Assembly (NCBI RefSeq): GCF_000373965.1
Contig: NZ_KB892865.1
Location: 139,338-203,337, forward strand
Origin: Uliginosibacterium gangwonense DSM 18521
GTDB lineage: Bacteria > Pseudomonadota > Gammaproteobacteria > Burkholderiales > Rhodocyclaceae
Length of the DNA: 64,000 nucleotides
Direction: 5' to 3'
Shown here: positions 1-64,000 of the stretch, one piece after another
Layout of the letters: every line of letters begins with the position of its first letter
How positions within the stretch are numbered: the stretch's first letter is position 1
Program-made: the position numbers and the translations under genes
Notes under the pieces: model-generated
Database searches by the model: none
Told to the model about the DNA's origin: nothing
Seen by the model: only the letters and a program-made list of their open reading frames with translations

Positions 1-2
1 TG

Positions 3-455
3 GGGGATAGCTTCAATGTGATGCTTTTGAACCTGGATGGTTTAGACCAGATCAGCCAGACCTATGGCGAAGCGATGACGACCGAGTTCCTCAAGGCCAC
101 CGCCCAGAGGCTGGTCAGCAACTCCCGGGCGGGGGATTTCACTGCACACATAGGTAACAATGAGTTTGTGGTGATCTTCTCCTGCGAGCCAGACAGTCGA
201 GAGGTAGGCCGCTTTGCCGAGCGCCTGATCCGGCACTTGAAAAAACCCATCGTCCCGGACCTTCCCGGCGGGCTGGTGACTGTCAGCATCGGTATGGCCA
301 ATTACCCGGCCGATGGGACAACCCCTGATACGCTGCTGGACGCTGCCAGCGTTGCGATGCAACAGGCCAAGCGTGCGGGCAATGCGGCCTACGCCTATAA
401 GCTGGAAAGCAGACGCGAAGGTTTGCCTGGAGTGTGGGAAGTCAGCCGCTTCTAG
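3..455 (+). CDS. GGDEF-domain protein, C-terminal part (cut by window start)
   Basis: The reading frame is open to the window edge, so only the C-terminal part of a diguanylate-cyclase-like domain is seen. The frame begins with residues GDSFNVMLLNLDG, typical of the first beta strand and metal-site region of GGDEF domains. The signature motif itself reads GNNEF rather than GG(D/E)EF, which normally abolishes GTP-to-c-di-GMP activity. The later VSIGMANYPADG and AMQQAKRAG segments match the conserved end of the domain. No EAL domain follows; the protein stops about 25 residues after the fold. It is probably a catalytically dead signalling domain whose N-terminal sensor lies upstream. Confidence 0.8.
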   Translation, partial: GDSFNVMLLNLDGLDQISQTYGEAMTTEFLKATAQRLVSNSRAGDFTAHIGNNEFVVIFSCEPDSREVGRFAERLIRHLKKPIVPDLPGGLVTVSIGMANYPADGTTPDTLLDAASVAMQQAKRAGNAAYAYKLESRREGLPGVWEVSRF

Positions 456-635
456 CGGCCCGGATAGTCATCACGCGCCGGATTGTGAAGATGACTGTCC
501 GTTCCCGCTGAACTTCAGGGAACACAATGTGGCGGGCTGTCACACCCGCCCCTACGCCCACCAAGATCACGGTAAGATCATGCATCGCTGCAAGATGCGC
601 TTGCAGACAGTCTCCCCCACCACGAGGGCTGCGGC

Positions 636-1913
636 ATGATCTTCGAACTGGATATGCGGACGGTGCATGAGTTTGGTATGGCCCTGCTGATCGGCGCCCT
701 GGTCGGCATTGAGAGGGAGAAACGCAAGGCGCTCAAACAGGTTCCAACCTTTGCAGGCATCCGCACCTTCATACTGATTGCCGAAATCGGGGCGCTTTCT
801 GCATGGCTCTCCATCCAGATGAGCATGCCCCTGATCTTCGGCGTGGCGCTGGCCGGATTGTTCGCTCAGGTCGCCGTGGCCTACGTGCTGGAAAAGCGGG
901 CCAACACGAGTTCCGTCGGGCTCACCACCGAGTTTGCAGGTGTAGCTGTCTTCATGCTTGGCGCAGCCGTCATGTTCGGGCATGCCGCCATCGCCATCAG
1001 CTTGGCCGTGATCAATACCACCCTGCTGGCGTTCAAGGGTGAGTTGCACGGTGCGGTCAACAAACTGGGGCAGGACGATATCTACGCGGGGCTGAAACTG
1101 TTAATCGCCAGCTTTATCGTGCTGCCCTTGCTGCCAGATGCGCCCATTGACCCCTGGCACGCACTCAACCCCTACAAACTGTGGCTGCTGGTCATCCTGA
1201 TCTCGGCATTGTCCCTGGTCGGCTACGTTGCCACCCGCTGGCTGGGCAGCGCACGTGGGGTCGCCATCACCGGTTTCAGTGGCGGGCTGGTCTCATCCAC
1301 GGCAGTAACCCTCTCGATGGCACGCGAAAGCCGTGAAGGCGGCCATGAGGCAATGGGTACAACGTATGCCGCAGGCATCCTATTCGCCTGGGTGGTGATG
1401 TTCCTGCGCATCATCGTCATGATGCTGGTGCTCAGCCCCACCCTGCTGCGTCAGGCGCTCCCCGCCTTGGGCCTGATGCTGCTGATCAACCTGGGCTTTG
1501 CCTTGGGCTACTACCTGCACGGCCTGCGCACCCAACCGGGGGAGGTCAACGAAGTCCCCCTGACCAACCCCTTCAGCCTGTGGTCAGCCAGTAAGTTCGG
1601 CCTGCTCTTTGCCGTCGTGCTTCTGCTCGTCGCTGTGTCCCGGCAGGCGTTCTCAGCCAGCAGCGTGGTATGGGTGGGCGTGCTGGCGGGTTTGACAGAC
1701 GTGGATGCCATCACCTTGTCGATGTCTGATTTCGGCAAGACGGCAGGCATGTCGAGCATCGCCATTCAGGCTATTGTCGCGGCGGTGTTGGCCAACACGG
1801 TGGTCAAGTGTGCGCTGGCAGTCGGGCTGGGCAGCAAGGGGCTGGGGCGCAGCATGATCCCGGCGTCAGTCGTCTTGCTGGTGGTCGGGGGTGGCAGTAT
1901 GTTCATGGTCTAG
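636..1913 (+). CDS. MgtC/SapB N-terminal domain and DUF4010 membrane protein
   Basis: A 425-aa integral membrane protein. The N-terminus carries the MgtC/SapB-like pattern LLIGALVGIEREKR (about residues 17-30) followed by GIRTF, and the rest is a series of hydrophobic segments typical of the DUF4010 family. About 11 or 12 membrane spans can be drawn, for example near residues 45-65, 78-95, 170-190, 240-262 and 395-415. The molecular function of this family is not established; links to magnesium homeostasis rest on MgtC similarity only. The ATG at 636 follows a poor ribosome site. The gene stands alone. Confidence 0.8.
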   Translation: MIFELDMRTVHEFGMALLIGALVGIEREKRKALKQVPTFAGIRTFILIAEIGALSAWLSIQMSMPLIFGVALAGLFAQVAVAYVLEKRANTSSVGLTTEFAGVAVFMLGAAVMFGHAAIAISLAVINTTLLAFKGELHGAVNKLGQDDIYAGLKLLIASFIVLPLLPDAPIDPWHALNPYKLWLLVILISALSLVGYVATRWLGSARGVAITGFSGGLVSSTAVTLSMARESREGGHEAMGTTYAAGILFAWVVMFLRIIVMMLVLSPTLLRQALPALGLMLLINLGFALGYYLHGLRTQPGEVNEVPLTNPFSLWSASKFGLLFAVVLLLVAVSRQAFSASSVVWVGVLAGLTDVDAITLSMSDFGKTAGMSSIAIQAIVAAVLANTVVKCALAVGLGSKGLGRSMIPASVVLLVVGGGSMFMV

Positions 1914-2051
1914 GCCACACCGATCACGCCCCCCAGCCAGAAAGGCTATTTGGCGATTCCTGATTGGGCAGAATCAAGGCATTGTCCTACGCACTGATTC
2001 AGACTGGCGGTATCATCCCCATCTTGGAATTTCACCCTTGGTTTTGTGTTT

Positions 2052-3326
2052 ATGTTCGATCAGCATCAGGACTCCACTCCGATTCTGGCCCGTGCAACGC
2101 TGAACTCCATGGCTGCGGCCGAGCATCAAGCGCTCTGGCTGATACGCGACATGGGGCACTTTGTCACCCGCAGTCTGGCGACTTCGGCCCTGACGCTGAG
2201 TCAGCACGACCTGAAAATGGCCTACAGCGCCGCAGTGGCAATGATCGAACGCGACGAGATGGAAGAGCTGGGGCGCCTGTTGAGCGATCTGCCCAACCTG
2301 ATCGACTTCCTGCCGGATACGGAAGATGGCCTGAGCCTGCTCCACATAGCCGCACGCCAAGGCAGCCCGAACAGCATTGCGCTACTGGTGGAGCATGGGG
2401 CCTTGTTGGAACAGGGGTGCGGCACAAGCCAGAGCCCGGAAGAAGGCCCCTTGCCGGGCTGGACGCCCCTGCTGATTGCCGCGCGCAATCGCCGCGAAGA
2501 TAACGCGCTGGAATTGTTGGACTGGGGCGCAGACCCTGCGCATGCCGACCCCATTAACGGTGACACCCCCTTGCACTGCGCCGCCTCGCTGGGTATGGAA
2601 CGCCTTGCCCGGCGCCTGATCCTGACCGATGCGCCCTTGAACGCGCAGGCGACCTGGAGTTCATTTGACGACGAACTGGGACATTACACCGGCAACACCC
2701 CTCTTCATGTCGCCGCACTCGGCAACCAGCTCGACATGGCCTGGCTGCTGATCAAGGCAGGGGCAGAGCGTGATCTGGCCAAGGACGACCTGCGCAGCCC
2801 CCTGTTCTACGCGGCGGCACGAGGCCACACCGATGTGGTGGAGGTGCTGCTGGCCTCCGGCGCCAACCCCAATGCGCGTGAAGCCTCCACCGTGGGCAAG
2901 ATCACCACGGACCTCACCCCACTGCATTACGCCGTACTCAATGGCCACACCCATACAGTGGCGATGCTCTTGTGTTATGGTGCCAACCCAACCCTGGTTG
3001 AGAGCAACAGCCGCGCCACTGCGCTAGACATGGCACGCCGCAATGACGACGCGCCAATAGTGGCCTTGCTGAACACGGCCATAAAGCGGGACTTTACCGA
3101 AGAAGTCTTCAGTGGAATGGATGGTCAGACCATCACCTGGCAGCGTCGCCACTATGTGGAGATGACCCCGTTCCTGGAAAATCTGCTCACCGAGTGCCCG
3201 GTCAATAGCCGTGGTCTGCTGGTACTCAGTGACTGGCTTGCGGAAGTGCTCGGCGCAGAAAATCGTGTGCACCTGGCCCGCGTCTATCGGGCGCTGCCCG
3301 GTGATCGCAAGCAGATGGAGAAGTGA
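2052..3326 (+). CDS. Ankyrin-repeat protein
   Basis: A 424-aa soluble protein built from ankyrin repeats, recognisable from repeated G-TPLH(Y/C/V)A and A-(A/L)LL--GA patterns. Clear repeats start near LSLLHIAARQG, TPLLIAARN, TPLHCAASLG, TPLHVAALGN, SPLFYAAARG and TPLHYAVLNG. The last ~90 residues are not repeat-like. No signal peptide is visible, so it probably acts in the cytoplasm as a protein-binding scaffold. A GTG six bases upstream (2046) is an alternative start. Its stop is two bases before the TTG start of the J-domain gene, so the two are almost certainly cotranscribed and coupled. Confidence 0.85.
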   Translation: MFDQHQDSTPILARATLNSMAAAEHQALWLIRDMGHFVTRSLATSALTLSQHDLKMAYSAAVAMIERDEMEELGRLLSDLPNLIDFLPDTEDGLSLLHIAARQGSPNSIALLVEHGALLEQGCGTSQSPEEGPLPGWTPLLIAARNRREDNALELLDWGADPAHADPINGDTPLHCAASLGMERLARRLILTDAPLNAQATWSSFDDELGHYTGNTPLHVAALGNQLDMAWLLIKAGAERDLAKDDLRSPLFYAAARGHTDVVEVLLASGANPNAREASTVGKITTDLTPLHYAVLNGHTHTVAMLLCYGANPTLVESNSRATALDMARRNDDAPIVALLNTAIKRDFTEEVFSGMDGQTITWQRRHYVEMTPFLENLLTECPVNSRGLLVLSDWLAEVLGAENRVHLARVYRALPGDRKQMEK

Positions 3327-3327
3327 A

Positions 3328-4593
3328 TTGTTCAAGTGGCTCAGTAGTGACCGCCCCGCCCCCGAAGCCCTGGAGCTTGAGGAAAAACTGCGCCAACTCG
3401 AAGTTGTGGAAGAGCGCTACGCTGAAGTCCAGACCGAGTACGCAACACTGCAAAACGAATTGTCGGCCTTCAAGCTGCGCTATTGGCGCCGCGTGGGGCC
3501 GCTGTATGCGCGCCTGGATGAACTGCGTGCCGAAATTGCCCGTGAGCTGGCCCGTAGTGCCCCGCGTAACCCGATCCGCCAGCAAGCCGCTCGCGTTGCC
3601 GGTGCCCAGGCCAAAGCCAGTGCCGAAGCACTACACGAAGCAGAGGACGATGGCAACAGCGAGGAATTCACCACCAGTGAAGACCTCAAGCGCCTGTACC
3701 GCCAAGCCGCCCGACTGGTCCACCCTGATCGCGCCGATGACGACGAAGACCGCAACCTGCGCGACGACATCATGGCGCGCATCAATGCCGCCTATCGCAA
3801 TAACAACGGGCTGGTGATCGAATCCTTGATTGAGGAATACCAGATGCGGGCGGAAACAGGTGAGGAAGATGCCGCTACACGGCTCATCCGCACCATCCGC
3901 ACCATTGCTCGCATGCGCGAGCAAATCCGGGAGATTGAGGCGGCAACCATTACGCTGCGGGAGTCCGAGCTGTATCGCCTGCAAAAGATCGTACTAGAAG
4001 CCGAGGCCAAAGGCACCGATAAACTCTCCGAACTCGCCCGTGGCGTGGAGCGCCAGATTAGCGAAGCCCAGTTGCGCCTGGATCGCATCCGCAAGACAGC
4101 TGCCACCGCCGCCAACACCACGGATGAGCCGGTGCCCTCTGCGCGCCAGTCGCGCCGCCCTCCAGTCGAAGAAGCGGCGCCCCAGCCAAAAGACAGTGCG
4201 CAGCCAAAGCCCGAGCCCACCGAAGAAAGCGCGGAAGAGGACGATTCGCACGAAATTCATCGCCCTGCCCTGCGATATATCGCAGAGCAACTCTACGCCA
4301 TGCGCCTGGGCTACGAGTATCGCCAAGCCCTTGACGGGGCCAGCGTGCGCCACTTGCGGGTGCCAGACTTCACCCTGCACGATGGCTCGGGCAACACCAT
4401 CCTCTGGTTCCACTTGCCGGAGCTGGATGAGATACAGCGCGAACGTTGGCAGGCCGATCTGGCCCAGTACGCCAGCCTGGGTTATGAAATGGGCATCAAC
4501 CTATTCATGACGCGGGATGAAGAAAACTCACGCTTCGACGAAATCCGCCTGCAAAAGATGGCGCGTTTCATCGCCACCCTGATCGGAAACTGA
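3328..4593 (+). CDS. J-domain (DnaJ-like) coiled-coil protein
   Basis: A 421-aa protein with a long charged helical N-terminus (residues 10-75), a J domain at about 115-175 with the HPD tripeptide at 132-134, a second coiled coil and acidic/proline-rich linker (about 190-300), and an unrecognised globular C-terminus of ~110 residues. HPD stimulates the ATPase of Hsp70 (DnaK) partners, so this is a specialised co-chaperone, not DnaJ itself: the Gly/Phe and zinc regions are missing. The TTG start is chosen because GGAG lies about 7 nt upstream and no ATG fits; a longer frame would run inside the ankyrin gene. An ankyrin scaffold plus a J protein suggests a dedicated chaperone-adaptor pair (inference). 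Confidence 0.8.
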   Translation: MFKWLSSDRPAPEALELEEKLRQLEVVEERYAEVQTEYATLQNELSAFKLRYWRRVGPLYARLDELRAEIARELARSAPRNPIRQQAARVAGAQAKASAEALHEAEDDGNSEEFTTSEDLKRLYRQAARLVHPDRADDDEDRNLRDDIMARINAAYRNNNGLVIESLIEEYQMRAETGEEDAATRLIRTIRTIARMREQIREIEAATITLRESELYRLQKIVLEAEAKGTDKLSELARGVERQISEAQLRLDRIRKTAATAANTTDEPVPSARQSRRPPVEEAAPQPKDSAQPKPEPTEESAEEDDSHEIHRPALRYIAEQLYAMRLGYEYRQALDGASVRHLRVPDFTLHDGSGNTILWFHLPELDEIQRERWQADLAQYASLGYEMGINLFMTRDEENSRFDEIRLQKMARFIATLIGN

Positions 4594-4600
4594 AGCCGTC

Positions 4601-4635
4601 ACACCCAAAGGCATGGCTTTGGGTGTTCCGTTTTT
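4601..4635 (+). terminator. Intrinsic terminator after the J-domain gene
   Basis: Perfect 10-bp stem ACACCCAAAG / CTTTGGGTGT with loop GCATGG, followed by TCCGTTTTT. It lies 7 bp after the J-domain stop and separates it from the convergent modC. Confidence 0.8.
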
Positions 4636-4659
4636 AAATATCGAAACTTAGAAATGAAA

Positions 4660-5745
4660 CTACTCCAGGAGGGCCACTGCCTTAACCTGCGCCCATACAT
4701 CCTGCCCCACGGTCAGGACGAGCTGATCAGCAGAACGCCGGGTGATGCGTGCCAATAGCGTTGTACCACCTGCCTGCAAGGAGACCATGCATTGTGCCGG
4801 GTCTTCTGTCTCCCCGATCTCCATCACGCGACAAGCAAAACGATTTTGAATGCTGGAGGCATGATCACTGTTCAAGGCGATGGAAACGTCGCGGGCGAGA
4901 ATGCGCACCCTCAATCGTTTGCCCTGCGTGAAGTTGCGTCGAGAAACAAAAATGTCCCCGCCTCCAAACCGTAGGCGGGTGAGGTGCCAGCGCTCGTCAT
5001 GCCCGACCACCTCTGCCGATATGACCACGCTGGCCTCATGATCACGCGCCAAGGGCAGATCAAGGCGTGCCAGGGTCTCATCCAGAGGGCCACTGGCCAA
5101 AACTCTGCCATGTTCCAGCAGTACCAGTTGATCGGCCAGTCGCGCCGCCTCTTCGATCTGGTGCGTGACATACAACATGGGAATCTCCAGCTCGTCATGC
5201 AGGCGTTCCAGGTAGGGCAGTATCTCCTGCTTGCGCGCATGGTCCAGCGCCGAAAGCGGCTCATCCATCAGCAGCAGGCGCGGCCTGGTCAGCAAGGCCC
5301 GGGCAATCGCCACACGCTGCCGCTCCCCACCAGACAGCCCCTCAGGCTTGCGGGTGAGCAGGTGGTTGATCCCTAGTTGCCGTGATGCGGCCTGAACCTC
5401 ATCCTCATTGATCCGCCCGCCTGCGCGGCGCATCCCGAAAGTCAGATTGCCATGCACATTCAGGTGCGGAAACAGGCTCGCTTCCTGAAAGACGTAGCCG
5501 ATGGCGCGTTTCCAGGTCGGCAGGAAAACCCCTTGTGCTGTGTTCTGCCACACCTCCCCCTGTACCCGCAGGTATGCGTTTGTCGCCCGCTCCAGGCCCG
5601 CCACACAACGCAGCAGCGTTGTCTTGCCTGAGCCGGAATGCCCAAACAATACGCTGACCCCTTTGCCGGGCAAGCTCAGTTCGACATCCAGATCGAAACC
5701 TGCATACTGATGCGCCAGGCGCAGGACGATTGGCTCATCACCCAT
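4660..5745 (-). CDS. modC: Molybdate ABC transporter ATP-binding protein ModC
   Basis: A 361-aa ATPase that powers molybdate import through ModB. The N-terminal ABC domain shows Walker A GHSGSGKTT near residue 35, the signature LSGGERQRVAIARAL, Walker B LLLMDEPLSALD and the switch histidine in VTHQ. The C-terminal ~110 residues form the regulatory Mop-like domain that binds oxyanion in this family. The ATG at 5745 is used; a GTG lies directly before it. It is the last gene of modE-modA-modB-modC and starts 9 nt after modB ends. Confidence 0.95.
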   Translation of the reverse strand: MGDEPIVLRLAHQYAGFDLDVELSLPGKGVSVLFGHSGSGKTTLLRCVAGLERATNAYLRVQGEVWQNTAQGVFLPTWKRAIGYVFQEASLFPHLNVHGNLTFGMRRAGGRINEDEVQAASRQLGINHLLTRKPEGLSGGERQRVAIARALLTRPRLLLMDEPLSALDHARKQEILPYLERLHDELEIPMLYVTHQIEEAARLADQLVLLEHGRVLASGPLDETLARLDLPLARDHEASVVISAEVVGHDERWHLTRLRFGGGDIFVSRRNFTQGKRLRVRILARDVSIALNSDHASSIQNRFACRVMEIGETEDPAQCMVSLQAGGTTLLARITRRSADQLVLTVGQDVWAQVKAVALLE

Positions 5746-5754
5746 CACAGTCTC

Positions 5755-6435
5755 TTACTTTCTGAACGAACCCTGGGGGTTCAAGGTGTACAGCGCCAAC
5801 AGAACGAAGAACGCAAACGCCACCATTCCCCCTGCCAGCCAATGGGCCTGAGTGTATTCCAGCGCCTCGACGTGATCGAATATCTGCACTGACACCACCC
5901 GCGTTCTATCCGGGATATTACCGCCGATCATCAACACCACGCCAAACTCACCCACTGTATGCGCAAACCCCAGGATCGCCCCGGTCAAAAAACCAGGGCG
6001 CGCGAGCGGCACCACAACCGACCAGAACCGATCCCAGGGAGAAGCCCGTAGCGTAGCGGCCACTTCCAGTGGCCGACGACCAATTGCCTCAATGGCGTTC
6101 TGCACCGGTTGCACCACGAAGGGCAGCGAATAGAAGGTAGAGGCCACTACCAGCCCGGTAAAGGTAAAGGGCAGCATTCCCAGCCCCAGCGCCTGAGTCA
6201 GCGCCCCGACGGGACCATGCGGCCCCATCAGCAGCAGCAGATAAAAACCCAGCACCGTAGGCGGCAACACCAATGGCATGGAAACCAGCGCACTGACCAC
6301 TCCACGCAAGCGTGAGCGGGTATATGCCAACCACCATGCGATGGGGGTGCCCACAATCAGCAACAACACCGTCACCGTGGTAGCAAGGCGCACGGTCAGC
6401 CAAAGGGCTGACCAATCCTGCGGATCAAGCATCAT
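5755..6435 (-). CDS. modB: Molybdate ABC transporter permease ModB
   Basis: A 226-aa inner-membrane permease with about five hydrophobic segments. The EAA-type cytoplasmic loop that docks ModC is visible as [15 protein letters not shown] followed by [23 protein letters not shown], the standard ModB/CysT motif with invariant glycine. Length is normal for ModB (~225 aa). Two adjacent ATG codons (6435 and 6432) could start it. It lies between modA (8-nt gap) and modC. Confidence 0.95.
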
Positions 6436-6443
6436 TACCCTAC

Positions 6444-7229
<786 letters not shown>

Positions 7230-8042
7230 TCAATCAAATGCCGAAAGCATCACGCTGGAAGCTTTGAAAATCGCACAGGCCCGGTAGCCTTCGCGCAAGC
7301 CAAGCTCCTTGAGCGCATCGCGGGTGATAATCGCGCTGACGGTGCGCCCGGCAGGCAGGCTCAGCACCACATCCACCGCCACCGGCCCTTCGTGGATGCG
7401 CACCACCTCACCCCACAACTGGTTGCGGGCAGACAGACGCATGCCCTCATCAGTCGACAGGATCACGGCAGAAGAATTGACCCAGGCGTGCAATTCACGC
7501 CCGATATTCAGGCGCATCTGTTCGGCCCCTTCACGCGAGACATGGGCCACGATTTCATTCTGGCCGTCAAAACGAATGCCCACTTCATAGGTCACATCGC
7601 CCGCGCGCAGACTCGTCACCGGGCCCACAAACTGGTTGCGCGCGCTTGTCGTCACCCCCACGCTACGCATCAGGCGGCGCAGGGATTGCGGATCATCGTC
7701 TCCCGCCTGGCCCAGACTTGCCGCTACCCGGTCCAGCGCCAACTGATATTCAGCCTCCATTGCGCGATACACCTTGACCACCTGGCGCCCATAATCAGTC
7801 AGCACGGTACCGCCACCGTGGCGGCCCCCCACTGCGCGCTCCACAAGCGCCTGATCAGCAAGGTTGTTCATCGCATCCACGGCATCCCACGCGGCCTTGT
7901 AAGAAAGGGGCACCTCCTTGGCCGCCTGGGAGATCGAACCACAGCGCTCAATCGCCTCCAGCAGACGAATGCGGGTATCGCCCAAAAAGCTGCCCGCCTC
8001 CAGATCCACGCCAAAACGCCCAATCATCCTGTTTGATTTCAT
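7230..8042 (-). CDS. modE: Molybdate-responsive transcriptional regulator ModE
   Basis: A 270-aa regulator that binds molybdate and then DNA, classically repressing mod transport genes. The N-terminal LysR-like winged helix is at about residues 20-115 (RIRLLEAIERCGSISQAAK, SYKAAWDAVDAMN, GGRHGGGTVLTDYG). Two C-terminal Mop/TOBE domains start near TSARNQFVGPV and SARNQLWGEV and bind the oxyanion. The open frame runs 55 codons further upstream, but that part is not ModE-like; the ATG at 8042 gives normal length. It is the first gene of the leftward mod operon and has a candidate ModE box 27 bp upstream, so it is probably autoregulated. Confidence 0.93.
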   Translation of the reverse strand: MKSNRMIGRFGVDLEAGSFLGDTRIRLLEAIERCGSISQAAKEVPLSYKAAWDAVDAMNNLADQALVERAVGGRHGGGTVLTDYGRQVVKVYRAMEAEYQLALDRVAASLGQAGDDDPQSLRRLMRSVGVTTSARNQFVGPVTSLRAGDVTYEVGIRFDGQNEIVAHVSREGAEQMRLNIGRELHAWVNSSAVILSTDEGMRLSARNQLWGEVVRIHEGPVAVDVVLSLPAGRTVSAIITRDALKELGLREGYRACAIFKASSVMLSAFD

Positions 8043-8068
8043 ACCGGCTTTCTTGTTATACAGACCCG

Positions 8069-8092
8069 CGTTATCTATATTCTTACACAGCG
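8069..8092. promoter_or_regulatory. modE box: Candidate ModE box between modE and mop
   Basis: CGTTATCTA, six bases, then TACACAGCG. Compared with the ModE consensus CGnTATATA-N6-TATATAnCG, the left arm matches 8 of 9 and the right arm 7 of 9 with exact spacing. It sits in the divergent gap between modE and mop and could repress both units when molybdate is plentiful. The consensus is from memory of enterobacterial ModE sites. Confidence 0.55.
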
Positions 8093-8224
8093 CTTTTATA
8101 AGCGGAATGTCTTTTTCACTGTTTTTTCGATTTGGCGCTGTGGTTGAAACATCTTGTACTGTTCTATTACATTGGTCATACCGCCGTTTGATCCCTTCTT
8201 CAATCACCAGGAAAGCGACCCCAA

Positions 8225-8653
8225 ATGAAAATCAGCGCACGCAACACCTTCGAAGGCAAGATCAGTGCCTTGAATGTCGGCCCGGTCAGTGCCGAAGTCG
8301 AAATCATCACCCAAGGCGGCGACAAACTCATCGCCACCATCACCCAGGGCAGCGCACAGTCGCTGGGGCTGGCCGTTGGCAAGGAAGTCATCGCACTGAT
8401 CAAGGCCTCGAATGTGATGGTCATGACCGATGGCAGCGGCGTCAAACTCTCCGCGCGTAACTGCCTGAGCGGCAAGGTCAAAAAGCTGGTCCCCGGCCCG
8501 GTCAGTGCAGAGGTGATCATTGCACTTCCTGGCGGCGCCGAGATTTTTGCCAGTGTCACCCGTGAGGCCACCGACGAACTTGGCCTCAAGGAAGGTTCCG
8601 TCGCCACTGCCGTGATCAAGGCATCCTCAGTGATCATCGGCATCAAGGCCTAA
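8225..8653 (+). CDS. mop: Tandem Mop-domain molybdate-binding protein (molbindin)
   Basis: A 142-aa cytoplasmic protein made of two tandem ~68-residue Mop domains, each beginning with an (I/L)SARN(T/C)(F/L) motif (residues 3-9 and 75-81) and containing GPVSAEV. This matches ModG-type di-domain molbindins, which assemble into rings that bind several molybdate ions and buffer intracellular molybdenum. It is divergent from modE and shares its control region. A stable hairpin follows the stop. A ribosome site (CAGGAAAG) lies about 10 nt before the ATG. Confidence 0.92.
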   Translation: MKISARNTFEGKISALNVGPVSAEVEIITQGGDKLIATITQGSAQSLGLAVGKEVIALIKASNVMVMTDGSGVKLSARNCLSGKVKKLVPGPVSAEVIIALPGGAEIFASVTREATDELGLKEGSVATAVIKASSVIIGIKA

Positions 8654-8664
8654 GCTGGCAAACA

Positions 8665-8700
8665 GCCATACGGCGCCCCACCCTCTGGGCGCGGTATGGC
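8665..8700 (+). terminator. Long hairpin after mop, probable terminator
   Basis: A 14-bp stem with one mismatch (GCCATACGGCGCCC / GGGCGCGGTATGGC) around an 8-base loop, 11 bp after the mop stop. There is no T-tract, so it may act as an mRNA 3' stabiliser or Rho-linked pause instead of a classical terminator. Confidence 0.5.
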
Positions 8701-8799
8701 ACAGTAATGGTGCATACGCTCAGCCGGAACCCGTGCCCCTAGGCAAATAAAACACAAACAATATGCCATAAAAATAGACGGCGTGGAGCCCCTGCCATA

Positions 8800-9210
8800 T
8801 CAACGTGGCATCTGATCTGCAAAAGAGAAAAACGCCTGATGCTGCTGGCAATCATCACTACATGAAATCCGCCGGTGGATCAGCCAGCGCCCATCAATCA
8901 AACGCCAAGCCACCAGATGCTCCCAATAACTGGGGGCAAGGTAGTAGGCTTCGTCATCATCGGAACGCAGATCAGTCAGCACAAAGTAATGCTCGCAATA
9001 GCAGGGGCAATCCTCGTACTCATAGCCCAGAACACGCTCAGAGACGATTTCGTAATCCCGGAAATGCTCAAAGCTGATCGGCTCAACCACCTGATGCGCC
9101 CAATCCTTGGGCAGCAAAGCCCGCCAGGCGGGCTTCTTGTTCCAGTGGCGGCACGGGGTTCGCTCAACCCTGCCGCCCGTTTGTCCACATGCATCCCACA
9201 TGTTCGCCAC
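8800..9210 (-). CDS. Unknown 136-aa protein behind a ModE box
   Basis: I do not recognise a family. The protein is acidic and rich in Trp, Tyr and His, with no signal peptide or membrane span. It contains a Cys cluster (EDCPCYCEHYF, about residues 67-77), a second pair near CSDDC and an acidic turn RSDDDEAYYL. Reading starts at GTG 9210 (GGGGAG upstream) or ATG 9201 (GAGGTGG upstream). It lies 81 bp downstream of modD on the same strand, and the gap carries a well-matched ModE operator about 26 bp upstream of the start. The position and operator suggest a role in molybdenum or FeMo-co metabolism (inference). Confidence 0.7.
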   Translation of the reverse strand: MANMWDACGQTGGRVERTPCRHWNKKPAWRALLPKDWAHQVVEPISFEHFRDYEIVSERVLGYEYEDCPCYCEHYFVLTDLRSDDDEAYYLAPSYWEHLVAWRLIDGRWLIHRRISCSDDCQQHQAFFSFADQMPR

Positions 9211-9235
9211 CTCGCTCCCCAGTCAATCACGGCTT

Positions 9236-9261
9236 TCGATATGTTAGTCAGTATATAGCGA
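9236..9261. promoter_or_regulatory. modE box: Strong ModE-box candidate upstream of the unknown 136-aa gene
   Basis: Read on the minus strand: TCGCTATATA, six bases CTGACT, then AACATATCGA. The left arm fits the consensus TCGnTATATA completely and the right arm matches 8 of 10 of TATATAnCGA, with the expected 6-bp spacer. It is an AT-rich patch inside otherwise GC-rich sequence, and overlaps where the promoter of the 136-aa gene should be. Confidence 0.7.
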
Positions 9262-9291
9262 ATAACATGCCAATCGCGCTGGCAGGCGTTC

Positions 9292-10140
9292 TCAGGCAGG
9301 CACCAAGTGCACCTTCACGTCGCGGGGTGGCGCAAAATAAGGGGCGGAACTCACCAGGAAATCAGCCCCCGCCCGCGCATAGGCCAGGGCATTGCTGCGC
9401 GTCACCCCGCCGGCAGGCGCCAGCAAAGGGGCCAATCCTTTGGCCCGCAGGGCTTGGTGGCACGCTTGCAGGGCTTCGGGGCTGAAGCGTTCCAGTTGCA
9501 ATACATCCGCCCCACATTCAGCCAACCACAAGGCCTCTGCCAGATTTTCGACTTCCGCCACCAGCTTCTTTTCAGGATTCTGCCGATGCAGTTGCGCGAG
9601 CAGTGCGGGCATGTCGGCTTTGTCGACAAACGCACGATGTTCGGGGAACAGCAGCAAGGTTTCCGACAATCCCAGCCGATGTGCAATCGCCCCACCTGCA
9701 TGCACAGCCTTGATCGCCAAGGTCCGTGTGCCGGGCAGATTCTTGCGCGTGCACGCCAGGGGCAGATCGAAACCTGCCTCGTGCAAGTCATGCAGAATAT
9801 CGGCCGCACAGGAAGCCATGCCAGACAGATACTCCATCAAAGTCTGCACAGTCTTCCAGGCACGGTGTAACCCGGCGGCATCGCCTTGTGCCCGCAAGAC
9901 CTCAGCTTGCGCCGAGACGCGCTCACCCGAAGCAAGGCAAGTCAAGACGTGGCCTCCGCACAACTCAATCAGGCGCGCAGCCTCCTCGCTGCCACACAGA
10001 CACATCGCCTGCCTTGCCGTCATCGTCAGCCGTGCAGGTCGACTGCCGATCCCCATGCCAGTGGTGGTCAAATCTCCATGTGGTACATCTTCAGCCAGTA
10101 TGGCCAGCAAAGCTGAATCACTCAAACAGCATAGTTTCAA
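9292..10140 (-). CDS. modD: ModD, nicotinate-nucleotide pyrophosphorylase-like molybdenum protein
   Basis: A 282-aa member of the quinolinate phosphoribosyltransferase fold found in mod/nif loci as ModD. Family marks are EDVPHGDLTT near the N-terminus, ACTRKNLPGTRTLAIKAV (the QPRTase-like phosphoribosyl region), KKLVAEVENLAEAL and a C-terminal GGV...YARAGADFLVSSAPYFA. Its biochemical role is not established. The frame extends 26 codons upstream inside nifQ, but TTG 10140 is chosen: it is 1 base after the nifQ stop, has GGAG upstream, and gives normal length. Translation is probably coupled to nifQ. Confidence 0.85.
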   Translation of the reverse strand: MKLCCLSDSALLAILAEDVPHGDLTTTGMGIGSRPARLTMTARQAMCLCGSEEAARLIELCGGHVLTCLASGERVSAQAEVLRAQGDAAGLHRAWKTVQTLMEYLSGMASCAADILHDLHEAGFDLPLACTRKNLPGTRTLAIKAVHAGGAIAHRLGLSETLLLFPEHRAFVDKADMPALLAQLHRQNPEKKLVAEVENLAEALWLAECGADVLQLERFSPEALQACHQALRAKGLAPLLAPAGGVTRSNALAYARAGADFLVSSAPYFAPPRDVKVHLVPA

Positions 10141-10141
10141 A

Positions 10142-10678
10142 TCAATGCTCCGGACCAAAACAAATGGCGTAATCGCAACAATCCGCACAGCTTGGCGACT
10201 TGCAGATCGAGATTCCACTGCGTTGGCAGAGCTGGCGATAGAAGAACTTCTTCCACTTCATATCATTCACATTCTGCGCCGCCAGCCGGGGGAAACGCAA
10301 ATTCAGGATCGCCGATAGTTCCCGGCGCGAAGGCAAGCCCATGTCTTGCCAAAGGTGGTTATTGCGCTGCGCGGCGGTTGAGATGGCACAAGCCAACCAG
10401 CGCCCCATGGCATCCTGCGGTTCAGCATATTCCCATAGCAATTCAAAGAGTTCATCGAACTCGTCAAAAGGCTCTGCAGCAAGGCTTTGCATCGGCGCCA
10501 GATCAAAACCCGTACCGCATAGCCCTGCCAAATACGCATAGTCGGCAACATCCACACCACGTAACAGGGGCTGAGCACCAATGCGCTGCCCCTCGGTCAG
10601 CACGCAACTCAGAACCAGTTGCTCCAGGGGCATGGTGGCCGCGCTCAAGCGTAACAACGAAGTATCAGGTGCATTCAT
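10142..10678 (-). CDS. nifQ: NifQ, molybdenum donor for FeMo-co synthesis
   Basis: A 178-aa protein that supplies molybdenum as a Mo-Fe-S species to the NifEN/NifH cofactor machinery. The diagnostic Cys motif Cx4Cx2Cx5C is intact near the C-terminus (CKSPSCADCCDYAIC), preceded by the conserved MGLPSR and KWKKFFYRQLC segments. The ATG at 10678 has an excellent GGAGGTAAG site; an in-frame ATG 15 codons upstream lies across the sigma-54 promoter region and is rejected. First gene of a leftward unit with modD, divergent from nifENX. Confidence 0.95.
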   Translation of the reverse strand: MNAPDTSLLRLSAATMPLEQLVLSCVLTEGQRIGAQPLLRGVDVADYAYLAGLCGTGFDLAPMQSLAAEPFDEFDELFELLWEYAEPQDAMGRWLACAISTAAQRNNHLWQDMGLPSRRELSAILNLRFPRLAAQNVNDMKWKKFFYRQLCQRSGISICKSPSCADCCDYAICFGPEH

Positions 10679-10701
10679 GGGCTTACCTCCACCATCCGCT
10701 A

Positions 10702-10717
10702 TGCAAGGAATGCACCC
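10702..10717 (-). promoter_or_regulatory. Sigma-54 promoter candidate for nifQ-modD
   Basis: On the minus strand the sequence reads GGGTGCATTCCTTGCA: GG at -24, exactly ten bases, then GC at -12 within the full TTGCA element. It lies 24 bp before the nifQ start codon and is well placed for NifA-dependent transcription. Confidence 0.6.
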
Positions 10718-10839
10718 AATCACGCTCGTCTGGAGTCTCTCCCCTCAAAAAGCCTGTAGCAACAGGGGGGAAACACGGGAACATCTGCTTCATTGATAGG
10801 TGGAGCTTTGATGCCAAATAACACAATACGCGGCGCCGT

Positions 10840-10855
10840 TGTCGCAAACCCCACA
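10840..10855. promoter_or_regulatory. NifA upstream activator sequence (TGT-N10-ACA)
   Basis: TGT, ten bases CGCAAACCCC, then ACA: an exact match to the NifA UAS. It lies about 75 bp upstream of the predicted nifE transcription start and about 155 bp from that of nifQ, so it could serve both divergent units. Confidence 0.65.
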
Positions 10856-10880
10856 GACACAGCACCGCCCCATCCATTCA

Positions 10881-10893
10881 AATCAACAACTTA
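10881..10893 (+). promoter_or_regulatory. IHF-site candidate between UAS and nifE promoter
   Basis: AATCAACAACTTA matches the IHF core WATCAA-N4-TTR at every position. IHF bending between the NifA site and a sigma-54 promoter is the standard arrangement in nif genes. Confidence 0.6.
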
Positions 10894-10896
10894 AAT

Positions 10897-10914
10897 CCGG
10901 CATGGCTCTTGATA
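10897..10914 (+). promoter_or_regulatory. Sigma-54-type promoter candidate for nifE
   Basis: CGGCATGGCTCTTGAT has GG at -24 and TTGA (consensus TTGC) at -12 with exactly ten bases between. The last C of the -12 element is replaced by A, which would weaken it. It is the best match between the IHF site and the nifE start. Confidence 0.45.
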
Positions 10915-10947
10915 CAGGCAAAGTGAGATCACAATGGGGACTCTGCC

Positions 10948-12345
10948 GTGAAAGCCTCCGACATCGCAGCCTTGCAAAACGAACCCGCCTGCACCCACAA
11001 CAAAGGGGAGAAATCAGGCTGTGCCCGCCCCAAGCCCGGCGCGACCGCAGGGGGCTGCACCTTTGATGGCGCCCAGATTGCCCTGCTGCCCATCGCGGAT
11101 GTGGCCCATATCGTGCACGGCCCCATCGGCTGCTCAGGCAGTTCCTGGGATAATCGCGGCACACGCTCTTCCGGGCCGCAATTGTACCGCATCGGAATGA
11201 CCACGGACCTGACCGAACAGGACGTGATCATGGGCCGGGGCGAAAAACGCCTGTTTCATGCCATCAAGCAAGCCATTGACGAACACACCCCTGCAGCGGT
11301 GTTTGTTTATGCCACATGCGTAACCGCCGTGATTGGCGATGATCTGGAAGCCGTTTGCCAAGCCGCACAGGCTCGCTGGGGGGTGCCGGTGGTGCCCGTC
11401 GACTGTGCCGGGTTCTATGGCACCAAGAATATGGGCAACCGGATTGCAGGCGAAACCATGCTGCGCCACGTGATCGGCACCCGTGAGCCGGAACCGGCAT
11501 GCGCCCTCCCCGGCATCCGGACGCATGACATCAGCCTGATAGGTGAATACAACATCGCAGGCGAATTCTGGCATGTCGCGCCATTGTTCGATGAACTTGG
11601 GCTGCGTGTGCTGGCGAGCCTTTCCGGTGACGCACGCTATCATGAAATCCAGACCATGCACCGTGCCGAAGCCAGCATGGTGGTGTGTGCCAAAGCATTA
11701 TTGAATGTTGCCCGCAAGCTCAAGGAACGCTGGGGCGTCCCATTCTTTGAAGGCAGCTTTTATGGCGTTGCTGATACTTCCCAGGCCCTGCGCGAATTTG
11801 CCCGCCTGCTCAATGACACGGACCTTGCCAACCGCACCGAAGCGCTCATCGCTCGCGAGGAAGCCGCCATCAACGCAGCACTTCAGCCCTGGCGGGAACG
11901 CCTCAAAGGGCGGCGCGTCCTGCTCTATACCGGCGGAGTAAAGTCCTGGTCCATCGTCTCGGCGCTGCAAGACCTGGGCATGGAGGTGGTCGCCACTGGC
12001 ACCAAGAAATCCACCGCAGAAGACAAGGCGCGCATCCGTGACCTGATGGGCGATGACGCTATCATGATCGACGACGGTAGTCCCAAAGCACTGTTGGGCG
12101 CCTACAAGGACCTACGCGCAGACATCCTGATCGCGGGCGGACGCAACCTGTATACCGCGCTCAAGGCCCGCATCCCCTTCCTGGACATCAATCAGGAACG
12201 CGAGTTTGGCTACGCAGGCTATCGCGGCATGCTGGAACTGGCGCGGCAGCTTGCACTGAGCATCGAGAACCCGGTCTGGCAAGCCGTACGCAAACCCGCC
12301 CCGTGGGCGCAGAGCAATCTGATTGGCATTGCGGTGGAGGCTTGA
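10948..12345 (+). CDS. nifE: NifE, FeMo-cofactor scaffold alpha subunit
   Basis: A 465-aa NifD paralogue; with NifN it forms the alpha2beta2 scaffold on which the NifB-cofactor is matured to FeMo-co. The N-terminus ([15 protein letters not shown], then EKSGCA-PKPGAT-GGC) is the standard NifE opening, followed by [21 protein letters not shown] with the P-cluster-type cysteine, and [14 protein letters not shown]. The start is GTG: the MKA opening matches known NifE exactly and no ATG is available; GGGGA lies about 7 nt upstream. It is separated from nifN by one base. The upstream region carries NifA, IHF and sigma-54 elements. Confidence 0.97.
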
Positions 12346-12346
12346 T

Positions 12347-13753
12347 ATGGCACAGATCATCAAACGCAGCAAACCACTCTCGGTCAATCCGCTCAAGGCG
12401 AGTTCCACCTTGGGCGCCTCCCTGGCCTTCCTTGGCTTGCGCCGCTCGATTCCGATGATGCATGGCTCGCAGGGTTGCACCGCTTTTGGCAAAGTATTCT
12501 TCGTGCGCCACTTCCGTGAGCCGATTCCGCTGCAAACCACGGCGATGGACCAGATTGCCACCGTCATGAGTTCGGATGAGAACGTCGTGGAAGGCTTGCG
12601 CACGATCTGCGAAAAAAGCAAACCGGAGGTCATCGGGCTCCCTACCACGGGTCTGTCCGAGACACAGGGAACAGATATCTTCCGCCTGGTGCGCGAATTC
12701 CGGGCCAAGTACCCACAACACAATCATGTCTCCGTCATTCCGGTCAATACGCCGGATTTCACCGGCAGCCTGGAAAGTGGTTTTGCCCTGGCGCTTGAGG
12801 CCATGATTGAACATCTGGTCCCCATCTCCCAGCATGTTGGCCGCCGTCGTCGCCAAGTCAATGTGCTCACGAACGCTTCGCTCACCCCGGGTGACATGGA
12901 AGCCATCCGCGAGTGGTGTGAGGATTTCGGCCTGCGTGCCGTGCTGCTTCCAGATATAGGAGATTCGCTCGACGGCCACCTTGTAGAAGCCGAGCATACC
13001 TCATTGACATTGGGCGGCACCTCGCGCGAAGAAATTGCCGCGATGGGCGAATCAATCGCCACCCTGGTCATCGGTGCATCACTTCATCGCGCCGCCGATG
13101 CACTGCAACGCCGCACCGGCGTGCCCGATTACCGCTTCGACCACCTGATGGGGCTGGATGCCTGCGACAATTTTACGCAGACCCTGGCAACGATCTCCGC
13201 ACGTGCCGTGCCGCTACGGGTTGAACGCCACCGCGCCCAATTGCAGGATGCGATGGTCGACAGCCACTTCATGACGGGTTTCTTGCGTGTGGGGCTCGCC
13301 GCAGAGCCCGATCTGCTTGCTGGCATGAGTGCGCTATTCACCGGAATGGGCTGTGAAATTGCGGCGGCGGTATCCCCCATCATGAGTGAAGCGCTCAAAC
13401 AATTGCCGTGCGAGGCGGTGCAGATCGGTGATCTGCAAGACCTTGAACATGCCGTGATTAAAAATGACGTTCAATTGCTGGTCGGTAGCTCACATCTAGC
13501 CCAAAGTGCAGAGCGCTTCGGCCTGCCACTGCTACGTGCGGGCTTTCCGTTATATGACAGGGTGGGAGGCTTCGCCCGCCCCTGGGTGGGCTATCGCGCA
13601 TCGCGCCAAGCCCTGTTTGACATTGCCAATCTCGTCTTGGAGCAACACCATGACATCCCTGCCTACCGTTCCGTCTTCTGGTCAGGCGGCCCCCGCGACC
13701 ACGAAGACAACCGCCCCGCATCGTCGCGTGTCGCTGGCGTGGTCGGCCACTGA
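12347..13753 (+). CDS. nifN: NifN, FeMo-cofactor scaffold beta subunit
   Basis: A 468-aa NifK paralogue forming the NifEN complex. The opening KRSKPLSVNPLKAS and MMHGSQGCTAFGKVF are typical NifN, with the conserved Cys in GSQGC; GLPTTGLSETQGTD and VNTPDFTGSLE-GF are also characteristic. ATG 12347 follows GGAGG by 7 nt and the nifE stop by one base. The C-terminal ~30 residues (after the PAYRSVFW segment) are polar and overlap nifX by 104 nt in another frame, so this tail may be a recent extension. Confidence 0.96.
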   Translation: MAQIIKRSKPLSVNPLKASSTLGASLAFLGLRRSIPMMHGSQGCTAFGKVFFVRHFREPIPLQTTAMDQIATVMSSDENVVEGLRTICEKSKPEVIGLPTTGLSETQGTDIFRLVREFRAKYPQHNHVSVIPVNTPDFTGSLESGFALALEAMIEHLVPISQHVGRRRRQVNVLTNASLTPGDMEAIREWCEDFGLRAVLLPDIGDSLDGHLVEAEHTSLTLGGTSREEIAAMGESIATLVIGASLHRAADALQRRTGVPDYRFDHLMGLDACDNFTQTLATISARAVPLRVERHRAQLQDAMVDSHFMTGFLRVGLAAEPDLLAGMSALFTGMGCEIAAAVSPIMSEALKQLPCEAVQIGDLQDLEHAVIKNDVQLLVGSSHLAQSAERFGLPLLRAGFPLYDRVGGFARPWVGYRASRQALFDIANLVLEQHHDIPAYRSVFWSGGPRDHEDNRPASSRVAGVVGH

Positions 13754-14183
13754 CCCTGAACCGGGGACATTGCGCGTGGCTTTCGCCAGCCGTGATCGTA
13801 TGCATGTCGACCAACACTTTGGCGCAGCGGAGGGCTTTGTGCTCTACAGCATTGATGCTGAGCGCACCCGCTTGTCGGGCGTGCTGGAGTTCGCACCTGA
13901 ATCCATGGATGGCAATGAGAACAAGCTCGCTGAAAAAATCGCCGCGCTGACCGGTTGTGCGGCGGTCTACTGCCTCGCCGTGGGCGGCTCTGCGGTACGC
14001 CAGCTCCTCGCGGCAGGCATTCAGCCGATGCGGTTGGCTGATACGGAATCCATCGAGCCTATCCTGCACTCACTGCGCGACAGTATTCGCAATGGCGGCG
14101 TCGCCTGGATCGACAAGATCATCCACCGCAATGCTGACGAGAGCCGTTTCGACCGCATGGCCGAAGAAGGATGGCAGGAATGA
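13650..14183 (+). CDS. nifX: NifX, FeMo-co/NifB-co carrier
   Basis: A 177-aa NifX/NafY-like protein that transiently holds NifB-co or a late FeMo-co precursor between NifB and NifEN. The core begins at LRVAFASRDRMHVDQHFGAAE, the family's conserved opening, and YCLAVGGSAVRQLLAAGIQP is the conserved cofactor-fold region. ATG 13650 has TTGGAG upstream and is chosen, giving a polar 45-residue N-terminal extension that overlaps nifN by 104 nt; a GTG at 13728 would shorten it but lacks a ribosome site. It ends overlapping the RseC-like gene. Confidence 0.92.
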   Translation: MTSLPTVPSSGQAAPATTKTTAPHRRVSLAWSATDPEPGTLRVAFASRDRMHVDQHFGAAEGFVLYSIDAERTRLSGVLEFAPESMDGNENKLAEKIAALTGCAAVYCLAVGGSAVRQLLAAGIQPMRLADTESIEPILHSLRDSIRNGGVAWIDKIIHRNADESRFDRMAEEGWQE

Positions 14184-14629
14184 TGCTCGAACGCAGCGGA
14201 AAAATCATCGCCATCCATGCTGATCGCATCGAAGTCAAGGTCGACACGCCTTCTGCCTGCGGCCATTGTGGCAGCAGACAGAGCTGCCATGGCACAGACC
14301 CTGCACGTGTCACACTACCCCTCGAACCCGGTATGCATACGGGAGACGCCATCACGCTTGGCATGGAAGAAAGCACAGTCAACCTCTCTGCACTTCTCGC
14401 CTACCTGCTCCCGGCCCTGAGCCTGATTGCCGGGGCATGGCTGGGAGACAGCCTGAGCGCCAAGGACGCGGATCTGTTTGCCATTGTCGGCGCCGCACTC
14501 GGGTTGTGCATCGGTGTAGCGGCGGCTTGGTGCCTGAGCAAACTGTTGCGCCACACCCAACAATTCCCAGTTGTTAACAGCTGTGCCAGCCAAATTCCTT
14601 CAACCCATCAACAGAGCCATTTGTCATGA
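14180..14629 (+). CDS. RseC/MucC-family membrane protein within the nif operon
   Basis: A 149-aa protein with a short cytosolic N-terminal domain carrying CGHCGSRQSC (Cx2Cx5C), then two membrane spans (about residues 72-95 and 101-122). This is the SoxR-reducing-system RseC/MucC architecture; family members often occur with rnf electron-transfer genes in diazotrophs. The start ATG overlaps the nifX stop (ATGA), and its own stop overlaps the next start, so it is translated with the nif operon. A redox or electron-transfer role for nitrogenase is inferred, not shown. Confidence 0.8.
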   Translation: MMLERSGKIIAIHADRIEVKVDTPSACGHCGSRQSCHGTDPARVTLPLEPGMHTGDAITLGMEESTVNLSALLAYLLPALSLIAGAWLGDSLSAKDADLFAIVGAALGLCIGVAAAWCLSKLLRHTQQFPVVNSCASQIPSTHQQSHLS

Positions 14630-15075
14630 CCACCGACCCCCTGATGTCCACCGATTTCATGAAGGAAATGTTGCGCCAGATGCGCGCACTGGATACCTAT
14701 GGCATGTATGACGGTAAGCAAGCCGATGAGCTGCTTGCCCCCTTTGTGCTGGACAAGGCGCGCAAGGCAGCCATCCCCATCGTTGGCGACCCGGATGAGC
14801 GCACGCTCTCACGCGTCAAAGCCTTTTATAATTCCATCGCCATACTCATAGAAAAGGAATGCGGCTCCATGGCCGTACCGCTGGTACATCTGTCGCATGA
14901 AGGCTTTGGCCGCGTCATCATCACCGTGGGCAAGCTCGTCGCGCTGGATCGCACCCTGCGCGACGTTCACCGCTTCGGCTTCGAGAGTTTCTCGAAAATG
15001 AAAACCGAGGCTGACAAACAGCTGGCACTCGCCATTGAACTGGTTGGGCGCTATTCCGAAGTTGCCGAGCTGTAA
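14626..15075 (+). CDS. NifX-associated nitrogen fixation protein (DUF269)
   Basis: A 149-aa soluble protein of the NifX-associated (DUF269) family, which almost always follows nifX in diazotrophs; its biochemical role is undefined. Recognisable are MLRQMRALDTYGMYD, the LLAPFVLDKARKAAIPIVGDPD stretch, GFGRVIITVGKLV and the Arg/Phe-rich C-terminal half. Length is normal. It overlaps the RseC-like gene by ATGA and is followed after 7 bases by the CCE_0567-type gene. Confidence 0.93.
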   Translation: MTTDPLMSTDFMKEMLRQMRALDTYGMYDGKQADELLAPFVLDKARKAAIPIVGDPDERTLSRVKAFYNSIAILIEKECGSMAVPLVHLSHEGFGRVIITVGKLVALDRTLRDVHRFGFESFSKMKTEADKQLALAIELVGRYSEVAEL

Positions 15076-15082
15076 TGCGATC

Positions 15083-15319
15083 ATGGACGACACCCTGAAA
15101 GAACTGGACAAGGAGGTGCGCCGCCTGCGGCGCATCGCAGCCGAATGGGCCGGGCAACTCCACGATCTGGTGGAAGACCGCCTACCTGCCGCCTACCTTG
15201 ATCTGCCTGGCATCAGCCAGTCCACTTTCGATGCCTGCCGTGCGTGGGAAGAAGCCCAGAAGAGGCTGATCCTCGCGCAGCAAGAGCAGGCTTGCTCCCC
15301 AACACCTCACCGTCTTTGA
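15083..15319 (+). CDS. CCE_0567-family (DUF683) small metalloprotein
   Basis: A 78-aa helical protein. The opening LKELDKEVRRLRR-AAEWAGQLHDLVEDRLP and the helix ending FDACRAWEEAQKRL match the DUF683/CCE_0567 family, two-helix proteins found beside DUF269 genes in nif clusters; a cyanobacterial member binds metal. The ATG at 15083 starts 7 bases after the DUF269 stop; an in-frame ATG further upstream would lie inside that gene. Confidence 0.88.
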   Translation: MDDTLKELDKEVRRLRRIAAEWAGQLHDLVEDRLPAAYLDLPGISQSTFDACRAWEEAQKRLILAQQEQACSPTPHRL

Positions 15320-15354
15320 CCCACCCCTTATCTTTTACACAAGGAGCACCCAAT

Positions 15355-15654
15355 ATGGACCCTATCACCGCAATCACCCGAGGAGGCTCGTCCTGGACAC
15401 CAGAATTTGCCATCTCCATTGATGACAAAAAGTGCATCGGCTGTGGCCGCTGCTACAAGGTATGCACGCGGGATGTACTCGAACTCATCGACCGCAGCGA
15501 AGACGAAATCATGGAAGACGATGACGACGACAGCGAAAGCATCTCTTCCAAAATGTCGCTGGCCAATGCCATGGACTGCACCGGCTGTGGGGCCTGTGGA
15601 CGTGTCTGCCCAAAGGGCTGTTTTACCCACTCCCCGATGGCACTGGGCGCATAA
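15355..15654 (+). CDS. fdxB: nif-specific 2[4Fe-4S] ferredoxin III (FdxB type)
   Basis: A 99-aa ferredoxin with two 4Fe-4S motifs: CIGCGRCYKVC (residues 25-35) and CTGCGACGRVCPKGC (about 74-88), separated by an unusually acidic loop containing five consecutive Asp. The N-terminal TRGGSSWTPEF is the nif-specific ferredoxin III signature. It is expected to donate electrons in nitrogenase maturation or catalysis. AAGGAG is 9 nt before the ATG. Confidence 0.95.
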   Translation: MDPITAITRGGSSWTPEFAISIDDKKCIGCGRCYKVCTRDVLELIDRSEDEIMEDDDDDSESISSKMSLANAMDCTGCGACGRVCPKGCFTHSPMALGA

Positions 15655-15705
15655 TCACGCAAATGGCTACTTCAGAGCCGGTTGCCAGACCGGCTCCGTT
15701 CGAAC

Positions 15706-16143
15706 ATGCCCAAGCTCGACACAGCCCCAGAGACACCACGCATCCTGCTATGCCATAAACAGAAAACGAGTGCGCGACTGCAATTCTTGCGATTTGCACA
15801 TGGCATGTTGATGCCAACCCTCTTGCCGGAAGACGCAAGCATCTACCCAAGGAATACCCCCTCCCCCGTCCGCATCCACCCAGCCGCCTGGACCGCCCAT
15901 CTGGCGGGTCTGCTCAAGCTTCCCACTCACATGCTGGCGGTGGAGCCTGAATTCCATGCCGAAGCACATAGCCCAACGCATGCCCCGATTACAATTTTGC
16001 TTGCGAGTTTCAACAGCATTGACTTACCTTGGGATATTGCCAAACAGATTCATGCGCAGTGGATTTCCATCACTGATACCACGGGTATTGCGCCCGCTGA
16101 ATTGGCCGTCTTGCGTCTGGCCTACGAACACATGATTGGGTAA
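15706..16143 (+). CDS. Unknown protein at the end of the nif operon
   Basis: A 145-aa soluble protein I do not recognise. It has no signal peptide, membrane span or Cys motif: the single Cys is near residue 19. The second half (THAPITILLASFNSIDLPWDIA, then an Ala/Leu-rich helix ending in MIG) looks like a folded alpha/beta domain. It starts 51 bp after fdxB with no terminator between, in the same direction, so it is likely part of the nif transcript. The start at ATG 15706 lacks a good ribosome site; an ATG 8 codons upstream is possible. Confidence 0.65.
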   Translation: MPKLDTAPETPRILLCHKQKTSARLQFLRFAHGMLMPTLLPEDASIYPRNTPSPVRIHPAAWTAHLAGLLKLPTHMLAVEPEFHAEAHSPTHAPITILLASFNSIDLPWDIAKQIHAQWISITDTTGIAPAELAVLRLAYEHMIG

Positions 16144-16229
16144 TTCAATCAGCCAAGGAGCATGGAATTTGTTCGGGTTGCAGCAAATGGCGTACACTGA
16201 AAGCCTCGGCCCTGAGCAAGAGCTTATTC

Positions 16230-17243
16230 ATGCGAGCAAATTCCCTGTCTGCCACTGCCAGTATGATGGCTTGCACACTCCTGCTGAGTGCATGCGCCAG
16301 CATCGAACCGCCAAGTGCCAGCTATTACCAGATAGATCCCGGCACACTCCCCACGCCAGATGTCACGCTCAACATCCCCGGCCTTGGCCCTTGTACCGAT
16401 AACCCAGATCGCAGTCTGCATCTGAACAGTGCCCAAACAGTCAGTGTTCTGGTGCATGGTTGTTTCGGCTCATCGGGTCAATTTCGTGGGCTGGCACAGG
16501 TTCTCGCCTTTCAGGGGCAGCAGAGTGCCTGCTTCACCTACGACGACCGTGCGGCGCTGACTGACAGTGCCAGCCAATTGCGTTACGCGCTCAATGAGCT
16601 TGCCGAACAAAGCCACGTCCCACAGATTAATCTGATTGGTCACAGCCAGGGAGCACTGGTTGCACGTAAATCGCTCACCACCCGCATCTCCGGTGCAGTC
16701 CCGGCGAGCAGACTACATCTGGTCACCATCTCTGGCCCTTTCGGTGGCATTGCAGCGGCCAAACCTTGCGGCAACCCTTGGCTCAAGCCCCTCACGCTGG
16801 GCTTGATCACCGCATCCTGCCGTATTGCCACTGGGGCAAAATGGGCAGACATCACTGAGTATTCCGATTTCATCCGCACTCCCGGAGAATTGTCACCGCA
16901 GGTACAGAATTATCTGAAGATTGACACCGACGAAAAAGACAGTTGCCGCCAGGAAAAGAATGGCCGCTGTGTGGAAAGCGATGACATTTTCAGCCTGACC
17001 GAACAGCACAACAATGTCATAGAAACCGGCCCTCTTACCCACCGGCTCGAAGTCAAGGCCGGGCATGTGGAGATTGTGGGCGACAAAAAGACAGCGCCGG
17101 TCAAGCTATTGGCCGTATTGCAGGCACAGGGCATCCTGCACCCCATTGACGCGAGCCGCGTCAGCGCTTTCCGCACGCTTCTCACCCAGGTGTATCAGGA
17201 CGCGGCCCCTCGTTGGCCTTTGTGGGAAGTCACCGCACAATAA
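16230..17243 (+). CDS. Lipoprotein alpha/beta hydrolase
   Basis: A 337-aa protein with a lipoprotein signal (LLLSAC, Cys about residue 22) and an alpha/beta-hydrolase core. The oxyanion-type VLVHGCFG is near residue 73 and the nucleophile elbow GHSQG (Ser) near 138. Family knowledge suggests a membrane-anchored esterase or lipase; substrate unknown. The acid and His are not certain from reading; candidates are in the DIFSLTEQHNN and VKAGHVEIVGD segments. It stands alone between the nif operon and an oxidoreductase gene. Confidence 0.75.
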   Translation: MRANSLSATASMMACTLLLSACASIEPPSASYYQIDPGTLPTPDVTLNIPGLGPCTDNPDRSLHLNSAQTVSVLVHGCFGSSGQFRGLAQVLAFQGQQSACFTYDDRAALTDSASQLRYALNELAEQSHVPQINLIGHSQGALVARKSLTTRISGAVPASRLHLVTISGPFGGIAAAKPCGNPWLKPLTLGLITASCRIATGAKWADITEYSDFIRTPGELSPQVQNYLKIDTDEKDSCRQEKNGRCVESDDIFSLTEQHNNVIETGPLTHRLEVKAGHVEIVGDKKTAPVKLLAVLQAQGILHPIDASRVSAFRTLLTQVYQDAAPRWPLWEVTAQ

Positions 17244-17328
17244 GCAGCCAATCCGTGGGCGCAGCGGCAACACTTGAGGCCAGGGTGTAATATCAGGCAT
17301 CTCCCGTACACAATCGGAAAGCCCCCTC

Positions 17329-18369
17329 ATGTCCACACCCCTAAGAGTCGGTATCGTCGGTTACGGCTTTGCCACAAGCACTTTCCACGCCCCCTTGATT
17401 GCAGCCGTCCCCGGCTTGGCGCTAACTGCCATCTCCAGCAGTGACACCACAAAAGTACACAAGGATTGGCCACAAGTGGAAGCTGAGTCTTCGTCAGAGG
17501 CTTTGTTTGCGCGAGCGGATATCGACCTGGTCGTCATCCCCACCCCCAACACAACCCATGCACCCTTGGCTCGCGCCGCATTGGAAGCAGGCAAGCATGT
17601 GGTGGTGGACAAACCCTTCACCATCACCTTGGCAGAGGCCGAAGAGTTGTGCGCCGTCGCCAAGCGTTGTGGCAAGCTGCTATCGGTGTTCCACAATCGA
17701 CGTTGGGACGCTGATTTCCTCACCCTGCGTAAGCTCATCGCCAGCGGCGAACTGGGTGAGATTATGCATTTTGAATCGCACTTCGACCGCTATCGGCCGG
17801 AAGTCCGCCAACGCTGGCGCGAACAGGCACTGCCGGGTTCTGGCTTGTGGTACGACCTGGGCGCGCATCTGCTGGATCAAACCATCCAACTATTTGGCAT
17901 GCCTGAGGCCATCTCGGTGGATACCGCCATCCAGCGTACCGGCGCGCAAGCCGATGATTGGTTTCACGCCCTGCTGCGCTACGGCGAGCGCCGTGTAATT
18001 CTGCACGCCAGCGCCCTGGTTCCGCGCCTCGGACCACGGTTTGCGGTACATGGCACGCAGGGCAGCTTCATCAAGTATGGCCTGGACACGCAGGAAGATG
18101 CGCTCAAAGCAGGCGCCCGTCCCCCCGCAGCTAACTGGGGACATGATCCGTTGAAGGCGGAAATCACCGTCTGGGCACAGGGCGAACGCACATCACGCGA
18201 AGAGTACTGCGAACTGGGCAATTACCCTGCCTATTACACAGCCATCAGGGACGCAATCCAGAGCGGCACCCCCAACCCGGTTCCAGCGGAAGATGCCATT
18301 CAGGTGATGCGCCTGATTGAAGCGGGCATTGCCAGCATACGCGAACGCAGAGAAATACCCTTCGCATAA
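17329..18369 (+). CDS. Gfo/Idh/MocA-family oxidoreductase
   Basis: A 346-aa NAD(P)-dependent oxidoreductase. The Rossmann fold opens with RVGIVGYGFATSTFHAPLI (residues 5-23); the family motif is AGKHVVVDKPFTI (about 87-99), with Lys as the conserved catalytic residue. The C-terminal half contains GLWYDLGAHLLDQ, the typical active-site loop with Asp and His. It resembles the YdgJ/YhhX group of sugar or inositol dehydrogenases. It starts about 85 bp after the lipoprotein gene. Confidence 0.9.
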   Translation: MSTPLRVGIVGYGFATSTFHAPLIAAVPGLALTAISSSDTTKVHKDWPQVEAESSSEALFARADIDLVVIPTPNTTHAPLARAALEAGKHVVVDKPFTITLAEAEELCAVAKRCGKLLSVFHNRRWDADFLTLRKLIASGELGEIMHFESHFDRYRPEVRQRWREQALPGSGLWYDLGAHLLDQTIQLFGMPEAISVDTAIQRTGAQADDWFHALLRYGERRVILHASALVPRLGPRFAVHGTQGSFIKYGLDTQEDALKAGARPPAANWGHDPLKAEITVWAQGERTSREEYCELGNYPAYYTAIRDAIQSGTPNPVPAEDAIQVMRLIEAGIASIRERREIPFA

Positions 18370-18379
18370 ACATGCGATC

Positions 18380-18412
18380 AGACAAAAGAGCGCATCAAGC
18401 GTTCTTTTGTCT
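18380..18412. terminator. Bidirectional terminator
   Basis: Inverted repeat AGACAAAAGAGCGC / GCGTTCTTTTGTCT (one mismatch), loop ATCAA. It serves the rightward oxidoreductase gene; the stop codon of the leftward SemiSWEET gene lies in its loop. Confidence 0.7.
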
Positions 18413-18667
18413 GTTTTCGAACCACATTTTCATCCCCAGTACAGCGCTGGCAAGCAGCAGGGTGACAAGGTTGGACACCACCACCGGCATGGAATTGACC
18501 ACCAGGCCGTAGACCAGCCACAGGGCAACCCCGACGATAAAAACGCTGTACATGCCAATCGAAATATCCTGCGCCGAGCGGGTGCGCCATACCTGAAGAA
18601 CCTGCGGAATAAAGGCCACCGTGGTGCAAGTGCCTGCGACCAGCCCCAGAATGTTGATTGTATCCAC
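18395..18667 (-). CDS. SemiSWEET / PQ-loop sugar transporter
   Basis: A 90-aa membrane protein with three hydrophobic helices and the PQ motif (AFIPQVLQVWRT, near residue 20), the size and pattern of bacterial SemiSWEETs, which dimerise to move sugars. The second and third helices are at about residues 37-58 and 63-82. Its neighbours (sugar-type oxidoreductase, HAD phosphatase, GH3 enzyme) fit sugar uptake. The gene ends inside a terminator hairpin. Confidence 0.85.
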   Translation of the reverse strand: MDTINILGLVAGTCTTVAFIPQVLQVWRTRSAQDISIGMYSVFIVGVALWLVYGLVVNSMPVVVSNLVTLLLASAVLGMKMWFENRQKNA

Positions 18668-18685
18668 GAAAAAATTCCTGAAAAG

Positions 18686-19330
18686 CTACAAATGAATCGC
18701 TATTTTCAGCCGATCCTGCATGTCAACCCGCACGCACGCAAAATCCTGAATACGTGCGAGCACGCCTGGGCGTAGTGCCGGGCCATTGCCCACCACAACC
18801 ACCCTACACCCTGCCGCCAACGCACTTTGCACACCCGCTTCGGAATCCTCGAATACCACGCATTCGGCGGGCGCCATCCCCAAAGCCGCCGCCCCGGCCA
18901 GAAAAGGGTCTGGCGCCGGCTTGCCGGGACGCCCAGGCTGCGCGGTAATGGCGACACGCGGATACGGCAGATGGCAATGCACAAAGCGGAAACGTGCAGT
19001 CTCCTCCACGGCCGAAGTCACCAAGGCCCAGCGATCCGGTGGCAAGCTCGCCAGAATCTCTGCTGCACCCGGCATGGGTTTCTGCCCGCCATCCACGTTA
19101 CGCACAAAATCCTCCAGACGAGCGATTTCGTACTCTAGATCCAGATGCGGAGCGACTTTCGAGATCGTGGAGCGACTTGGTGTTCCGTGGCAGATCCGCA
19201 TCACCTCATCAAGATCAGCCCCCGTATCCGCGCACCACGCCTGCCAAGCCAGCGTGACACACAGATTGGAATCCACCAGGGTTCCATCCATATCAAACAG
19301 AATCGCACTCGCCACAATCACCTGCATCAT
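18686..19330 (-). CDS. HAD-superfamily sugar-phosphatase-like hydrolase
   Basis: A 214-aa HAD-IA hydrolase. Motif I DMDGTLVDS (Asp13/Asp15), motif II LVTSA, motif III Lys in GRPGKPAPDPF and motif IV VFEDSEAGV are all present, with a small helical cap, as in beta-phosphoglucomutase-like phosphatases such as YfbT/HxpA that remove phosphate from hexose phosphates. It lies 18 bp upstream of the SemiSWEET gene on the same strand and may be cotranscribed with it. Confidence 0.85.
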   Translation of the reverse strand: MMQVIVASAILFDMDGTLVDSNLCVTLAWQAWCADTGADLDEVMRICHGTPSRSTISKVAPHLDLEYEIARLEDFVRNVDGGQKPMPGAAEILASLPPDRWALVTSAVEETARFRFVHCHLPYPRVAITAQPGRPGKPAPDPFLAGAAALGMAPAECVVFEDSEAGVQSALAAGCRVVVVGNGPALRPGVLARIQDFACVRVDMQDRLKIAIHL

Positions 19331-19445
19331 TCGCTTCCAAAAATCCTCTATCTGTACGATAAGCCCACTTCAGTCCACTTTCTTTGCGCCAGAGCGCAAT
19401 TTTGTCTACTATTAGCTCAACTTAAGACTTCTTGGCTTTTGCATC

Positions 19446-20402
19446 ATGCTCACACGGGAGATTGTTGGTAGAACTTTTGGCCAGAACTGGCACCACGTAG
19501 ACCTGCTCTCCGAGCGCTCCACCTTCTTTTGGCACTATCACCCGGAGTTTGAACTCACGCTGACCCTGGATGGCAATGGCCTGCGCTACATCGGCAGCGA
19601 TGTTTCGGCCTTTGGCGAACTCGATCTGGCCTTGGTGGCCTCCAATCAGGCCCACACCTGGGACACCACCCCGCGTGAGGATGGCCGCATCCAGCATATC
19701 CAGGTGGTATTTTTTACGCGGGAATGGCTGGAGTCCCTAGCAATCGGCCCACTGCCAGAGCTGACAGGGTTTCTCTCCTGGCTCAATGGCATCCGCCAAG
19801 GGGTTGTATTCAGCCAGGACTGTATCCGGCAGCTACTCCCCGCATTTGAGCGCCTGCGCCAATGCCGTGATCTGGCACGCCTGAGTTGCCTGATGGAGAT
19901 TTTCGATGCCTTGCCGCGCGACCTGGAGGCCCGTCATCTGGGCAAACGGGGGGTATCGGAGAGCAATGACAAACGCCTGGAAATCGCCTTGCGCTTCATC
20001 CAGGAGAATTATCGCCAGCCCCTCAATCTTATCCAAGTCGCACAAACCGCCAACACCAGCGAAGCCACACTCAAAAGGCTATTCCGGCAGCATTTGAATC
20101 TGAGTGTAACGGAACTCCTGATTCACCTGCGCATCAGCCATGCCTGTAACCTGTTGATTGCAGGTGATCTGCCCATCCAACTGGTGGCAGAGGAAGCGGG
20201 CTTCCCCAACCCGAGCCACTTCTACCGCCAGTTCAAGATGCAGCGCGGCATGTCTCCGGCGCAATTCCGCCAGCGGCATCATCTACGCCAAATGGATAAG
20301 GAAGACATGCCGCCAACAGAGGGCTTCCGCACACAAGACGGTCACCCGCTGCAAGCGCCGGATGTATCAGACGAGCAGCGGATTCAGTTGCTCAGACCGT
20401 AG
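19446..20402 (+). CDS. AraC-family transcriptional regulator
   Basis: A 318-aa regulator with an N-terminal cupin sugar-sensing domain (FWHYHPEFELTLTLDGNG near residues 25-40) and a C-terminal double helix-turn-helix (about 178-275): LNLIQVAQTANTSEATLKRLFRQ and LVAEEAGFPNPSHFYRQFK. The last ~40 residues are a polar tail. It is divergent from the HAD gene and convergent with the GH3 gene, with coding ends overlapping by 19 bp. A role in controlling the local sugar genes is inferred. Confidence 0.9.
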   Translation: MLTREIVGRTFGQNWHHVDLLSERSTFFWHYHPEFELTLTLDGNGLRYIGSDVSAFGELDLALVASNQAHTWDTTPREDGRIQHIQVVFFTREWLESLAIGPLPELTGFLSWLNGIRQGVVFSQDCIRQLLPAFERLRQCRDLARLSCLMEIFDALPRDLEARHLGKRGVSESNDKRLEIALRFIQENYRQPLNLIQVAQTANTSEATLKRLFRQHLNLSVTELLIHLRISHACNLLIAGDLPIQLVAEEAGFPNPSHFYRQFKMQRGMSPAQFRQRHHLRQMDKEDMPPTEGFRTQDGHPLQAPDVSDEQRIQLLRP

Positions 20403-22270
20403 CCCACCTCAAAAAGCAAACTCGCCTTACGTGCCTCAACAGGTGCCGAGGCGGGCAAAAAACCCGCTGCATCGCGTGGCCATGCATACGGCAATTTGCC
20501 CACGAATGGCGCATCACCAAACAGCACATCCGCCACGCCTTCACCCTCGCTGCCCGGTAGCCATGCTGCCACCACCGCGTCGCTTTGCGCCAGCGCATCA
20601 CCAAGAATCAGCGGGCGCCCACTCACCAACACCAGCACCAACTTACGGGCAAGAGGCCGCAACGTAGCGATCTGGCGCAGGTCTGCCGCGCTCAACATGA
20701 GCCCCTCCGCCATGCGGTCGCCCAACCATTCTGCATAGGGTGGCTCACCCACGAAGACCAGGGCAACATCCGCCGGAGCTTTGGCACTGACCGCACTCTT
20801 GCTGAAATCCCCCTCCTCGCGGTAATCCACCTTGGCACTCGGCCCCGCAACTTGCCTGATGCCATCCACGATCGTGGTTGCGCCGGGCAGGCGGCTGTTA
20901 TTACCGGCAAAACCCTGCCATTCCAAAGTCCAGCCGCCAGACTGCAAACCCAAGTCATTGGCATGCCGCCCAGCCACAATGATATGCTGATCGCGTTTAA
21001 GCGGCAAAGCACCTCCATTCTTAAGCAACACCAATGATTTGCGAACTGCCTCGCGCGCTACCGCACGGTGTTCCGGGCTTCCCACCAGCGCCTTGGCTTC
21101 GGCAATCGGGCCGTCATGCTCAAACAGCCCCATTTCAAACTTCACCCGCAGGATGTTGGCAACCGCTTCATTGATTCGCGCTTGGGAAACTTTGTTCTGC
21201 TCCACGTTCTGGCGCATCAGGCGCAGCACTTCAGCCGTCTTGGAAGGCTCCATGAACACATCTACCCCCGCATTGGTGGCCAGTGCCAATTGCTCACCAA
21301 AACCATTGGCGGGCAGGTATTGCAGCGCCTCCCAATCCGTCACCACCAAACCATTAAATCCCAATTGCTTGCGCAGCACATCCGTCAGCAATTTGCCATT
21401 GGCATGCATTTTGACCCCATTCCAGCTACTGAAAGACGGCATCACGCTACGGGCACCCGCATCAATCTGCGCCTTGTAGGGAGGCAGGAAACGCGCCAGC
21501 AGCGCAGCTTCATCACCACGGGTGTCCCCACGGTCCATGATTGGCGCCTGCCCCGTTGGCGTAGGCATTTTGGCCGATTGATAGGCCACACCGCCATCCC
21601 CCAGATAGTGCTTGGCGGTCACAATCGGATGCGGAGCCCCTTGCCCAAACACCTCCAGCCCCGACTGGAAACCTTTGCTATAGGCCGTGGCAAGACGTGT
21701 CGTCAGCTTGGTATCCTCGCCCAAAGCCTCATAGGCGCGCCCCCAGCGAATATCATCCACCACGGCAACCACGGGCGCGAAGTTCCAATAAACCCCTGCA
21801 GCACTCATCTCGCGCGCGGTAATCTGGCCGATCCGGCGCATCAAATCCTCATCACGCGCGGCGCCAAGCCCCACTTGCTGCGGAAAAATCGTCGCCGTGG
21901 GCAACAACTGGAAGCCATGAACTGAATCAATTCCATACAACACGGGGATACCTAAACGGGTGGCATGGGCCGCTTCCTGGTATCCCTTCATCATTTTCAC
22001 CCAACCATCCACCGTATTGGGTGACGGCACACTCCCCCCGCCGGACAGCAGCGTGCCCATATTGAGTTGGCGCACCTGATCAGGCTTCACCCAATCCCGC
22101 CCGCCCATCAGCATCTGGCCCAGTTTTTCATCCAGGCTCATGCGCGCCAACAAATCCTGCACGCGCTTTGCGACCGGCAATGCAGGGTTTTGGTAAGGAA
22201 GCACATCGGCGAGAAGCGCCGGTGAACAGACGAACAGACACAACACAGAAAGCAGCTTCGGCAAACGCAT
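20384..22270 (-). CDS. Secreted glycoside hydrolase family 3 (beta-glucosidase-like)
   Basis: A 628-aa GH3 enzyme with a signal peptide (residues 1-21, ending SPALLA), so periplasmic or exported. The (beta/alpha)8 domain has GIPVLYGIDSVHG and the substrate-binding KHYLGDGG; the nucleophile Asp is in LVVTDWEAL (about residue 310). The second domain follows (KSLVLLKNGGALPL) and the protein ends with the LPYAWPRD and EVGYGLSN segments typical of beta-glucosidases. It releases glucose from beta-glucans or cello-oligosaccharides. A palindromic operator candidate lies 24 bp upstream of the start. Confidence 0.93.
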   Translation of the reverse strand: MRLPKLLSVLCLFVCSPALLADVLPYQNPALPVAKRVQDLLARMSLDEKLGQMLMGGRDWVKPDQVRQLNMGTLLSGGGSVPSPNTVDGWVKMMKGYQEAAHATRLGIPVLYGIDSVHGFQLLPTATIFPQQVGLGAARDEDLMRRIGQITAREMSAAGVYWNFAPVVAVVDDIRWGRAYEALGEDTKLTTRLATAYSKGFQSGLEVFGQGAPHPIVTAKHYLGDGGVAYQSAKMPTPTGQAPIMDRGDTRGDEAALLARFLPPYKAQIDAGARSVMPSFSSWNGVKMHANGKLLTDVLRKQLGFNGLVVTDWEALQYLPANGFGEQLALATNAGVDVFMEPSKTAEVLRLMRQNVEQNKVSQARINEAVANILRVKFEMGLFEHDGPIAEAKALVGSPEHRAVAREAVRKSLVLLKNGGALPLKRDQHIIVAGRHANDLGLQSGGWTLEWQGFAGNNSRLPGATTIVDGIRQVAGPSAKVDYREEGDFSKSAVSAKAPADVALVFVGEPPYAEWLGDRMAEGLMLSAADLRQIATLRPLARKLVLVLVSGRPLILGDALAQSDAVVAAWLPGSEGEGVADVLFGDAPFVGKLPYAWPRDAAGFLPASAPVEARKASLLFEVGYGLSN

Positions 22271-22637
22271 CAGATCCCCCTATGAATCAATCGTGGAACG
22301 TTTCTGAAAACGTTACCATGATGCACCTATCCCATGGGGGGAGGTCAAGCCTCAAGCGATGGCATTACGGGCATTCCCTTATCGCTATGCGGGTCTCCAA
22401 ACCATGCTGGCCGGACCTGATGGCCGAATACGTGCTTCCACAAGATCAATCAGGCGAGCCTGTAGATGTCTATTAATAAAATCACGGGTGCCAAGGGAAT
22501 ACTACGACCTACCTCCATCATCAAACTCGCGGCAACTCGAATGGCATATACAAAAAGGGGCTACCAAATTCAGATTTTGCTTTGTACGCCCATCGGGATA
22601 GACTCACCCCTTGGCTATTCCCACGCATTTCCACTCC
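22271..22637. other. Gene-free 367-bp gap between GH3 gene and bioA
   Basis: Holds the operator candidate at 22294-22318 near the GH3 start. On the bioA side only a weak sigma-70 match is seen: TTGCTT (22577-22582), 16 bases, TAGACT (22599-22604). No convincing ORF, RNA gene or riboswitch was recognised, and no BirA-type biotin operator. Confidence 0.5.
22294..22318. promoter_or_regulatory. Palindromic operator candidate upstream of GH3
   Basis: TGG, then AACGTT, six bases TCTGAA, AACGTT, then ACCA. The two AACGTT palindromes six bases apart resemble the operators of LacI-family or related sugar regulators. It lies 24-48 bp before the GH3 start codon, in promoter position. Confidence 0.4.
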
Positions 22638-23945
22638 ATGACCTTGCTTGAACGTTCCCTCGCCGCTGTCTGGCATCCTTGCACCCAGATGAAGCAGCAC
22701 GAAACCCTGCCCCTAATCCCGATTGTGCGAGGTGAAGGCCCCTGGCTTTACGCAGAAGATGGCAGCCGCTATCTGGATGCCGTGAGTTCATGGTGGGTGA
22801 ATCTGTTCGGCCACTGCAACGCCCACATCAATCAGCGCCTGCGTGAGCAGCTCGAACGCCTGGAACACGTCATCCTTGCCGGTTTCACCCATGAGCCGGT
22901 GGTGCGCCTGTCTGAAGAACTGGCCGCACTCACCGGGCATGCGCTGGGGCACGCTTTCTACGCCTCGGATGGTGCCTCCGCCACCGAGATTGCCCTCAAG
23001 ATGAGCATGCACTACTGGCGCAACAGCGGGCAAACGGAAAAGACCCGCTTTGTGAGCCTTGCGGGCAGCTACCACGGTGAAACCGTGGGGGCGCTGGCAG
23101 TGACCGACATCGCCCTGTTCCGCGAATCCTACGCCCCACTGGTGCGTGCCGCCGCTACAGTACCCTCGCCCGATGCGCGCCAAGCCCAGCCCGGTGAAAC
23201 CGCCCGTGCCGTGGCGCTACGCGCTGCCGCCGCACTGGAAGGCTGGCTTGCCGAGCATCACCGGGAAACCGCTGCCTTGATCGTGGAACCGCTGGTGCAA
23301 TGTGCCACCGGCATGGCGATGTACGACCCCGAATACCTGCGCCAAGCCCGTGCGCTATGCGACAAATATGGTGTTCACCTGATCGCTGACGAAATTGCCG
23401 TCGGCTGTGGCCGCACCGGCAGCTTCTTTGCGTGCGAATCCGCAGGCATCTGGCCGGACTTTCTGTGTCTCTCCAAAGGCATATCCGGCGGGTATCTGCC
23501 GCTGTCTTTAGTGCTGACAACCGATCAGGTCTATCAGGCTTTTTATGCCGATGAAGTGACTCGTGGTTTTCTCCACTCGCACTCCTACACCGGCAACCCG
23601 CTCGCCTGCACCGCAGCACTTGCCACGTTGGAAATCTTCCGCGATGGAAAGGTGATTGAGCGAAACAAGGAGCGCGCAAGCTGGCTTGCGCAAGCGGCTG
23701 ATCTCTTGGCGGAACACCCGGCTGTGCGCCACCTGCGCCAACAAGGCATGATTTTGGCATTCGATGCGGAAGGCGCAAGCCCAGGCTTCGCCCAACGTTT
23801 CCATCAGGCCGCACTTGCCGAAGGCATTTTGCTCCGCCCGATTGGCAACACGATCTACTGGATGCCGCCGTATGTACTCACGCAGAAGCAATGCCAATAT
23901 TTAGGTGTGCAAACACTGCAAGCCTTGTCGAAGGCTTTGTCATAA
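22638..23945 (+). CDS. bioA: Adenosylmethionine-8-amino-7-oxononanoate aminotransferase BioA
   Basis: A 435-aa PLP enzyme converting KAPA to DAPA with S-adenosylmethionine as amino donor, the third dedicated step of biotin synthesis. Diagnostic features are AVWHPCTQMKQHE at the N-terminus, SSWWVNLFGH, SYHGETVGALAVTD, the Asp of LIADEIAVGCGRTG, and the PLP lysine in LCLSKGISGGYLPLS. ATG 22638 gives the usual BioA opening; a TTG nine codons upstream is less likely. No other bio gene is adjacent. A strong terminator follows. Confidence 0.95.
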   Translation: MTLLERSLAAVWHPCTQMKQHETLPLIPIVRGEGPWLYAEDGSRYLDAVSSWWVNLFGHCNAHINQRLREQLERLEHVILAGFTHEPVVRLSEELAALTGHALGHAFYASDGASATEIALKMSMHYWRNSGQTEKTRFVSLAGSYHGETVGALAVTDIALFRESYAPLVRAAATVPSPDARQAQPGETARAVALRAAAALEGWLAEHHRETAALIVEPLVQCATGMAMYDPEYLRQARALCDKYGVHLIADEIAVGCGRTGSFFACESAGIWPDFLCLSKGISGGYLPLSLVLTTDQVYQAFYADEVTRGFLHSHSYTGNPLACTAALATLEIFRDGKVIERNKERASWLAQAADLLAEHPAVRHLRQQGMILAFDAEGASPGFAQRFHQAALAEGILLRPIGNTIYWMPPYVLTQKQCQYLGVQTLQALSKALS

Positions 23946-23960
23946 GCAGAACAGCCCAAT

Positions 23961-23988
23961 AAAAAAGAGGCCGTTTGGCCTCTTTTTT
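23961..23988. terminator. Bidirectional terminator between bioA and hisD
   Basis: Perfect 12-bp stem AAAAAAGAGGCC / GGCCTCTTTTTT with loop GTTT, giving T-tracts on both strands, between two convergent genes. Confidence 0.95.
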
Positions 23989-24009
23989 ATTTGCAGCAAA
24001 GTCCGCAGA

Positions 24010-25314
24010 TTACTTGCGATACTCTGCCGACTTGGCGTGTGCCTGCAAGCCTTCGCCATAGGCCAGCGTGGCGGCAACCGGGGCCAGCTCAGCCGCGCCT
24101 GCGGGCGACATGTGAATGATGCTGGTACGCTTCTGGAAGTCATACACGCCCAGGGGCGAGGAGAAGCGGGCGCTGCGCATGGTGGGCAACACGTGGTTCG
24201 GCCCGGCGCAATAATCGCCAAGAGATTCCACCGAGCAGTGGCCGACGAAAATGGCGCCGGCATGGCGGATTTTTTCGACCCAGGGTTCCGCGTGCTCAAT
24301 CGCTAGTTCCAGGTGTTCCGGGGCGATACGGTTGGCAATCGCGCAGGCTTCGTCCAGATCGGCCACCTTGATCAGCGCGCCACGATTGGCAAGCGAGGCT
24401 GCGATGATGTCACGGCGCGGCATCTCCGGCAGTAGCCGGGCGATGGAGGCTGCGACGGCATCAATGAATTTGGCATCTGTGCACAGCAGGATGGATTGCG
24501 CGACTTCGTCGTGCTCGGCCTGCGCAAACAAATCCATGGCCACCCAGTCCGGGTTGCCAGTGCCATCGGAAATGATGAGCACTTCCGAGGGGCCCGCCAC
24601 CATATCGATGCCGACGGTACCGAACACGCGGCGCTTGGCTTCGGCCACATAGGCGTTGCCGGGGCCTACGATCTTGTCGACTTGCGGCATGCTTTGCGTG
24701 CCGTAGGCCAGCGCAGCCACGGCCTGTGCACCACCAATCGTGAACACACGATCCACGCCGGTAATGGCAGCAGCAGCCAGCACCAAGGGGTTACGCTCGC
24801 CACGCGGGGTGGGTGTAACCATGATGAGTTCGCCCACACCGGCCACCTTGGCAGGCACGGCATTCATGAGAACCGAGCTGGGATAACTGGCTTTGCCGCC
24901 GGGCACGTAGAGGCCCACGCGATCCAGCGGGGTGACTTTCTGCCCCAGGCGGGTGCCGTTGGCTTCGGTATAGCTCCAGGATTCCAGCCGTTGTTTCTCG
25001 TGATAGCTGCGCACCCGTTCAGCGGCACATTCCAGCGCAGCGCGGCTTTCGGCAGGCAGGGAATCCAGCGCCGCTTGCAGCTCACGGCGCGGAAGCTCCA
25101 ACGCTTCAATGCTTTTGACATTCAGGCCGTCAAAACGGTTGCTATAGTCAATGACTGCGGCATCACCCTGACTGCGCACCGCAGCCAGAATCTCTCCCAC
25201 GGCGTTATTAACGCGGACATCCGTGCTGTTATCAAAGGCCAGCAAAGCATCCAGCGTGGCGGTGAAATCAGCCGTTCGAGAATCCAAACGGCGGATCAAG
25301 GCTTGCGTGCTCAT
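24010..25314 (-). CDS. hisD: Histidinol dehydrogenase HisD
   Basis: A 434-aa enzyme oxidising L-histidinol to histidine with NAD and Zn2+, the final steps of histidine synthesis. Visible are [53 protein letters not shown] with zinc-site residues, and the C-terminal IAPEHLELA and [23 protein letters not shown]. Its start overlaps the hisG stop by ATGA. The usual next gene hisC is not here; a terminator and convergent bioA follow instead. Confidence 0.97.
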
Positions 25315-25955
25315 GGCTTGACGGCCCCTGCAAAGGCTTCAATAATCGGTTGCAACAATTCGCGCTTCATTTTCAGCGCGGCCTGATTGACGACCAGACG
25401 CGAGCTGATCTGCATAATCTCTTCCACCTCGGTTAGCCTGTTGGCGCGCAGCGTACCGCCGGTAGACACAAGGTCGACAATCGCCTCGGCCAAACCCACC
25501 AGCGGGGCCAGTTCCATGGAGCCATACAGCTTGATGAGGTCGACGTGCATACCCTTGGAGGCGAAGTGCTCGCGGGCAATCTTCATGTATTTGGTGGCCA
25601 CTCGAATCCGCGCGCCGCGCTGCACGGCAGCGGCGTAGTCAAAGCCCACAGGCACGGCGACACTCATGCGGCACTTGGCGATGTTCAGATCCACCGGCTG
25701 ATAAAGCCCTGCCCCACCATGCTCAATGAGCACATCTTTGCCCGCAATGCCCAGATCTGCCGCACCGTATTGCACATAGGTGGGTGTATCGGAGGCGCGC
25801 ACGATCACCAGCCGCACTTCCGAGCGATTGGTTTCGATGATGAGCTTGCGCGAGCTTTCCGGGTTTTCCACCGGGACGATGCCCGCAGCCGCCAACAGTG
25901 GCAAGGTTTCTTCAAAGATGCGCCCCTTGGAGAGGGCTAGGGTAATTCCAGTCAC
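25311..25955 (-). CDS. hisG: ATP phosphoribosyltransferase HisG (short form)
   Basis: A 214-aa enzyme for the first, feedback-controlled step of histidine synthesis (ATP plus PRPP). The opening [18 protein letters not shown], the PRPP-related [23 protein letters not shown] and the [17 protein letters not shown] segment identify it. The C-terminal regulatory domain is missing, so it is the short form that needs HisZ, which is not in the window. GTG 25955 is the start: GAGGAAAT lies 7 nt upstream; the longer open frame runs through a terminator. Confidence 0.95.
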
Positions 25956-26031
25956 GATAATTTCCTCAATTTGTCCGGAGTTCAGATCAAGGACATGCCG
26001 GACAGCCAGTTTTTTTTCCATCTCAAACATC

Positions 26032-26053
26032 AAAAACCCGGCCAGGCCGGGTT
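26032..26053 (-). terminator. Terminator after the BolA gene
   Basis: On the minus strand: AACCCGGCC / GGCCGGGTT stem followed by TTTTT. It ends the mla-YadGH-BolA transcript before hisG. Confidence 0.85.
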
Positions 26054-26075
26054 GCAATCAGGGTAAGCGTATCCA

Positions 26076-26324
26076 TCAAGCCTGCTGGGCGGCCTGCCAC
26101 TGTTCGGGCGTGTAGGTCTGCAACTGCAAGGCGTGGATTTCGTTGCCCATCAGCGCGCCCAGGGTGGCGTACACCGCCTGATGCTGGCGCACCCGCATTT
26201 TGCCTGCAAAGCTTGCACTGACGACAATGCCGGAGAAGTGTACGCCGTCATCACCTTCGATGGCGACGTATTCGCAGGGCAGGCCTGCCTCGATGAGACG
26301 CTTGATTTCGTTTGCCTGAAACAT
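26076..26324 (-). CDS. BolA/IbaG-family protein
   Basis: An 82-aa BolA-fold protein of the IbaG (YrbA) type: IKRLIEAGLPCEYVAIEGDDGVHFSGIVVS carries the conserved Cys and His used for [2Fe-2S] sharing with monothiol glutaredoxin, and RQHQAVYATLGALMGNEIHALQLQTYTP is the conserved C-terminal helix. It is the last gene before a terminator. In many proteobacteria murA follows ibaG; here it does not. Confidence 0.92.
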   Translation of the reverse strand: MFQANEIKRLIEAGLPCEYVAIEGDDGVHFSGIVVSASFAGKMRVRQHQAVYATLGALMGNEIHALQLQTYTPEQWQAAQQA

Positions 26325-26388
26325 GATCTTCCAAATGCCGGGGGTGGAAACACGGTCGCCTGCCTCTGGGGGCAGGTCGCCAAAGGCA

Positions 26389-27144
26389 TTAGTATCGCAG
26401 TTTATAGCCTCGACGGAGCATTTCCAGGCTAAATCCTGTCACAAGGATCAGGGCAATCCCGACGACAGCAAAGCTCACCCAAGGGTTGATGTCGGAAACG
26501 CCAAAGAATCCGTAGCGGAAACCGTCAATCATGAAGAAGAATGGGTTCAGCCGCGACAGGCTTTGCCAGAAGGGCGGCAAAGAATGGATGGAGTAGAACA
26601 CGCCGGAGAGCATGGTCAGCGGCATGATGAGGAAGTTCTGGAACGCGGCGAGCTGGTCAAACTTTTCCGCCCAGATGCCTGCCACCACCCCCAATGCGCC
26701 CATGATGGCCCCGCCCAATGTGGCAAAACACAGCACCCAGAACAGATGAGCCAGGGGCGTGAGGACAAAGAATGCCGCCGCCAGCCACACGCCCAGCCCC
26801 ACCACAATCCCTCGCACCACAGCCGCCAGCACGTAGGCCGAAAAGAATTCACGGTAGGAAATGGGGGGCAGCAGCACAAAAACGATGTTGCCGGTAATCT
26901 TGCTCTGGATCAGCGAAGAGGAGCTATTGGCAAACGCGTTTTGCAACACGCTCATCATCACCAGGCCGGGAATCAGGAAGGCGGTGTAGCTCACGCCGGG
27001 ATAAGGCTGAACCCGTCCCTCCAACACATGGCCGAAGATCATCAGGTAAAGCACCGACGTCAACACCGGTGCAGCCACGGTCTGGAAGCTGACCTTCCAG
27101 AAGCGCAGCATTTCTTTGTACAGAAGGGTACGGAAGGCGATCAC
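26389..27144 (-). CDS. ABC-2 type transporter permease (YadH-like)
   Basis: A 251-aa membrane protein with six hydrophobic spans and the ABC-2 signature around MPLTMLSGVFYSIHSLPPFWQSLSR. It pairs with the ATPase gene immediately upstream, overlapping by ATGA, to make a YadGH-type exporter. Substrate unknown; the position next to mla and BolA genes is conserved in betaproteobacteria. Confidence 0.9.
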   Translation of the reverse strand: MIAFRTLLYKEMLRFWKVSFQTVAAPVLTSVLYLMIFGHVLEGRVQPYPGVSYTAFLIPGLVMMSVLQNAFANSSSSLIQSKITGNIVFVLLPPISYREFFSAYVLAAVVRGIVVGLGVWLAAAFFVLTPLAHLFWVLCFATLGGAIMGALGVVAGIWAEKFDQLAAFQNFLIMPLTMLSGVFYSIHSLPPFWQSLSRLNPFFFMIDGFRYGFFGVSDINPWVSFAVVGIALILVTGFSLEMLRRGYKLRY

Positions 27145-28052
27145 GCGGCCTCCTGACGCATCATCTGGATAAAGGCTTGTTCCAGATCGGGCTTGAGGAT
27201 TTCCATTTCTTCCACACGCACCCCGGCTTCGCGCATAACGCGCAAGGTTTCTTCAACCTGGAGCGGGTCGGCAAAATTGAATTGCGCCACCCCTGCATCA
27301 AAACTCAATGCTTTGGCCACCAATACTGCTGGCAGCGCGGCCGAGCCGATGTGCAGTTTGAGCGTCTGGCCCCCCACCCGGGCGAGAATGTTCTGGGTAG
27401 TGTCTAAAGCCACGATCTGCCCGGCCTTGAGCATGGCGATACGGTGGCACAACTCCTCGGCTTCTTCCAGATAGTGGGTGGTCAGCACGATGGTATGGCC
27501 GTTTTCATTGAGCTTGCGGATAAAGCGCCAAAGCGTCTGGCGCAACTCCACATCCACCCCGGCGGTGGGTTCGTCCAGCACGATGACATCCGGCTTATGC
27601 ACCAGGGCTTGCGCCACCAGCACGCGGCGTTTCATGCCGCCGGAGAGCTGGCGCATATTGGTCTCAGCCTTGTTGGTGAGGTCCAGATTGGCCAACAGTT
27701 CGTCAATCCAGTCATCATTGCCACGGATGCCGAAGTAGCCGGCCTGGATGCGCAGGAGTTCGCGCACCGAGAAGAAGGGGTCAAACACCAATTCCTGCGG
27801 CACCACGCCCAGCACAGAACGGGCCTGGCGGTAGTCCCGCACCACGTCATGCCCCATCACGGCGATATGGCCTTCGGTGAGACGGGACAAGCCCGCCAGC
27901 GCGGAAATCAGCGTCGTCTTGCCCGCGCCATTTGGCCCGAGCAGGCCAAAGAACTCGCCCTGACGGATATCTAGATCGACCCCATCCAGGGCGCGTAGTG
28001 CGCCAAAGCATTTAACTGCGCCACTCACACGAATGGCTGGTATGTCACTCAA
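27141..28052 (-). CDS. ABC transporter ATP-binding protein (YadG-like)
   Basis: A 303-aa ATPase: Walker A GPNGAGKTT (about residues 39-47), signature LSGGMKRRVLVAQAL, Walker B VIVLDEPTAGVD and the switch His in LTTHYLEEAE. The C-terminal extension (~85 residues) is the CcmA/YadG type. It energises the permease encoded downstream and overlaps the mlaB end by 8 nt. Confidence 0.93.
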   Translation of the reverse strand: MSDIPAIRVSGAVKCFGALRALDGVDLDIRQGEFFGLLGPNGAGKTTLISALAGLSRLTEGHIAVMGHDVVRDYRQARSVLGVVPQELVFDPFFSVRELLRIQAGYFGIRGNDDWIDELLANLDLTNKAETNMRQLSGGMKRRVLVAQALVHKPDVIVLDEPTAGVDVELRQTLWRFIRKLNENGHTIVLTTHYLEEAEELCHRIAMLKAGQIVALDTTQNILARVGGQTLKLHIGSAALPAVLVAKALSFDAGVAQFNFADPLQVEETLRVMREAGVRVEEMEILKPDLEQAFIQMMRQEAA

Positions 28053-28365
28053 TGGGAGCCTCGCCCTCAGACATCACTGCTTCCACATAAGGTGCAAGCA
28101 ATTGATCGACGCCATACAACGCGGCCAGACTGACAAAGGATTGTGGCGGATTGAGTACCTGCACCTTGCGCCCGGTGGTATGGGCGCGGCGCACCCATCC
28201 CAGCACAACAGCAATGGCGGAGGAATCAGCAGACTCCACCTCGGCCAGATCAATGATGCAGTCCCCCTGGGTACAACGCTCCTCCCCCAGGGCAAGCAGC
28301 GCCGCCGCCTGATGCATGGTCATGGCGCCTGCCACATACAGGCGCCCATCGCGCTCGTTCAGCAT
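28045..28365 (-). CDS. mlaB: STAS-domain protein MlaB
   Basis: A 106-aa cytoplasmic STAS protein that stabilises and stimulates the MlaF ATPase in the MlaFEDB phospholipid transporter. The DLAEVESADSSAIAVVLGW motif (about residues 41-59) is the STAS signature, with Ser where anti-sigma antagonists are phosphorylated. It starts directly after the mlaC stop and overlaps the next gene. Confidence 0.85.
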   Translation of the reverse strand: MLNERDGRLYVAGAMTMHQAAALLALGEERCTQGDCIIDLAEVESADSSAIAVVLGWVRRAHTTGRKVQVLNPPQSFVSLAALYGVDQLLAPYVEAVMSEGEAPIE

Positions 28366-28992
28366 TTATTTCTTACCTGTATCGGCCGCCTTGGCCGCCC
28401 CGGCTTGGTTCTTGTCGTGCAAAGACTTGATCAGCCCATCGATGCCACTGGCCTTGATTTCCTGGCCGAAGGTTTCACGATAGTTGGTGACCAGACTCAC
28501 CCCTGCAACGGATACGTCATAAACCTTCCAGTTGTCGGTGCCCTTGATCATGTCGTAATCCATGGGAATCGGCTTGGAGCCGGGCTGGCGCAATTCGGTC
28601 CGCACGGTAACGTCGGTATCGGTCGCGGCAAGCTTGAGCGGCTTCACATCAATGGTCTGGTTTTTGTACTGGGCCAGGGCGTTCGCATAGGTACGCACCA
28701 ACAGGGTACGGAATTCGCTCGCCAAGGCAGTCCTTTGTTCAGGCGTGGCATTGCGCCATTCGCGCCCGACGGCCAAGCCAGTCATGCGTTGGAAATCGAA
28801 ATACTTGAGGATCTTGGTCTCTGCGACTTCGGTAACACGCTTGATGTCGCCCGCCTGGATGGCTTTGTCATTCCGTACTGTTTCAGCCATGTCTTTGCTG
28901 ACATTGCGTACCAGTTCATCGGGGGCATCCATTGCCATTGCGTTGGAAGCCAGCCCCAAGGCCAACAAGATGGTCAGGAAAAACTTGGTCAT
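28366..28992 (-). CDS. mlaC: Periplasmic phospholipid carrier MlaC
   Basis: A 208-aa secreted protein (signal peptide to about residue 20, SNAMA) that shuttles phospholipids between MlaA in the outer membrane and MlaFEDB in the inner membrane. FDFQRMTGLAVGREWRNATPEQ and the VYDVSVAGVSLVTNYRETF stretch are typical MlaC. ATG 28992 has GAGGAG 5 nt upstream; a GTG two codons earlier is less likely. Confidence 0.93.
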   Translation of the reverse strand: MTKFFLTILLALGLASNAMAMDAPDELVRNVSKDMAETVRNDKAIQAGDIKRVTEVAETKILKYFDFQRMTGLAVGREWRNATPEQRTALASEFRTLLVRTYANALAQYKNQTIDVKPLKLAATDTDVTVRTELRQPGSKPIPMDYDMIKGTDNWKVYDVSVAGVSLVTNYRETFGQEIKASGIDGLIKSLHDKNQAGAAKAADTGKK

Positions 28993-29016
28993 ACACACTC
29001 CTCTTGAAAATCCATT

Positions 29017-29826
29017 TTACTTGCCGGAAGACTCTGCCGGCGCGAATTGCCCGGCGGGAGGCTCTTCAAGCTTCGTCGCGGCGGGTGCCGCAGGCGGCGC
29101 AGGTTCATCCAGATAATCGTCGTCTTCTTTGTTCTTCACCTTGGGCGGGTTCCCGTCATAGATCTGGTTGATCCGCCGCTTGAGATAGAAGTCCCGCATG
29201 AAGGAATACTTGTCGAGTGCGGCTTCGTCCAGGGCATTACCCGCAGCCAGAAGCTGGGCACGCAGATCCACGAGTCTGATCGCCCGCGCGGTGTTGCGGA
29301 TGGCCACCCGGTCAACCGCTCCCACCGGATCAACATAGGGCACAGCCAACGTCACCAGTGTGTTGCTGCTGTCTCTGAGGGTCGAACTCCCAAAGAAAGG
29401 CAGCACCAGATACGGCCCCGGCCCTACGCCCCACACACCCAGGGTCTGCCCCAGGTCTTCGTCATGCTTTTCCAGCCCAAGTTCGGTAGCTACGTCAAAC
29501 AGCCCCAGAATCCCTACCGTGGTATTGACCAGCAGCCGCCCCACATCGCTGGCTGCCGCGCCCGGCTTACCCTGGAGCAGATTGTTGGTGCCAATCCAGG
29601 CATCTTCCAGGTTGGAGAAGAAGTTGCCGATCCCTGTGCGCACCGGCATCGGCGTGACTGCCGCATAGCCCTTGGCCACAGGTTTGAAGGCGTAGGTATC
29701 CACCGCATCGTTGAAGGCGAATACCTTGCGGTTCATCGGCTCCAGCGGGTCCTGCGGATTACCGGTGGTGGCGCAGGCACTGAGCAGCAGCGCCAGCATC
29801 ATCGTCACAATAGTCAGCAGTTTCAT
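29017..29826 (-). CDS. mlaA: Outer-membrane lipoprotein MlaA (VacJ)
   Basis: A 269-aa lipoprotein (lipobox LLLSAC, Cys18) that removes misplaced phospholipids from the outer leaflet of the outer membrane. DPLEPMNRKVFAFNDAVD opens the mature domain, and GVGPGPYLVLPFFGSSTLRD is the conserved VacJ core. The last ~40 residues are Pro/Ala-rich. Here mlaA sits inside the mla operon between mlaD and mlaC, as is common in betaproteobacteria. Confidence 0.95.
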   Translation of the reverse strand: MKLLTIVTMMLALLLSACATTGNPQDPLEPMNRKVFAFNDAVDTYAFKPVAKGYAAVTPMPVRTGIGNFFSNLEDAWIGTNNLLQGKPGAAASDVGRLLVNTTVGILGLFDVATELGLEKHDEDLGQTLGVWGVGPGPYLVLPFFGSSTLRDSSNTLVTLAVPYVDPVGAVDRVAIRNTARAIRLVDLRAQLLAAGNALDEAALDKYSFMRDFYLKRRINQIYDGNPPKVKNKEDDDYLDEPAPPAAPAATKLEEPPAGQFAPAESSGK

Positions 29827-29860
29827 TCCGCTTCTCCTGTATTCCTGGCCGCCCCGCCAC

Positions 29861-30331
29861 TTACTTGGTGGCCGGGCCTTCCGCAGCCTTGCTGAACATG
29901 AACTGACTGATCAGCTTCTCCAGCACGACGGCAGACTGGGTCTTCTTGATCACGTCACCCGGCTTGAGGTCATCCGGGTCTCCCCCCGGCTCCAGGCCGA
30001 TGTATTGTTCGCCCAGCAAGCCCGAGGTGTTGATGGTGGCAAAAGTATCCTTGGGGAAGGTGTAGCGGCCATCCATCTGGATCGTCACCACCGCCTGATA
30101 GTGTTGCTTGTCAAGATGGATCTCCTGGATGCGTCCAACCACCACACCTGCACTCTTGACCGGAGCACGGGCCTTAAGGCCACCAATGTTGTCAAAATTG
30201 GCCGTCAGCGAATACGGCGAGCGAATCTGCCCACCACTGAGGTTGCCCACCTTGAGCGCCAGAAACACCAGCGCCAGTGCGCCCAGGGTTACAAAAATAC
30301 CCACCCACAAATCGATCGTTGTTCTATTCAC
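29861..30331 (-). CDS. mlaD: MCE-domain lipid-binding protein MlaD
   Basis: A 156-aa protein with one N-terminal membrane anchor (residues 8-27) and a single MCE domain (about 38-115: SPYSLTANFDNIGGLKARAPVKSAGVVVG, then INTSGLLGEQYIGLEPGG). MlaD hexamers form the periplasmic ring of the MlaFEDB complex. It starts one base after mlaE ends. Confidence 0.94.
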   Translation of the reverse strand: MNRTTIDLWVGIFVTLGALALVFLALKVGNLSGGQIRSPYSLTANFDNIGGLKARAPVKSAGVVVGRIQEIHLDKQHYQAVVTIQMDGRYTFPKDTFATINTSGLLGEQYIGLEPGGDPDDLKPGDVIKKTQSAVVLEKLISQFMFSKAAEGPATK

Positions 30332-30332
30332 G

Positions 30333-31124
30333 TCAGCCTCTGAACATAAACGAAGTCAGAATGAAATCCAGCCCGAGAATGGCCAGGGAAGAAGTTACCA
30401 CAGTACGCGTTGTCGCCCGGGATACCCCTTCGGCGGTGCCATCGGTGTCAAAGCCTTCAAAAACAGCCACCAACGATACTGCAACGCCAAAGACAACACT
30501 CTTGATGACACCATTGACAATGTCATTACGAAAATCCACAGATGCCTGCATCTGCGACCAGAAACTGCCTGAGTCAATCCCGATCATCACCACACCGACC
30601 AGATAGCCGCCAAACACCCCCATGGCCGAGAACAGCAAGGCCAGGATCGGCATGGAAATCACCCCGCCCCAGAAGCGCGGCGCCACCACCCGGGCAACCG
30701 GGTCCACCGCCATCATGTCCATGGCGGCAAGCTGTTCGGTCGCCTTCATCAGGCCGATTTCGGCGGTTACCGCAGAACCCGCACGGCTGGCGAACAGTAG
30801 ACCGGCCAGCACGGGGCCCAGTTCCCGCACCAGCGAGAGCGCCACCAGCGTGCCCAGCACCTCTTCCGAGCCATAGCGCTGCAAGGTTTCATACCCCTGC
30901 AGGCCAAGCACCATGCCCACGAACAAGCCGGAAATCAGAATGATAGTCAGCGACAACACCCCGGAGAAATAGATTTCCCGCAAGGTCAGACGCAGGCGGC
31001 GGAAGCTGCTGCCGGAATGCCAGAGCAGGAGTCCGAAGAAACGAGCCATCACGCCAAGCCGCCACTGGGTATTGATTGTCCGGGCGCCCACCAGACGGAA
31101 CATAGATGCAATCCGATTAAGCAC
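30333..31124 (-). CDS. mlaE: Phospholipid transporter permease MlaE
   Basis: A 263-aa inner-membrane permease with about five spans. GMVLGLQGYETLQRYGSEE, LVRELGPVLAGLLFASRAGSAVTAEIG and the MMAVDPVARVVAPRFWGG segment are MlaE family hallmarks. The frame extends far upstream, but GTG 31124 is chosen: GGGAG is 6 nt upstream, the length is normal, and it overlaps the mlaF end by 8 nt, indicating coupling. Confidence 0.93.
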   Translation of the reverse strand: MLNRIASMFRLVGARTINTQWRLGVMARFFGLLLWHSGSSFRRLRLTLREIYFSGVLSLTIILISGLFVGMVLGLQGYETLQRYGSEEVLGTLVALSLVRELGPVLAGLLFASRAGSAVTAEIGLMKATEQLAAMDMMAVDPVARVVAPRFWGGVISMPILALLFSAMGVFGGYLVGVVMIGIDSGSFWSQMQASVDFRNDIVNGVIKSVVFGVAVSLVAVFEGFDTDGTAEGVSRATTRTVVTSSLAILGLDFILTSFMFRG

Positions 31125-31920
31125 GCTGAACTCCCAACAAAGCCTCTTCATAGGGGACGGCCGGATAGCGGAAAGGCACCGGACCATCGGCCTCGCCCCA
31201 TACAAACTGGTGTACCCAGGGGTCTTCCGACGTACGGATCTCATCCGGCGTGCCCTCGGCCACCACCTTGCCGTCAGACAGGAAGTAGACGTAGTCCACG
31301 ATCTGGAGCGACTCCTGCACATCGTGAGTCACCACAATCGAACTAGCCCCCAGCGCGTCGTTGAGCTTGCGGATCAATTGCCCGATCACCCCTAGGGAGA
31401 TCGGGTCCAGCCCCGCAAAAGGCTCGTCGTACATCATCAGTTCCGGGTCCAGCGCAATCGCGCGGGCCAATGCCACACGCCGCGCCATCCCGCCAGAAAG
31501 CTCGCTGGGCAGCAGATTTTCGGCACCACGCAAGCCCACCGCGTGCAATTTCATCAGCACGAGGTCACGAATGATCGGCTCAGGCATGTTGGTGTGTTCG
31601 CGCATCGGGAAAGCCACGTTGTCGAACACCGACAGATCGGTAAACAGGGCGCCAAACTGGAACAGCATGCTCATGCGGCGGCGCAGATCGTACAGCCCCT
31701 CACGGTCCAGGCTCGGCACCTCGGCCCCGCAGACGGTAAGCTGCCCGGCACGCGGGCGCAGCTGCCCGCCGATCAGGCGCATCAGTGTTGTCTTGCCGCA
31801 ACCCGAACCACCCATGATGGCAACAAGCTTGCCACGTGGCACGTTCAGCGTCACGCCATGGAGTACATCGCGGTTACCATAGCTGAAACGCACATCGCGT
31901 AAAGAAACGAGAGAAGACAT
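31117..31920 (-). CDS. mlaF: Phospholipid transporter ATPase MlaF
   Basis: A 267-aa ATPase of the MlaFEDB complex. Walker A GGSGCGKTTLMR (residues 36-47), signature LSGGMARRVALARA, Walker B MMYDEPFAGLDP and switch His in VVTHDVQE are clear. It is the first gene of the leftward mla-YadGH-BolA operon of nine genes; the ~300-bp upstream gap separates it from the divergent PrsR-like regulator. Confidence 0.95.
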   Translation of the reverse strand: MSSLVSLRDVRFSYGNRDVLHGVTLNVPRGKLVAIMGGSGCGKTTLMRLIGGQLRPRAGQLTVCGAEVPSLDREGLYDLRRRMSMLFQFGALFTDLSVFDNVAFPMREHTNMPEPIIRDLVLMKLHAVGLRGAENLLPSELSGGMARRVALARAIALDPELMMYDEPFAGLDPISLGVIGQLIRKLNDALGASSIVVTHDVQESLQIVDYVYFLSDGKVVAEGTPDEIRTSEDPWVHQFVWGEADGPVPFRYPAVPYEEALLGVQRA

Positions 31921-32217
31921 CTCTGGATTGCTCTTCCGGATAGAAACAGATCAAAATGCGGATACGATAAAAAGATACAAATCGACCGATGAGGCTTGAT
32001 TCTATCATGTGACCCATTCAATCTTGGTCTGGCCATAAACCTTGCTTTAAGCATTCACTAAGGGTCTTGCGCCTTGGTGTCCTCGCACACATAACCATAC
32101 TCGAAAGATGGCAACTTCAAATTTCATGTGGCCATCAAGACAGGGATTTAGGGGCACGATGCAAGCCTTGCTGCACACTCGCGCTAAGATCGTACCCACA
32201 CTGCCCAGCCTCCGATC

Positions 32218-33681
32218 ATGACCTTGCCATCCACCCGCCGCCCTCGCCTGCTGATTGTTGATGACGACCCGCTGATCCAGGAGACCTTGGCCTTCACCCT
32301 GGGGGAGCGCTTCGAGGTGAGCCAGGCAGAGAGTCGTGAGCAGGCCATGCAGCAATTGCGCGAAGAGGCACTGGCGCCTGAAGTCGCACTGGTCGACCTG
32401 GGGCTGCCGCCCTATCCGCATCGCGCCGAAGAGGGCTTGCTGCTGATCCAGGAGATTCTGGCGCAGGACCCCTTGTGCAAAATCATCGTACTCTCCGGCC
32501 AGGACGAAGAAGCCCACGCCCGCCACGCCCGTACCCTGGGGGCCCTGGATTTTCTGGCCAAGCCTGCCCACCCGGAAGTTTTGCTCAAGGCGCTTGAGCA
32601 GGCCATGGGCCTGCGCCAGCAGGAGCAGCGGGAACAAATCCGTCTCCCCCAGGCCAATCGTATCGTTGGCCTCAGCACAGCCATCCATGCCGTGCGGGAG
32701 CGCATCGGCCAATACGCCACATCTCGCTTCCCCGTGCTAATCGAAGGGGAATCGGGCACCGGCAAGGAAATCGCAGCGCGCAGCCTGCACGAACAAGGCA
32801 GTACCCGTGGCAAGCCTTTCCTGGCCCTGAATTGCTCGGCCATCTCACCCAACCTGATCGAAGCCACGCTGTTCGGCCATGCCCGTGGCGCCTTCACTGG
32901 AGCAGTAGGCAATAAGGCGGGGTACTTCGAGGACGCCGGCGAAGGCTGCCTGTTTCTGGATGAAATCGGAGAACTTCCGCTGGAACTCCAGCCCAAGCTC
33001 CTGCGGGTGCTGGAAAGCGGGGAATACCAGCGCGTGGGCGAAACCCAAACCCGCTTTTCCAAAGCGCGGGTATTGGCCGCAACCAATCGGGATCTGCTCG
33101 TGGAGGTGCGTGCCGGGCGTTTCCGTGTCGACCTGTACCACCGGCTCAGCGTGCTGCGCCTATTGATGCCGCCCCTGCGGGAGATGGCGGATGACCGCAA
33201 TGTGCTGCTCCTGCACTTTCTGCATGAATTCAACCAGGAGATGGGCCTGCCCGCCTTCCGGCTGGATGACGCAGCCCGCCAGCTCTGGCAACACTATAGA
33301 TTCCCCGGCAACGTGCGCGAACTGCGCAACATTGTCGCTCGGCTCGCCAGCCGCATGGCCGGGCAAACAGTAGGGCTCGACACGCTCAAACCAGAACTGG
33401 AAACATCCCCCAGCCTGCCCGCCACCATCGCGCCGGAAAGCCCGGCGAGCACCAGCGGCGGCCTGCCAAAACTGGGCAATGGCATCGTGCTGGACGCCAC
33501 ATTGCGACGTATCGAACGCGAATACATCATGGCCGCGCTGCTGCAAGCCCAAGGTAACGTCAGTCAGGCCGCCCGCCTGCTAGGCCTGAACCGTTCAACC
33601 TTGTATAACCGCATTGACACCCTGGCACGCAACGGCGAATCTATCCCGGATTTTCTGACGCTGGCGCGAGAACACCTCTAA
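32218..33681 (+). CDS. PrsR-like sigma-54-dependent response regulator
   Basis: A 487-aa activator. The receiver domain has the acidic pair at Asp15-16, phospho-acceptor Asp60 in VALVDLGLPP, and Lys115; the inserted PYPHRAEEGLLLIQEIL after Asp60 is the pattern of PrsR, the regulator of exopolysaccharide/PEP-CTERM genes. The AAA+ domain has Walker A GESGTGKE (177-184) and the sigma-54 contact loop GAFTGA (224-229). A Fis-type HTH ends the protein. It is 6 bp upstream of an ExeA-like ATPase gene. Its cognate kinase is not adjacent. Confidence 0.88.
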   Translation: MTLPSTRRPRLLIVDDDPLIQETLAFTLGERFEVSQAESREQAMQQLREEALAPEVALVDLGLPPYPHRAEEGLLLIQEILAQDPLCKIIVLSGQDEEAHARHARTLGALDFLAKPAHPEVLLKALEQAMGLRQQEQREQIRLPQANRIVGLSTAIHAVRERIGQYATSRFPVLIEGESGTGKEIAARSLHEQGSTRGKPFLALNCSAISPNLIEATLFGHARGAFTGAVGNKAGYFEDAGEGCLFLDEIGELPLELQPKLLRVLESGEYQRVGETQTRFSKARVLAATNRDLLVEVRAGRFRVDLYHRLSVLRLLMPPLREMADDRNVLLLHFLHEFNQEMGLPAFRLDDAARQLWQHYRFPGNVRELRNIVARLASRMAGQTVGLDTLKPELETSPSLPATIAPESPASTSGGLPKLGNGIVLDATLRRIEREYIMAALLQAQGNVSQAARLLGLNRSTLYNRIDTLARNGESIPDFLTLAREHL

Positions 33682-33687
33682 TACCCT

Positions 33688-35022
33688 ATGTACAAGGATC
33701 ACTTCGGCCTGCACGAATCCCCCTTCCGCATCACCCCACACACTGGGCGCTTCTTCGCGGGCGCCAAACGCGGGGCCGTGCTGGAGGCGCTGTGCTTTGC
33801 CATCGCCCATGACGAAGGGATCATCCGCGTCACCGGCGAAGTTGGCACAGGCAAGACCATGCTGTGCCGCATGCTGCTCGAACAACTGCCCGCCGACATC
33901 CAGACCCTCTATATCGCCAACCCCAGCCTCAGCCCGCAACAATTGCTCGAAACCCTGGCGGATGACCTGGGCCTGCCTCAAGAGGCCGACACCGCCCTGC
34001 TGCGGCGCATCGAGAAAGCCCTGATCGCACTCCATGCGCAAGGCAAGAAGGTGGTGGCGATCATTGATGAGGCGCATGCCATGCCCCGGGAGTCGCTGGA
34101 GCAGATCCGCCTGCTCTCCAACCTGGAGACATCCACCCATAAACTCCTGCAGATCGTGCTGTTTGGTCAGCCTGAACTCAACGCCTTGCTGGCAGAACCC
34201 ACCATGCGTTCGCTGCGGGAGCGCATCACCCAGAGTTTTGAACTCGAACCCATGCAGCAAAACGAGTTGGCGGCCTATCTGGATTTCCGCCTGCGCGCGG
34301 CGGGTTACAAGGGGCCGGAACTGTTCAGCAAGGCCACGCTTGGCCCACTGATGCGGGCCTCACGGGGGCTGACGCGGCGCATCAACATTCTGGCCGACAA
34401 AGCCTTACTGGCAGCCTTTGCCGACAATACCCACACGCTGAGCCTGAAACATATCCACGCCGCCATGCATGACGCCCAGTTTGCCCCACTTGGCCAGGGC
34501 ATGCGGCGCATCGGTCTGGCCGCAGGAGGAATCACTCTGGCCGCCCTACTTATCGGCCTAGGCATCTGGGGGCAGAAGCCCCCCACCAGCAGAACTGAAG
34601 CCACGAGTGGCGCCACAACAGGCGCTTCGCTCCCCACAGCAGTGCAATCCAGTCCGCCAGCAGCAAGCTCAAGCCCAACGGCAAGCCAGCCCACACCACA
34701 GCTCAGCCCTCTGGCTCAAACGATACTGGAGCAAACTCGCACCCGGCTGGCAACAACGCCAGGAGAACATTTCTTCATAGAACTGCGCAGCGCCCCGGTT
34801 GCAAATGCACAGAGCCTGGAATCCCTGATTACGGCAGTTCACACCCGACTACGTGCTGACCGCCTCCAACTCTATCTCAGCCACAATCCCGCCACCCCCA
34901 GGCTGCATGTGCTCTATGGCCCGTTTGCCAACGAAGCCAGCGCACAGAAGATACGCGGCTACCTGCCGACCTGGGCACGCAGCCCGGAAATCAGCATTCG
35001 GCGTTACACATCGCTTGACTGA
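33688..35022 (+). CDS. ExeA/MshM-like AAA ATPase with C-terminal SPOR-like domain
   Basis: A 444-aa protein: N-terminal ExeA-type opening YKDHFGLHESPFRITP, Walker A GEVGTGKT (50-57), Walker B VVAIIDEAH (122-130), then a single membrane span (about 272-293), a Ser/Pro/Thr-rich linker and a C-terminal SPOR-like domain of ~75 residues (HFFIELRSAPVANAQ... LHVLYGPFANEASA). Relatives assemble secretins or pili and bind peptidoglycan. Coupling to a PrsR-like activator suggests an exopolysaccharide or secretion role (inference). Confidence 0.83.
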   Translation: MYKDHFGLHESPFRITPHTGRFFAGAKRGAVLEALCFAIAHDEGIIRVTGEVGTGKTMLCRMLLEQLPADIQTLYIANPSLSPQQLLETLADDLGLPQEADTALLRRIEKALIALHAQGKKVVAIIDEAHAMPRESLEQIRLLSNLETSTHKLLQIVLFGQPELNALLAEPTMRSLRERITQSFELEPMQQNELAAYLDFRLRAAGYKGPELFSKATLGPLMRASRGLTRRINILADKALLAAFADNTHTLSLKHIHAAMHDAQFAPLGQGMRRIGLAAGGITLAALLIGLGIWGQKPPTSRTEATSGATTGASLPTAVQSSPPAASSSPTASQPTPQLSPLAQTILEQTRTRLATTPGEHFFIELRSAPVANAQSLESLITAVHTRLRADRLQLYLSHNPATPRLHVLYGPFANEASAQKIRGYLPTWARSPEISIRRYTSLD

Positions 35023-35108
35023 CAAGCAGGCAGAATCAGCCAGAGAAACAAGGGAACTGAAGCAGGGGAACAAGATACCGCCGGGCTGAAGCGACCCGTG
35101 GCAAGGAC

Positions 35109-35768
35109 TTACTGATTGGCCGATGGACTGGGGTTGTTGTTCGCTGCAGCCCCAGCGGAGGCGGCGTTGGCATTGATACGTGCAGCAGCGGCATCACGCA
35201 CGGATTGCGGCAGATCGGCGGCCTGTGCGTCAGACACCAGACGGCGGGCACCGTTGAAACGGCTGCGCCAGTAATCGCTATCCATATCCTCGACCCGGAC
35301 CACATTACCCGTGGAAGGCGCGTGGATAAAGCGGTTATCCCCCACGTAGATACCTACGTGCGAGAAGGCACGACGCATGGTGTTGAAGAACACCAAGTCA
35401 CCCGGCTTCAGATCCTGCACGCCGTTGACCTTGTCACCCAGGCGAGCCATCTCGACCGCTGTACGCGGCAGATTCACGCCAAGAGCTTCACCAAACACTT
35501 TCTTGACCAGCCCGCTGCAATCAAAACCACCGGCCTCCGGGCCATTGCCGCCGTAACGGTAACGGATACCCAGGAAGCTCATGCTCTTTTCCACCATCGC
35601 ATTGATGCCACTGCTGGTGGAGGAGACTGCGGCCTGTGCAGACGAAGCTGCGCGTTGAAACAGGGAAGATTCCGCCGGCTGCGCGGAAGATGGTTCATCG
35701 GCCCATACGCTTGAAGCGCAGAACAGGGCGATGGCAGCAGGAAGGATGAACTTGTGTTTCAATTGCAT
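35109..35768 (-). CDS. NlpC/P60 cell-wall peptidase
   Basis: A 219-aa secreted protein (signal peptide to about residue 23, SSVWA). The NlpC/P60 domain (about 65-175) has catalytic Cys in GGFDCSGLVKKVF, His in RAFSHVGIYVGDN and the third polar site His in FIHAPSTG. It should cut peptide bonds in peptidoglycan. Ser/Ala-rich linkers flank the domain. It is convergent with the ExeA-like gene. Confidence 0.93.
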   Translation of the reverse strand: MQLKHKFILPAAIALFCASSVWADEPSSAQPAESSLFQRAASSAQAAVSSTSSGINAMVEKSMSFLGIRYRYGGNGPEAGGFDCSGLVKKVFGEALGVNLPRTAVEMARLGDKVNGVQDLKPGDLVFFNTMRRAFSHVGIYVGDNRFIHAPSTGNVVRVEDMDSDYWRSRFNGARRLVSDAQAADLPQSVRDAAAARINANAASAGAAANNNPSPSANQ

Positions 35769-35902
35769 GGGGTCGAACTATACGCCCCATGCTGCACGCC
35801 GTAAACCCTAAAAACGCCTTAATACGACGAACGTACAAGCCTCAACAAACCCGCATGGCACAAGGGGTTTGCCCTCGTTACCCTGCGGGTTATGCACGTT
35901 TG

Positions 35903-37330
35903 CTACAAGGCCTCTGCCGCGTAATCGGCCAGACGTGAGCGCTCACCTCGCTGCAAGGTGATGTGCCCGCTGTGAGTCCAGCCCTTGAAACGGTCGACCA
36001 CATAGGTCAGGCCCGAACTCCCCTCGGTAAGGTAGGGCGTGTCGATCTGGGCGATGTTCCCCAGGCAGACCACCTTAGTCCCTGGCCCAGCCCGCGTAAT
36101 CAGCGTTTTCATCTGCTTGGAAGTCAGATTCTGCGCCTCATCGATGATCAGGAACTTGTTGATGAAGGTGCGCCCACGCATGAAGTTCAAGCTCTTGACC
36201 TTGATCCGCGTGCGGATCAGGTCGCGCGTGGCCGCCCGCCCCCACTCGCCGCCATAGCTCCCACCCTCATCCACGTTGCCATTGAGTACATCAAGGTTGT
36301 CTTCCAACGCCCCCATCCAGGGCGCCATCTTTTCCTCTTCGGTACCGGGCAGAAAGCCGATATCCTCGCCTACCGGCACAGTCACCCGGGTCATGATGAT
36401 TTCGGCGTAACGCTTGGTTTCCAGAATCTGGGTGAGCCCCGCAGCCAGCGTCAGCAGCGTCTTGCCAGTCCCGGCCTGACCGAGCAAGCTGACGAAATCC
36501 ACATCCGGGTTCATCAACAGGTTGAGCGCAAAATTCTGCTCCCGGTTACGTGCCACGATGCCCCACACATTATTTTTCTGGTGGGTGAAATCGATCAGGG
36601 ATTCCAGCACAACCTCCATCCCATCCTTTTGCTTGACGATGGTGTAGAGCGGCTTGTCGCCTTCCTGATACACGAGTTCATTGACAAACATGTCCGCACA
36701 CAAGGGCCCGCGCACCTTGTAGTAGGTACGCCCGCCCTCCTTCCACGAAGTCATGTCCTTGCCGTGGGTATCCCAGAAATCTGCGGGCAGCTCACGCATG
36801 CCGGTGTAGAGAAGATCTGTATCCTCCAGCACCTTGTCGTTGAAATAATCCTGCGCCTCCAGGTCCAGCGCACGCGCCTTGATGCGCATGTTGATGTCCT
36901 TGGACACCAGGATCACATGCCGCTCAGGGAATTGCTTGCACAGGAACATGATCACCGCCAGGATCTGGTTGTCAGCCTTGGCGGTTGGCACCCCGACGGG
37001 CAAGCTCGGGTCGATGGCCTGGGTCTGCAGGAACAGCCGCCCGGTGGCCTGCCCGCGCGAGGGCGCCTCCAGTGGGATACCCTGCTCTATGTGATGCTCA
37101 CAGGTCGACACCACTTCGTCCATCATCCGGCTGGCCTGACGAGCGTTGCGGGCGACTTCAGACATCCCCTTCTTGTTGTTGTCCAACTCCTCAAGCGTCA
37201 TGATCGGCACGAAAATATCGTGCTCCTCGAAGCGATACAGGCTGGTCGGGTCATGCATTAATACATTGGTATCGAGCACAAACAACTTCGTGGTGGGTGC
37301 CTTGACTGCTGCAGATTTGCGAGTGGCCAT
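35903..37330 (-). CDS. PIN-PhoH fusion protein (PhoH2 type)
   Basis: A 475-aa protein: N-terminal PIN ribonuclease domain (residues 15-155, with TKLFVLDTNVLMHDP supplying the first acidic residue) and C-terminal PhoH ATPase (about 260-470, Walker A GQAGTGKTLL, Walker B FLIIDEAQNLT). PhoH2 proteins combine RNA unwinding and RNase activity. ATG 37330 opens MATRKSAAV and is preferred over a start 42 codons upstream, which overlaps non-family sequence. Followed on the same strand by spacing to NlpC/P60. Confidence 0.93.
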   Translation of the reverse strand: MATRKSAAVKAPTTKLFVLDTNVLMHDPTSLYRFEEHDIFVPIMTLEELDNNKKGMSEVARNARQASRMMDEVVSTCEHHIEQGIPLEAPSRGQATGRLFLQTQAIDPSLPVGVPTAKADNQILAVIMFLCKQFPERHVILVSKDINMRIKARALDLEAQDYFNDKVLEDTDLLYTGMRELPADFWDTHGKDMTSWKEGGRTYYKVRGPLCADMFVNELVYQEGDKPLYTIVKQKDGMEVVLESLIDFTHQKNNVWGIVARNREQNFALNLLMNPDVDFVSLLGQAGTGKTLLTLAAGLTQILETKRYAEIIMTRVTVPVGEDIGFLPGTEEEKMAPWMGALEDNLDVLNGNVDEGGSYGGEWGRAATRDLIRTRIKVKSLNFMRGRTFINKFLIIDEAQNLTSKQMKTLITRAGPGTKVVCLGNIAQIDTPYLTEGSSGLTYVVDRFKGWTHSGHITLQRGERSRLADYAAEAL

Positions 37331-37392
37331 ATCAGCTTTCGTTAGTCGAGGAAAAAATGCTTCGGGCAGCACCTTCAAGCCATAGGGATGGA

Positions 37393-37842
37393 TCAAAGGC
37401 TGCTTATGTAATCCAATACCTCCTGGGCATGGCCCTCCACCTTCACCCCGCGCCATTCGCGCACAAGTTTGCCTGCGGCGTCAAAAACAAAGGTGCTGCG
37501 CTCAATGCCACGTACCTGCTTGCCATACATGTTTTTCATCTTGATGACATCGAGCGCTTCGCACAGCTTCTCGTCTTCATCCGAGAGCAGTTCGAAGGGG
37601 AAGGTGAACTTGCACTTGAAGTTCTCATGAGACTTCATGTCGTCGCGCGAGACGCCGAACACAGCAGCACCGGCTGCCGCAAATTCAGCATGCAGGCGGC
37701 CAAAGTCGATGCCCTCGGTGGTGCAGCCGGGCGTGTTGTCCTTCGGGTAGAAATACAGAACGACCTTGCGGCCAAGAAGCGAAGACAGGGAGATAGACTG
37801 ACCGCCGGTGGCGGGCAGCGTCAGGCTGGGGAGCTGGCTCAT
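37393..37842 (-). CDS. bcp: Peroxiredoxin of the Bcp/PrxQ type
   Basis: A 149-aa thioredoxin-fold peroxidase that reduces hydroperoxides. The peroxidatic Cys is in YPKDNTPGCTTEG (about residue 44); the PrxQ resolving Cys five residues later is absent (GIDFG instead), so it is probably a one-Cys or different-resolving-Cys member. ATG 37842 has AAGGA upstream; the longer frame adds non-family residues. Located 62 bp upstream of PIN-PhoH on the same strand. Confidence 0.92.
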   Translation of the reverse strand: MSQLPSLTLPATGGQSISLSSLLGRKVVLYFYPKDNTPGCTTEGIDFGRLHAEFAAAGAAVFGVSRDDMKSHENFKCKFTFPFELLSDEDEKLCEALDVIKMKNMYGKQVRGIERSTFVFDAAGKLVREWRGVKVEGHAQEVLDYISSL

Positions 37843-38119
37843 ATCGAGATCCTTATGGTTATCAATCCATTTTTTGGCGTCCCGCCCCCACGCTGGCGGC
37901 GGGAACACTTTCAGCGTATAGCCTTGCGTGCGCCCCTGCAAGCGCGGGCGCTGCCCGGAAGCAATCTCTGACCATTGGCGGGCAAGCCCGTGCGCGCACC
38001 GTCACAGGCATGCCATGAACCAAAAACCGGGTTTGTGATTGATAAATCAGGATGTTGGCATCCGTCTGCTGGGCGCCACGCAAAGGCAGCACTCAGCGCA
38101 TGCTGCCCTGACAGCCGCA

Positions 38120-38518
38120 TCAAGTGTTGGTTGGAAGCAACAAGGCGGCGACCACTTCACGGCCTTCGGAAGCCAGAATGTTGTAAGTGCGACACGCCGA
38201 GCCGGTATCCATGACTTCCCACCCCACCCCGGCTTCAACCAGGGGACGCAGCACGGCAGGCTTGGGGAAGTATTGGCGAGCCCCCGTTCCCAGCAAGACC
38301 AACGCGGGCTTGAGGTCCAACAAGGCGGCTAGGTGCTCGGCGCTCAAAGCATCAAACCCGCCTTCGAGCCAGTTTTCCCGCAAGGCCTGTGGCGCCACGA
38401 CTAGGTTACAGGGGTGGGCGACGCGGTTGACCGTGATCGCAGCCGCATCGTAAGCATTCACCAGATTGAGGTTTTCCGGCAGTTCACGTTGTAGTTTCAT
38501 CGTATGGGGATGCTTCAT
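38120..38518 (-). CDS. Mth938-like domain (DUF498) protein
   Basis: A 132-aa protein of the Mth938/NDUFAF3-like fold: VNRVAHPCNLVVAPQAL, LKPALVLLGTGARQYFP and VMDTGSACRTYNILASEGREV are family segments. Function in bacteria is not established; eukaryotic relatives assist complex I assembly. ATG 38518 or 38500 could start it; neither has a clear ribosome site. It is divergent from alaA, as in many betaproteobacteria. Confidence 0.85.
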   Translation of the reverse strand: MKHPHTMKLQRELPENLNLVNAYDAAAITVNRVAHPCNLVVAPQALRENWLEGGFDALSAEHLAALLDLKPALVLLGTGARQYFPKPAVLRPLVEAGVGWEVMDTGSACRTYNILASEGREVVAALLLPTNT

Positions 38519-38639
38519 TTGCCGGGCAGACTGCCTACACAGCCCACCAGAGCATTTCTGTTATCGGGCAGGTATCGCTATCATATAGCTCTTTGTGCAT
38601 CAATCGCCCGTTTGCCGGGTGAACATCGGAGTAGCCATC

Positions 38640-39932
38640 ATGAAACAAGGCCAGCCAGTACGTGTAGTCAGCGACGAAACCCCAAAGACCGCCCCGGAAG
38701 CGGCTGCACGGGTCATCGCCAAGTCTGCCAAGCTGGCCAACGTGTGTTACGACATCCGTGGCCCGGTGCTCGAACGCGCCAAGCAGATGGAAGAGGAAGG
38801 CCAGCGCATCATCAAGCTCAACACCGGCAACCCTGCCGCGTTCGGCTTCGAGGCACCCGATGAAATCACGCGGGACATGATCCGCAATATGTCCAACGCG
38901 GCCGGTTACGTGGACTCCAAGGGGATCTTCCCGGCGCGCAAGGCCATCATGCACTACACGCAGGAGAAGCAGATTGCCGATGTCACCGTGGACGACATCT
39001 ACATCGGCAACGGTGCTTCAGAGCTGATCGTGATGGCCATGCAGGGGCTGCTCAACAATGGGGATGAGGTGTTGGTGCCCGCCCCCGACTACCCGCTGTG
39101 GACCGCCGCCGTCAATCTTGCCGGCGGCCGCGCCCGCCATTACCTGTGCGACGAAGCCAATGGCTGGCTGCCCGCGCTGGACGACATCCGCGCCAAAATC
39201 AGCGACCGCACGCGTGCCATCGTCATCATCAACCCGAACAACCCCACCGGCGCGGTCTACCCGGACGAAGTGCTGCTGGAACTCATCGAGATTGCCCGCC
39301 AGCACCAGCTGATCATCTACGCCGACGAAATCTACGACAAGGTACTCTACGACGGCGTCAAGCACACCTCGATGGCCTCGCTGGCCGACGATGTGCTGTT
39401 CATCACTTTCAACGGTCTCTCCAAAAACTATCGCTCCTGTGGCTATCGCGCAGGCTGGATGGTCGTCTCGGGCAACAAGCGGATTGCCGGCGACTATATC
39501 GAGGGGCTCACGATCCTCGCCTCCATGCGCCTGTGCTCCAACGTGCCTGCGCAATACGCCATCCAGACTGCCTTGGGCGGCTATCAATCGATCAACGATC
39601 TGGTCAAACCCAGCGGGCGACTCACCCGCCAGCGTGATCTGGCCTATGAGGCGTTGATCGCCATGCCCGGCGTAAGCTGTGTGAAGCCACAAGGCGCACT
39701 GTACATGTTCCCGCGCTTTGACCCGAAGATGTACCCGATTACCGACGACCAGCAATTCGTACTCGAACTGCTGGAGGCCGAGCGCGTACTGCTCGTGCAG
39801 GGCACGGGCTTCAACTGGCCGACGCCGGACCGCGTGCGGGTCGTATTCCTGCCCAATACCGATGACCTCGCCACGGTGATGGAACGCATCGCCCGCTTCC
39901 TGGATCATTACCGAAAACGCCATAACCGCTGA
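38640..39932 (+). CDS. alaA: Alanine-synthesising aminotransferase (AlaA-like)
   Basis: A 430-aa class I PLP aminotransferase; family members transfer amino groups between glutamate and pyruvate. YDIRGPVLERAKQMEEEGQRIIKLNTGNPAAFGF is the AlaA opening; NPNNPTGAVY, YADEIYDKVLYD and the PLP lysine in FNGLSKNYRSCGYRAGW are present. ATG 38640 has GGAG 9 nt upstream. It begins a run with a GNAT gene, hom and thrC. Confidence 0.93.
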   Translation: MKQGQPVRVVSDETPKTAPEAAARVIAKSAKLANVCYDIRGPVLERAKQMEEEGQRIIKLNTGNPAAFGFEAPDEITRDMIRNMSNAAGYVDSKGIFPARKAIMHYTQEKQIADVTVDDIYIGNGASELIVMAMQGLLNNGDEVLVPAPDYPLWTAAVNLAGGRARHYLCDEANGWLPALDDIRAKISDRTRAIVIINPNNPTGAVYPDEVLLELIEIARQHQLIIYADEIYDKVLYDGVKHTSMASLADDVLFITFNGLSKNYRSCGYRAGWMVVSGNKRIAGDYIEGLTILASMRLCSNVPAQYAIQTALGGYQSINDLVKPSGRLTRQRDLAYEALIAMPGVSCVKPQGALYMFPRFDPKMYPITDDQQFVLELLEAERVLLVQGTGFNWPTPDRVRVVFLPNTDDLATVMERIARFLDHYRKRHNR

Positions 39933-39933
39933 G

Positions 39934-40398
39934 ATGCCCATGCAAACGCCTGATTCACTCAACCTGATCCGCATCTGTGACGACGCAGGCGTTGTGATCG
40001 CCCCCGACTGGCTGATGCTGGCCGAAGGCGTTCATCGCCAACTCCGCCCCCAACTGCCGTATGATTACGTTGGCAAGATGCACAAGGTGTTTGCCGGTGG
40101 AGGGCGCATGGCCGTTGTCAGCAACGACGACCAAGCGCTGGGTATTGCCCTCTGGCACTGCTACGAAGACACTTTCAACGGCATCAAGTTCTACGTCGAT
40201 GACCTGGTCACCGACGCGGCCTACCGCAGTCTAGGGGTAGGCCAAGCCATGATGGCTTTCCTCGAAAGAGAAGCGCGCAGACTGGGCGCAGCAGGAATCG
40301 TCCTCGATTCCGGCACGCAACGCACCCAGGCGCATCGCTTCTATTTCCGTGAAGGCTTTGTAATTACCTCGTTCAACTTCAAGAAAATGTTCGTATGA
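39934..40398 (+). CDS. GNAT-family N-acetyltransferase
   Basis: A 154-aa acetyltransferase. The acetyl-CoA loop is VTDAAYRSLGVGQAMMAFLE (about residues 91-110; R-x-x-G-x-G/A) preceded by the beta strand KFYVDDLV. Substrate unknown. ATG 39934 or 39940 can start it. It overlaps hom by ATGA and lies one base after the alaA stop, so it is cotranscribed with amino-acid synthesis genes. Confidence 0.88.
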   Translation: MPMQTPDSLNLIRICDDAGVVIAPDWLMLAEGVHRQLRPQLPYDYVGKMHKVFAGGGRMAVVSNDDQALGIALWHCYEDTFNGIKFYVDDLVTDAAYRSLGVGQAMMAFLEREARRLGAAGIVLDSGTQRTQAHRFYFREGFVITSFNFKKMFV

Positions 40399-41705
40399 AA
40401 CCGATCAATGTTGGCCTGCTCGGCATCGGCACCGTGGGTGGCGGCACCTGGACCGTCCTCAACCGCAATCAGGAAGAGATCACCCGTCGCGCCGGTCGCC
40501 CCATCCGCATCACTACCGTGGCCGACCGCGATACGGCCCGCGCCAAAGCCGTGGTAGGCGACGCCGCCCGCGTCACCGACGACGCCTTTGCCCTGGTGCG
40601 CGACCCGGAGATCGATGTTGTCATCGAACTGATCGGCGGCTACGGCGTTGCCAAGGACTTGGTGCTGGCCGCCATCGAAAACGGCAAGCACGTCGTCACC
40701 GCCAACAAGGCCCTGCTGGCCGTGCATGGCAATGAAATCTTCGCCGCTGCGCAGAAGAAAGGTGTGGTCGTGGCCTTTGAAGCTGCCGTGGCCGGTGGTA
40801 TCCCCATCATCAAGGCACTACGCGAAGGGCTCACCGCCAACCGCATCGAATGGATCGCCGGGATCATCAACGGCACCACCAACTTCATCCTCTCCGAGAT
40901 GCGCGACAAGGGCCTGCCCTTCAACGAAGTATTGGCTGAAGCCCAACGCCTCGGTTATGCCGAAGCCGATCCCACCTTCGACATCGAAGGGATTGATGCT
41001 GCCCACAAGGCCACGTTGATGGCAGCACTGGCCTTCGGCATCCCGGTGCAATTCGACAAAGCCTACATTGAGGGCATCACCAAGCTCGAAGCCTCCGACA
41101 TCAAGTATGCCGAACAACTGGGCTACCGCATCAAGCTGCTCGGCATCGCCCGCCGCCGCCCGCAAGGCGTGGAATTGCGCGTACACCCCACGCTGATCCC
41201 CTCCAAGCGGCTCATCGCTAATGTGGAAGGCGCAATGAATGCCGTCGTGGTGCAAGGGGATGCCGTCGGTGCCACCTTGTATTACGGCAAGGGAGCGGGC
41301 GCCGAACCCACCGCCTCCGCCGTGATCGCCGATCTGGTCGACATCACCCGGCTCGCCACAGCCGACCCGGAACACCGTGTGCCGCATCTCGCGTTCCAGG
41401 CCGACCAGCTCGTCAATCTGCCAATCCTGCCGATTGAAGAAGTCGAAACCGCCTACTACCTGCGCATGCGCGTAGAAGACAAGCCGGGCGTTCTGGCCGA
41501 CATCACCCGCATCCTCGCAGGCCACGGCATCTCGATTGACGCCATGCTGCAACGCGAACCGGGTGACGGCGAATCGCAGACCGACATCATCCTGCTCACC
41601 CACCGCGCCATCGAAGGCAACGTCAACGCCGCCATCGCCACCGTGGAAGACCTCAAGACCGTCGTCGCCAAGGTCACCAAGATCAGGCTGGAAGAGCTGA
41701 ACTGA
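40395..41705 (+). CDS. hom: Homoserine dehydrogenase
   Basis: A 436-aa enzyme reducing aspartate semialdehyde to homoserine. The NAD(P) motif GLLGIGTVGGGTW opens the protein, VTANKALLAVHG and the catalytic region WIAGIINGTTNFIL ... YAEADPTFDIEGIDAAHK are intact. A C-terminal ACT domain (about 350-430, YYLRMRVEDKPGVLADITRIL) gives threonine feedback. It lies upstream of thrC. Confidence 0.97.
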   Translation: MKPINVGLLGIGTVGGGTWTVLNRNQEEITRRAGRPIRITTVADRDTARAKAVVGDAARVTDDAFALVRDPEIDVVIELIGGYGVAKDLVLAAIENGKHVVTANKALLAVHGNEIFAAAQKKGVVVAFEAAVAGGIPIIKALREGLTANRIEWIAGIINGTTNFILSEMRDKGLPFNEVLAEAQRLGYAEADPTFDIEGIDAAHKATLMAALAFGIPVQFDKAYIEGITKLEASDIKYAEQLGYRIKLLGIARRRPQGVELRVHPTLIPSKRLIANVEGAMNAVVVQGDAVGATLYYGKGAGAEPTASAVIADLVDITRLATADPEHRVPHLAFQADQLVNLPILPIEEVETAYYLRMRVEDKPGVLADITRILAGHGISIDAMLQREPGDGESQTDIILLTHRAIEGNVNAAIATVEDLKTVVAKVTKIRLEELN

Positions 41706-41767
41706 TTTTCAATGCGATTGGCGTATCCACGCCAATCGCCCTGCACCCATGTGCTGACTTGAATTGA

Positions 41768-43207
41768 ATGCCTGCCATGCAATACCTTTCCACTCGCGGC
41801 AATGCGCCGCAACTTGGTTTCTCCGACATCCTGCTAGGTGGCTTGATGGAAGACGGCGGCCTCTCGCTGCCTGCCAGCTACCCCACCGTGAGCGATGCCG
41901 AACTCACCGCCATGCGCGGCATGAGCTATGCAGAGCTGGCTTATACGCTGCTTGCAAAGTTTGCCACCGACATTCCCGCAGACGATCTACGCGCACTCGC
42001 GGCCAAGACCTACACGCCTGCCGTATATTGCAACGCCCGCCCGGATTCGGACACGAGCCAGATCACGCCGCTACGCAAACTCGAAAAGAACCTGTATTTG
42101 CAGGAGCTTTCCAATGGCCCCACGCTCGCCTTCAAAGACATGGCGATGCAATTGCTGGGCAACCTGTTTGAATATGTGCTCGCAAAGCGCGGCGAGCAGA
42201 TCAACATCCTCGGCGCCACCTCGGGCGACACGGGTTCGGCTGCCGAATATGCCATGCGCGGTAAAAAGGGCGTGCGCGTGTTCATGCTCTCCCCGCGTGA
42301 GAACATGAGCGCTTTCCAGCGCGCGCAGATGTATTCGCTGCAAGACGCGAACATCTTCAACCTTGCTGTGCGCGGCATGTTCGATGATGCACAAGACATT
42401 GTGAAAGCAGTGTCCAATGACCTCGCCTTCAAGGCCGAGTACAAGATCGGCGCGGTCAACTCGATCAACTGGGGTCGTGTTGCTGCACAGGTAATCTATT
42501 ATTTCAAGGGTTATCTGGCTGCCACCACCTCAAACAACCAGCAGGTGAACTTTGCAGTACCCTCGGGTAACTTCGGCAACATATGCGCAGGCCATATCGC
42601 CCGCATGATGGGGTTGCCGATCCGCAAACTGGTGCTGGCTACCAACGAGAACGACGTGCTGGATGAGTTCTTCCGCACCGGCGTTTACCGCCCACGCAAG
42701 ACGGCAGACGTAAAGGTCACTTCCAGCCCCTCGATGGATATTTCCAAGGCATCGAACTTCGAGCGCTTTGTGTTTGATCTGGTCGGGCGTGATCCGGCGG
42801 TGGTGCGTGAGCTGTGGAAGGCCGTGGATGGCGGCGGTCACTTTGATCTGTCGACCACACCCTACATCCCGCGCATTGCGGAATTCGGCTTTGTATCCGG
42901 CCGCAGCAACCATGCCGACCGCATCGCCACCATCCAGCGCGTCTACAAGCAATACGGGCTGATGATCGACACCCACACGGCAGACGGCCTGAAAGTGGCG
43001 CTCGAACACCTGGATGACGACATCCCCACCATCGTGCTGGAAACCGCACTACCCGCCAAGTTCGAAGAAACCATCATCGAAGCCCTCGGCGAAAAGCCCT
43101 GGCGCCCGGCCTCGATGCAAAACATCGAGGCCCTGCCCCAGCGCGTCGAGGTGATGGATATCAAGGTGCAGGCAGTGAAAGATTTCATCGTGACACACAC
43201 ACGATAA
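41768..43207 (+). CDS. thrC: Threonine synthase
   Basis: A 479-aa PLP enzyme converting phosphohomoserine to threonine. MQYLSTRGNAPQLGFSDILL is the classic opening; the PLP lysine is in NGPTLAFKDMAMQ, and ILGATSGDTGSAAEYAM and VPSGNFGNICAGHIA bind the phosphate. ATG 41777 (MQYLSTRG) is an equally good start. It lies 62 bp after hom and is followed by a strong terminator. Confidence 0.97.
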   Translation: MPAMQYLSTRGNAPQLGFSDILLGGLMEDGGLSLPASYPTVSDAELTAMRGMSYAELAYTLLAKFATDIPADDLRALAAKTYTPAVYCNARPDSDTSQITPLRKLEKNLYLQELSNGPTLAFKDMAMQLLGNLFEYVLAKRGEQINILGATSGDTGSAAEYAMRGKKGVRVFMLSPRENMSAFQRAQMYSLQDANIFNLAVRGMFDDAQDIVKAVSNDLAFKAEYKIGAVNSINWGRVAAQVIYYFKGYLAATTSNNQQVNFAVPSGNFGNICAGHIARMMGLPIRKLVLATNENDVLDEFFRTGVYRPRKTADVKVTSSPSMDISKASNFERFVFDLVGRDPAVVRELWKAVDGGGHFDLSTTPYIPRIAEFGFVSGRSNHADRIATIQRVYKQYGLMIDTHTADGLKVALEHLDDDIPTIVLETALPAKFEETIIEALGEKPWRPASMQNIEALPQRVEVMDIKVQAVKDFIVTHTR

Positions 43208-43227
43208 ATATCTTCGCCATTATTTGC

Positions 43228-43256
43228 AAAAGGCCACGCATTTGCGTGGCCTTTTT
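43228..43256 (+). terminator. Intrinsic terminator after thrC
   Basis: Stem AAAAGGCCACGC / GCGTGGCCTTTTT with loop ATTT, 20 bp after the thrC stop. It marks the left edge of the AT-richer island. Confidence 0.95.
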
Positions 43257-43489
43257 ATTTCAACGATACCTCTAAAAAGCACATACGTTTTCCCACTACA
43301 AAAAGACCAAAAACAATCCAATCCGGGCTGTCGTGTCTTTGTGCAGTCGGCAACGGCAAACTGACCGCAGCAGACATCCGGGAAGGCGCTTCAGTGGCAC
43401 CTCATCGGCCAAACCGGCCATCAAGAACCTAGGCAACAGAGGCATCTTTAGACGGTTTTCTGAACATACTCCGCTTCGATCCCGATGCG

Positions 43490-45586
43490 CTAAGAAGGCT
43501 GACCTTGGCCGCGCATCTTCTGTTGATGAAAGTACTCCAGTAGCACATTGAAGGTCGAGAACGTCATACGAGTGGATAACCTTGTCCTCACCTCGCTAAG
43601 TGATTGCACGCTTTCCAATATGACATCAAGCTGAGCCACGCTCGCAGAAGCGGCATTGAGCGGATGGGCATTGATGTCTTGCCCTGCTGCCTCAAGCAGG
43701 CGTGTCTCTTCCTGAAACATGCGCAGCTTCTCATTGAATTCCTTGACTTGCTTTTTTTTCGTATAGCAGGGATCGCAGGTAACTTCGGCTGACAACAAAG
43801 CGTTATAGACGCTCCTAAGCATCCACCGATCTTGGAGCGCACCGTGGTCCAGTAGGGTCACGGTGAGGCGGGTGATGTGCCGATCCCGAAGCTCCAGCCT
43901 TGTCCCATCGCGGAAATGTATCGCCTCCTCACTCCGCAAAATACGCTCATGCCTCAGCGCCTGAGCTTGAGACGCGAATAAGCCACCTGCAAAATCGAGT
44001 AGCGCATCGCCCTGTATGCCGGTCATGGCGCCCCGGGTGAGCGCCTTTGCTTTGCACTCGACAAGGATGATGTTTTCCTCATCTTCGAACACGAGATCGC
44101 ACTCGCCAGCACCTTGTTCGCCCAGATCATACTTCGCGTTCTCGAAGCACGGTTGCAAGCCGTGCTTGGCGAACAGGTATTTCGTCAGCCGCTCTGTCCC
44201 ATCTCCTTTCAAACTGTCGATTTCCTTATCGGTCCTGTTGGTTCTCCAGGCTGCGAATGTTGCTTCGAACATGGCTGGCCCCAGTACCGAGGCCGCCGGC
44301 AAAACGACGCTGTTTCCCTTGAGCAGAATGAGCGGCTTGAAGATTACGTCAGGACCTGCAGCACCGAAGGGGGAACGATAGTTTTTGTTGGCTTCTCCCT
44401 CTCTATGCGCAAAGAATGGCAACATGGATTTAAAGACTCCCGGGCCGAAGCCGGTTTCAAGCAGCCTGGAGTTCGGAACAACCTGAGTGCCCGGTCTGGC
44501 GTGAGCTTTAAGAACTTGGGCCAGCTGTATTGCATCCGCAACGTTCCAGCCGAGCCGCTGCTTCATGTCGGCATCGAAGCTTTCACCAAAAAAAACGGCG
44601 AGAAACTGCAGCGTAAAGCTGAGATGCCACTGACGAAGAGCGAAGCAGTGGTCGTAGTGTGCGACCCTTCGCAGTCCATCCTCCAAGGCTTGAGCATCCA
44701 ATCCTAGAAAAGCAAATTGTGAGTAGGGTTCGAGATCGAGCATCGCTACTAGATCGCGCGCCATGCAGATAGCCTTGTCCCAGAAGGACCTGGCATTACG
44801 TTCGTTGGATCCTAGGGCCGGCAGCTTGACAGCAATGTTATAGAGCAGCCCGATAGGCACCCCCGGGAGGCGGTCACCGTAACCACCGGCATATTTTCTG
44901 CCGAATAAAATTTGCTCGTAGGCATAAACTTGGCTCTCAAGGGCCACCCGCATGATATTCGAGAGCGCATTGATACAGCCTAGACGATGGAGGCATCTCC
45001 AAATTTCCCCGACGATATTTTCGATACTCTCAGACCTGATCTGGTATCGTCCTGAGCGGATCGAAAAGGGGTAGCCGAGTTGTTTTATCCGGGTCGCTGC
45101 GTCTGCGACTGCTTTTGTACGAGCGTTCGAGAATGGATGTCGCTTGAGAACCGTGAAAGCGCGACCTATGAGCATGGCTTCTCGCCACTCCGACTCATGG
45201 TCAAATGTTCGCACGAAAGCAGTGACCTGCGGTGGGGGAGATGCGCCTGGTTGAACGGGCCCGGATTGAATCCGCGTTCCGTCGGGCTTGGCGATTCCGG
45301 GCAAGCAAGCAGCAATGTTGTTAAGCACCTCAGCGATTGGTTCGCTCACCCTATCCAAAACATTAGCCAAGAAAAAATGATTGGCTAAAGCGCGCACGGT
45401 ACTAACCGTTTGGCCAGTATTCTCTAAGACGATCAATAAGTCGAAGAGGCGATCCGATGCGTGCCGAAGGCTTTGGTAAGCTTCCAAGGCCTCATTCGCA
45501 GAGGCTTCATCTGCCATCTGCACGGCTGTGACGGAATCCTGAAAAATCGCTCTTAGTTTTTGCACCCGATCGTCCAGGTCCTGCAT
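43490..45586 (-). CDS. Large unknown protein with PD-(D/E)XK nuclease-like signature
   Basis: A 698-aa protein; no overall family recognised. The N-terminal ~460 residues are mostly helical, with no membrane span. In the C-terminal part, Glu465 (in GDGTERLTKYLFAKHG), Asp497 (GECDLVF), and Glu510-x-Lys512 (ILVECKAKA) are spaced like the catalytic set of PD-(D/E)XK nucleases, followed by a Gln-rich helix (FASQAQALRHE). Length and architecture suggest a restriction- or defence-type effector (inference). Codon use is less GC-biased than the flanking thrC and sir2, suggesting transfer. The ATG at 45586 has AAGGAGG upstream. Confidence 0.75.
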   Translation of the reverse strand: MQDLDDRVQKLRAIFQDSVTAVQMADEASANEALEAYQSLRHASDRLFDLLIVLENTGQTVSTVRALANHFFLANVLDRVSEPIAEVLNNIAACLPGIAKPDGTRIQSGPVQPGASPPPQVTAFVRTFDHESEWREAMLIGRAFTVLKRHPFSNARTKAVADAATRIKQLGYPFSIRSGRYQIRSESIENIVGEIWRCLHRLGCINALSNIMRVALESQVYAYEQILFGRKYAGGYGDRLPGVPIGLLYNIAVKLPALGSNERNARSFWDKAICMARDLVAMLDLEPYSQFAFLGLDAQALEDGLRRVAHYDHCFALRQWHLSFTLQFLAVFFGESFDADMKQRLGWNVADAIQLAQVLKAHARPGTQVVPNSRLLETGFGPGVFKSMLPFFAHREGEANKNYRSPFGAAGPDVIFKPLILLKGNSVVLPAASVLGPAMFEATFAAWRTNRTDKEIDSLKGDGTERLTKYLFAKHGLQPCFENAKYDLGEQGAGECDLVFEDEENIILVECKAKALTRGAMTGIQGDALLDFAGGLFASQAQALRHERILRSEEAIHFRDGTRLELRDRHITRLTVTLLDHGALQDRWMLRSVYNALLSAEVTCDPCYTKKKQVKEFNEKLRMFQEETRLLEAAGQDINAHPLNAASASVAQLDVILESVQSLSEVRTRLSTRMTFSTFNVLLEYFHQQKMRGQGQPS

Positions 45587-45721
45587 GCAGGCCTCCTTAA
45601 GGCGGGATGTTTCATGATGGGCGATACCGTAATTTTAAACGTGCATCACACACTAGCTATAGCAGGGCAGATTGAAGCAGCTACACAATAAATTGGCTTT
45701 CAGGCAGCTTACTAGCGCGTA

Positions 45722-45750
45722 GGGAGGGAAAGCCGACGGCGCCTCCCAAC
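45722..45750 (-). repeat. Inverted repeat copy A (REP/MITE-like)
   Basis: On the minus strand it begins GTTGGGAGGCGCCGTC and continues GGCTTTCCC. It pairs in orientation with copy B at 45911. Internally it can fold: GGGAGG / CCTCCC and GCC / GGC stems. Confidence 0.55.
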
Positions 45751-45910
45751 CCATTCTACCTCTCTCGGGTAAGACATTCTGCACTCATTTTTGTGGACAA
45801 ATGCTTGGTGTTAAAGCATTACGACAATGCCAAGAATTCTCTATGCTCCAATCGAGCATAAGATTTGTAACGGTACAAACAGCGACATACCGAAAATTAC
45901 AACGCAAAAC

Positions 45911-45938
45911 GTTGGGAGACGCCTCAGCTTTCCCAACC
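45911..45938 (+). repeat. Inverted repeat copy B; also possible terminator of the 95-aa gene
   Basis: GTTGGGAGACGCC then TCAGCTTTCCCAACC, about 22 of 25 aligned positions identical to copy A with a one-base gap. It is itself palindromic (GTTGGGA / TCCCAAC) and lies just after the stop of the leftward 95-aa gene, where it could also end transcription. Confidence 0.55.
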
Positions 45939-45944
45939 TACATG

Positions 45945-46232
45945 CTAGGTAATTTTTTCGACACACTCGTCCACTGGAGTAAACATGTAATTACCGACTG
46001 GTGCGTACTGCAGATCATCATGAGCAAGAGGGTTGCTGCCAAGCCACTCGACAACAATGGATGTCACCCCCAGGATCTTCTCGTCATTTACCCATAAGAG
46101 GAACTGTGTATCAATATCAAGATGTTCGTAAGTGTCGCCCAACATCACAACCCGGGCTTTCTCTTTACCGTTGGGCATAGGTACGGAAACGATATCCCCT
46201 AAAATAATCGTCGAGCCGTCGTGATATTTCAT
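45945..46232 (-). CDS. Orphan 95-aa protein of unknown function
   Basis: Starts MKYHDGSTIILGDIVSVP and is predicted all-beta with a short barrel-like pattern (IILGDIVSVP, ARVVMLGDTYEHL, SIVVEWLGSNP). Similar small 'MKYxDG...xxGDxV' proteins occur widely as uncharacterised genes, some near polymorphic toxins, where an immunity role has been suggested; no toxin is seen here. A longer in-frame start (19 codons) lies upstream at 46289. It lies in the AT-richer island, same strand as the nuclease-like gene but 358 bp away. Confidence 0.6.
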   Translation of the reverse strand: MKYHDGSTIILGDIVSVPMPNGKEKARVVMLGDTYEHLDIDTQFLLWVNDEKILGVTSIVVEWLGSNPLAHDDLQYAPVGNYMFTPVDECVEKIT

Positions 46233-46686
46233 AGCGCTGATGACTACTATAAATTTAAAAAGCAATTTTGCGCCCTGACCGCGGCACATATACGACAGAA
46301 GCCAACCCGAAGCAGTCTTGATCGGCTGCTTCGAAGTCTAGTCGATGAAAGTAGGCTAATGATCAAACTCCTTCTTTCCATCCTGCATCCGTCCTCAGGC
46401 ATTTGTCAATGCGTAACATGTACGCCAAATAGATTCGATGGGTGATCGAGCTGCCTGCAAACCAATCCTGAAATGAGTTGTGGCGCATGGGCCTTTGGAC
46501 TGCCCTGCTTCAGGCAAGGGTTAGCATTTCAACGATGTTGTTGATCTTGTGGGTAACGGCACCTCCTGCCCCCCTTTGTTAAATTGACAAGGAATTGCCG
46601 AGGTAGCGGGCTGAGGCTGATGCCTCTCAACCCCTGGCGAGACGATTTGCGCTAGGATAAAAACTTCTGCCTGTACTCCTACGTCC
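46233..46686. other. Gene-free 454-bp gap before sir2
   Basis: AT-richer on its left, GC-richer on its right; the transition near 46.5 kb probably marks the right island edge. Contains a -35-like TTGACA (46584-46589) without a good -10, and a small hairpin GAGGC-TGAT-GCCTC (46613-46626) before sir2. No gene or RNA recognised. Confidence 0.5.
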
Positions 46687-47454
46687 ATGAATACCCTGCC
46701 CGACCTTGCCAAAGTCGTTGATCGCATCCGCCACGCCCGCCACGTTCTGGTGATTACGGGGGCGGGGATTTCTGCTGATTCGGGCTTGCCGACCTATCGT
46801 GGCTTTGGCGGGCTGTACGATGAGAATCCACATACCGAAGAGGGGATTCCGATTGAGGAAGCCTTGTCCGGGCACATGATGGAGCATTCGCCGCAGGTCA
46901 CCTGGAAGTATCTCGCGCAGATCGAGAAGAACTGCCGGGGGGCTTTGCCGAATGCGGCGCACAAGATCATCGCCCAGCTCGAGGAACGCGTGCCGACCAC
47001 GGTGCTGACGCAGAATATCGATGGTTTCCACCGTATGGCCGGGAGCCGCGATCTGATCGAAATGCACGGCGATCTCTTTAACCTGCATTGCGTGCATTGT
47101 GATTACAACGTGGTGGTGGAGGACTATGCCAAGCTCACCACTTTGCCACCGCCCTGCCCGCTATGCCTGGGGCATCTGCGCCCGGCAGTGGTGCTGTTTG
47201 GCGAGGCCCTGCCCGGCCCGGCAATCGGGCGCTTGCAGCAGGTGCTGGATCAGGGGTATGACCTGGTAATGTCCATCGGCACTACCTCGGTCTTCCCCTA
47301 CATTGCCCATCCGTTTGCGTATGCGCATGATTACGGCGCCCTGGCCGTGGAGATCAACCCTGGGGAGACGCGGGTCAGCGAGTGTGCGGATGTGCGCTGG
47401 CGCGAGGGTGCCGCCAAGGCGCTGGGCGCCCTGTGGGACGCCCTGAACGCCTGA
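46687..47454 (+). CDS. Sir2-family NAD-dependent protein deacylase
   Basis: A 255-aa sirtuin. NAD-binding GAGISADSGLPTYRG (residues 21-35), catalytic region TQNIDGFHRMAGS, the following EMHGD with catalytic His, and zinc Cys pairs (CVHC and CPLC) are intact. It removes acyl groups from lysines. No toxic-effector domain is fused, so it is a metabolic sirtuin rather than a Thoeris-type effector. Its TGA overlaps a TGATCA palindrome shared with the convergent oxidoreductase gene. Confidence 0.93.
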   Translation: MNTLPDLAKVVDRIRHARHVLVITGAGISADSGLPTYRGFGGLYDENPHTEEGIPIEEALSGHMMEHSPQVTWKYLAQIEKNCRGALPNAAHKIIAQLEERVPTTVLTQNIDGFHRMAGSRDLIEMHGDLFNLHCVHCDYNVVVEDYAKLTTLPPPCPLCLGHLRPAVVLFGEALPGPAIGRLQQVLDQGYDLVMSIGTTSVFPYIAHPFAYAHDYGALAVEINPGETRVSECADVRWREGAAKALGALWDALNA

Positions 47455-48489
47455 TCACCCGACCTGCACGGCCACCCCTCGCCCTTCGGCCATGCTTTGG
47501 GCGACGGCTTCGGTAAAGGCCATGTATTTGAGGCCATCTTCAAACCGAGTGAGCCGCACGGGCGCTTCGCCACGGATTGCGCCGATGAATTCGGCCTCCA
47601 CGCGCCAGCTGCCCACTTCTTCTGGCGGAATTGCGATGGGCGTGAGTGCAGAGTCCCCCTTGCGGGCGCCCGAGAGTATGCCATCAGCAAAGCGTAGCGT
47701 GCCTTCTGTGCCGCAGACAAGAATTTCATTGCTGCGCGCTAAGCCTGCTACAGAGGAAACCGTAAAACTCGCCTGAGCGCCGCAAACCATATCGGCCAGC
47801 ACCTGGATGTGCTCGGGCACACGTACCGCATGCAATTGGCCCGTGGCCACGTCTGGCCGCTGGGTGACGAACACGCGCCCCTTGGCGACCAGATGGGTCG
47901 CCTCGCCCAGCCAGCGCATCACCGTCTCGTACCAGATACCCAGGCTCATCACGTTGAGCCCGGAAAGTTCGGCATCCTGCCGCCAACTCAGCGGCGCAGT
48001 GGGATCAACAAAGCGGCCATCTGCGGCGCGCACTTCGATACTGAGCGGGCGGCCGATATAGCCCTCACGCAACAAGCGCTGTACCGTGCGATCCACCCCC
48101 AGCGTAAAGGGCGCTGGCACAACCTGCGCGACCAGCTCAGGGTGGCGCCGCGCGGCGGTCAGCATCTGGCGCGCCTCATCCAGATTCATCGCCAGGCGCG
48201 CTTCGCACAGCACGTGCTTGCCCGCCTCCAGCGCGGCAAGGGTAAGCGGGCAATGCATGTAGGGCCAGGTGCCGATCATCACCGCATCAATAGAGGAGTC
48301 TTCAATCACGGCTCGCCAATTCGCCACCGCCTTCGGAATGCCGAAAGCTGCGGCCACCTTCTGCGCGGAGACCAGACTGCGGTTGGCCACACTGACGACT
48401 TCCACCCCGGCAATGGCTTGCAGGCCGGGAATGTGGCGCTCACGCGTATTGGCACCTGCGCCGATGACACCTAGCTTGATCGTGCTCAT
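47455..48489 (-). CDS. Gfo/Idh/MocA-family oxidoreductase
   Basis: A 344-aa NAD(P)-dependent oxidoreductase. LGVIGAGANTRERHIPGLQ is the Rossmann opening; LEAGKHVLCEARLAMN carries the family motif, but the usual conserved Lys of 'EKP' is Arg (EARLA), so activity may differ. The C-terminal domain has GLNVMSLGIWYETVMRWLG. ATG 48489 (GAGAGAGG upstream) is chosen over an upstream start. It directly abuts sir2 tail-to-tail and is divergent from the aldo/keto reductase. Confidence 0.88.
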   Translation of the reverse strand: MSTIKLGVIGAGANTRERHIPGLQAIAGVEVVSVANRSLVSAQKVAAAFGIPKAVANWRAVIEDSSIDAVMIGTWPYMHCPLTLAALEAGKHVLCEARLAMNLDEARQMLTAARRHPELVAQVVPAPFTLGVDRTVQRLLREGYIGRPLSIEVRAADGRFVDPTAPLSWRQDAELSGLNVMSLGIWYETVMRWLGEATHLVAKGRVFVTQRPDVATGQLHAVRVPEHIQVLADMVCGAQASFTVSSVAGLARSNEILVCGTEGTLRFADGILSGARKGDSALTPIAIPPEEVGSWRVEAEFIGAIRGEAPVRLTRFEDGLKYMAFTEAVAQSMAEGRGVAVQVG

Positions 48490-48644
48490 GCACACACCTC
48501 TCTCATGCGGTTCAATCCCGGTATTTTGACAGCACATCACTTACCTTGCAGACGCATCTTGCTGCGCCGGTGGCATACTTGGCAATCTGTTGGCTCGTTC
48601 TGGCTCTGTTGCCATCCAGAACCCTTTCTACCGTGGAGATTTGC

Positions 48645-49478
48645 ATGAAGACAGTCTGCCTTCCCTCCGGCGAAACAGTTCCCGCGCTGGGTATCGGCAC
48701 CTGGTATCTGGGTGAATTCGCCAAACATCGTGCCGATGAGATCGCTTGCATCCGGCTGGCACTGGATTCCGGGGTTCGCCTGATCGACACTGCCGAAATG
48801 TACGGGGAAGGCGCGGCTGAGAAATTGGTGGGCGAAGCGATTGCGGGGCGGCGCGAGGAGGCATTTCTCGTCAGCAAGGTCTATCCCTACAACGCCTCCC
48901 GCCAAGACGCAATTGCGGCCTGCGAGCGTAGCCTGAAACGCCTGGGCACCGATCACCTGGATCTGTACCTGTTGCACTGGCGCGGCGGTGTTCCGTTTGA
49001 GGAGACCCTGGAAGCCTTCACCCGCCTCAAGGCAACAGGCAAAATCCGCCACTTCGGCGTCAGCAACCTTGATACCGACGATATGGAAGAGTGGTACGCC
49101 AGCGCTGGCGGGCAGGCCTGTGCGACCAATCAGGTGCTCTACAACCTTGGCCGACGCGGCATCGAACTGAATCTGCTGCCCTGGCTGCGCCAGCATAAAA
49201 CCCCGGTGATGGCCTATTCCCCCATTGAGCAGGCACGGCTGCTGCACACGCAGACACTACGAGATTTTGCCCGCGATACCGGTATCTCCCCACTGCACGC
49301 CGCGCTGGGCTGGCTGCTTGCCCAAGATGATGTCATCGCCATCCCCAGAACAGGGCGCCCCGAACATCTGCGGGAAATCCTTCAGGCTGCGCAGTCTCCC
49401 CTGAGTGCGGAACACGTAGCAGAGCTGGACCGACTTTTCCCCCGCCCAAAGCGCCCGATCCCCTTGGAGATGCTCTAG
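48645..49478 (+). CDS. Aldo/keto reductase
   Basis: A 277-aa NADPH-dependent reductase of the AKR superfamily. Catalytic Asp and Tyr are in DSGVRLIDTAEMYGEG, the catalytic Lys in LVSKVYP and His in LLHWRG; GVSNLD and VMAYSPIEQ line the barrel, and IPRTGRPEHLREI binds the cofactor. It resembles E. coli YeaE. ATG 48645 has GTGGAG upstream; the frame 33 codons earlier is not AKR-like. Confidence 0.92.
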   Translation: MKTVCLPSGETVPALGIGTWYLGEFAKHRADEIACIRLALDSGVRLIDTAEMYGEGAAEKLVGEAIAGRREEAFLVSKVYPYNASRQDAIAACERSLKRLGTDHLDLYLLHWRGGVPFEETLEAFTRLKATGKIRHFGVSNLDTDDMEEWYASAGGQACATNQVLYNLGRRGIELNLLPWLRQHKTPVMAYSPIEQARLLHTQTLRDFARDTGISPLHAALGWLLAQDDVIAIPRTGRPEHLREILQAAQSPLSAEHVAELDRLFPRPKRPIPLEML

Positions 49479-49513
49479 AAAAAAGGGTTTCCGGCACACG
49501 CTCATCCCCAAAA

Positions 49514-49543
49514 TTCCGCAATATTCAAGCAAAACGTTATAAT
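49514..49543 (+). promoter_or_regulatory. Sigma-70 promoter candidate for the DUF805 gene
   Basis: Perfect -10 TATAAT at 49538-49543, preceded at 18 bp by a weak -35 (TTCCGC). It lies 36 bp before the start of the DUF805-domain gene in an AT-rich patch. Confidence 0.5.
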
Positions 49544-49579
49544 CGTAAAAAATATCACAGTTTTTGCACTAAACCTCTG

Positions 49580-50668
49580 ATGCAACAACAATTTCAAATC
49601 GTCTTCGCCGGCAAGATTCTTGACGGTTTTTCTCTTGAGCAAGTCCGTGCAGAAGCCGCCAAACAGTTGCGGCTATCTCCCGCCAACCTGGAAGCGCTGT
49701 TCTGCGGACGCCGCGCCATGCTCAGGCAGGATCTGGATTTTGAGACTGCCGACAAGGTTCGCGAAAGATATGCAGCCTTGGGCATGAAGGTGCACCTCGA
49801 ACCCCAGGCCGCCTCGCAAGCCACCACAGTGATAGCCCCCTCCAGCCCGGACAAGGATATCGATATTCTGCCGCCGATGGAGGAGGATGAAGTCAAGCCG
49901 CCCCCACCCAAGCTGGTGTCGCCCACCCCCGGTCTGCTGGTAACGCCCTCGTCCAGCCCCGTGTCAGAACCTGCTCCGGCCTCTTCCTCCACCGGGGAAG
50001 AAATCTGCTGTCCAAAATGCAATACTCGACAACCCAAGCGCACTTTGTGCCGGGCATGCGGTACGGATATTCCACGCTATATCGCTTCCATGGAGCAGGC
50101 GGAAAAGGATGCGCGACAAGCCCGTATCGCAACCGCCCAACTGAACGGCACAAGCCGCGTGCGACGGGAGCGCAGCAAACCCAAGCGGGAAGCGGCCCCG
50201 GTCGTCACGGTAAATCAGCCCCCTTTGATCGGCGTAGGGTGGAACGGGCGCTTGAGCCGCACGCGCTATCTGGTCAACGGGTTTCTGTTGTGCAGCGTGA
50301 TGAGTCTTGCCGTCCTGCTGACCTCGCAACTGGGTTTTCCGGCCTTCATTGTCGGCCTGTTGCTCGTGTTCTACCAAGGCTTTCGCAGCATGGCATTGCG
50401 CCTTCATGACATTGAAATGAGCGGTTGGCTGGCCCTGCTGGGCCTGATCCCCGGGATTGGGGTACTCTTCGCCCTGGCCCTGGTGTTCTGGCCCGGTAAA
50501 GCACAAAACAACGCGCATGGCGAAGTCCCCTCAACTGCCAATCTGGTGCTGCAGATTGCCTCTTTCGTTATTGCCGTAGCATTGGCAACCCTGATGGTGA
50601 TGCAGATGCAAAAGCCCGAGCAGATTCCCCATACGTCCGTCAGCCAAACCAGATCAAGTCTGGCCTGA
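49580..50668 (+). CDS. DUF805-domain membrane protein with zinc ribbon
   Basis: A 362-aa protein. An N-terminal ~75-residue domain (QFQIVFAGKILDGFSLEQVR ...) is followed by a Pro/Ser-rich linker, a Cys4 zinc ribbon (CCPKCNTRQPKRTLCRACG, about residues 142-160) and a DUF805 membrane domain (about 215-345) with four spans, including RLHDIEMSGWLALL, a conserved motif. Function unknown. It overlaps the convergent 299-aa gene by 15 bp. Confidence 0.8.
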   Translation: MQQQFQIVFAGKILDGFSLEQVRAEAAKQLRLSPANLEALFCGRRAMLRQDLDFETADKVRERYAALGMKVHLEPQAASQATTVIAPSSPDKDIDILPPMEEDEVKPPPPKLVSPTPGLLVTPSSSPVSEPAPASSSTGEEICCPKCNTRQPKRTLCRACGTDIPRYIASMEQAEKDARQARIATAQLNGTSRVRRERSKPKREAAPVVTVNQPPLIGVGWNGRLSRTRYLVNGFLLCSVMSLAVLLTSQLGFPAFIVGLLLVFYQGFRSMALRLHDIEMSGWLALLGLIPGIGVLFALALVFWPGKAQNNAHGEVPSTANLVLQIASFVIAVALATLMVMQMQKPEQIPHTSVSQTRSSLA

Positions 50669-51553
50669 CGCTTTAAGCATGGAAGATACCGCATCGGCAT
50701 ATGAACTTGGCAGTAAAACATTCACAGAGGATGCCTGCGGCTCAATACCCACCTGCAACACCAGCTCATCCAGGCCGGCGTGACTGATCACCCGGCCGGA
50801 CACAGGGAAACGCCGGGACAGGAATACCACGCCGCGATTGTAGGCAGACAGGTCGGCAGCGGCTTCTGTACGATCCGCGGGGTCATCCGCAGTCACTACA
50901 AACAGGTATTGTGCGCTCAAGGCCAGGCCCCCAGGATGCAGTAGATGCCGATCTGCTGCACTGGCAACATCCGCACGCGTCCAGGCGCATACATCCAGCA
51001 AAGTATCGCCGGGCATCAGCGATTCCTGCAAAGTGCTACGCATTGAAAAGCTCAGGTAATCGCATATTGATGGCAGGGTACGCCCGGCGAGTTCGTCCCG
51101 GCGCACCTCCACGCCATGGCCCAGAATCATCCCCAAGGCCTCAAGAAACAAATCCCGACTGGTGAGGTTGAAGCGCAGAATGCAGGGCGACTCCCCCGCC
51201 TCGCCATATTCAAGCACCAGACGCCCTTGCAGCAGGGCCAGAGAAAATTCGATTAACCGGGTCTGAGCAAAATCGGCATAACAGATGCTTGCGCCGCTGG
51301 CTTTTTCGGCAGAGAACGCCAGCCATTCCTGCCGGGTCACCACCAGCAGGGTAGCAGGGCAATACTCACCAAACGTGCCGAACTCCGGGGTATAGATAAT
51401 GTGGCGCACCTGATCCTCGCGCCCTTCAAGCAAGCGCTGGACTGTTTTGCGGAACTCCAGCGGCACATCGCCCAGGCTATTGAGGCGGGTCGAAAAAGGA
51501 AGCTGTCGCCCGGAGGGGCGACCATACGGCGTGCTGCGTGGCGTAATATCCAT
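50654..51553 (-). CDS. Unknown 299-aa protein
   Basis: No domain recognised. No signal peptide or membrane span; a predicted mixed alpha/beta soluble protein. Segments such as IIYTPEFGTFGEYCPATLLVVTRQEWLAF and LFVVTADDPADRTEAAADLSAYNRGVVFLSRRFPV look like well-folded core. It faces a PAS-kinase gene divergently with a 200-bp gap and overlaps the DUF805 gene end by 15 bp. Its relation to the kinase is unclear. Confidence 0.7.
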   Translation of the reverse strand: MDITPRSTPYGRPSGRQLPFSTRLNSLGDVPLEFRKTVQRLLEGREDQVRHIIYTPEFGTFGEYCPATLLVVTRQEWLAFSAEKASGASICYADFAQTRLIEFSLALLQGRLVLEYGEAGESPCILRFNLTSRDLFLEALGMILGHGVEVRRDELAGRTLPSICDYLSFSMRSTLQESLMPGDTLLDVCAWTRADVASAADRHLLHPGGLALSAQYLFVVTADDPADRTEAAADLSAYNRGVVFLSRRFPVSGRVISHAGLDELVLQVGIEPQASSVNVLLPSSYADAVSSMLKASGQT

Positions 51554-51757
51554 GATAATCTCCTGGCGCTTAATCCTCCCGCACTATGCGCCACCCAGAC
51601 CTGCCCAGGCCCTTTGGCACACCCTTTGGGCAGGATGCAAAATGGGCATACCGCTTGGCGCCACATTGCTTGCCGGGTAAGGTGGGATGCAAAAATCACA
51701 TTAGCCTGCTAGGCTCAAATACCGCATCGCCACCATCCGTAGCAAGGATGTCGTCTC

Positions 51758-53458
51758 ATGCCGCCTCATTTCAATGCCCCAACCGATACGCCAGAGCAGC
51801 CAGAGAACTGGCGTGATATCCAGCGCAACGAATTGCTGGCCGCCGTCTATGCCACCTCGCCAGACATGATTCTGGTGCACGATGCCGATGGCAGGATCAT
51901 TGATGCCAACACCCAGGCCATCCAGCGCATCGGCCTGTCGCTTGATGAGTTATGCGCCTTACCCAACGTGGCGCTGCTGGCGGCAAATGAAGTCAGCCCC
52001 CAACAGACCAAGGCCAGCATTGATGCAGCCCTACATGGCGAACCACAGAATATTGAATGGACGCTCCGCTCGCGCAGTGGCGAGCCGATCCCCGTTGAGG
52101 TCAGGTTGCGTGCCATCCAACACGATACGCCGGGCTCTCGCGCAGTCGTCATTGCAGTGATACGTGACCTATCGGAACTCAAACAGACCGAAGCACAGCG
52201 CAATCTGGTCAACTCTCGCTATCAGGCCTTGGTCGAGCAATCCCTGGCTGGCATCTACATCATCCAGGATAACCGTCTGCGCTATTGCAACCCGCTCTTC
52301 GCACGTATGTTTGGCTATGCCTCACCCGAAGATCTGATCAATACCATCCCTGTGTCATCGCTTGCTGATCCTTCTGATCGGGAAAGAGTTGCGCAGAATA
52401 TCCGCCTGCGCCTGGAATCCGGTGTTTCGGAATTACGTTATACCTTCAAGGGCTTGCGCAAGGATGGCAGCAATATCGAAGTCGAAGTCCACGGCCATAC
52501 CATCGACTATGAAGGGCGCCGTGCCGTCATCGGGGTACTGATTGATGTCACCGAGCAAAAGTGCGCTGAGCGGCGCATGCTGCAAATCAACGAGGAACTT
52601 GAAATCCGGGTCGCAGAGCGCACCGCTGCGCTCAAAGCATCCAACGATGATTTGCGCCGGGCCATGAATCACCTGGTGCAGAGCGAAAAACTCGCGGCCT
52701 TGGGGAGCCTGGTGGCAGGCGTGGCGCATGAGTTGAATACACCGCTGGGCAATGTGCTCGCCAGCGCATCTTCACTGCAGGACTATGCGCAGGAATTTGC
52801 CCAGGCACTCTCCCACCCCGAAAGTCTGCGGCGCTCCACCGTGATGGATTATTCCGCCACCTGCCTGTCTGCAGCGGAATTGATTGTGCGCAACGCTGAG
52901 CGTGCGGCCAATCTGATTACCAATTTCAAACAGGTGGCCGTCGACCAGACCAGCATGCAAAAGCGCCGTTTCAAGCTACTGGAGGTCGTCACGGAAGCCA
53001 CCCTACTGCTCAGCTCGCGCATCCATCGGGCAGCACATGAGATTGAAACAAACATCCCGGATGACATATTTCTGGAAAGCCATCCCGGCGCACTCGATCA
53101 GATCATCAGCAATCTGATCATCAACTCCATGACACATGGATTCACAGAAGGCCAGCACGGCAAGATCAGCCTGAGCGCTTCCTGCCAGGATGACTTAATT
53201 ACATTAGAATATGCCGACAACGGCCAGGGCATGCCACAGACGGTGGCAGACCGCGCTTTCGAGCCCTTCTTCACCACCCGGCTAGGCAGTGGCGGCAGCG
53301 GCCTGGGGCTCTATACGGTCTACAACCTCGTCACCGCCTTGCTGGGCGGCAGCATTCGCCTGGAAACGGCCCCCGGTCAAGGCGCGCGCTTTATCCTCAC
53401 GCTCCCCAAGACAGCCCCCGCCGCAACCGCTGAAAATATGACTCCAGCAAGCTTCTGA
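51758..53458 (+). CDS. PAS-domain sensor histidine kinase
   Basis: A 566-aa soluble kinase with two PAS domains (about residues 24-135 and 150-270), a coiled coil (EELEIRVAERTAALKAS) and a HisKA-like segment with the phospho-His in GVAHELNTPLGNVL (about 327). The ATPase domain has N-box NLIINSMTHG, G1 DNGQGMP, F-box FEPFFTT and G2 GSGLGLYTV. No membrane span is seen, so it senses a cytoplasmic signal. No response regulator gene adjoins. Confidence 0.9.
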   Translation: MPPHFNAPTDTPEQPENWRDIQRNELLAAVYATSPDMILVHDADGRIIDANTQAIQRIGLSLDELCALPNVALLAANEVSPQQTKASIDAALHGEPQNIEWTLRSRSGEPIPVEVRLRAIQHDTPGSRAVVIAVIRDLSELKQTEAQRNLVNSRYQALVEQSLAGIYIIQDNRLRYCNPLFARMFGYASPEDLINTIPVSSLADPSDRERVAQNIRLRLESGVSELRYTFKGLRKDGSNIEVEVHGHTIDYEGRRAVIGVLIDVTEQKCAERRMLQINEELEIRVAERTAALKASNDDLRRAMNHLVQSEKLAALGSLVAGVAHELNTPLGNVLASASSLQDYAQEFAQALSHPESLRRSTVMDYSATCLSAAELIVRNAERAANLITNFKQVAVDQTSMQKRRFKLLEVVTEATLLLSSRIHRAAHEIETNIPDDIFLESHPGALDQIISNLIINSMTHGFTEGQHGKISLSASCQDDLITLEYADNGQGMPQTVADRAFEPFFTTRLGSGGSGLGLYTVYNLVTALLGGSIRLETAPGQGARFILTLPKTAPAATAENMTPASF

Positions 53459-53484
53459 CGCCCAGATGCCATGCACCCACAAAG

Positions 53485-54543
53485 CTAGGGACTGGTGATC
53501 CGGAACGTGTAGCTATAGCTGCGGGTAGCGTTCTTCACCGTCACGTTGCCAATCGTCACGGTATATTGAACATTGTTGCTCAAGTTGCTGACCTGCCATT
53601 GCAGGATATTGGGCACCCCGTAGCCATTGTAATCGGTCGTTTTGCCACTCACCGTCAGGGCATTGCCAGCAGCATCCTTGACCGAAATCGTCGCGTTATC
53701 CAGATTCACTGCCGTTTTGTCATTCGCCCACTCGCTGCTGCGGTCTGCAATCGCCGTGAAAGAGAAGTATTGACTGCCGCTGTATAGCTTGGCGGGGTAA
53801 TCGCCATAGGGATACGCCACAAAATTCAGGTTGCTATAGCTGCTCAGATCCTGTGTCGGGCTCCCTATCACCTTCAGCGCGCCCGCCAGCGTCCCGTTCG
53901 AATCCACCCGCCCGAAAGACACCGCCGATACAAACGGGTCCAGCACCCAGCGCCGGTGCCCCAGGTTGGACACACCGGAATCAATCAGAAAACCTTCCAC
54001 CGCCCAGGTCGAATCCACCGACAGCGTACTACCCGAACTCCACAGCATGGCCAGATTGCTGCTCCCGGCCCCGGATGCACCATCGCTGGTATAGCACTTC
54101 CATGTCGTGGGCGGCTGATGATTGAGCGCATTGTTGGCCACCATCATCAGGGCGGCCTGCGCGGTCAGGTTGTCACTGGCTGAATCGTAAGTCACAGCGG
54201 GCAGGCCATGCCGGGCGCGTATTGAATTCAAATCATTAAGCGCAGCCTGTTTTTCTGCGTCAAGCAGCTTGCCTGCATAACAACTGGAGACAACGGGCAG
54301 ATCGGAATAACGCTGCGCGCTCGTTCCCCCTGAAGAAGAAGAAGAGGAGGAGGAGGAGGAAGATGATGACGATGAAGAAGACGATGAACCGCTTGAAGAT
54401 GATGTGGGCGAGGTGGCGCCTGGGGAAGCCCCCGCATCACCCGAAGCGCCACCACCCCCGCATGCGGCCAAAACGAAGAGTGCCATCGCTGCCAACGGAA
54501 GCCTTACACCATAGTCATTTCCGAACCGTACATTGCGCATCAT
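53485..54543 (-). CDS. CAP/SCP-domain lipoprotein with poly-Ser linker
   Basis: A 352-aa lipoprotein (lipobox LAAC after a hydrophobic signal; mature protein begins CGGGG). A 30-residue Ser tract joins the anchor to a CAP (SCP/PR1) domain (about 85-245): LNDLNSIRARHGLPAV, TAQAALMMVANNALNHQPP with conserved His, and GHRRWVLDP. CAP proteins bind lipids or have peptidase-like roles; here function is unknown. GTG 54546 and ATG 54540 are alternative starts. Confidence 0.85.
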   Translation of the reverse strand: MMRNVRFGNDYGVRLPLAAMALFVLAACGGGGASGDAGASPGATSPTSSSSGSSSSSSSSSSSSSSSSSSSGGTSAQRYSDLPVVSSCYAGKLLDAEKQAALNDLNSIRARHGLPAVTYDSASDNLTAQAALMMVANNALNHQPPTTWKCYTSDGASGAGSSNLAMLWSSGSTLSVDSTWAVEGFLIDSGVSNLGHRRWVLDPFVSAVSFGRVDSNGTLAGALKVIGSPTQDLSSYSNLNFVAYPYGDYPAKLYSGSQYFSFTAIADRSSEWANDKTAVNLDNATISVKDAAGNALTVSGKTTDYNGYGVPNILQWQVSNLSNNVQYTVTIGNVTVKNATRSYSYTFRITSP

Positions 54544-54773
54544 CACCCACCTGTATTTACATGGATTGATGCGAGCTTACCCAAGAAGACTTAAGCCATC
54601 CGCTTTGCCTGACCAACGGAGAACCTGCACCCCACGATCACATCTCCTTGATACGTCTGAAACCCAAGCGTGGCGCAAATCTTGGTCACAAAACCCATCA
54701 GGGGTCTGTACAAACCGAAAAACCCTAATAAAATCGCGGTCTTTCAAGTATTTAATCGAGAACTCGTTTTTCT

Positions 54774-55958
54774 ATGTCGAGCGCCCAACCCATTACCCTG
54801 CACCCCGCCCGCCCCGCCCAGCCGCAAGCCGGGTCAGACGTGACGCCAGCCATCCCCGGCCATCGCGTGGAACTGCAACTGCTCACCACGCTCAAGTGCA
54901 ACCTCAAATGCACCTATTGCTCGCTGGGCGTCGGTGAAGTGCTCGGCTCCCAGACCCATGTGGACTACAGCCTGGATCAACTGGAAAATTTCGTCGCCAC
55001 CCATCTGGGCGGGTATGAGACCTACGTCACCTTCTACGGCGGGGAACCCACACTCAACACCCAGTACATGCAGGAAGTGATCGCCCGCTTCCCCAATTTC
55101 CGCTATCAGTTGCAAACCAACGGCACATTGCTTGATGGCCTGCCAGATGCGCTGCTGGCCCGCATGTCCAACTACCTCATCTCCATTGATGGGGGAGAAA
55201 CCACCACCGACGGCTACCGTGGCCGGGGCATCTACCGGCAGGTGATGAAGAATCTGGCCACCGTCCGCCCCAAGATCGCGGGCAGTGCCACCGCACGCGT
55301 CACCTGGAGCCACCCGGAAATCAGCTTTGAAGAACTTGACCACCTCACCGAAATCTTCGATTACCTGTATTTCCAGTTTGTGGCAGACCGGGGCGCTTAC
55401 CCGGCGGAAGGCATGGCCAAGCGCCGCGCCATTCTGGCGCAGATGATCGACAAGTTCTTCCGCCACACTGACCGTCTCTACCCCATCATCCCCATCATGG
55501 GCATGGTGCGCAACAAGGTGATGCCTTCCCGTGCGCAGGAACTCTACCAGGGCAAGAGCCAGTGCCGCGCCTCCACCCACATCCTGAACGTGATGCCGGA
55601 CGGGCGCATCTTCCCCTGCCCCGATCTGCTCTACCTGCCGGAAATGCAGCAAGGCAGTGTGGTCGACAACTGGCTGCGTGCCAGCCCCCTGCAAGCCGAC
55701 CCGGCCATGCCCTGCTCAAGCTGCGAGGCCTTTGCCTTCTGCCGGGGCAACTGCATGAAGAACCTGTATCTGGCCTATGTAAAGAAGGATGAAGACTACC
55801 GCCGCGAAGTTGTAGAACCCATCTGCGAACTGGTACGCTTCATGGGAGAAGAGATCGACCGCCACAATCCGCAAGAATGGTTCGCCCGCGCCAGCCTGCC
55901 TGTGCGCAAGCAGATCACGGATTGCGAAGTGTACGAATACGTCGAAATCATGCCCTGA
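54774..55958 (+). CDS. Radical SAM/SPASM protein, putative peptide-modifying
   Basis: A 394-aa protein. CNLKCTYC (about residues 42-49) is the Cx3Cx2C radical SAM motif that binds the [4Fe-4S] cluster and SAM; VTFYGGEPTLN follows (GGE motif). The C-terminal SPASM region has Cys-rich segments (SQCRAST, IFPCPDL, MPCSSCEAFAFCRGNC). SPASM proteins usually modify peptides or proteins. No obvious precursor peptide gene adjoins; a FlxA-like protein gene follows after a terminator hairpin. Substrate unknown. Confidence 0.85.
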   Translation: MSSAQPITLHPARPAQPQAGSDVTPAIPGHRVELQLLTTLKCNLKCTYCSLGVGEVLGSQTHVDYSLDQLENFVATHLGGYETYVTFYGGEPTLNTQYMQEVIARFPNFRYQLQTNGTLLDGLPDALLARMSNYLISIDGGETTTDGYRGRGIYRQVMKNLATVRPKIAGSATARVTWSHPEISFEELDHLTEIFDYLYFQFVADRGAYPAEGMAKRRAILAQMIDKFFRHTDRLYPIIPIMGMVRNKVMPSRAQELYQGKSQCRASTHILNVMPDGRIFPCPDLLYLPEMQQGSVVDNWLRASPLQADPAMPCSSCEAFAFCRGNCMKNLYLAYVKKDEDYRREVVEPICELVRFMGEEIDRHNPQEWFARASLPVRKQITDCEVYEYVEIMP

Positions 55959-55973
55959 TCTGTCGCAGCTCTC

Positions 55974-56020
55974 CGGGCTGTTTCCTCCTTGGATACAGCC
56001 CAAACAGCCCGCCCGGTTTT
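55974..56020 (+). terminator. Hairpin after the radical SAM gene
   Basis: CGGGCTGTTT / AAACAGCCCG 10-bp perfect stem with an 18-base loop, then CCCGGTTTTA. It probably ends the radical SAM transcript. Confidence 0.6.
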
Positions 56021-56045
56021 AAAGCAATACCGCCCACCACACCCC

Positions 56046-56276
56046 ATGCTGACCTCCATCCGGCCCACTTACCCCAGCACCACCACGGCAAGCACTTCCG
56101 GCAACCGCCAATTGGAGAACATGAGGCAGCAGCTCAACGATCTGCTCAAGCAATCAGCAGTGTGGCGGCAGAATGGCGCCCGGCAGATCAAACCCGAGCA
56201 GTACCAGCAGATGCAAAGACAGATCGCCGCGCTGGAGGAAAAGATCGCGGTATTGAACCGATCCTCCAAAGCCTAG
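56046..56276 (+). CDS. FlxA-like small coiled-coil protein
   Basis: A 76-aa protein with a Ser/Thr-rich start (STTTASTSG) and a coiled-coil remainder (RQLENMRQQLNDLLKQS and QQMQRQIAALEEKIAVL), the layout of FlxA-like proteins. Function unknown. ATG 56046 is the start; a longer frame begins 19 codons upstream across the hairpin after the radical SAM gene. Confidence 0.6.
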   Translation: MLTSIRPTYPSTTTASTSGNRQLENMRQQLNDLLKQSAVWRQNGARQIKPEQYQQMQRQIAALEEKIAVLNRSSKA

Positions 56277-56403
56277 GGCGACGTGCGCGGTGGCGCATCA
56301 TCGCGCTGCATGAATACCGTTTTACACGCTCAGGCACACGGCGCTATGATGTTCCGAAGGGGTGCAAGTCCCGGGCATTCCCTCGCACACAGCAGGAGCC
56401 GTC

Positions 56404-56820
56404 ATGAAGCCCATCATTCTTTCCTTGCTTGCCGTCTTGGCCATTCAGGGCAATGCAGACGCCGCTGAACAAGCGGAGCATCCCATTCTAGGCGCCTGGG
56501 CCTACACCCTTCAGGATTCAGGCTGCGCCGAGACCTACCACTTCCGGCCCGATGGCAAGCTGACGGTCACCAGTGGTGAAGAGGCCACGGAAGGTGAATA
56601 CGAAGTTTCCGTAGAGCCCGATACCAATGGTTTCTATACCCTGGTCGACACCATCGTCACAACCAACGCCAAAAAAGATTGCTCCGGCAACACCACACCA
56701 GCGGGCGACAGCGGCACCAATTTTTTGTTTTTCGACCCATCAGGGAAATCCTTTTTTGTATGCCAAAGCGATTCCCGTGATTCATGTTTCGGTCCCGTCA
56801 AGCGCCTGAAAAACCAGTAA
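56404..56820 (+). CDS. Secreted protein of unknown function
   Basis: A 138-aa protein with a signal peptide (residues 1-20, cleaved after ADA) and a lipocalin-like beta-rich mature region: HPILGAWAYTL, FRPDGKLTVTSGEEATEGEYEV. Five Cys may form disulfides. Likely periplasmic. It lies 20 bp upstream of the GyrI-like gene. Confidence 0.7.
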   Translation: MKPIILSLLAVLAIQGNADAAEQAEHPILGAWAYTLQDSGCAETYHFRPDGKLTVTSGEEATEGEYEVSVEPDTNGFYTLVDTIVTTNAKKDCSGNTTPAGDSGTNFLFFDPSGKSFFVCQSDSRDSCFGPVKRLKNQ

Positions 56821-56840
56821 CGGGGTACAGGAGAAATACC

Positions 56841-57323
56841 ATGGACATCAACATCAAGACATTGCCGGGTTACCATGTCGCCTATCTGCGCCACATCGGC
56901 TCTTACATGGCAGGTGGCATCCCCGCGACATGGGCCAAGCTCAATCAATGGTGTCAGGAACAAGGCTTTGGCAATCCCCGCCGGAACATGATCGGCATAT
57001 CGTGGAGCGACCCCAAGACCACTCCACCGGAAGACTGTTGTTACGATGCCTGTGTCGAAATCGAACGCGACTATCCGGTCCCCGCGCCGCTTGCTGTGCA
57101 GGCCATTCCGGGTGGCACGTATGTCGTCGCACGCTATCAGGGCACCCCGGAACAGATCGGCCCAGTGTGGCACCAGCTATTCACGGAGTGGCTCCCTCAA
57201 AGCGCGTATCAATTTGACCCGCGCCCCTGCTTTGAACTCTATCCGTCTGACATCAACTGCATGCCGGAGCCGGGTGTATTCATCTGTGATATCTGCATCC
57301 CGGTTCGGCCCAAACAGCAATAG
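56841..57323 (+). CDS. GyrI-like small-molecule-binding protein
   Basis: A 160-aa protein of the GyrI/AraC effector-binding fold: VAYLRHIGSYMAGGIPATWAKLNQW, MIGISWSDPKTTPPEDCCYDACVEIE and GGTYVVARYQGTPEQIGPVWHQLFTEWLP are family segments. No DNA-binding domain is present, so it is a stand-alone binding domain (SbmC-like). CAGGAG lies 9 nt before the ATG. Ends convergent with the DUF4349 gene. Confidence 0.85.
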   Translation: MDINIKTLPGYHVAYLRHIGSYMAGGIPATWAKLNQWCQEQGFGNPRRNMIGISWSDPKTTPPEDCCYDACVEIERDYPVPAPLAVQAIPGGTYVVARYQGTPEQIGPVWHQLFTEWLPQSAYQFDPRPCFELYPSDINCMPEPGVFICDICIPVRPKQQ

Positions 57324-57324
57324 C

Positions 57325-58212
57325 CTACTTGGGTGGAACCGCATCATTAGAGGCAGCAATCGGGGGCAGCACTTGTGCCCCTGCCCGCGCCTTGCGCCGC
57401 AGCAGCCGTATCACGAATATCAGGATGCACAAGGCAAACAGCCAGGGCAGGCCGCCTGAAACCACCACCAGCAACGCGGCCAGACTACCCGCCAGCACAG
57501 AGCCCATCTCGCCCCAGGCATTGCTGACCGGTGCCCAAACGCCCCCATGCGAAAAGCCTGCTGGTGTGCGGAAGGTAACGTCCAGCGTGGTTTTCTCAGT
57601 CAATTGCAGCGTAGCACGAATCTTCCCGGTCAAGGCATCAATCTCGCCTTGCACACGGGCCAGTTCGCGCTCCAGTTCCAGCAGTTCGGAGAGCTTGCCA
57701 GCGTGAGATGCCGTCAAGGCCCGCAAGCGGTCCCTCAATGCCTTTTGATTATCCAATTGAGCTTGAATATCGATCACCTCGTTGGTGCGATCGGTCTGGC
57801 TCATTTCATGCACCGCCACCTTGCCCAATCCCAGCAAGGTATCCAGCAGCCCTGCAGCCTGGGCCGGGTCAATGCGCAAGACCAGATGGGCGCTGCTGTA
57901 GTCGCGCTCCTGCCTGTTCATTTCTGCCGTCACAACTTCGCAAGCGGGAAACTGGCATGCCTGTAGCTGCTGGTTCCACACCGCCTCCAGGCGATCTGCC
58001 GCCACTTCTATGACCAGAGAATGGCGCAACTCCACATGCCGCTGTGCCATCTTGGCCTGTTCCACCCCACTCCCCTGGGCCGTATTGACCGTATTTGCGG
58101 TGGCCTTGGCAACCGGTGCGTTCGCCCCCACTACCGAAGCCATTTCATTCTTTTTGGAACAAGCTGCCATGACCAAGCACGCCAACACAAGCAAGATGTA
58201 TTTGTTTTTCAT
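57325..58212 (-). CDS. DUF4349 lipoprotein
   Basis: A 295-aa lipoprotein (lipobox VMAAC, Cys18) with a DUF4349 domain: an external region (RHVELRHSLVIEVAADRLEAVW ... LRIDPAQAAGLLDTLLGLG), a coiled coil (LSELLELERELARVQGEIDALTGKI) and a C-terminal membrane span (about 250-275) followed by basic residues. Function unknown; homologues are membrane-anchored, perhaps cell-envelope sensors. Confidence 0.85.
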   Translation of the reverse strand: MKNKYILLVLACLVMAACSKKNEMASVVGANAPVAKATANTVNTAQGSGVEQAKMAQRHVELRHSLVIEVAADRLEAVWNQQLQACQFPACEVVTAEMNRQERDYSSAHLVLRIDPAQAAGLLDTLLGLGKVAVHEMSQTDRTNEVIDIQAQLDNQKALRDRLRALTASHAGKLSELLELERELARVQGEIDALTGKIRATLQLTEKTTLDVTFRTPAGFSHGGVWAPVSNAWGEMGSVLAGSLAALLVVVSGGLPWLFALCILIFVIRLLRRKARAGAQVLPPIAASNDAVPPK

Positions 58213-58425
58213 ATCCGATTACATGTACGAAAATTGCTGCCACCTGCCATGGCACCCAAGTGAGTGCGATGCCAAGCATCCGCACTTCACCCTTGCCGAC
58301 GGCAGATTACCCAGCAACAATTATGACAAGAACAGGGGCCTTCCATCCTGCCGTCAATCGCCTTGAAGCCAGACGGGAGGATCGGTTCATGCGAAAATCA
58401 AACTTCAGCCTTGCTCAACAACACC

Positions 58426-59394
58426 ATGGAACTGATTTTTCTTGGCACTTCAGCAGGAACCCCCACGCGAGGCCGGAATGTTTCGGCCTGCGCGCTACGC
58501 CTAGTCAACCAGCGGGCCTGGTATCTGATTGATTGTGGTGAAGGCACCCAGCATCGCCTGCTCAGTACGCCCCTGTCCTTACGGGCACTCGAAGCGGTCT
58601 GCATCACCCATGTGCATGGGGATCACACTTTCGGTCTGCCGGGCCTCATTGCCAGCGCCCAGATGGCCAAGCGCACCGAGGCGCTGAAGATTCTGGCCCC
58701 GGCAGGCGTCAAGGAATATGTCGAAACAGCCTTGCGTTGTTCGGACACATTCATTGGTTTTCCACTCGAATGGGTGGAAATATCGGCAAAATCTGGCACT
58801 ACACCACTTGAGGGCGTGAGCGTGACAAGCACCGCACTCTCGCATCGCGTGCCATCATATGCGTACTGCTTTGCCGAGGCAGCCATTCCCGGCAAACTGG
58901 ATCGGCCAAAATTGCAGGCACTTGGCATTCCGGCAGGACCGGACTGGGCGCGCCTCAAGGCAGGCGAGGATATCACCCTGGCCGACGGCAGAACCTTGCA
59001 CAGCAGTGATTTTGTGCTGCCCGCACGTGCGCCACGGCAAATCATTATCGCCGGGGATAACGACACCCCCGGCCTGTTGACCGACTTATGCGCACAAGCC
59101 CAGGTCTTGGTGCATGAAGCCACTTATACACAGGCGGTAAGCGACAAGGTGGGGCCAGAGCCGCAGCACTGCTCGGCACAGCACATTGCGCAATTTGCCC
59201 AGGAAACGCAGGTGCCGAACCTGATCCTCACCCATTTCAGCGCACGCTATGCCAACGCCCTGACCGGGCCGGATTCGATTGAAGAACTCCGCGAAGAAGC
59301 CGCCAGGCATTACACCGGCAGGCTCTTTCTGGCGCAGGACTATGCCCGATACATGCTTGATAAAACCGGTCTCCTCACAGAAGCACTTCCGTGA
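58426..59394 (+). CDS. rnz: Ribonuclease Z
   Basis: A 322-aa metallo-beta-lactamase-fold endonuclease that matures the 3' ends of tRNAs lacking encoded CCA. MELIFLGTSAGTPTRGRNVSA is the opening; the zinc motif is THVHGDHTFGLPGL (HxHxDH), with later His and Asp in VLVHEATY, IIAGDNDTP and LILTHFSAR. ATG 58426 gives the standard start. Confidence 0.95.
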   Translation: MELIFLGTSAGTPTRGRNVSACALRLVNQRAWYLIDCGEGTQHRLLSTPLSLRALEAVCITHVHGDHTFGLPGLIASAQMAKRTEALKILAPAGVKEYVETALRCSDTFIGFPLEWVEISAKSGTTPLEGVSVTSTALSHRVPSYAYCFAEAAIPGKLDRPKLQALGIPAGPDWARLKAGEDITLADGRTLHSSDFVLPARAPRQIIIAGDNDTPGLLTDLCAQAQVLVHEATYTQAVSDKVGPEPQHCSAQHIAQFAQETQVPNLILTHFSARYANALTGPDSIEELREEAARHYTGRLFLAQDYARYMLDKTGLLTEALP

Positions 59395-59400
59395 GGAGAC
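59365..59400 (-). terminator. Terminator of the PurM-like gene
   Basis: GTCTCCTCAC / GTGAGGAGAC perfect 10-bp stem, 12-base loop; on the minus strand it is followed by CGGTTTTATC. The rnz stop lies in its right arm. Confidence 0.65.
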
Positions 59401-59416
59401 TTGGCGCTATCTTTGC

Positions 59417-60526
59417 TCAGGCCCGCAGGTGCAGCTCATCTGCTGCATAAGTCAGTTTGAGTGGCTCAATCACCACCTGCTTGGCACCGGCTTCGACGCG
59501 ACCTGCCACCCAGCCCTTGACGCCCACTGATGCGGCGATGCGCACCACCTCCTCGGCTTGATCGGCGGCCACATAGAAGGCGAAACCGGCGCCCATGTTG
59601 AGGCTGCCATAGGCTTCGCGGTCATCAATACCAGCGTGGTGCTGGATGAAGGACAACACCGGCGGCACGTCCGGCAGGGTGTGGATGCGATAGGTGAAGT
59701 TACCGGGGTGGCGCATGATCTTGCGCCAGCCGTGACCAGTAATGTTGGCAGAATAATGCGGCACGATGCCTGCGGCAAACAGCGCTTCGGTCACCGGCAC
59801 ATAAAGCGTGGTCGCATCCAGCACCGCTTCGCCATAACAACGGCCATCAGCAATCTTGGTGGCATAGCCTTCAGGCAGGCGTTCGGCCAGCTTGCGGGCC
59901 AGACTCACACCGTTGGCGTGGATGCCGCTAGAGGCAAGCAGCACAATCGCGTCGCCATCCTGCATCTTGTCACCCAGGGTCAGGCGGTCCCGCGAGGGGA
60001 TGATGCCAACCGACGAGGCGGCAAGGTCAATCCGCCCGGCCTCCACCACACCCGCCAGCGCGGGGGTTTCGCCGCCACCCCAGCTCACCTTGCAGACGTC
60101 ACAGGCGCGCTGCCAACCATTGACCAGATCACGCATGCGCTGCTCATCAGCAAACCAATCGCTGCCACCGGCAGACCAGTAGGCATGGATCGACAAGGGG
60201 GTTGCCCCCACAGTGATCAAGTCATTGACCGCCATGGCGATGGTGTCTTGCGCGATGGAATCGTAATGGGTGCGCCCGCTGATGGGGCGTACCGAATCAG
60301 CCACCAGCGCCTTAGTGCCCAGGCATTCAGTAATCGACGCAATGAGTTGCCCCCCCACCTCCATTACATAGGCGGATTCCCCGCGAGAAGCGAGAATTTC
60401 GCTCACCCCGTGGCCGGAGAGGTTGCCTGCGGTGGCTGCGGCGGCTTTCTGGGCCAGGATCTTGAGCGGGTCGATCTTGCTGTAATCCACGCCTGCGGCG
60501 CTGTAGTCGAGAGGGGTCTGGGCCAT
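59417..60526 (-). CDS. Divergent PurM-like AIR-synthase-family protein
   Basis: A 369-aa protein of the phosphoribosylformylglycinamidine cyclo-ligase (AIR synthase) superfamily. Opening DYSAAGVDYSKIDPLK and IAMAVNDLITVGATPL, PSRDRLTLGDKMQDGDAIVLLASSGIHANGVSLARKL and NITGHGWRKIMR match PurM segments, but the nucleotide-site GTDGVGTK motif of classical PurM is replaced by TECLGTKA. It may be the only PurM here or a paralogue. Divergent from hda with a ~200-bp gap. Confidence 0.75.
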   Translation of the reverse strand: MAQTPLDYSAAGVDYSKIDPLKILAQKAAAATAGNLSGHGVSEILASRGESAYVMEVGGQLIASITECLGTKALVADSVRPISGRTHYDSIAQDTIAMAVNDLITVGATPLSIHAYWSAGGSDWFADEQRMRDLVNGWQRACDVCKVSWGGGETPALAGVVEAGRIDLAASSVGIIPSRDRLTLGDKMQDGDAIVLLASSGIHANGVSLARKLAERLPEGYATKIADGRCYGEAVLDATTLYVPVTEALFAAGIVPHYSANITGHGWRKIMRHPGNFTYRIHTLPDVPPVLSFIQHHAGIDDREAYGSLNMGAGFAFYVAADQAEEVVRIAASVGVKGWVAGRVEAGAKQVVIEPLKLTYAADELHLRA

Positions 60527-60734
60527 GGTGATGAACTCGGCGATCTGGGGAAAATGCGGCATTTTACCCGCTTGGGCCGCTTGGCGCCCCTGTTATTGGT
60601 ATTTTCTTGGCGCACCGACCGGGGCTGATGCGTGAAATATCCGCCCCAAACGACCCCAGGCCAAGCTTTAAACGGCGTAAACCGGTAAGATTGGCTCCTT
60701 TGATTCGATTTTGGATTGCCCCTGAGTCCTGTGC

Positions 60735-61463
60735 ATGCTGTTTTTCCGCCAGCCACTTTCTGATGAGAGCTTCCCTACGGAGCAATTGACGCTTGATGTT
60801 CGGCCGCCCCAGACGCCGAGCTTCGAGAATTTCGTCATTGGCCCCAACAAGGGGCTGCTTGTCGCGCTGCGCCAGCAACTGGACGCCCATGACGGCAGTT
60901 GGCTCTACGTCTGGGGAGCGCCGGGCACCGGACGCACACACCTGCTGCGCGCGGCAGTGGCCCAGGCAGACCTGGACAACCGCCCCACCTGTTACCTGAC
61001 GGCCTCGCAAGGTGCCCAACTGGAAATGCGGGAAGACCTGCTGGCCGCACTGGACGATGTAGACCAGCTCGACAAAGATGGGCAGGCGGCGCTCTTCCGC
61101 GCCCTGATCCAAGCCCGTGAGGCACGTGGCACGTTGCTGTTGGCGGGCGGCTGCGCGCCGCAAAAGCTCAAGATGCGTGAGGACGTGCGTACCCGCATCG
61201 GTCAGGCGCTGATCTTCGAGATCAAGGCGCTGGATGACGCGGCCAAGGGTGCCTTGCTGATCCAGCATGCGGCTGAGCGGGGCATCTCGCTGGACGCCGA
61301 TATCGTGGAATACCTCTTGCGCCACGGCAGCCGTGACCAGCGCTGGCTGATGAGTGTGCTGGACGCACTGGACGACGCTTCCCTCACCCAGGGGCGCCCC
61401 GTCACCCTGCCGCTGCTGCGCGAGATTCTGCATGACGACTGTGAGCCGGAACTCCCGTTCTGA
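60735..61463 (+). CDS. hda: DnaA regulatory inactivator Hda
   Basis: A 242-aa DnaA-domain III-like AAA+ protein that, with the sliding clamp, stimulates ATP hydrolysis by DnaA after initiation. EQLTLDV at the N-terminus is a clamp-binding motif; SFENFVIGPNKGLL and Walker A GAPGTGRTHLL (Lys replaced by Arg) follow, with the sensor Arg region SRDQRWLMSVLDALD at the end. A short N-terminal extension precedes the motif. Followed by the HAD, pcnB and folK genes. Confidence 0.92.
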   Translation: MLFFRQPLSDESFPTEQLTLDVRPPQTPSFENFVIGPNKGLLVALRQQLDAHDGSWLYVWGAPGTGRTHLLRAAVAQADLDNRPTCYLTASQGAQLEMREDLLAALDDVDQLDKDGQAALFRALIQAREARGTLLLAGGCAPQKLKMREDVRTRIGQALIFEIKALDDAAKGALLIQHAAERGISLDADIVEYLLRHGSRDQRWLMSVLDALDDASLTQGRPVTLPLLREILHDDCEPELPF

Positions 61464-61507
61464 GCCACCCCGGATTCTTTCTTTTTCAACCTTCTGCGAC
61501 ACTTGCT

Positions 61508-62227
61508 ATGCGCCCCATGAATCTTGCCCTCTTCGACCTGGACAACACACTGCTGGTTGGTGACTCGGACCACGCCTGGGGGCAATTCCTGTGCGACAAG
61601 GGCATCGTTGACCGCGACGAGTACGAAGCCCGCAACAATGCCTTCTACGAGCAGTACAAGGCCGGGACGCTGAACATCACGGAATTTCTGGAATTCGTGC
61701 TGGCCCCGCTGGCCGAGCGCTCACGCGAGGAACTTGATGCCCTGCATGGCGAATTCCTCAACGACGTGATCTTCAACATGATCACGCCGCTGGGTGAAGC
61801 CCTGGTGCGCTGGCACATTGAGCAAGGCGACCTGTGCGCAATGGTGACGGCCACCAATGCCTTTGTGACCGCCCCGATTGCCCGCTACTTCCAGATTCCG
61901 CACCTGATCGCCACCATCCCGGCCATCGAAAATGGCCGCTTCACCGGCAAACCCCACGGCACGCCAGCGTTCCGCGAAGGTAAGGTGGAACGGGTGGCAC
62001 GCTGGCTGGAATCCATGGCGCTTGACCTCACCAGCTTTGAGCACAGCTGGTTCTACAGCGACTCCCACAACGACCTACCCCTACTCTCAGTGGTCAACAA
62101 CCCGGTGGCGGTCGACCCGGATGACGCCTTGCGCCTGCGGGCCGAAACGTTGGGCTGGCCGGTGATCACCCTGCGCCGCGTGGATGAAGAGGAAGAGTCT
62201 TCCGAAATCATCCTGCCCACGCGCTGA
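61508..62227 (+). CDS. HAD-IB phosphatase (SerB-like)
   Basis: A 239-aa HAD hydrolase of subfamily IB. Motif I FDLDNTLLVGDSD (nucleophile Asp), motif II TATNAFV, motif III KVERVARWLE, motif IV YSDSHNDLPLL are intact. Family members include phosphoserine phosphatase-like enzymes; substrate not predictable. Start ATG 61508 or 61517. The hda-HAD-pcnB-folK order is conserved in betaproteobacteria. Confidence 0.9.
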   Translation: MRPMNLALFDLDNTLLVGDSDHAWGQFLCDKGIVDRDEYEARNNAFYEQYKAGTLNITEFLEFVLAPLAERSREELDALHGEFLNDVIFNMITPLGEALVRWHIEQGDLCAMVTATNAFVTAPIARYFQIPHLIATIPAIENGRFTGKPHGTPAFREGKVERVARWLESMALDLTSFEHSWFYSDSHNDLPLLSVVNNPVAVDPDDALRLRAETLGWPVITLRRVDEEEESSEIILPTR

Positions 62228-62395
62228 TGCCATCCGCGCAACAACATTCAGGCGCACATCTCTTGCAGGATCGGGGCGTTACAAGCGCCACCGATCACAA
62301 GGTTTGATCTGGAAGGTGCAAGAAGTTGGCGGCAAAGCTCATCGAGCCTGTATACTTATGGACTTCATGAAACGTACCAAGTCCCCTACACCAGC

Positions 62396-63760
62396 ATGAT
62401 CCGAAAACTGCTCCGCCGGGTGTTCTCCCGGCATACGGAGTCATCATCCCCTGCCCCGGAGGCCGCCTACATCCCCGCTGACCAGCACGGCATTCGCAGC
62501 GCCATGATCCTGCCTGCCGCCCGCAAGGTTTGCGCGGTGCTGCAAGAAGCCGGATTCAAAGCCTATGTGGTAGGCGGGGCCGTGCGAGACCTGATTGCAG
62601 GCATCAAGCCCAAAGACTACGACGTTGCCACCAATGCCACGCCGGACGAGGTGCGCAACCTGTTCCGGCGTTCTCGCATTATTGGGCGACGTTTCCGCAT
62701 CGTGCACGTGATGAGCGGGCCGGAAACCATTGAGGTTTCCACCTTCCGCGCCCTGCACGATGAAGACACAATCACCGACGAACATGGCCGTGTGCTGCAC
62801 GATAACGTCTGGGGCACCATCGAGGAAGACGCCACCCGGCGTGATTTCACCGTCAACGCCCTGTACTATGACCCGACCACCGAGACGGTCATCGATTACC
62901 ACAATGGCGTTGCCGACCTGCAGAAGAAAACCCTGCGCATGATCGGCGACCCGGCCACCCGTTATCGTGAAGACCCGGTACGCATGCTGCGGGCCGTGCG
63001 GCTGGCCGCCAAACTGGGGCTAAGCATCGATCCGGCTGCCAAAGACCCGATCCCGGAGATGGCCGTACTGCTGGAAAACGTACCTGCAGCCCGCCTCTTT
63101 GACGAGATGCTCAAGCTGCTTTCCAGTGGCTACGCCGTGCTCTGCATCAAGCAATTGCGTGAAGAAAACCTGCACAAGGGGCTGCTGCCACTGCTGGATG
63201 TGATCCTCGGCCAGCCGCAGGGGGAAAAATTCATCTGGCTGGCACTGGCCAACACCGATGCACGCGTGCGCGCAGGCAAACCGATCTCCCCCGGCTTCCT
63301 GTTTGCCACCCTGCTGTGGAATGAGGTGTTGAGCAACTGGAACGCCCGCAAGGAAAATGGCGAATACGGCCAGCCCGCGCTCTTTGCGGCCATGGACGAG
63401 GTGCTTGCGAGCCAGGCTGAAAAGCTGGCCATCACCCGGCGCATCTCGGCAGACATCACCGAAATCTGGGCACTGCAACCCCGCTTCGACAAGCGCGCGG
63501 GCAAAGCTCCCTACCGCCTGCTGGAGCAGGCGCGCTACCGTGCCGGTTACGACTTCCTGCGCCTGCGCGCCGAATCCGGCGAAATCGACATGGAACTGCC
63601 CGAGTGGTGGGACGCCTTTGCCGATGCCAAGCCTGAAGAGCGCGAAGCCATGCTGCAGCCAGAAAAGAAAGATGGCCCACGCAAGCGCCGCCCGCGCAAA
63701 CGCAAACCCGCAGGCAGCCCCGACCATGGCGGTAACGGCACCCCGGCTGCCAGCCAATGA
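62396..63760 (+). CDS. pcnB: Poly(A) polymerase I PcnB
   Basis: A 454-aa nucleotidyltransferase that adds 3' poly(A) tails to RNA and promotes decay. VVGGAVRDLIAGIKPKDYDVATNATP is the catalytic domain start with the GG...DxD site (Asp pair in KDYDV), then RFRIVHVM and RRDFTVNALYYDP. The C-terminal tail is strongly basic (RKRRPRKRKPA), as in PcnB. Overlaps folK by ATGA. Confidence 0.95.
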   Translation: MIRKLLRRVFSRHTESSSPAPEAAYIPADQHGIRSAMILPAARKVCAVLQEAGFKAYVVGGAVRDLIAGIKPKDYDVATNATPDEVRNLFRRSRIIGRRFRIVHVMSGPETIEVSTFRALHDEDTITDEHGRVLHDNVWGTIEEDATRRDFTVNALYYDPTTETVIDYHNGVADLQKKTLRMIGDPATRYREDPVRMLRAVRLAAKLGLSIDPAAKDPIPEMAVLLENVPAARLFDEMLKLLSSGYAVLCIKQLREENLHKGLLPLLDVILGQPQGEKFIWLALANTDARVRAGKPISPGFLFATLLWNEVLSNWNARKENGEYGQPALFAAMDEVLASQAEKLAITRRISADITEIWALQPRFDKRAGKAPYRLLEQARYRAGYDFLRLRAESGEIDMELPEWWDAFADAKPEEREAMLQPEKKDGPRKRRPRKRKPAGSPDHGGNGTPAASQ

Positions 63761-64000
63761 TGACGCCTCCGGTAATGGCCTGGATCGGTATTGGCGCCAA
63801 CCTTGGCGACACTGCCGCCACCCTGCGCGCCGCCATCGCCGCGTTGGGTGAAGTGGGGGGGGTGCGCCTACTGCAAAGTTCCTCGCTCTACCGCAGCACC
63901 CCAATGGGCCCTGGCGTGGAAGGCCAGCCGGATTACATCAACGCCGTCGTCGGCGTACACACCGCCCTTACCCCTGCGGCCTTGCTGGATGTGCTGTTTG
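63757..64000 (+). CDS. folK: 6-hydroxymethyl-7,8-dihydropterin pyrophosphokinase FolK (cut by window end)
   Basis: The first 81 codons of a HPPK-fold protein: WIGIGANLGDTAATLRAAI is the HPPK opening, and LYRSTPMGPGVEGQPDYINAVVGV contains the conserved Pro/Asn-binding loop. It catalyses pyrophosphate transfer from ATP to hydroxymethyldihydropterin in folate synthesis. Starts by ATGA overlap with pcnB; the rest lies beyond the window. Confidence 0.9.
   Translation, partial: MMTPPVMAWIGIGANLGDTAATLRAAIAALGEVGGVRLLQSSSLYRSTPMGPGVEGQPDYINAVVGVHTALTPAALLDVLF

Follow-up and report, generated by a model that had tools for sequence, protein, structure and literature searches.

A conserved protein of no known family encoded beside modD and nifQ in Uliginosibacterium gangwonense DSM 18521: a candidate NifQ partner behind a putative ModE operator

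The window analyzed here is the whole 64,000-nucleotide stretch of contig NZ_KB892865.1 (positions 139,338 to 203,337, forward strand), and all window coordinates count from its first letter. The working label "q" is used for the gene at 8800-9210 on the minus strand; L-numbers denote loci, G-numbers genomes and g-numbers genera. The following features surround q.

4660-7208, minus strand: molybdate transporter ORFs modA (6444-7208), modB (5755-6435, over the TIGR02141 cut-off) and modC (4660-5748), modA and modC being presumed from sequence and context.
7230-8207, minus strand: modE ORF (HTH_1 and TOBE domains by Pfam), the likely regulator of the ModE box.
8225-8653, plus strand: mop-like protein with two TOBE stretches (PF03459), convergent with q.
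8800-9210, minus strand: gene q, encoding a 136-aa protein from a GTG start, with invariant C70, G62, W102 and W109; identified by third-position bias and conservation over 44 alignment rows.
9236-9261, minus strand: putative ModE-type operator, TCGCTATATA-N6-AACATATCGA, 16 of 18 informative positions; from the dyad search and relatives.
9257-9272, minus strand: sigma54-like core TGGCATG-N4-TCGCT (GG-N10-GC), conserved in relatives, its -12 part overlapping the left arm of the ModE box.
9292-10218, minus strand: modD (quinolinate phosphoribosyltransferase-like), directly upstream of q; Pfam QRPTase_N/C, and TIGR01334 over cut-off.
10142-10723, minus strand: nifQ ORF, upstream of modD (PF04891, E = 1.3e-45).
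10948-12345, plus strand: ORF from the ORF list that we take from its sequence to be nifE, the start of a divergent nifEN cluster.

The placement of q directly after nifQ-modD, given in the initial annotation made from the sequence alone, was confirmed by the shared strand and by the PF04891 and QRPTase domains of the two neighbors. The GTG start of q lies at 9210 with GGGGAG immediately 5' of it, and an alternative ATG is found 9 bases inside this start. Over the last 110 codons, q differs from its nearest relative (L033) at 17, 6 and 53 first, second and third codon positions, respectively, and differences from five close relatives are likewise concentrated at third positions; this bias and the conservation of the family rule out an artefactual ORF. 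In the 44-row alignment (A1, start codons picked by rule), C70 (44/44), G62, W102 and W109 are invariant and P34 (43/43), E97 (43/44) and H74 (39/44) nearly so. The sequence EDCPCYCEH had been proposed as a possible metal site, and of this the conserved C70 and H74 remain; the Cys pair is unsupported as a metal site, C72 being kept in 13 of 44 members only. If q binds a metal, C70 with H74 and E97 would be the candidate ligands.

The protein is a member of a conserved family that matches no known family, in agreement with the first reading of the ORF. Pfam and NCBIfam searches with the window protein returned sub-cut-off matches only (best E of 0.3 and 0.16, respectively), PADLOC and PHROGs gave no match at E up to 1, and a plasmid search gave none. 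Individual members of a set of 33 relatives gave isolated weak matches (best E 0.0005, in a table without cut-offs); D-lactate dehydrogenase, GAP1-N2 and HalA each matched 1 or 2 of the 33 members and were judged chance. The NifQ domain (PF04891) was absent from the window protein and from the 33 members at E up to 0.1, and neither contained a TOBE domain, which mop and modE of the window do match; no DNA-binding or signalling domain was found in the same proteins by Pfam and NCBIfam. A PDB sequence search returned pterin-carbinolamine dehydratase (2ebb) at E 0.096 over 28 residues only, a similarity that does not extend over the fold. Two AlphaFold2 models, each from a three-row input, were poor (mean pLDDT 48 and 58) and the best Foldseek match of the q model to PDB had E 0.17, and no fold is claimed. 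No description of the family was found in titles and abstract starts of papers in an open-access library, which is no proof of absence from the literature as a whole.

Protein searches located q in 32 of 200 related genomes, the window genome included, at 33 places, and a profile built from the 33 sequences recovered the same 32 genomes. In wider samples, where the class and order searches scored part of the first-look candidates and may have missed some, q was present in at least 22 of 300 genomes of the order, one of them (G569) doubtful, and among 369 genomes of the class was seen in the window's own only (0/368 others). The distribution looks narrow; the two named relatives are an uncultured Uliginosibacterium and a MAG of the Rhodocyclaceae. 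For the counts that follow, L060 (genome G086) fell below the local tblastn cut-off and was left out of A1 and of the context and promoter counts, G086 being retained for co-occurrence; L119 (G569), a partial match of 44 residues, enters only into the 45 places of the gene-order survey; and L001 and L034 are one contig, counted once.

Among the 200 relatives, family cut-offs were exceeded by nifH in 61 genomes, nifQ in 73, modD in 26 and modB in 173. Gene q was present in 32 of 61 nifH-positive genomes versus 0 of 139 nifH-negative ones (Fisher p = 2e-20, with the caution that the genomes are related and p-values are not independent tests), and all 32 holders carried both nifH and nifQ. Homologues are thus not widespread in genomes without nif; a wide occurrence there is what the initial annotation had named as evidence against its proposal. 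A defining partnership with modD was ruled out, the gene exceeding its cut-off in only 19 of 32 q holders and not in the other 13; the link to nifH and nifQ is tighter. The same division is seen within five genera (g1, g30, g36, g52 and g101), in which nif-positive species have q and nif-negative species lack it, the reverse occurring in no genus; one of the nif-negative genomes, G094 of g30, is only 79% complete. No q was found around modB in four of these five nif-negative genomes, some of the stretches ending at contig edges, and the surroundings read modE-modA-modB-modC in G006, modE-modA-modB-modC-modD in G094, modA and modB-modC in G042, and modB-modC in G058. Twelve further q holders came from the order search, and 6 of the 12 fetched stretches contained no nif gene; one of these six is G685, a genome from a different family whose q lacks nif neighbors up to 10 kb away, and the nifH test, which covered G685, found the predicted nifH over cut-off. 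Because 29 of 61 nifH-positive relatives lack q, it is not generally needed for molybdenum nitrogenase and is an accessory. Since modB is over cut-off in 173 of 200 genomes while q is in 32, the permease alone does not bring q: the gene tracks nitrogen fixation, not molybdate transport as such.

Gene order was surveyed at 45 places, some of them cut by contig ends. A mod-labelled gene lies within 5 kb of q at 38, or at 37 if the "modC" of L046 (36% identity) is discounted as probably another ABC ATPase, and a nif gene lies within 10 kb at 24. At 17 places q and nifQ share a same-strand run. Gene q follows nifQ-modD at 7 places and nifQ alone at 8, a fusion among the latter, and at 2 places (L062, L063) it stands behind nifENX and before fdx-nifQ. 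The fusion (L108, G604:C293) is a single 327-codon frame without a stop that holds NifQ and q with a linker between them; of the 322 residues scanned, Pfam assigned 23-183, ahead of the q part, to NifQ, and none of the q part. This is one instance only, from a draft genome whose completeness is 86%. Gene fusion often signals that two proteins work together.

The position of q between nifX-side genes and fdx-nifQ in L062 and L063, together with the one invariant Cys (C70, 44/44), would suit a thiol or redox helper that supplies sulfur or electrons to NifQ or to the Fe-S cluster side, or protects them, and handles no molybdenum. We consider such a role improbable, as the ModE boxes and the mod-operon positions of q point to molybdenum.

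Other arrangements place q within the uptake genes. It lies inside a mod run as modE-modA-q at 4 places (L039, L047, L049, L054) and as modC-q at 3 (L055, L059, L112), and a ModA-like and/or ModB-like gene follows it in L033, L034, L037, L040 and L044. Gene q might accordingly belong to the transporter side, where its product would hold molybdate or release it at the inner face of the membrane for ModABC or for a second transporter of the ModAB type; its support of nitrogenase would then be only indirect. In Rhodobacter capsulatus the ModAB-like transporter MorAB is encoded by genes that are NifA-dependent and repressed by MopA/MopB in response to Mo (PMC6925177), and a transporter under both controls lends this role some plausibility. 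The near-universal permease set beside the absence of q from all 139 nifH-negative genomes, the NifQ fusion, and L043, where no mod gene accompanies nifQ-q over 5 kb, all speak against it. Because q also occurs within mod runs and next to a second ModA/ModB-like pair, a transporter-serving role is the next best reading after that of a NifQ partner, though rather unlikely.

In order to examine the upstream region, TCGNTATATA-N6-TATATANCGA was assumed as the ModE consensus, as by the earlier reader. When up to 3 mismatches were allowed, the 64-kb window contained a single site, 9236-9261, which has 2, and 100 dinucleotide shuffles of the window yielded zero such dyads. The gene strand reads TCGCTATATA CTGACT AACATATCGA, so that the left arm is complete, the right arm matches at 8 of 10 positions and the spacer is 6, all as initially described; the box is upstream of q as claimed, and its distance to the GTG is 25 bp, not 26. 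A dyad of at least 14/18 precedes q in the window and in its seven closest relatives; none at this threshold precedes q in the next closest, L042. Overall, 15 of 44 q genes have such a dyad upstream, versus 2 of 343 control regions, taken from these same loci upstream of other, mechanically called ORFs, and many distant members have no ModE box directly upstream. The box is therefore conserved in all of the most similar loci, whereas lack of conservation in relatives would have spoken against the initial annotation, and by this close-upstream dyad, found beyond chance, q of the window and its closest relatives is a putative member of the ModE regulon. A weaker ModE-like dyad (13/18) is located at window positions 8068-8093, between mop and modE.

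A second q copy, at L038 (G003:C120, 9673-11293), carries its own ModE-sigma54 element, and the 5 kb around it lack mod genes. A further ModE dyad (15/18, 10193-10218) follows there, before a gene that we take to be formate/nitrite-transporter-like. The narrow distribution (0 of 368 other class genomes, at least 22 of 300 in the order with one doubtful) might be expected of an ordinary lineage-specific hitchhiker in the nif/mod region, next to a ModE box that serves something else. This explanation is very improbable, given that the association persists across many gene orders and that a ModE box accompanies the L038 copy away from mod genes.

The GG-N10-GC spacing of the core that overlaps the operator is that of the sigma54 consensus. 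In the window the core is weak alone, 4% of 200 shuffles reaching its score, and its -12 element reads TCGC, not TTGC. Nine loci (the window, L033 to L038, L002 and L041) have TGGCAY exactly 11 bases before the ModE left arm and share the core TGGCAY-N5-TCGCT, giving GG-N10-GC. Over 15 anchored sites (L053 contributing two), mean identity was 0.90 in TGGCNY and 0.97 in the left arm, versus 0.43 and 0.41 in the flanks. At five loci the composite element precedes a gene run leading to q, either modE-modA-q (L039, L047, L049, L054) or modD-q (L053), runs that from strand and spacing would be operons. In the more distant loci L040, L042, L044, L046, L050 and L051 the core reads [TCG]GGYA...TTGC and overlaps a ModE-like site with a different offset; some are weak. 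A search of 128 genomes with the composite element returned 16 sites in 13 genomes (reversed control pattern, 8 sites). Twelve of the 16 belong to q loci, where 11 precede q and one falls between q and modE (G063); by genome, it was found in 10 of 22 q holders versus 3 of 106 others. It also stands before mod operons without q in the nifH-positive genomes G016 (L120) and G066 (L121), and matches without a mod or nif gene nearby, which may be chance, were obtained at L122 (G144:C3, near 504878) and L128 (G001:C61, near 12507). These four sites rule out a composite promoter found only at q; the element is enriched at q, not exclusive to it.

No NifA site (TGT-N10-ACA) was found within 700 bp upstream of q in the window. 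Such a site lies before the core in L050, L051, L058 and L113, and over 44 loci there were 15 sites in 11 loci versus about 6 expected. The elements before q resemble a sigma54 promoter with a ModE operator lying across its start region: were transcription to begin about 12 bp past the core, the start would fall inside the operator, as expected for repression. The morAB case shows that NifA-dependent activation combined with ModE-type repression exists (PMC6925177). Gene q would share with morAB the logic of a NifA/RpoN-type promoter with a Mo-box, and at several loci it adjoins ModA-like or ModB-like genes; it differs in that morAB encodes a transporter and q a small unrelated protein. The anfA gene of R. 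capsulatus was rejected as a precedent for sigma54 with a Mo-box, being activated by NtrC with RpoD according to the same paper, and morAB fits. In Azoarcus olearius BH72, levels of modE and modA1B1C1 go up during N2 fixation (PMC8467165).

The ModE box before q might also suggest a regulator that senses Mo or partners ModE or the sigma54 activator and tunes mod and nif genes, for example by relieving ModE repression during N2 fixation. In three nif-positive sister species without q (G093, G109 and G014; L123, L124 and L126), neither modE nor a ModE dyad was found in the fetched mod stretches, and modE being missing together with q, the link of q could be with ModE. We regard a regulatory role as unlikely: q contains no detected DNA-binding or signalling domain, it is fused to NifQ and not to a regulator, and G016 and G066, which lack q, still possess both modE and the composite element.

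NifQ bears a Mo-Fe-S cluster and serves as the Mo donor of NifEN/NifH, and more molybdate helps nifQ mutants; the mechanism of NifQ cluster synthesis is described as unknown, and a protein likewise unknown is drawn at the Mo-entry step in this 2024 study (PMC11605450). The path expected in Azotobacter vinelandii leads from transport via MoSto and NifQ to NifEN (PMC6448029). The distribution of q, its neighbors, its promoter elements and the fusion make it fit the partner drawn at the NifQ step. Our preferred reading, to which we assign a probability of about one half, is that q is a diazotroph-specific partner of NifQ, produced during N2 fixation under Mo scarcity, that charges NifQ with Mo. 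Small and probably located in the cytoplasm, it would act together with NifQ as an accessory protein of molybdenum nitrogenase. A sigma54 promoter answering to its activator, and a ModE operator bound by Mo-loaded ModE, would limit its production to times when nitrogen fixation is on and molybdate scarce. Once made, the protein might acquire Mo, either as molybdate or in a first reduced or thiol-bound form, with C70, H74 and E97 as candidate ligands, and pass it by contact to NifQ, from which it would reach NifEN for FeMo-cofactor.

The proposal of the initial annotation, a molybdate-regulated protein for Mo handling or nitrogenase support, gains support from the restriction to nifH- and nifQ-positive genomes, the ModE dyad and the NifQ fusion, with Mo handling and regulation as its conjectural parts. 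In a bolder and distinctly more tentative form, q could be the missing Mo-insertion factor of NifQ, founding a new metallochaperone family among the diazotrophs of one order that carries Mo from the uptake system to the NifQ Fe-S cluster under an AND-gate promoter of overlapping sigma54 core and ModE operator. Mo entry into NifQ is a gap in the account of FeMo-cofactor assembly, and q, its fusion and its apparently Mo-sensing promoter make the step directly testable. If the NifQ-partner reading is true, q would be a candidate part for rebuilding nitrogenase in other hosts under low Mo.

Several known proteins are close to q in context or in presumed function. NifQ (PF04891) belongs to the same pathway by genome context, is fused to q once and is present in 32/32 q holders; q itself is without the NifQ domain by Pfam scan and forms a separate family. 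MoSto, Mop and ModG, which store Mo or bind molybdate, would share with q the intracellular handling of Mo under Mo control, but q has no TOBE domain and no other Pfam family over cut-off. ModD (TIGR01334) is often the neighbor of q and also part of mod loci, but q does not match it in Pfam or NCBIfam and 13 of the 32 holders lack modD over cut-off.

Some loci depart from these arrangements in detail. An ORF that is presumably an Rrf2-like regulator stands between nifQ and q in L057, L111 and L116, and modD next to q is present as fragments only in L035 and L054. What we take to be TonB-receptor-like genes lie behind the ModB-like gene near q in L044 and, with a FecCD-type ABC transporter, near q in L046; these perhaps serve outer-membrane uptake of Mo.
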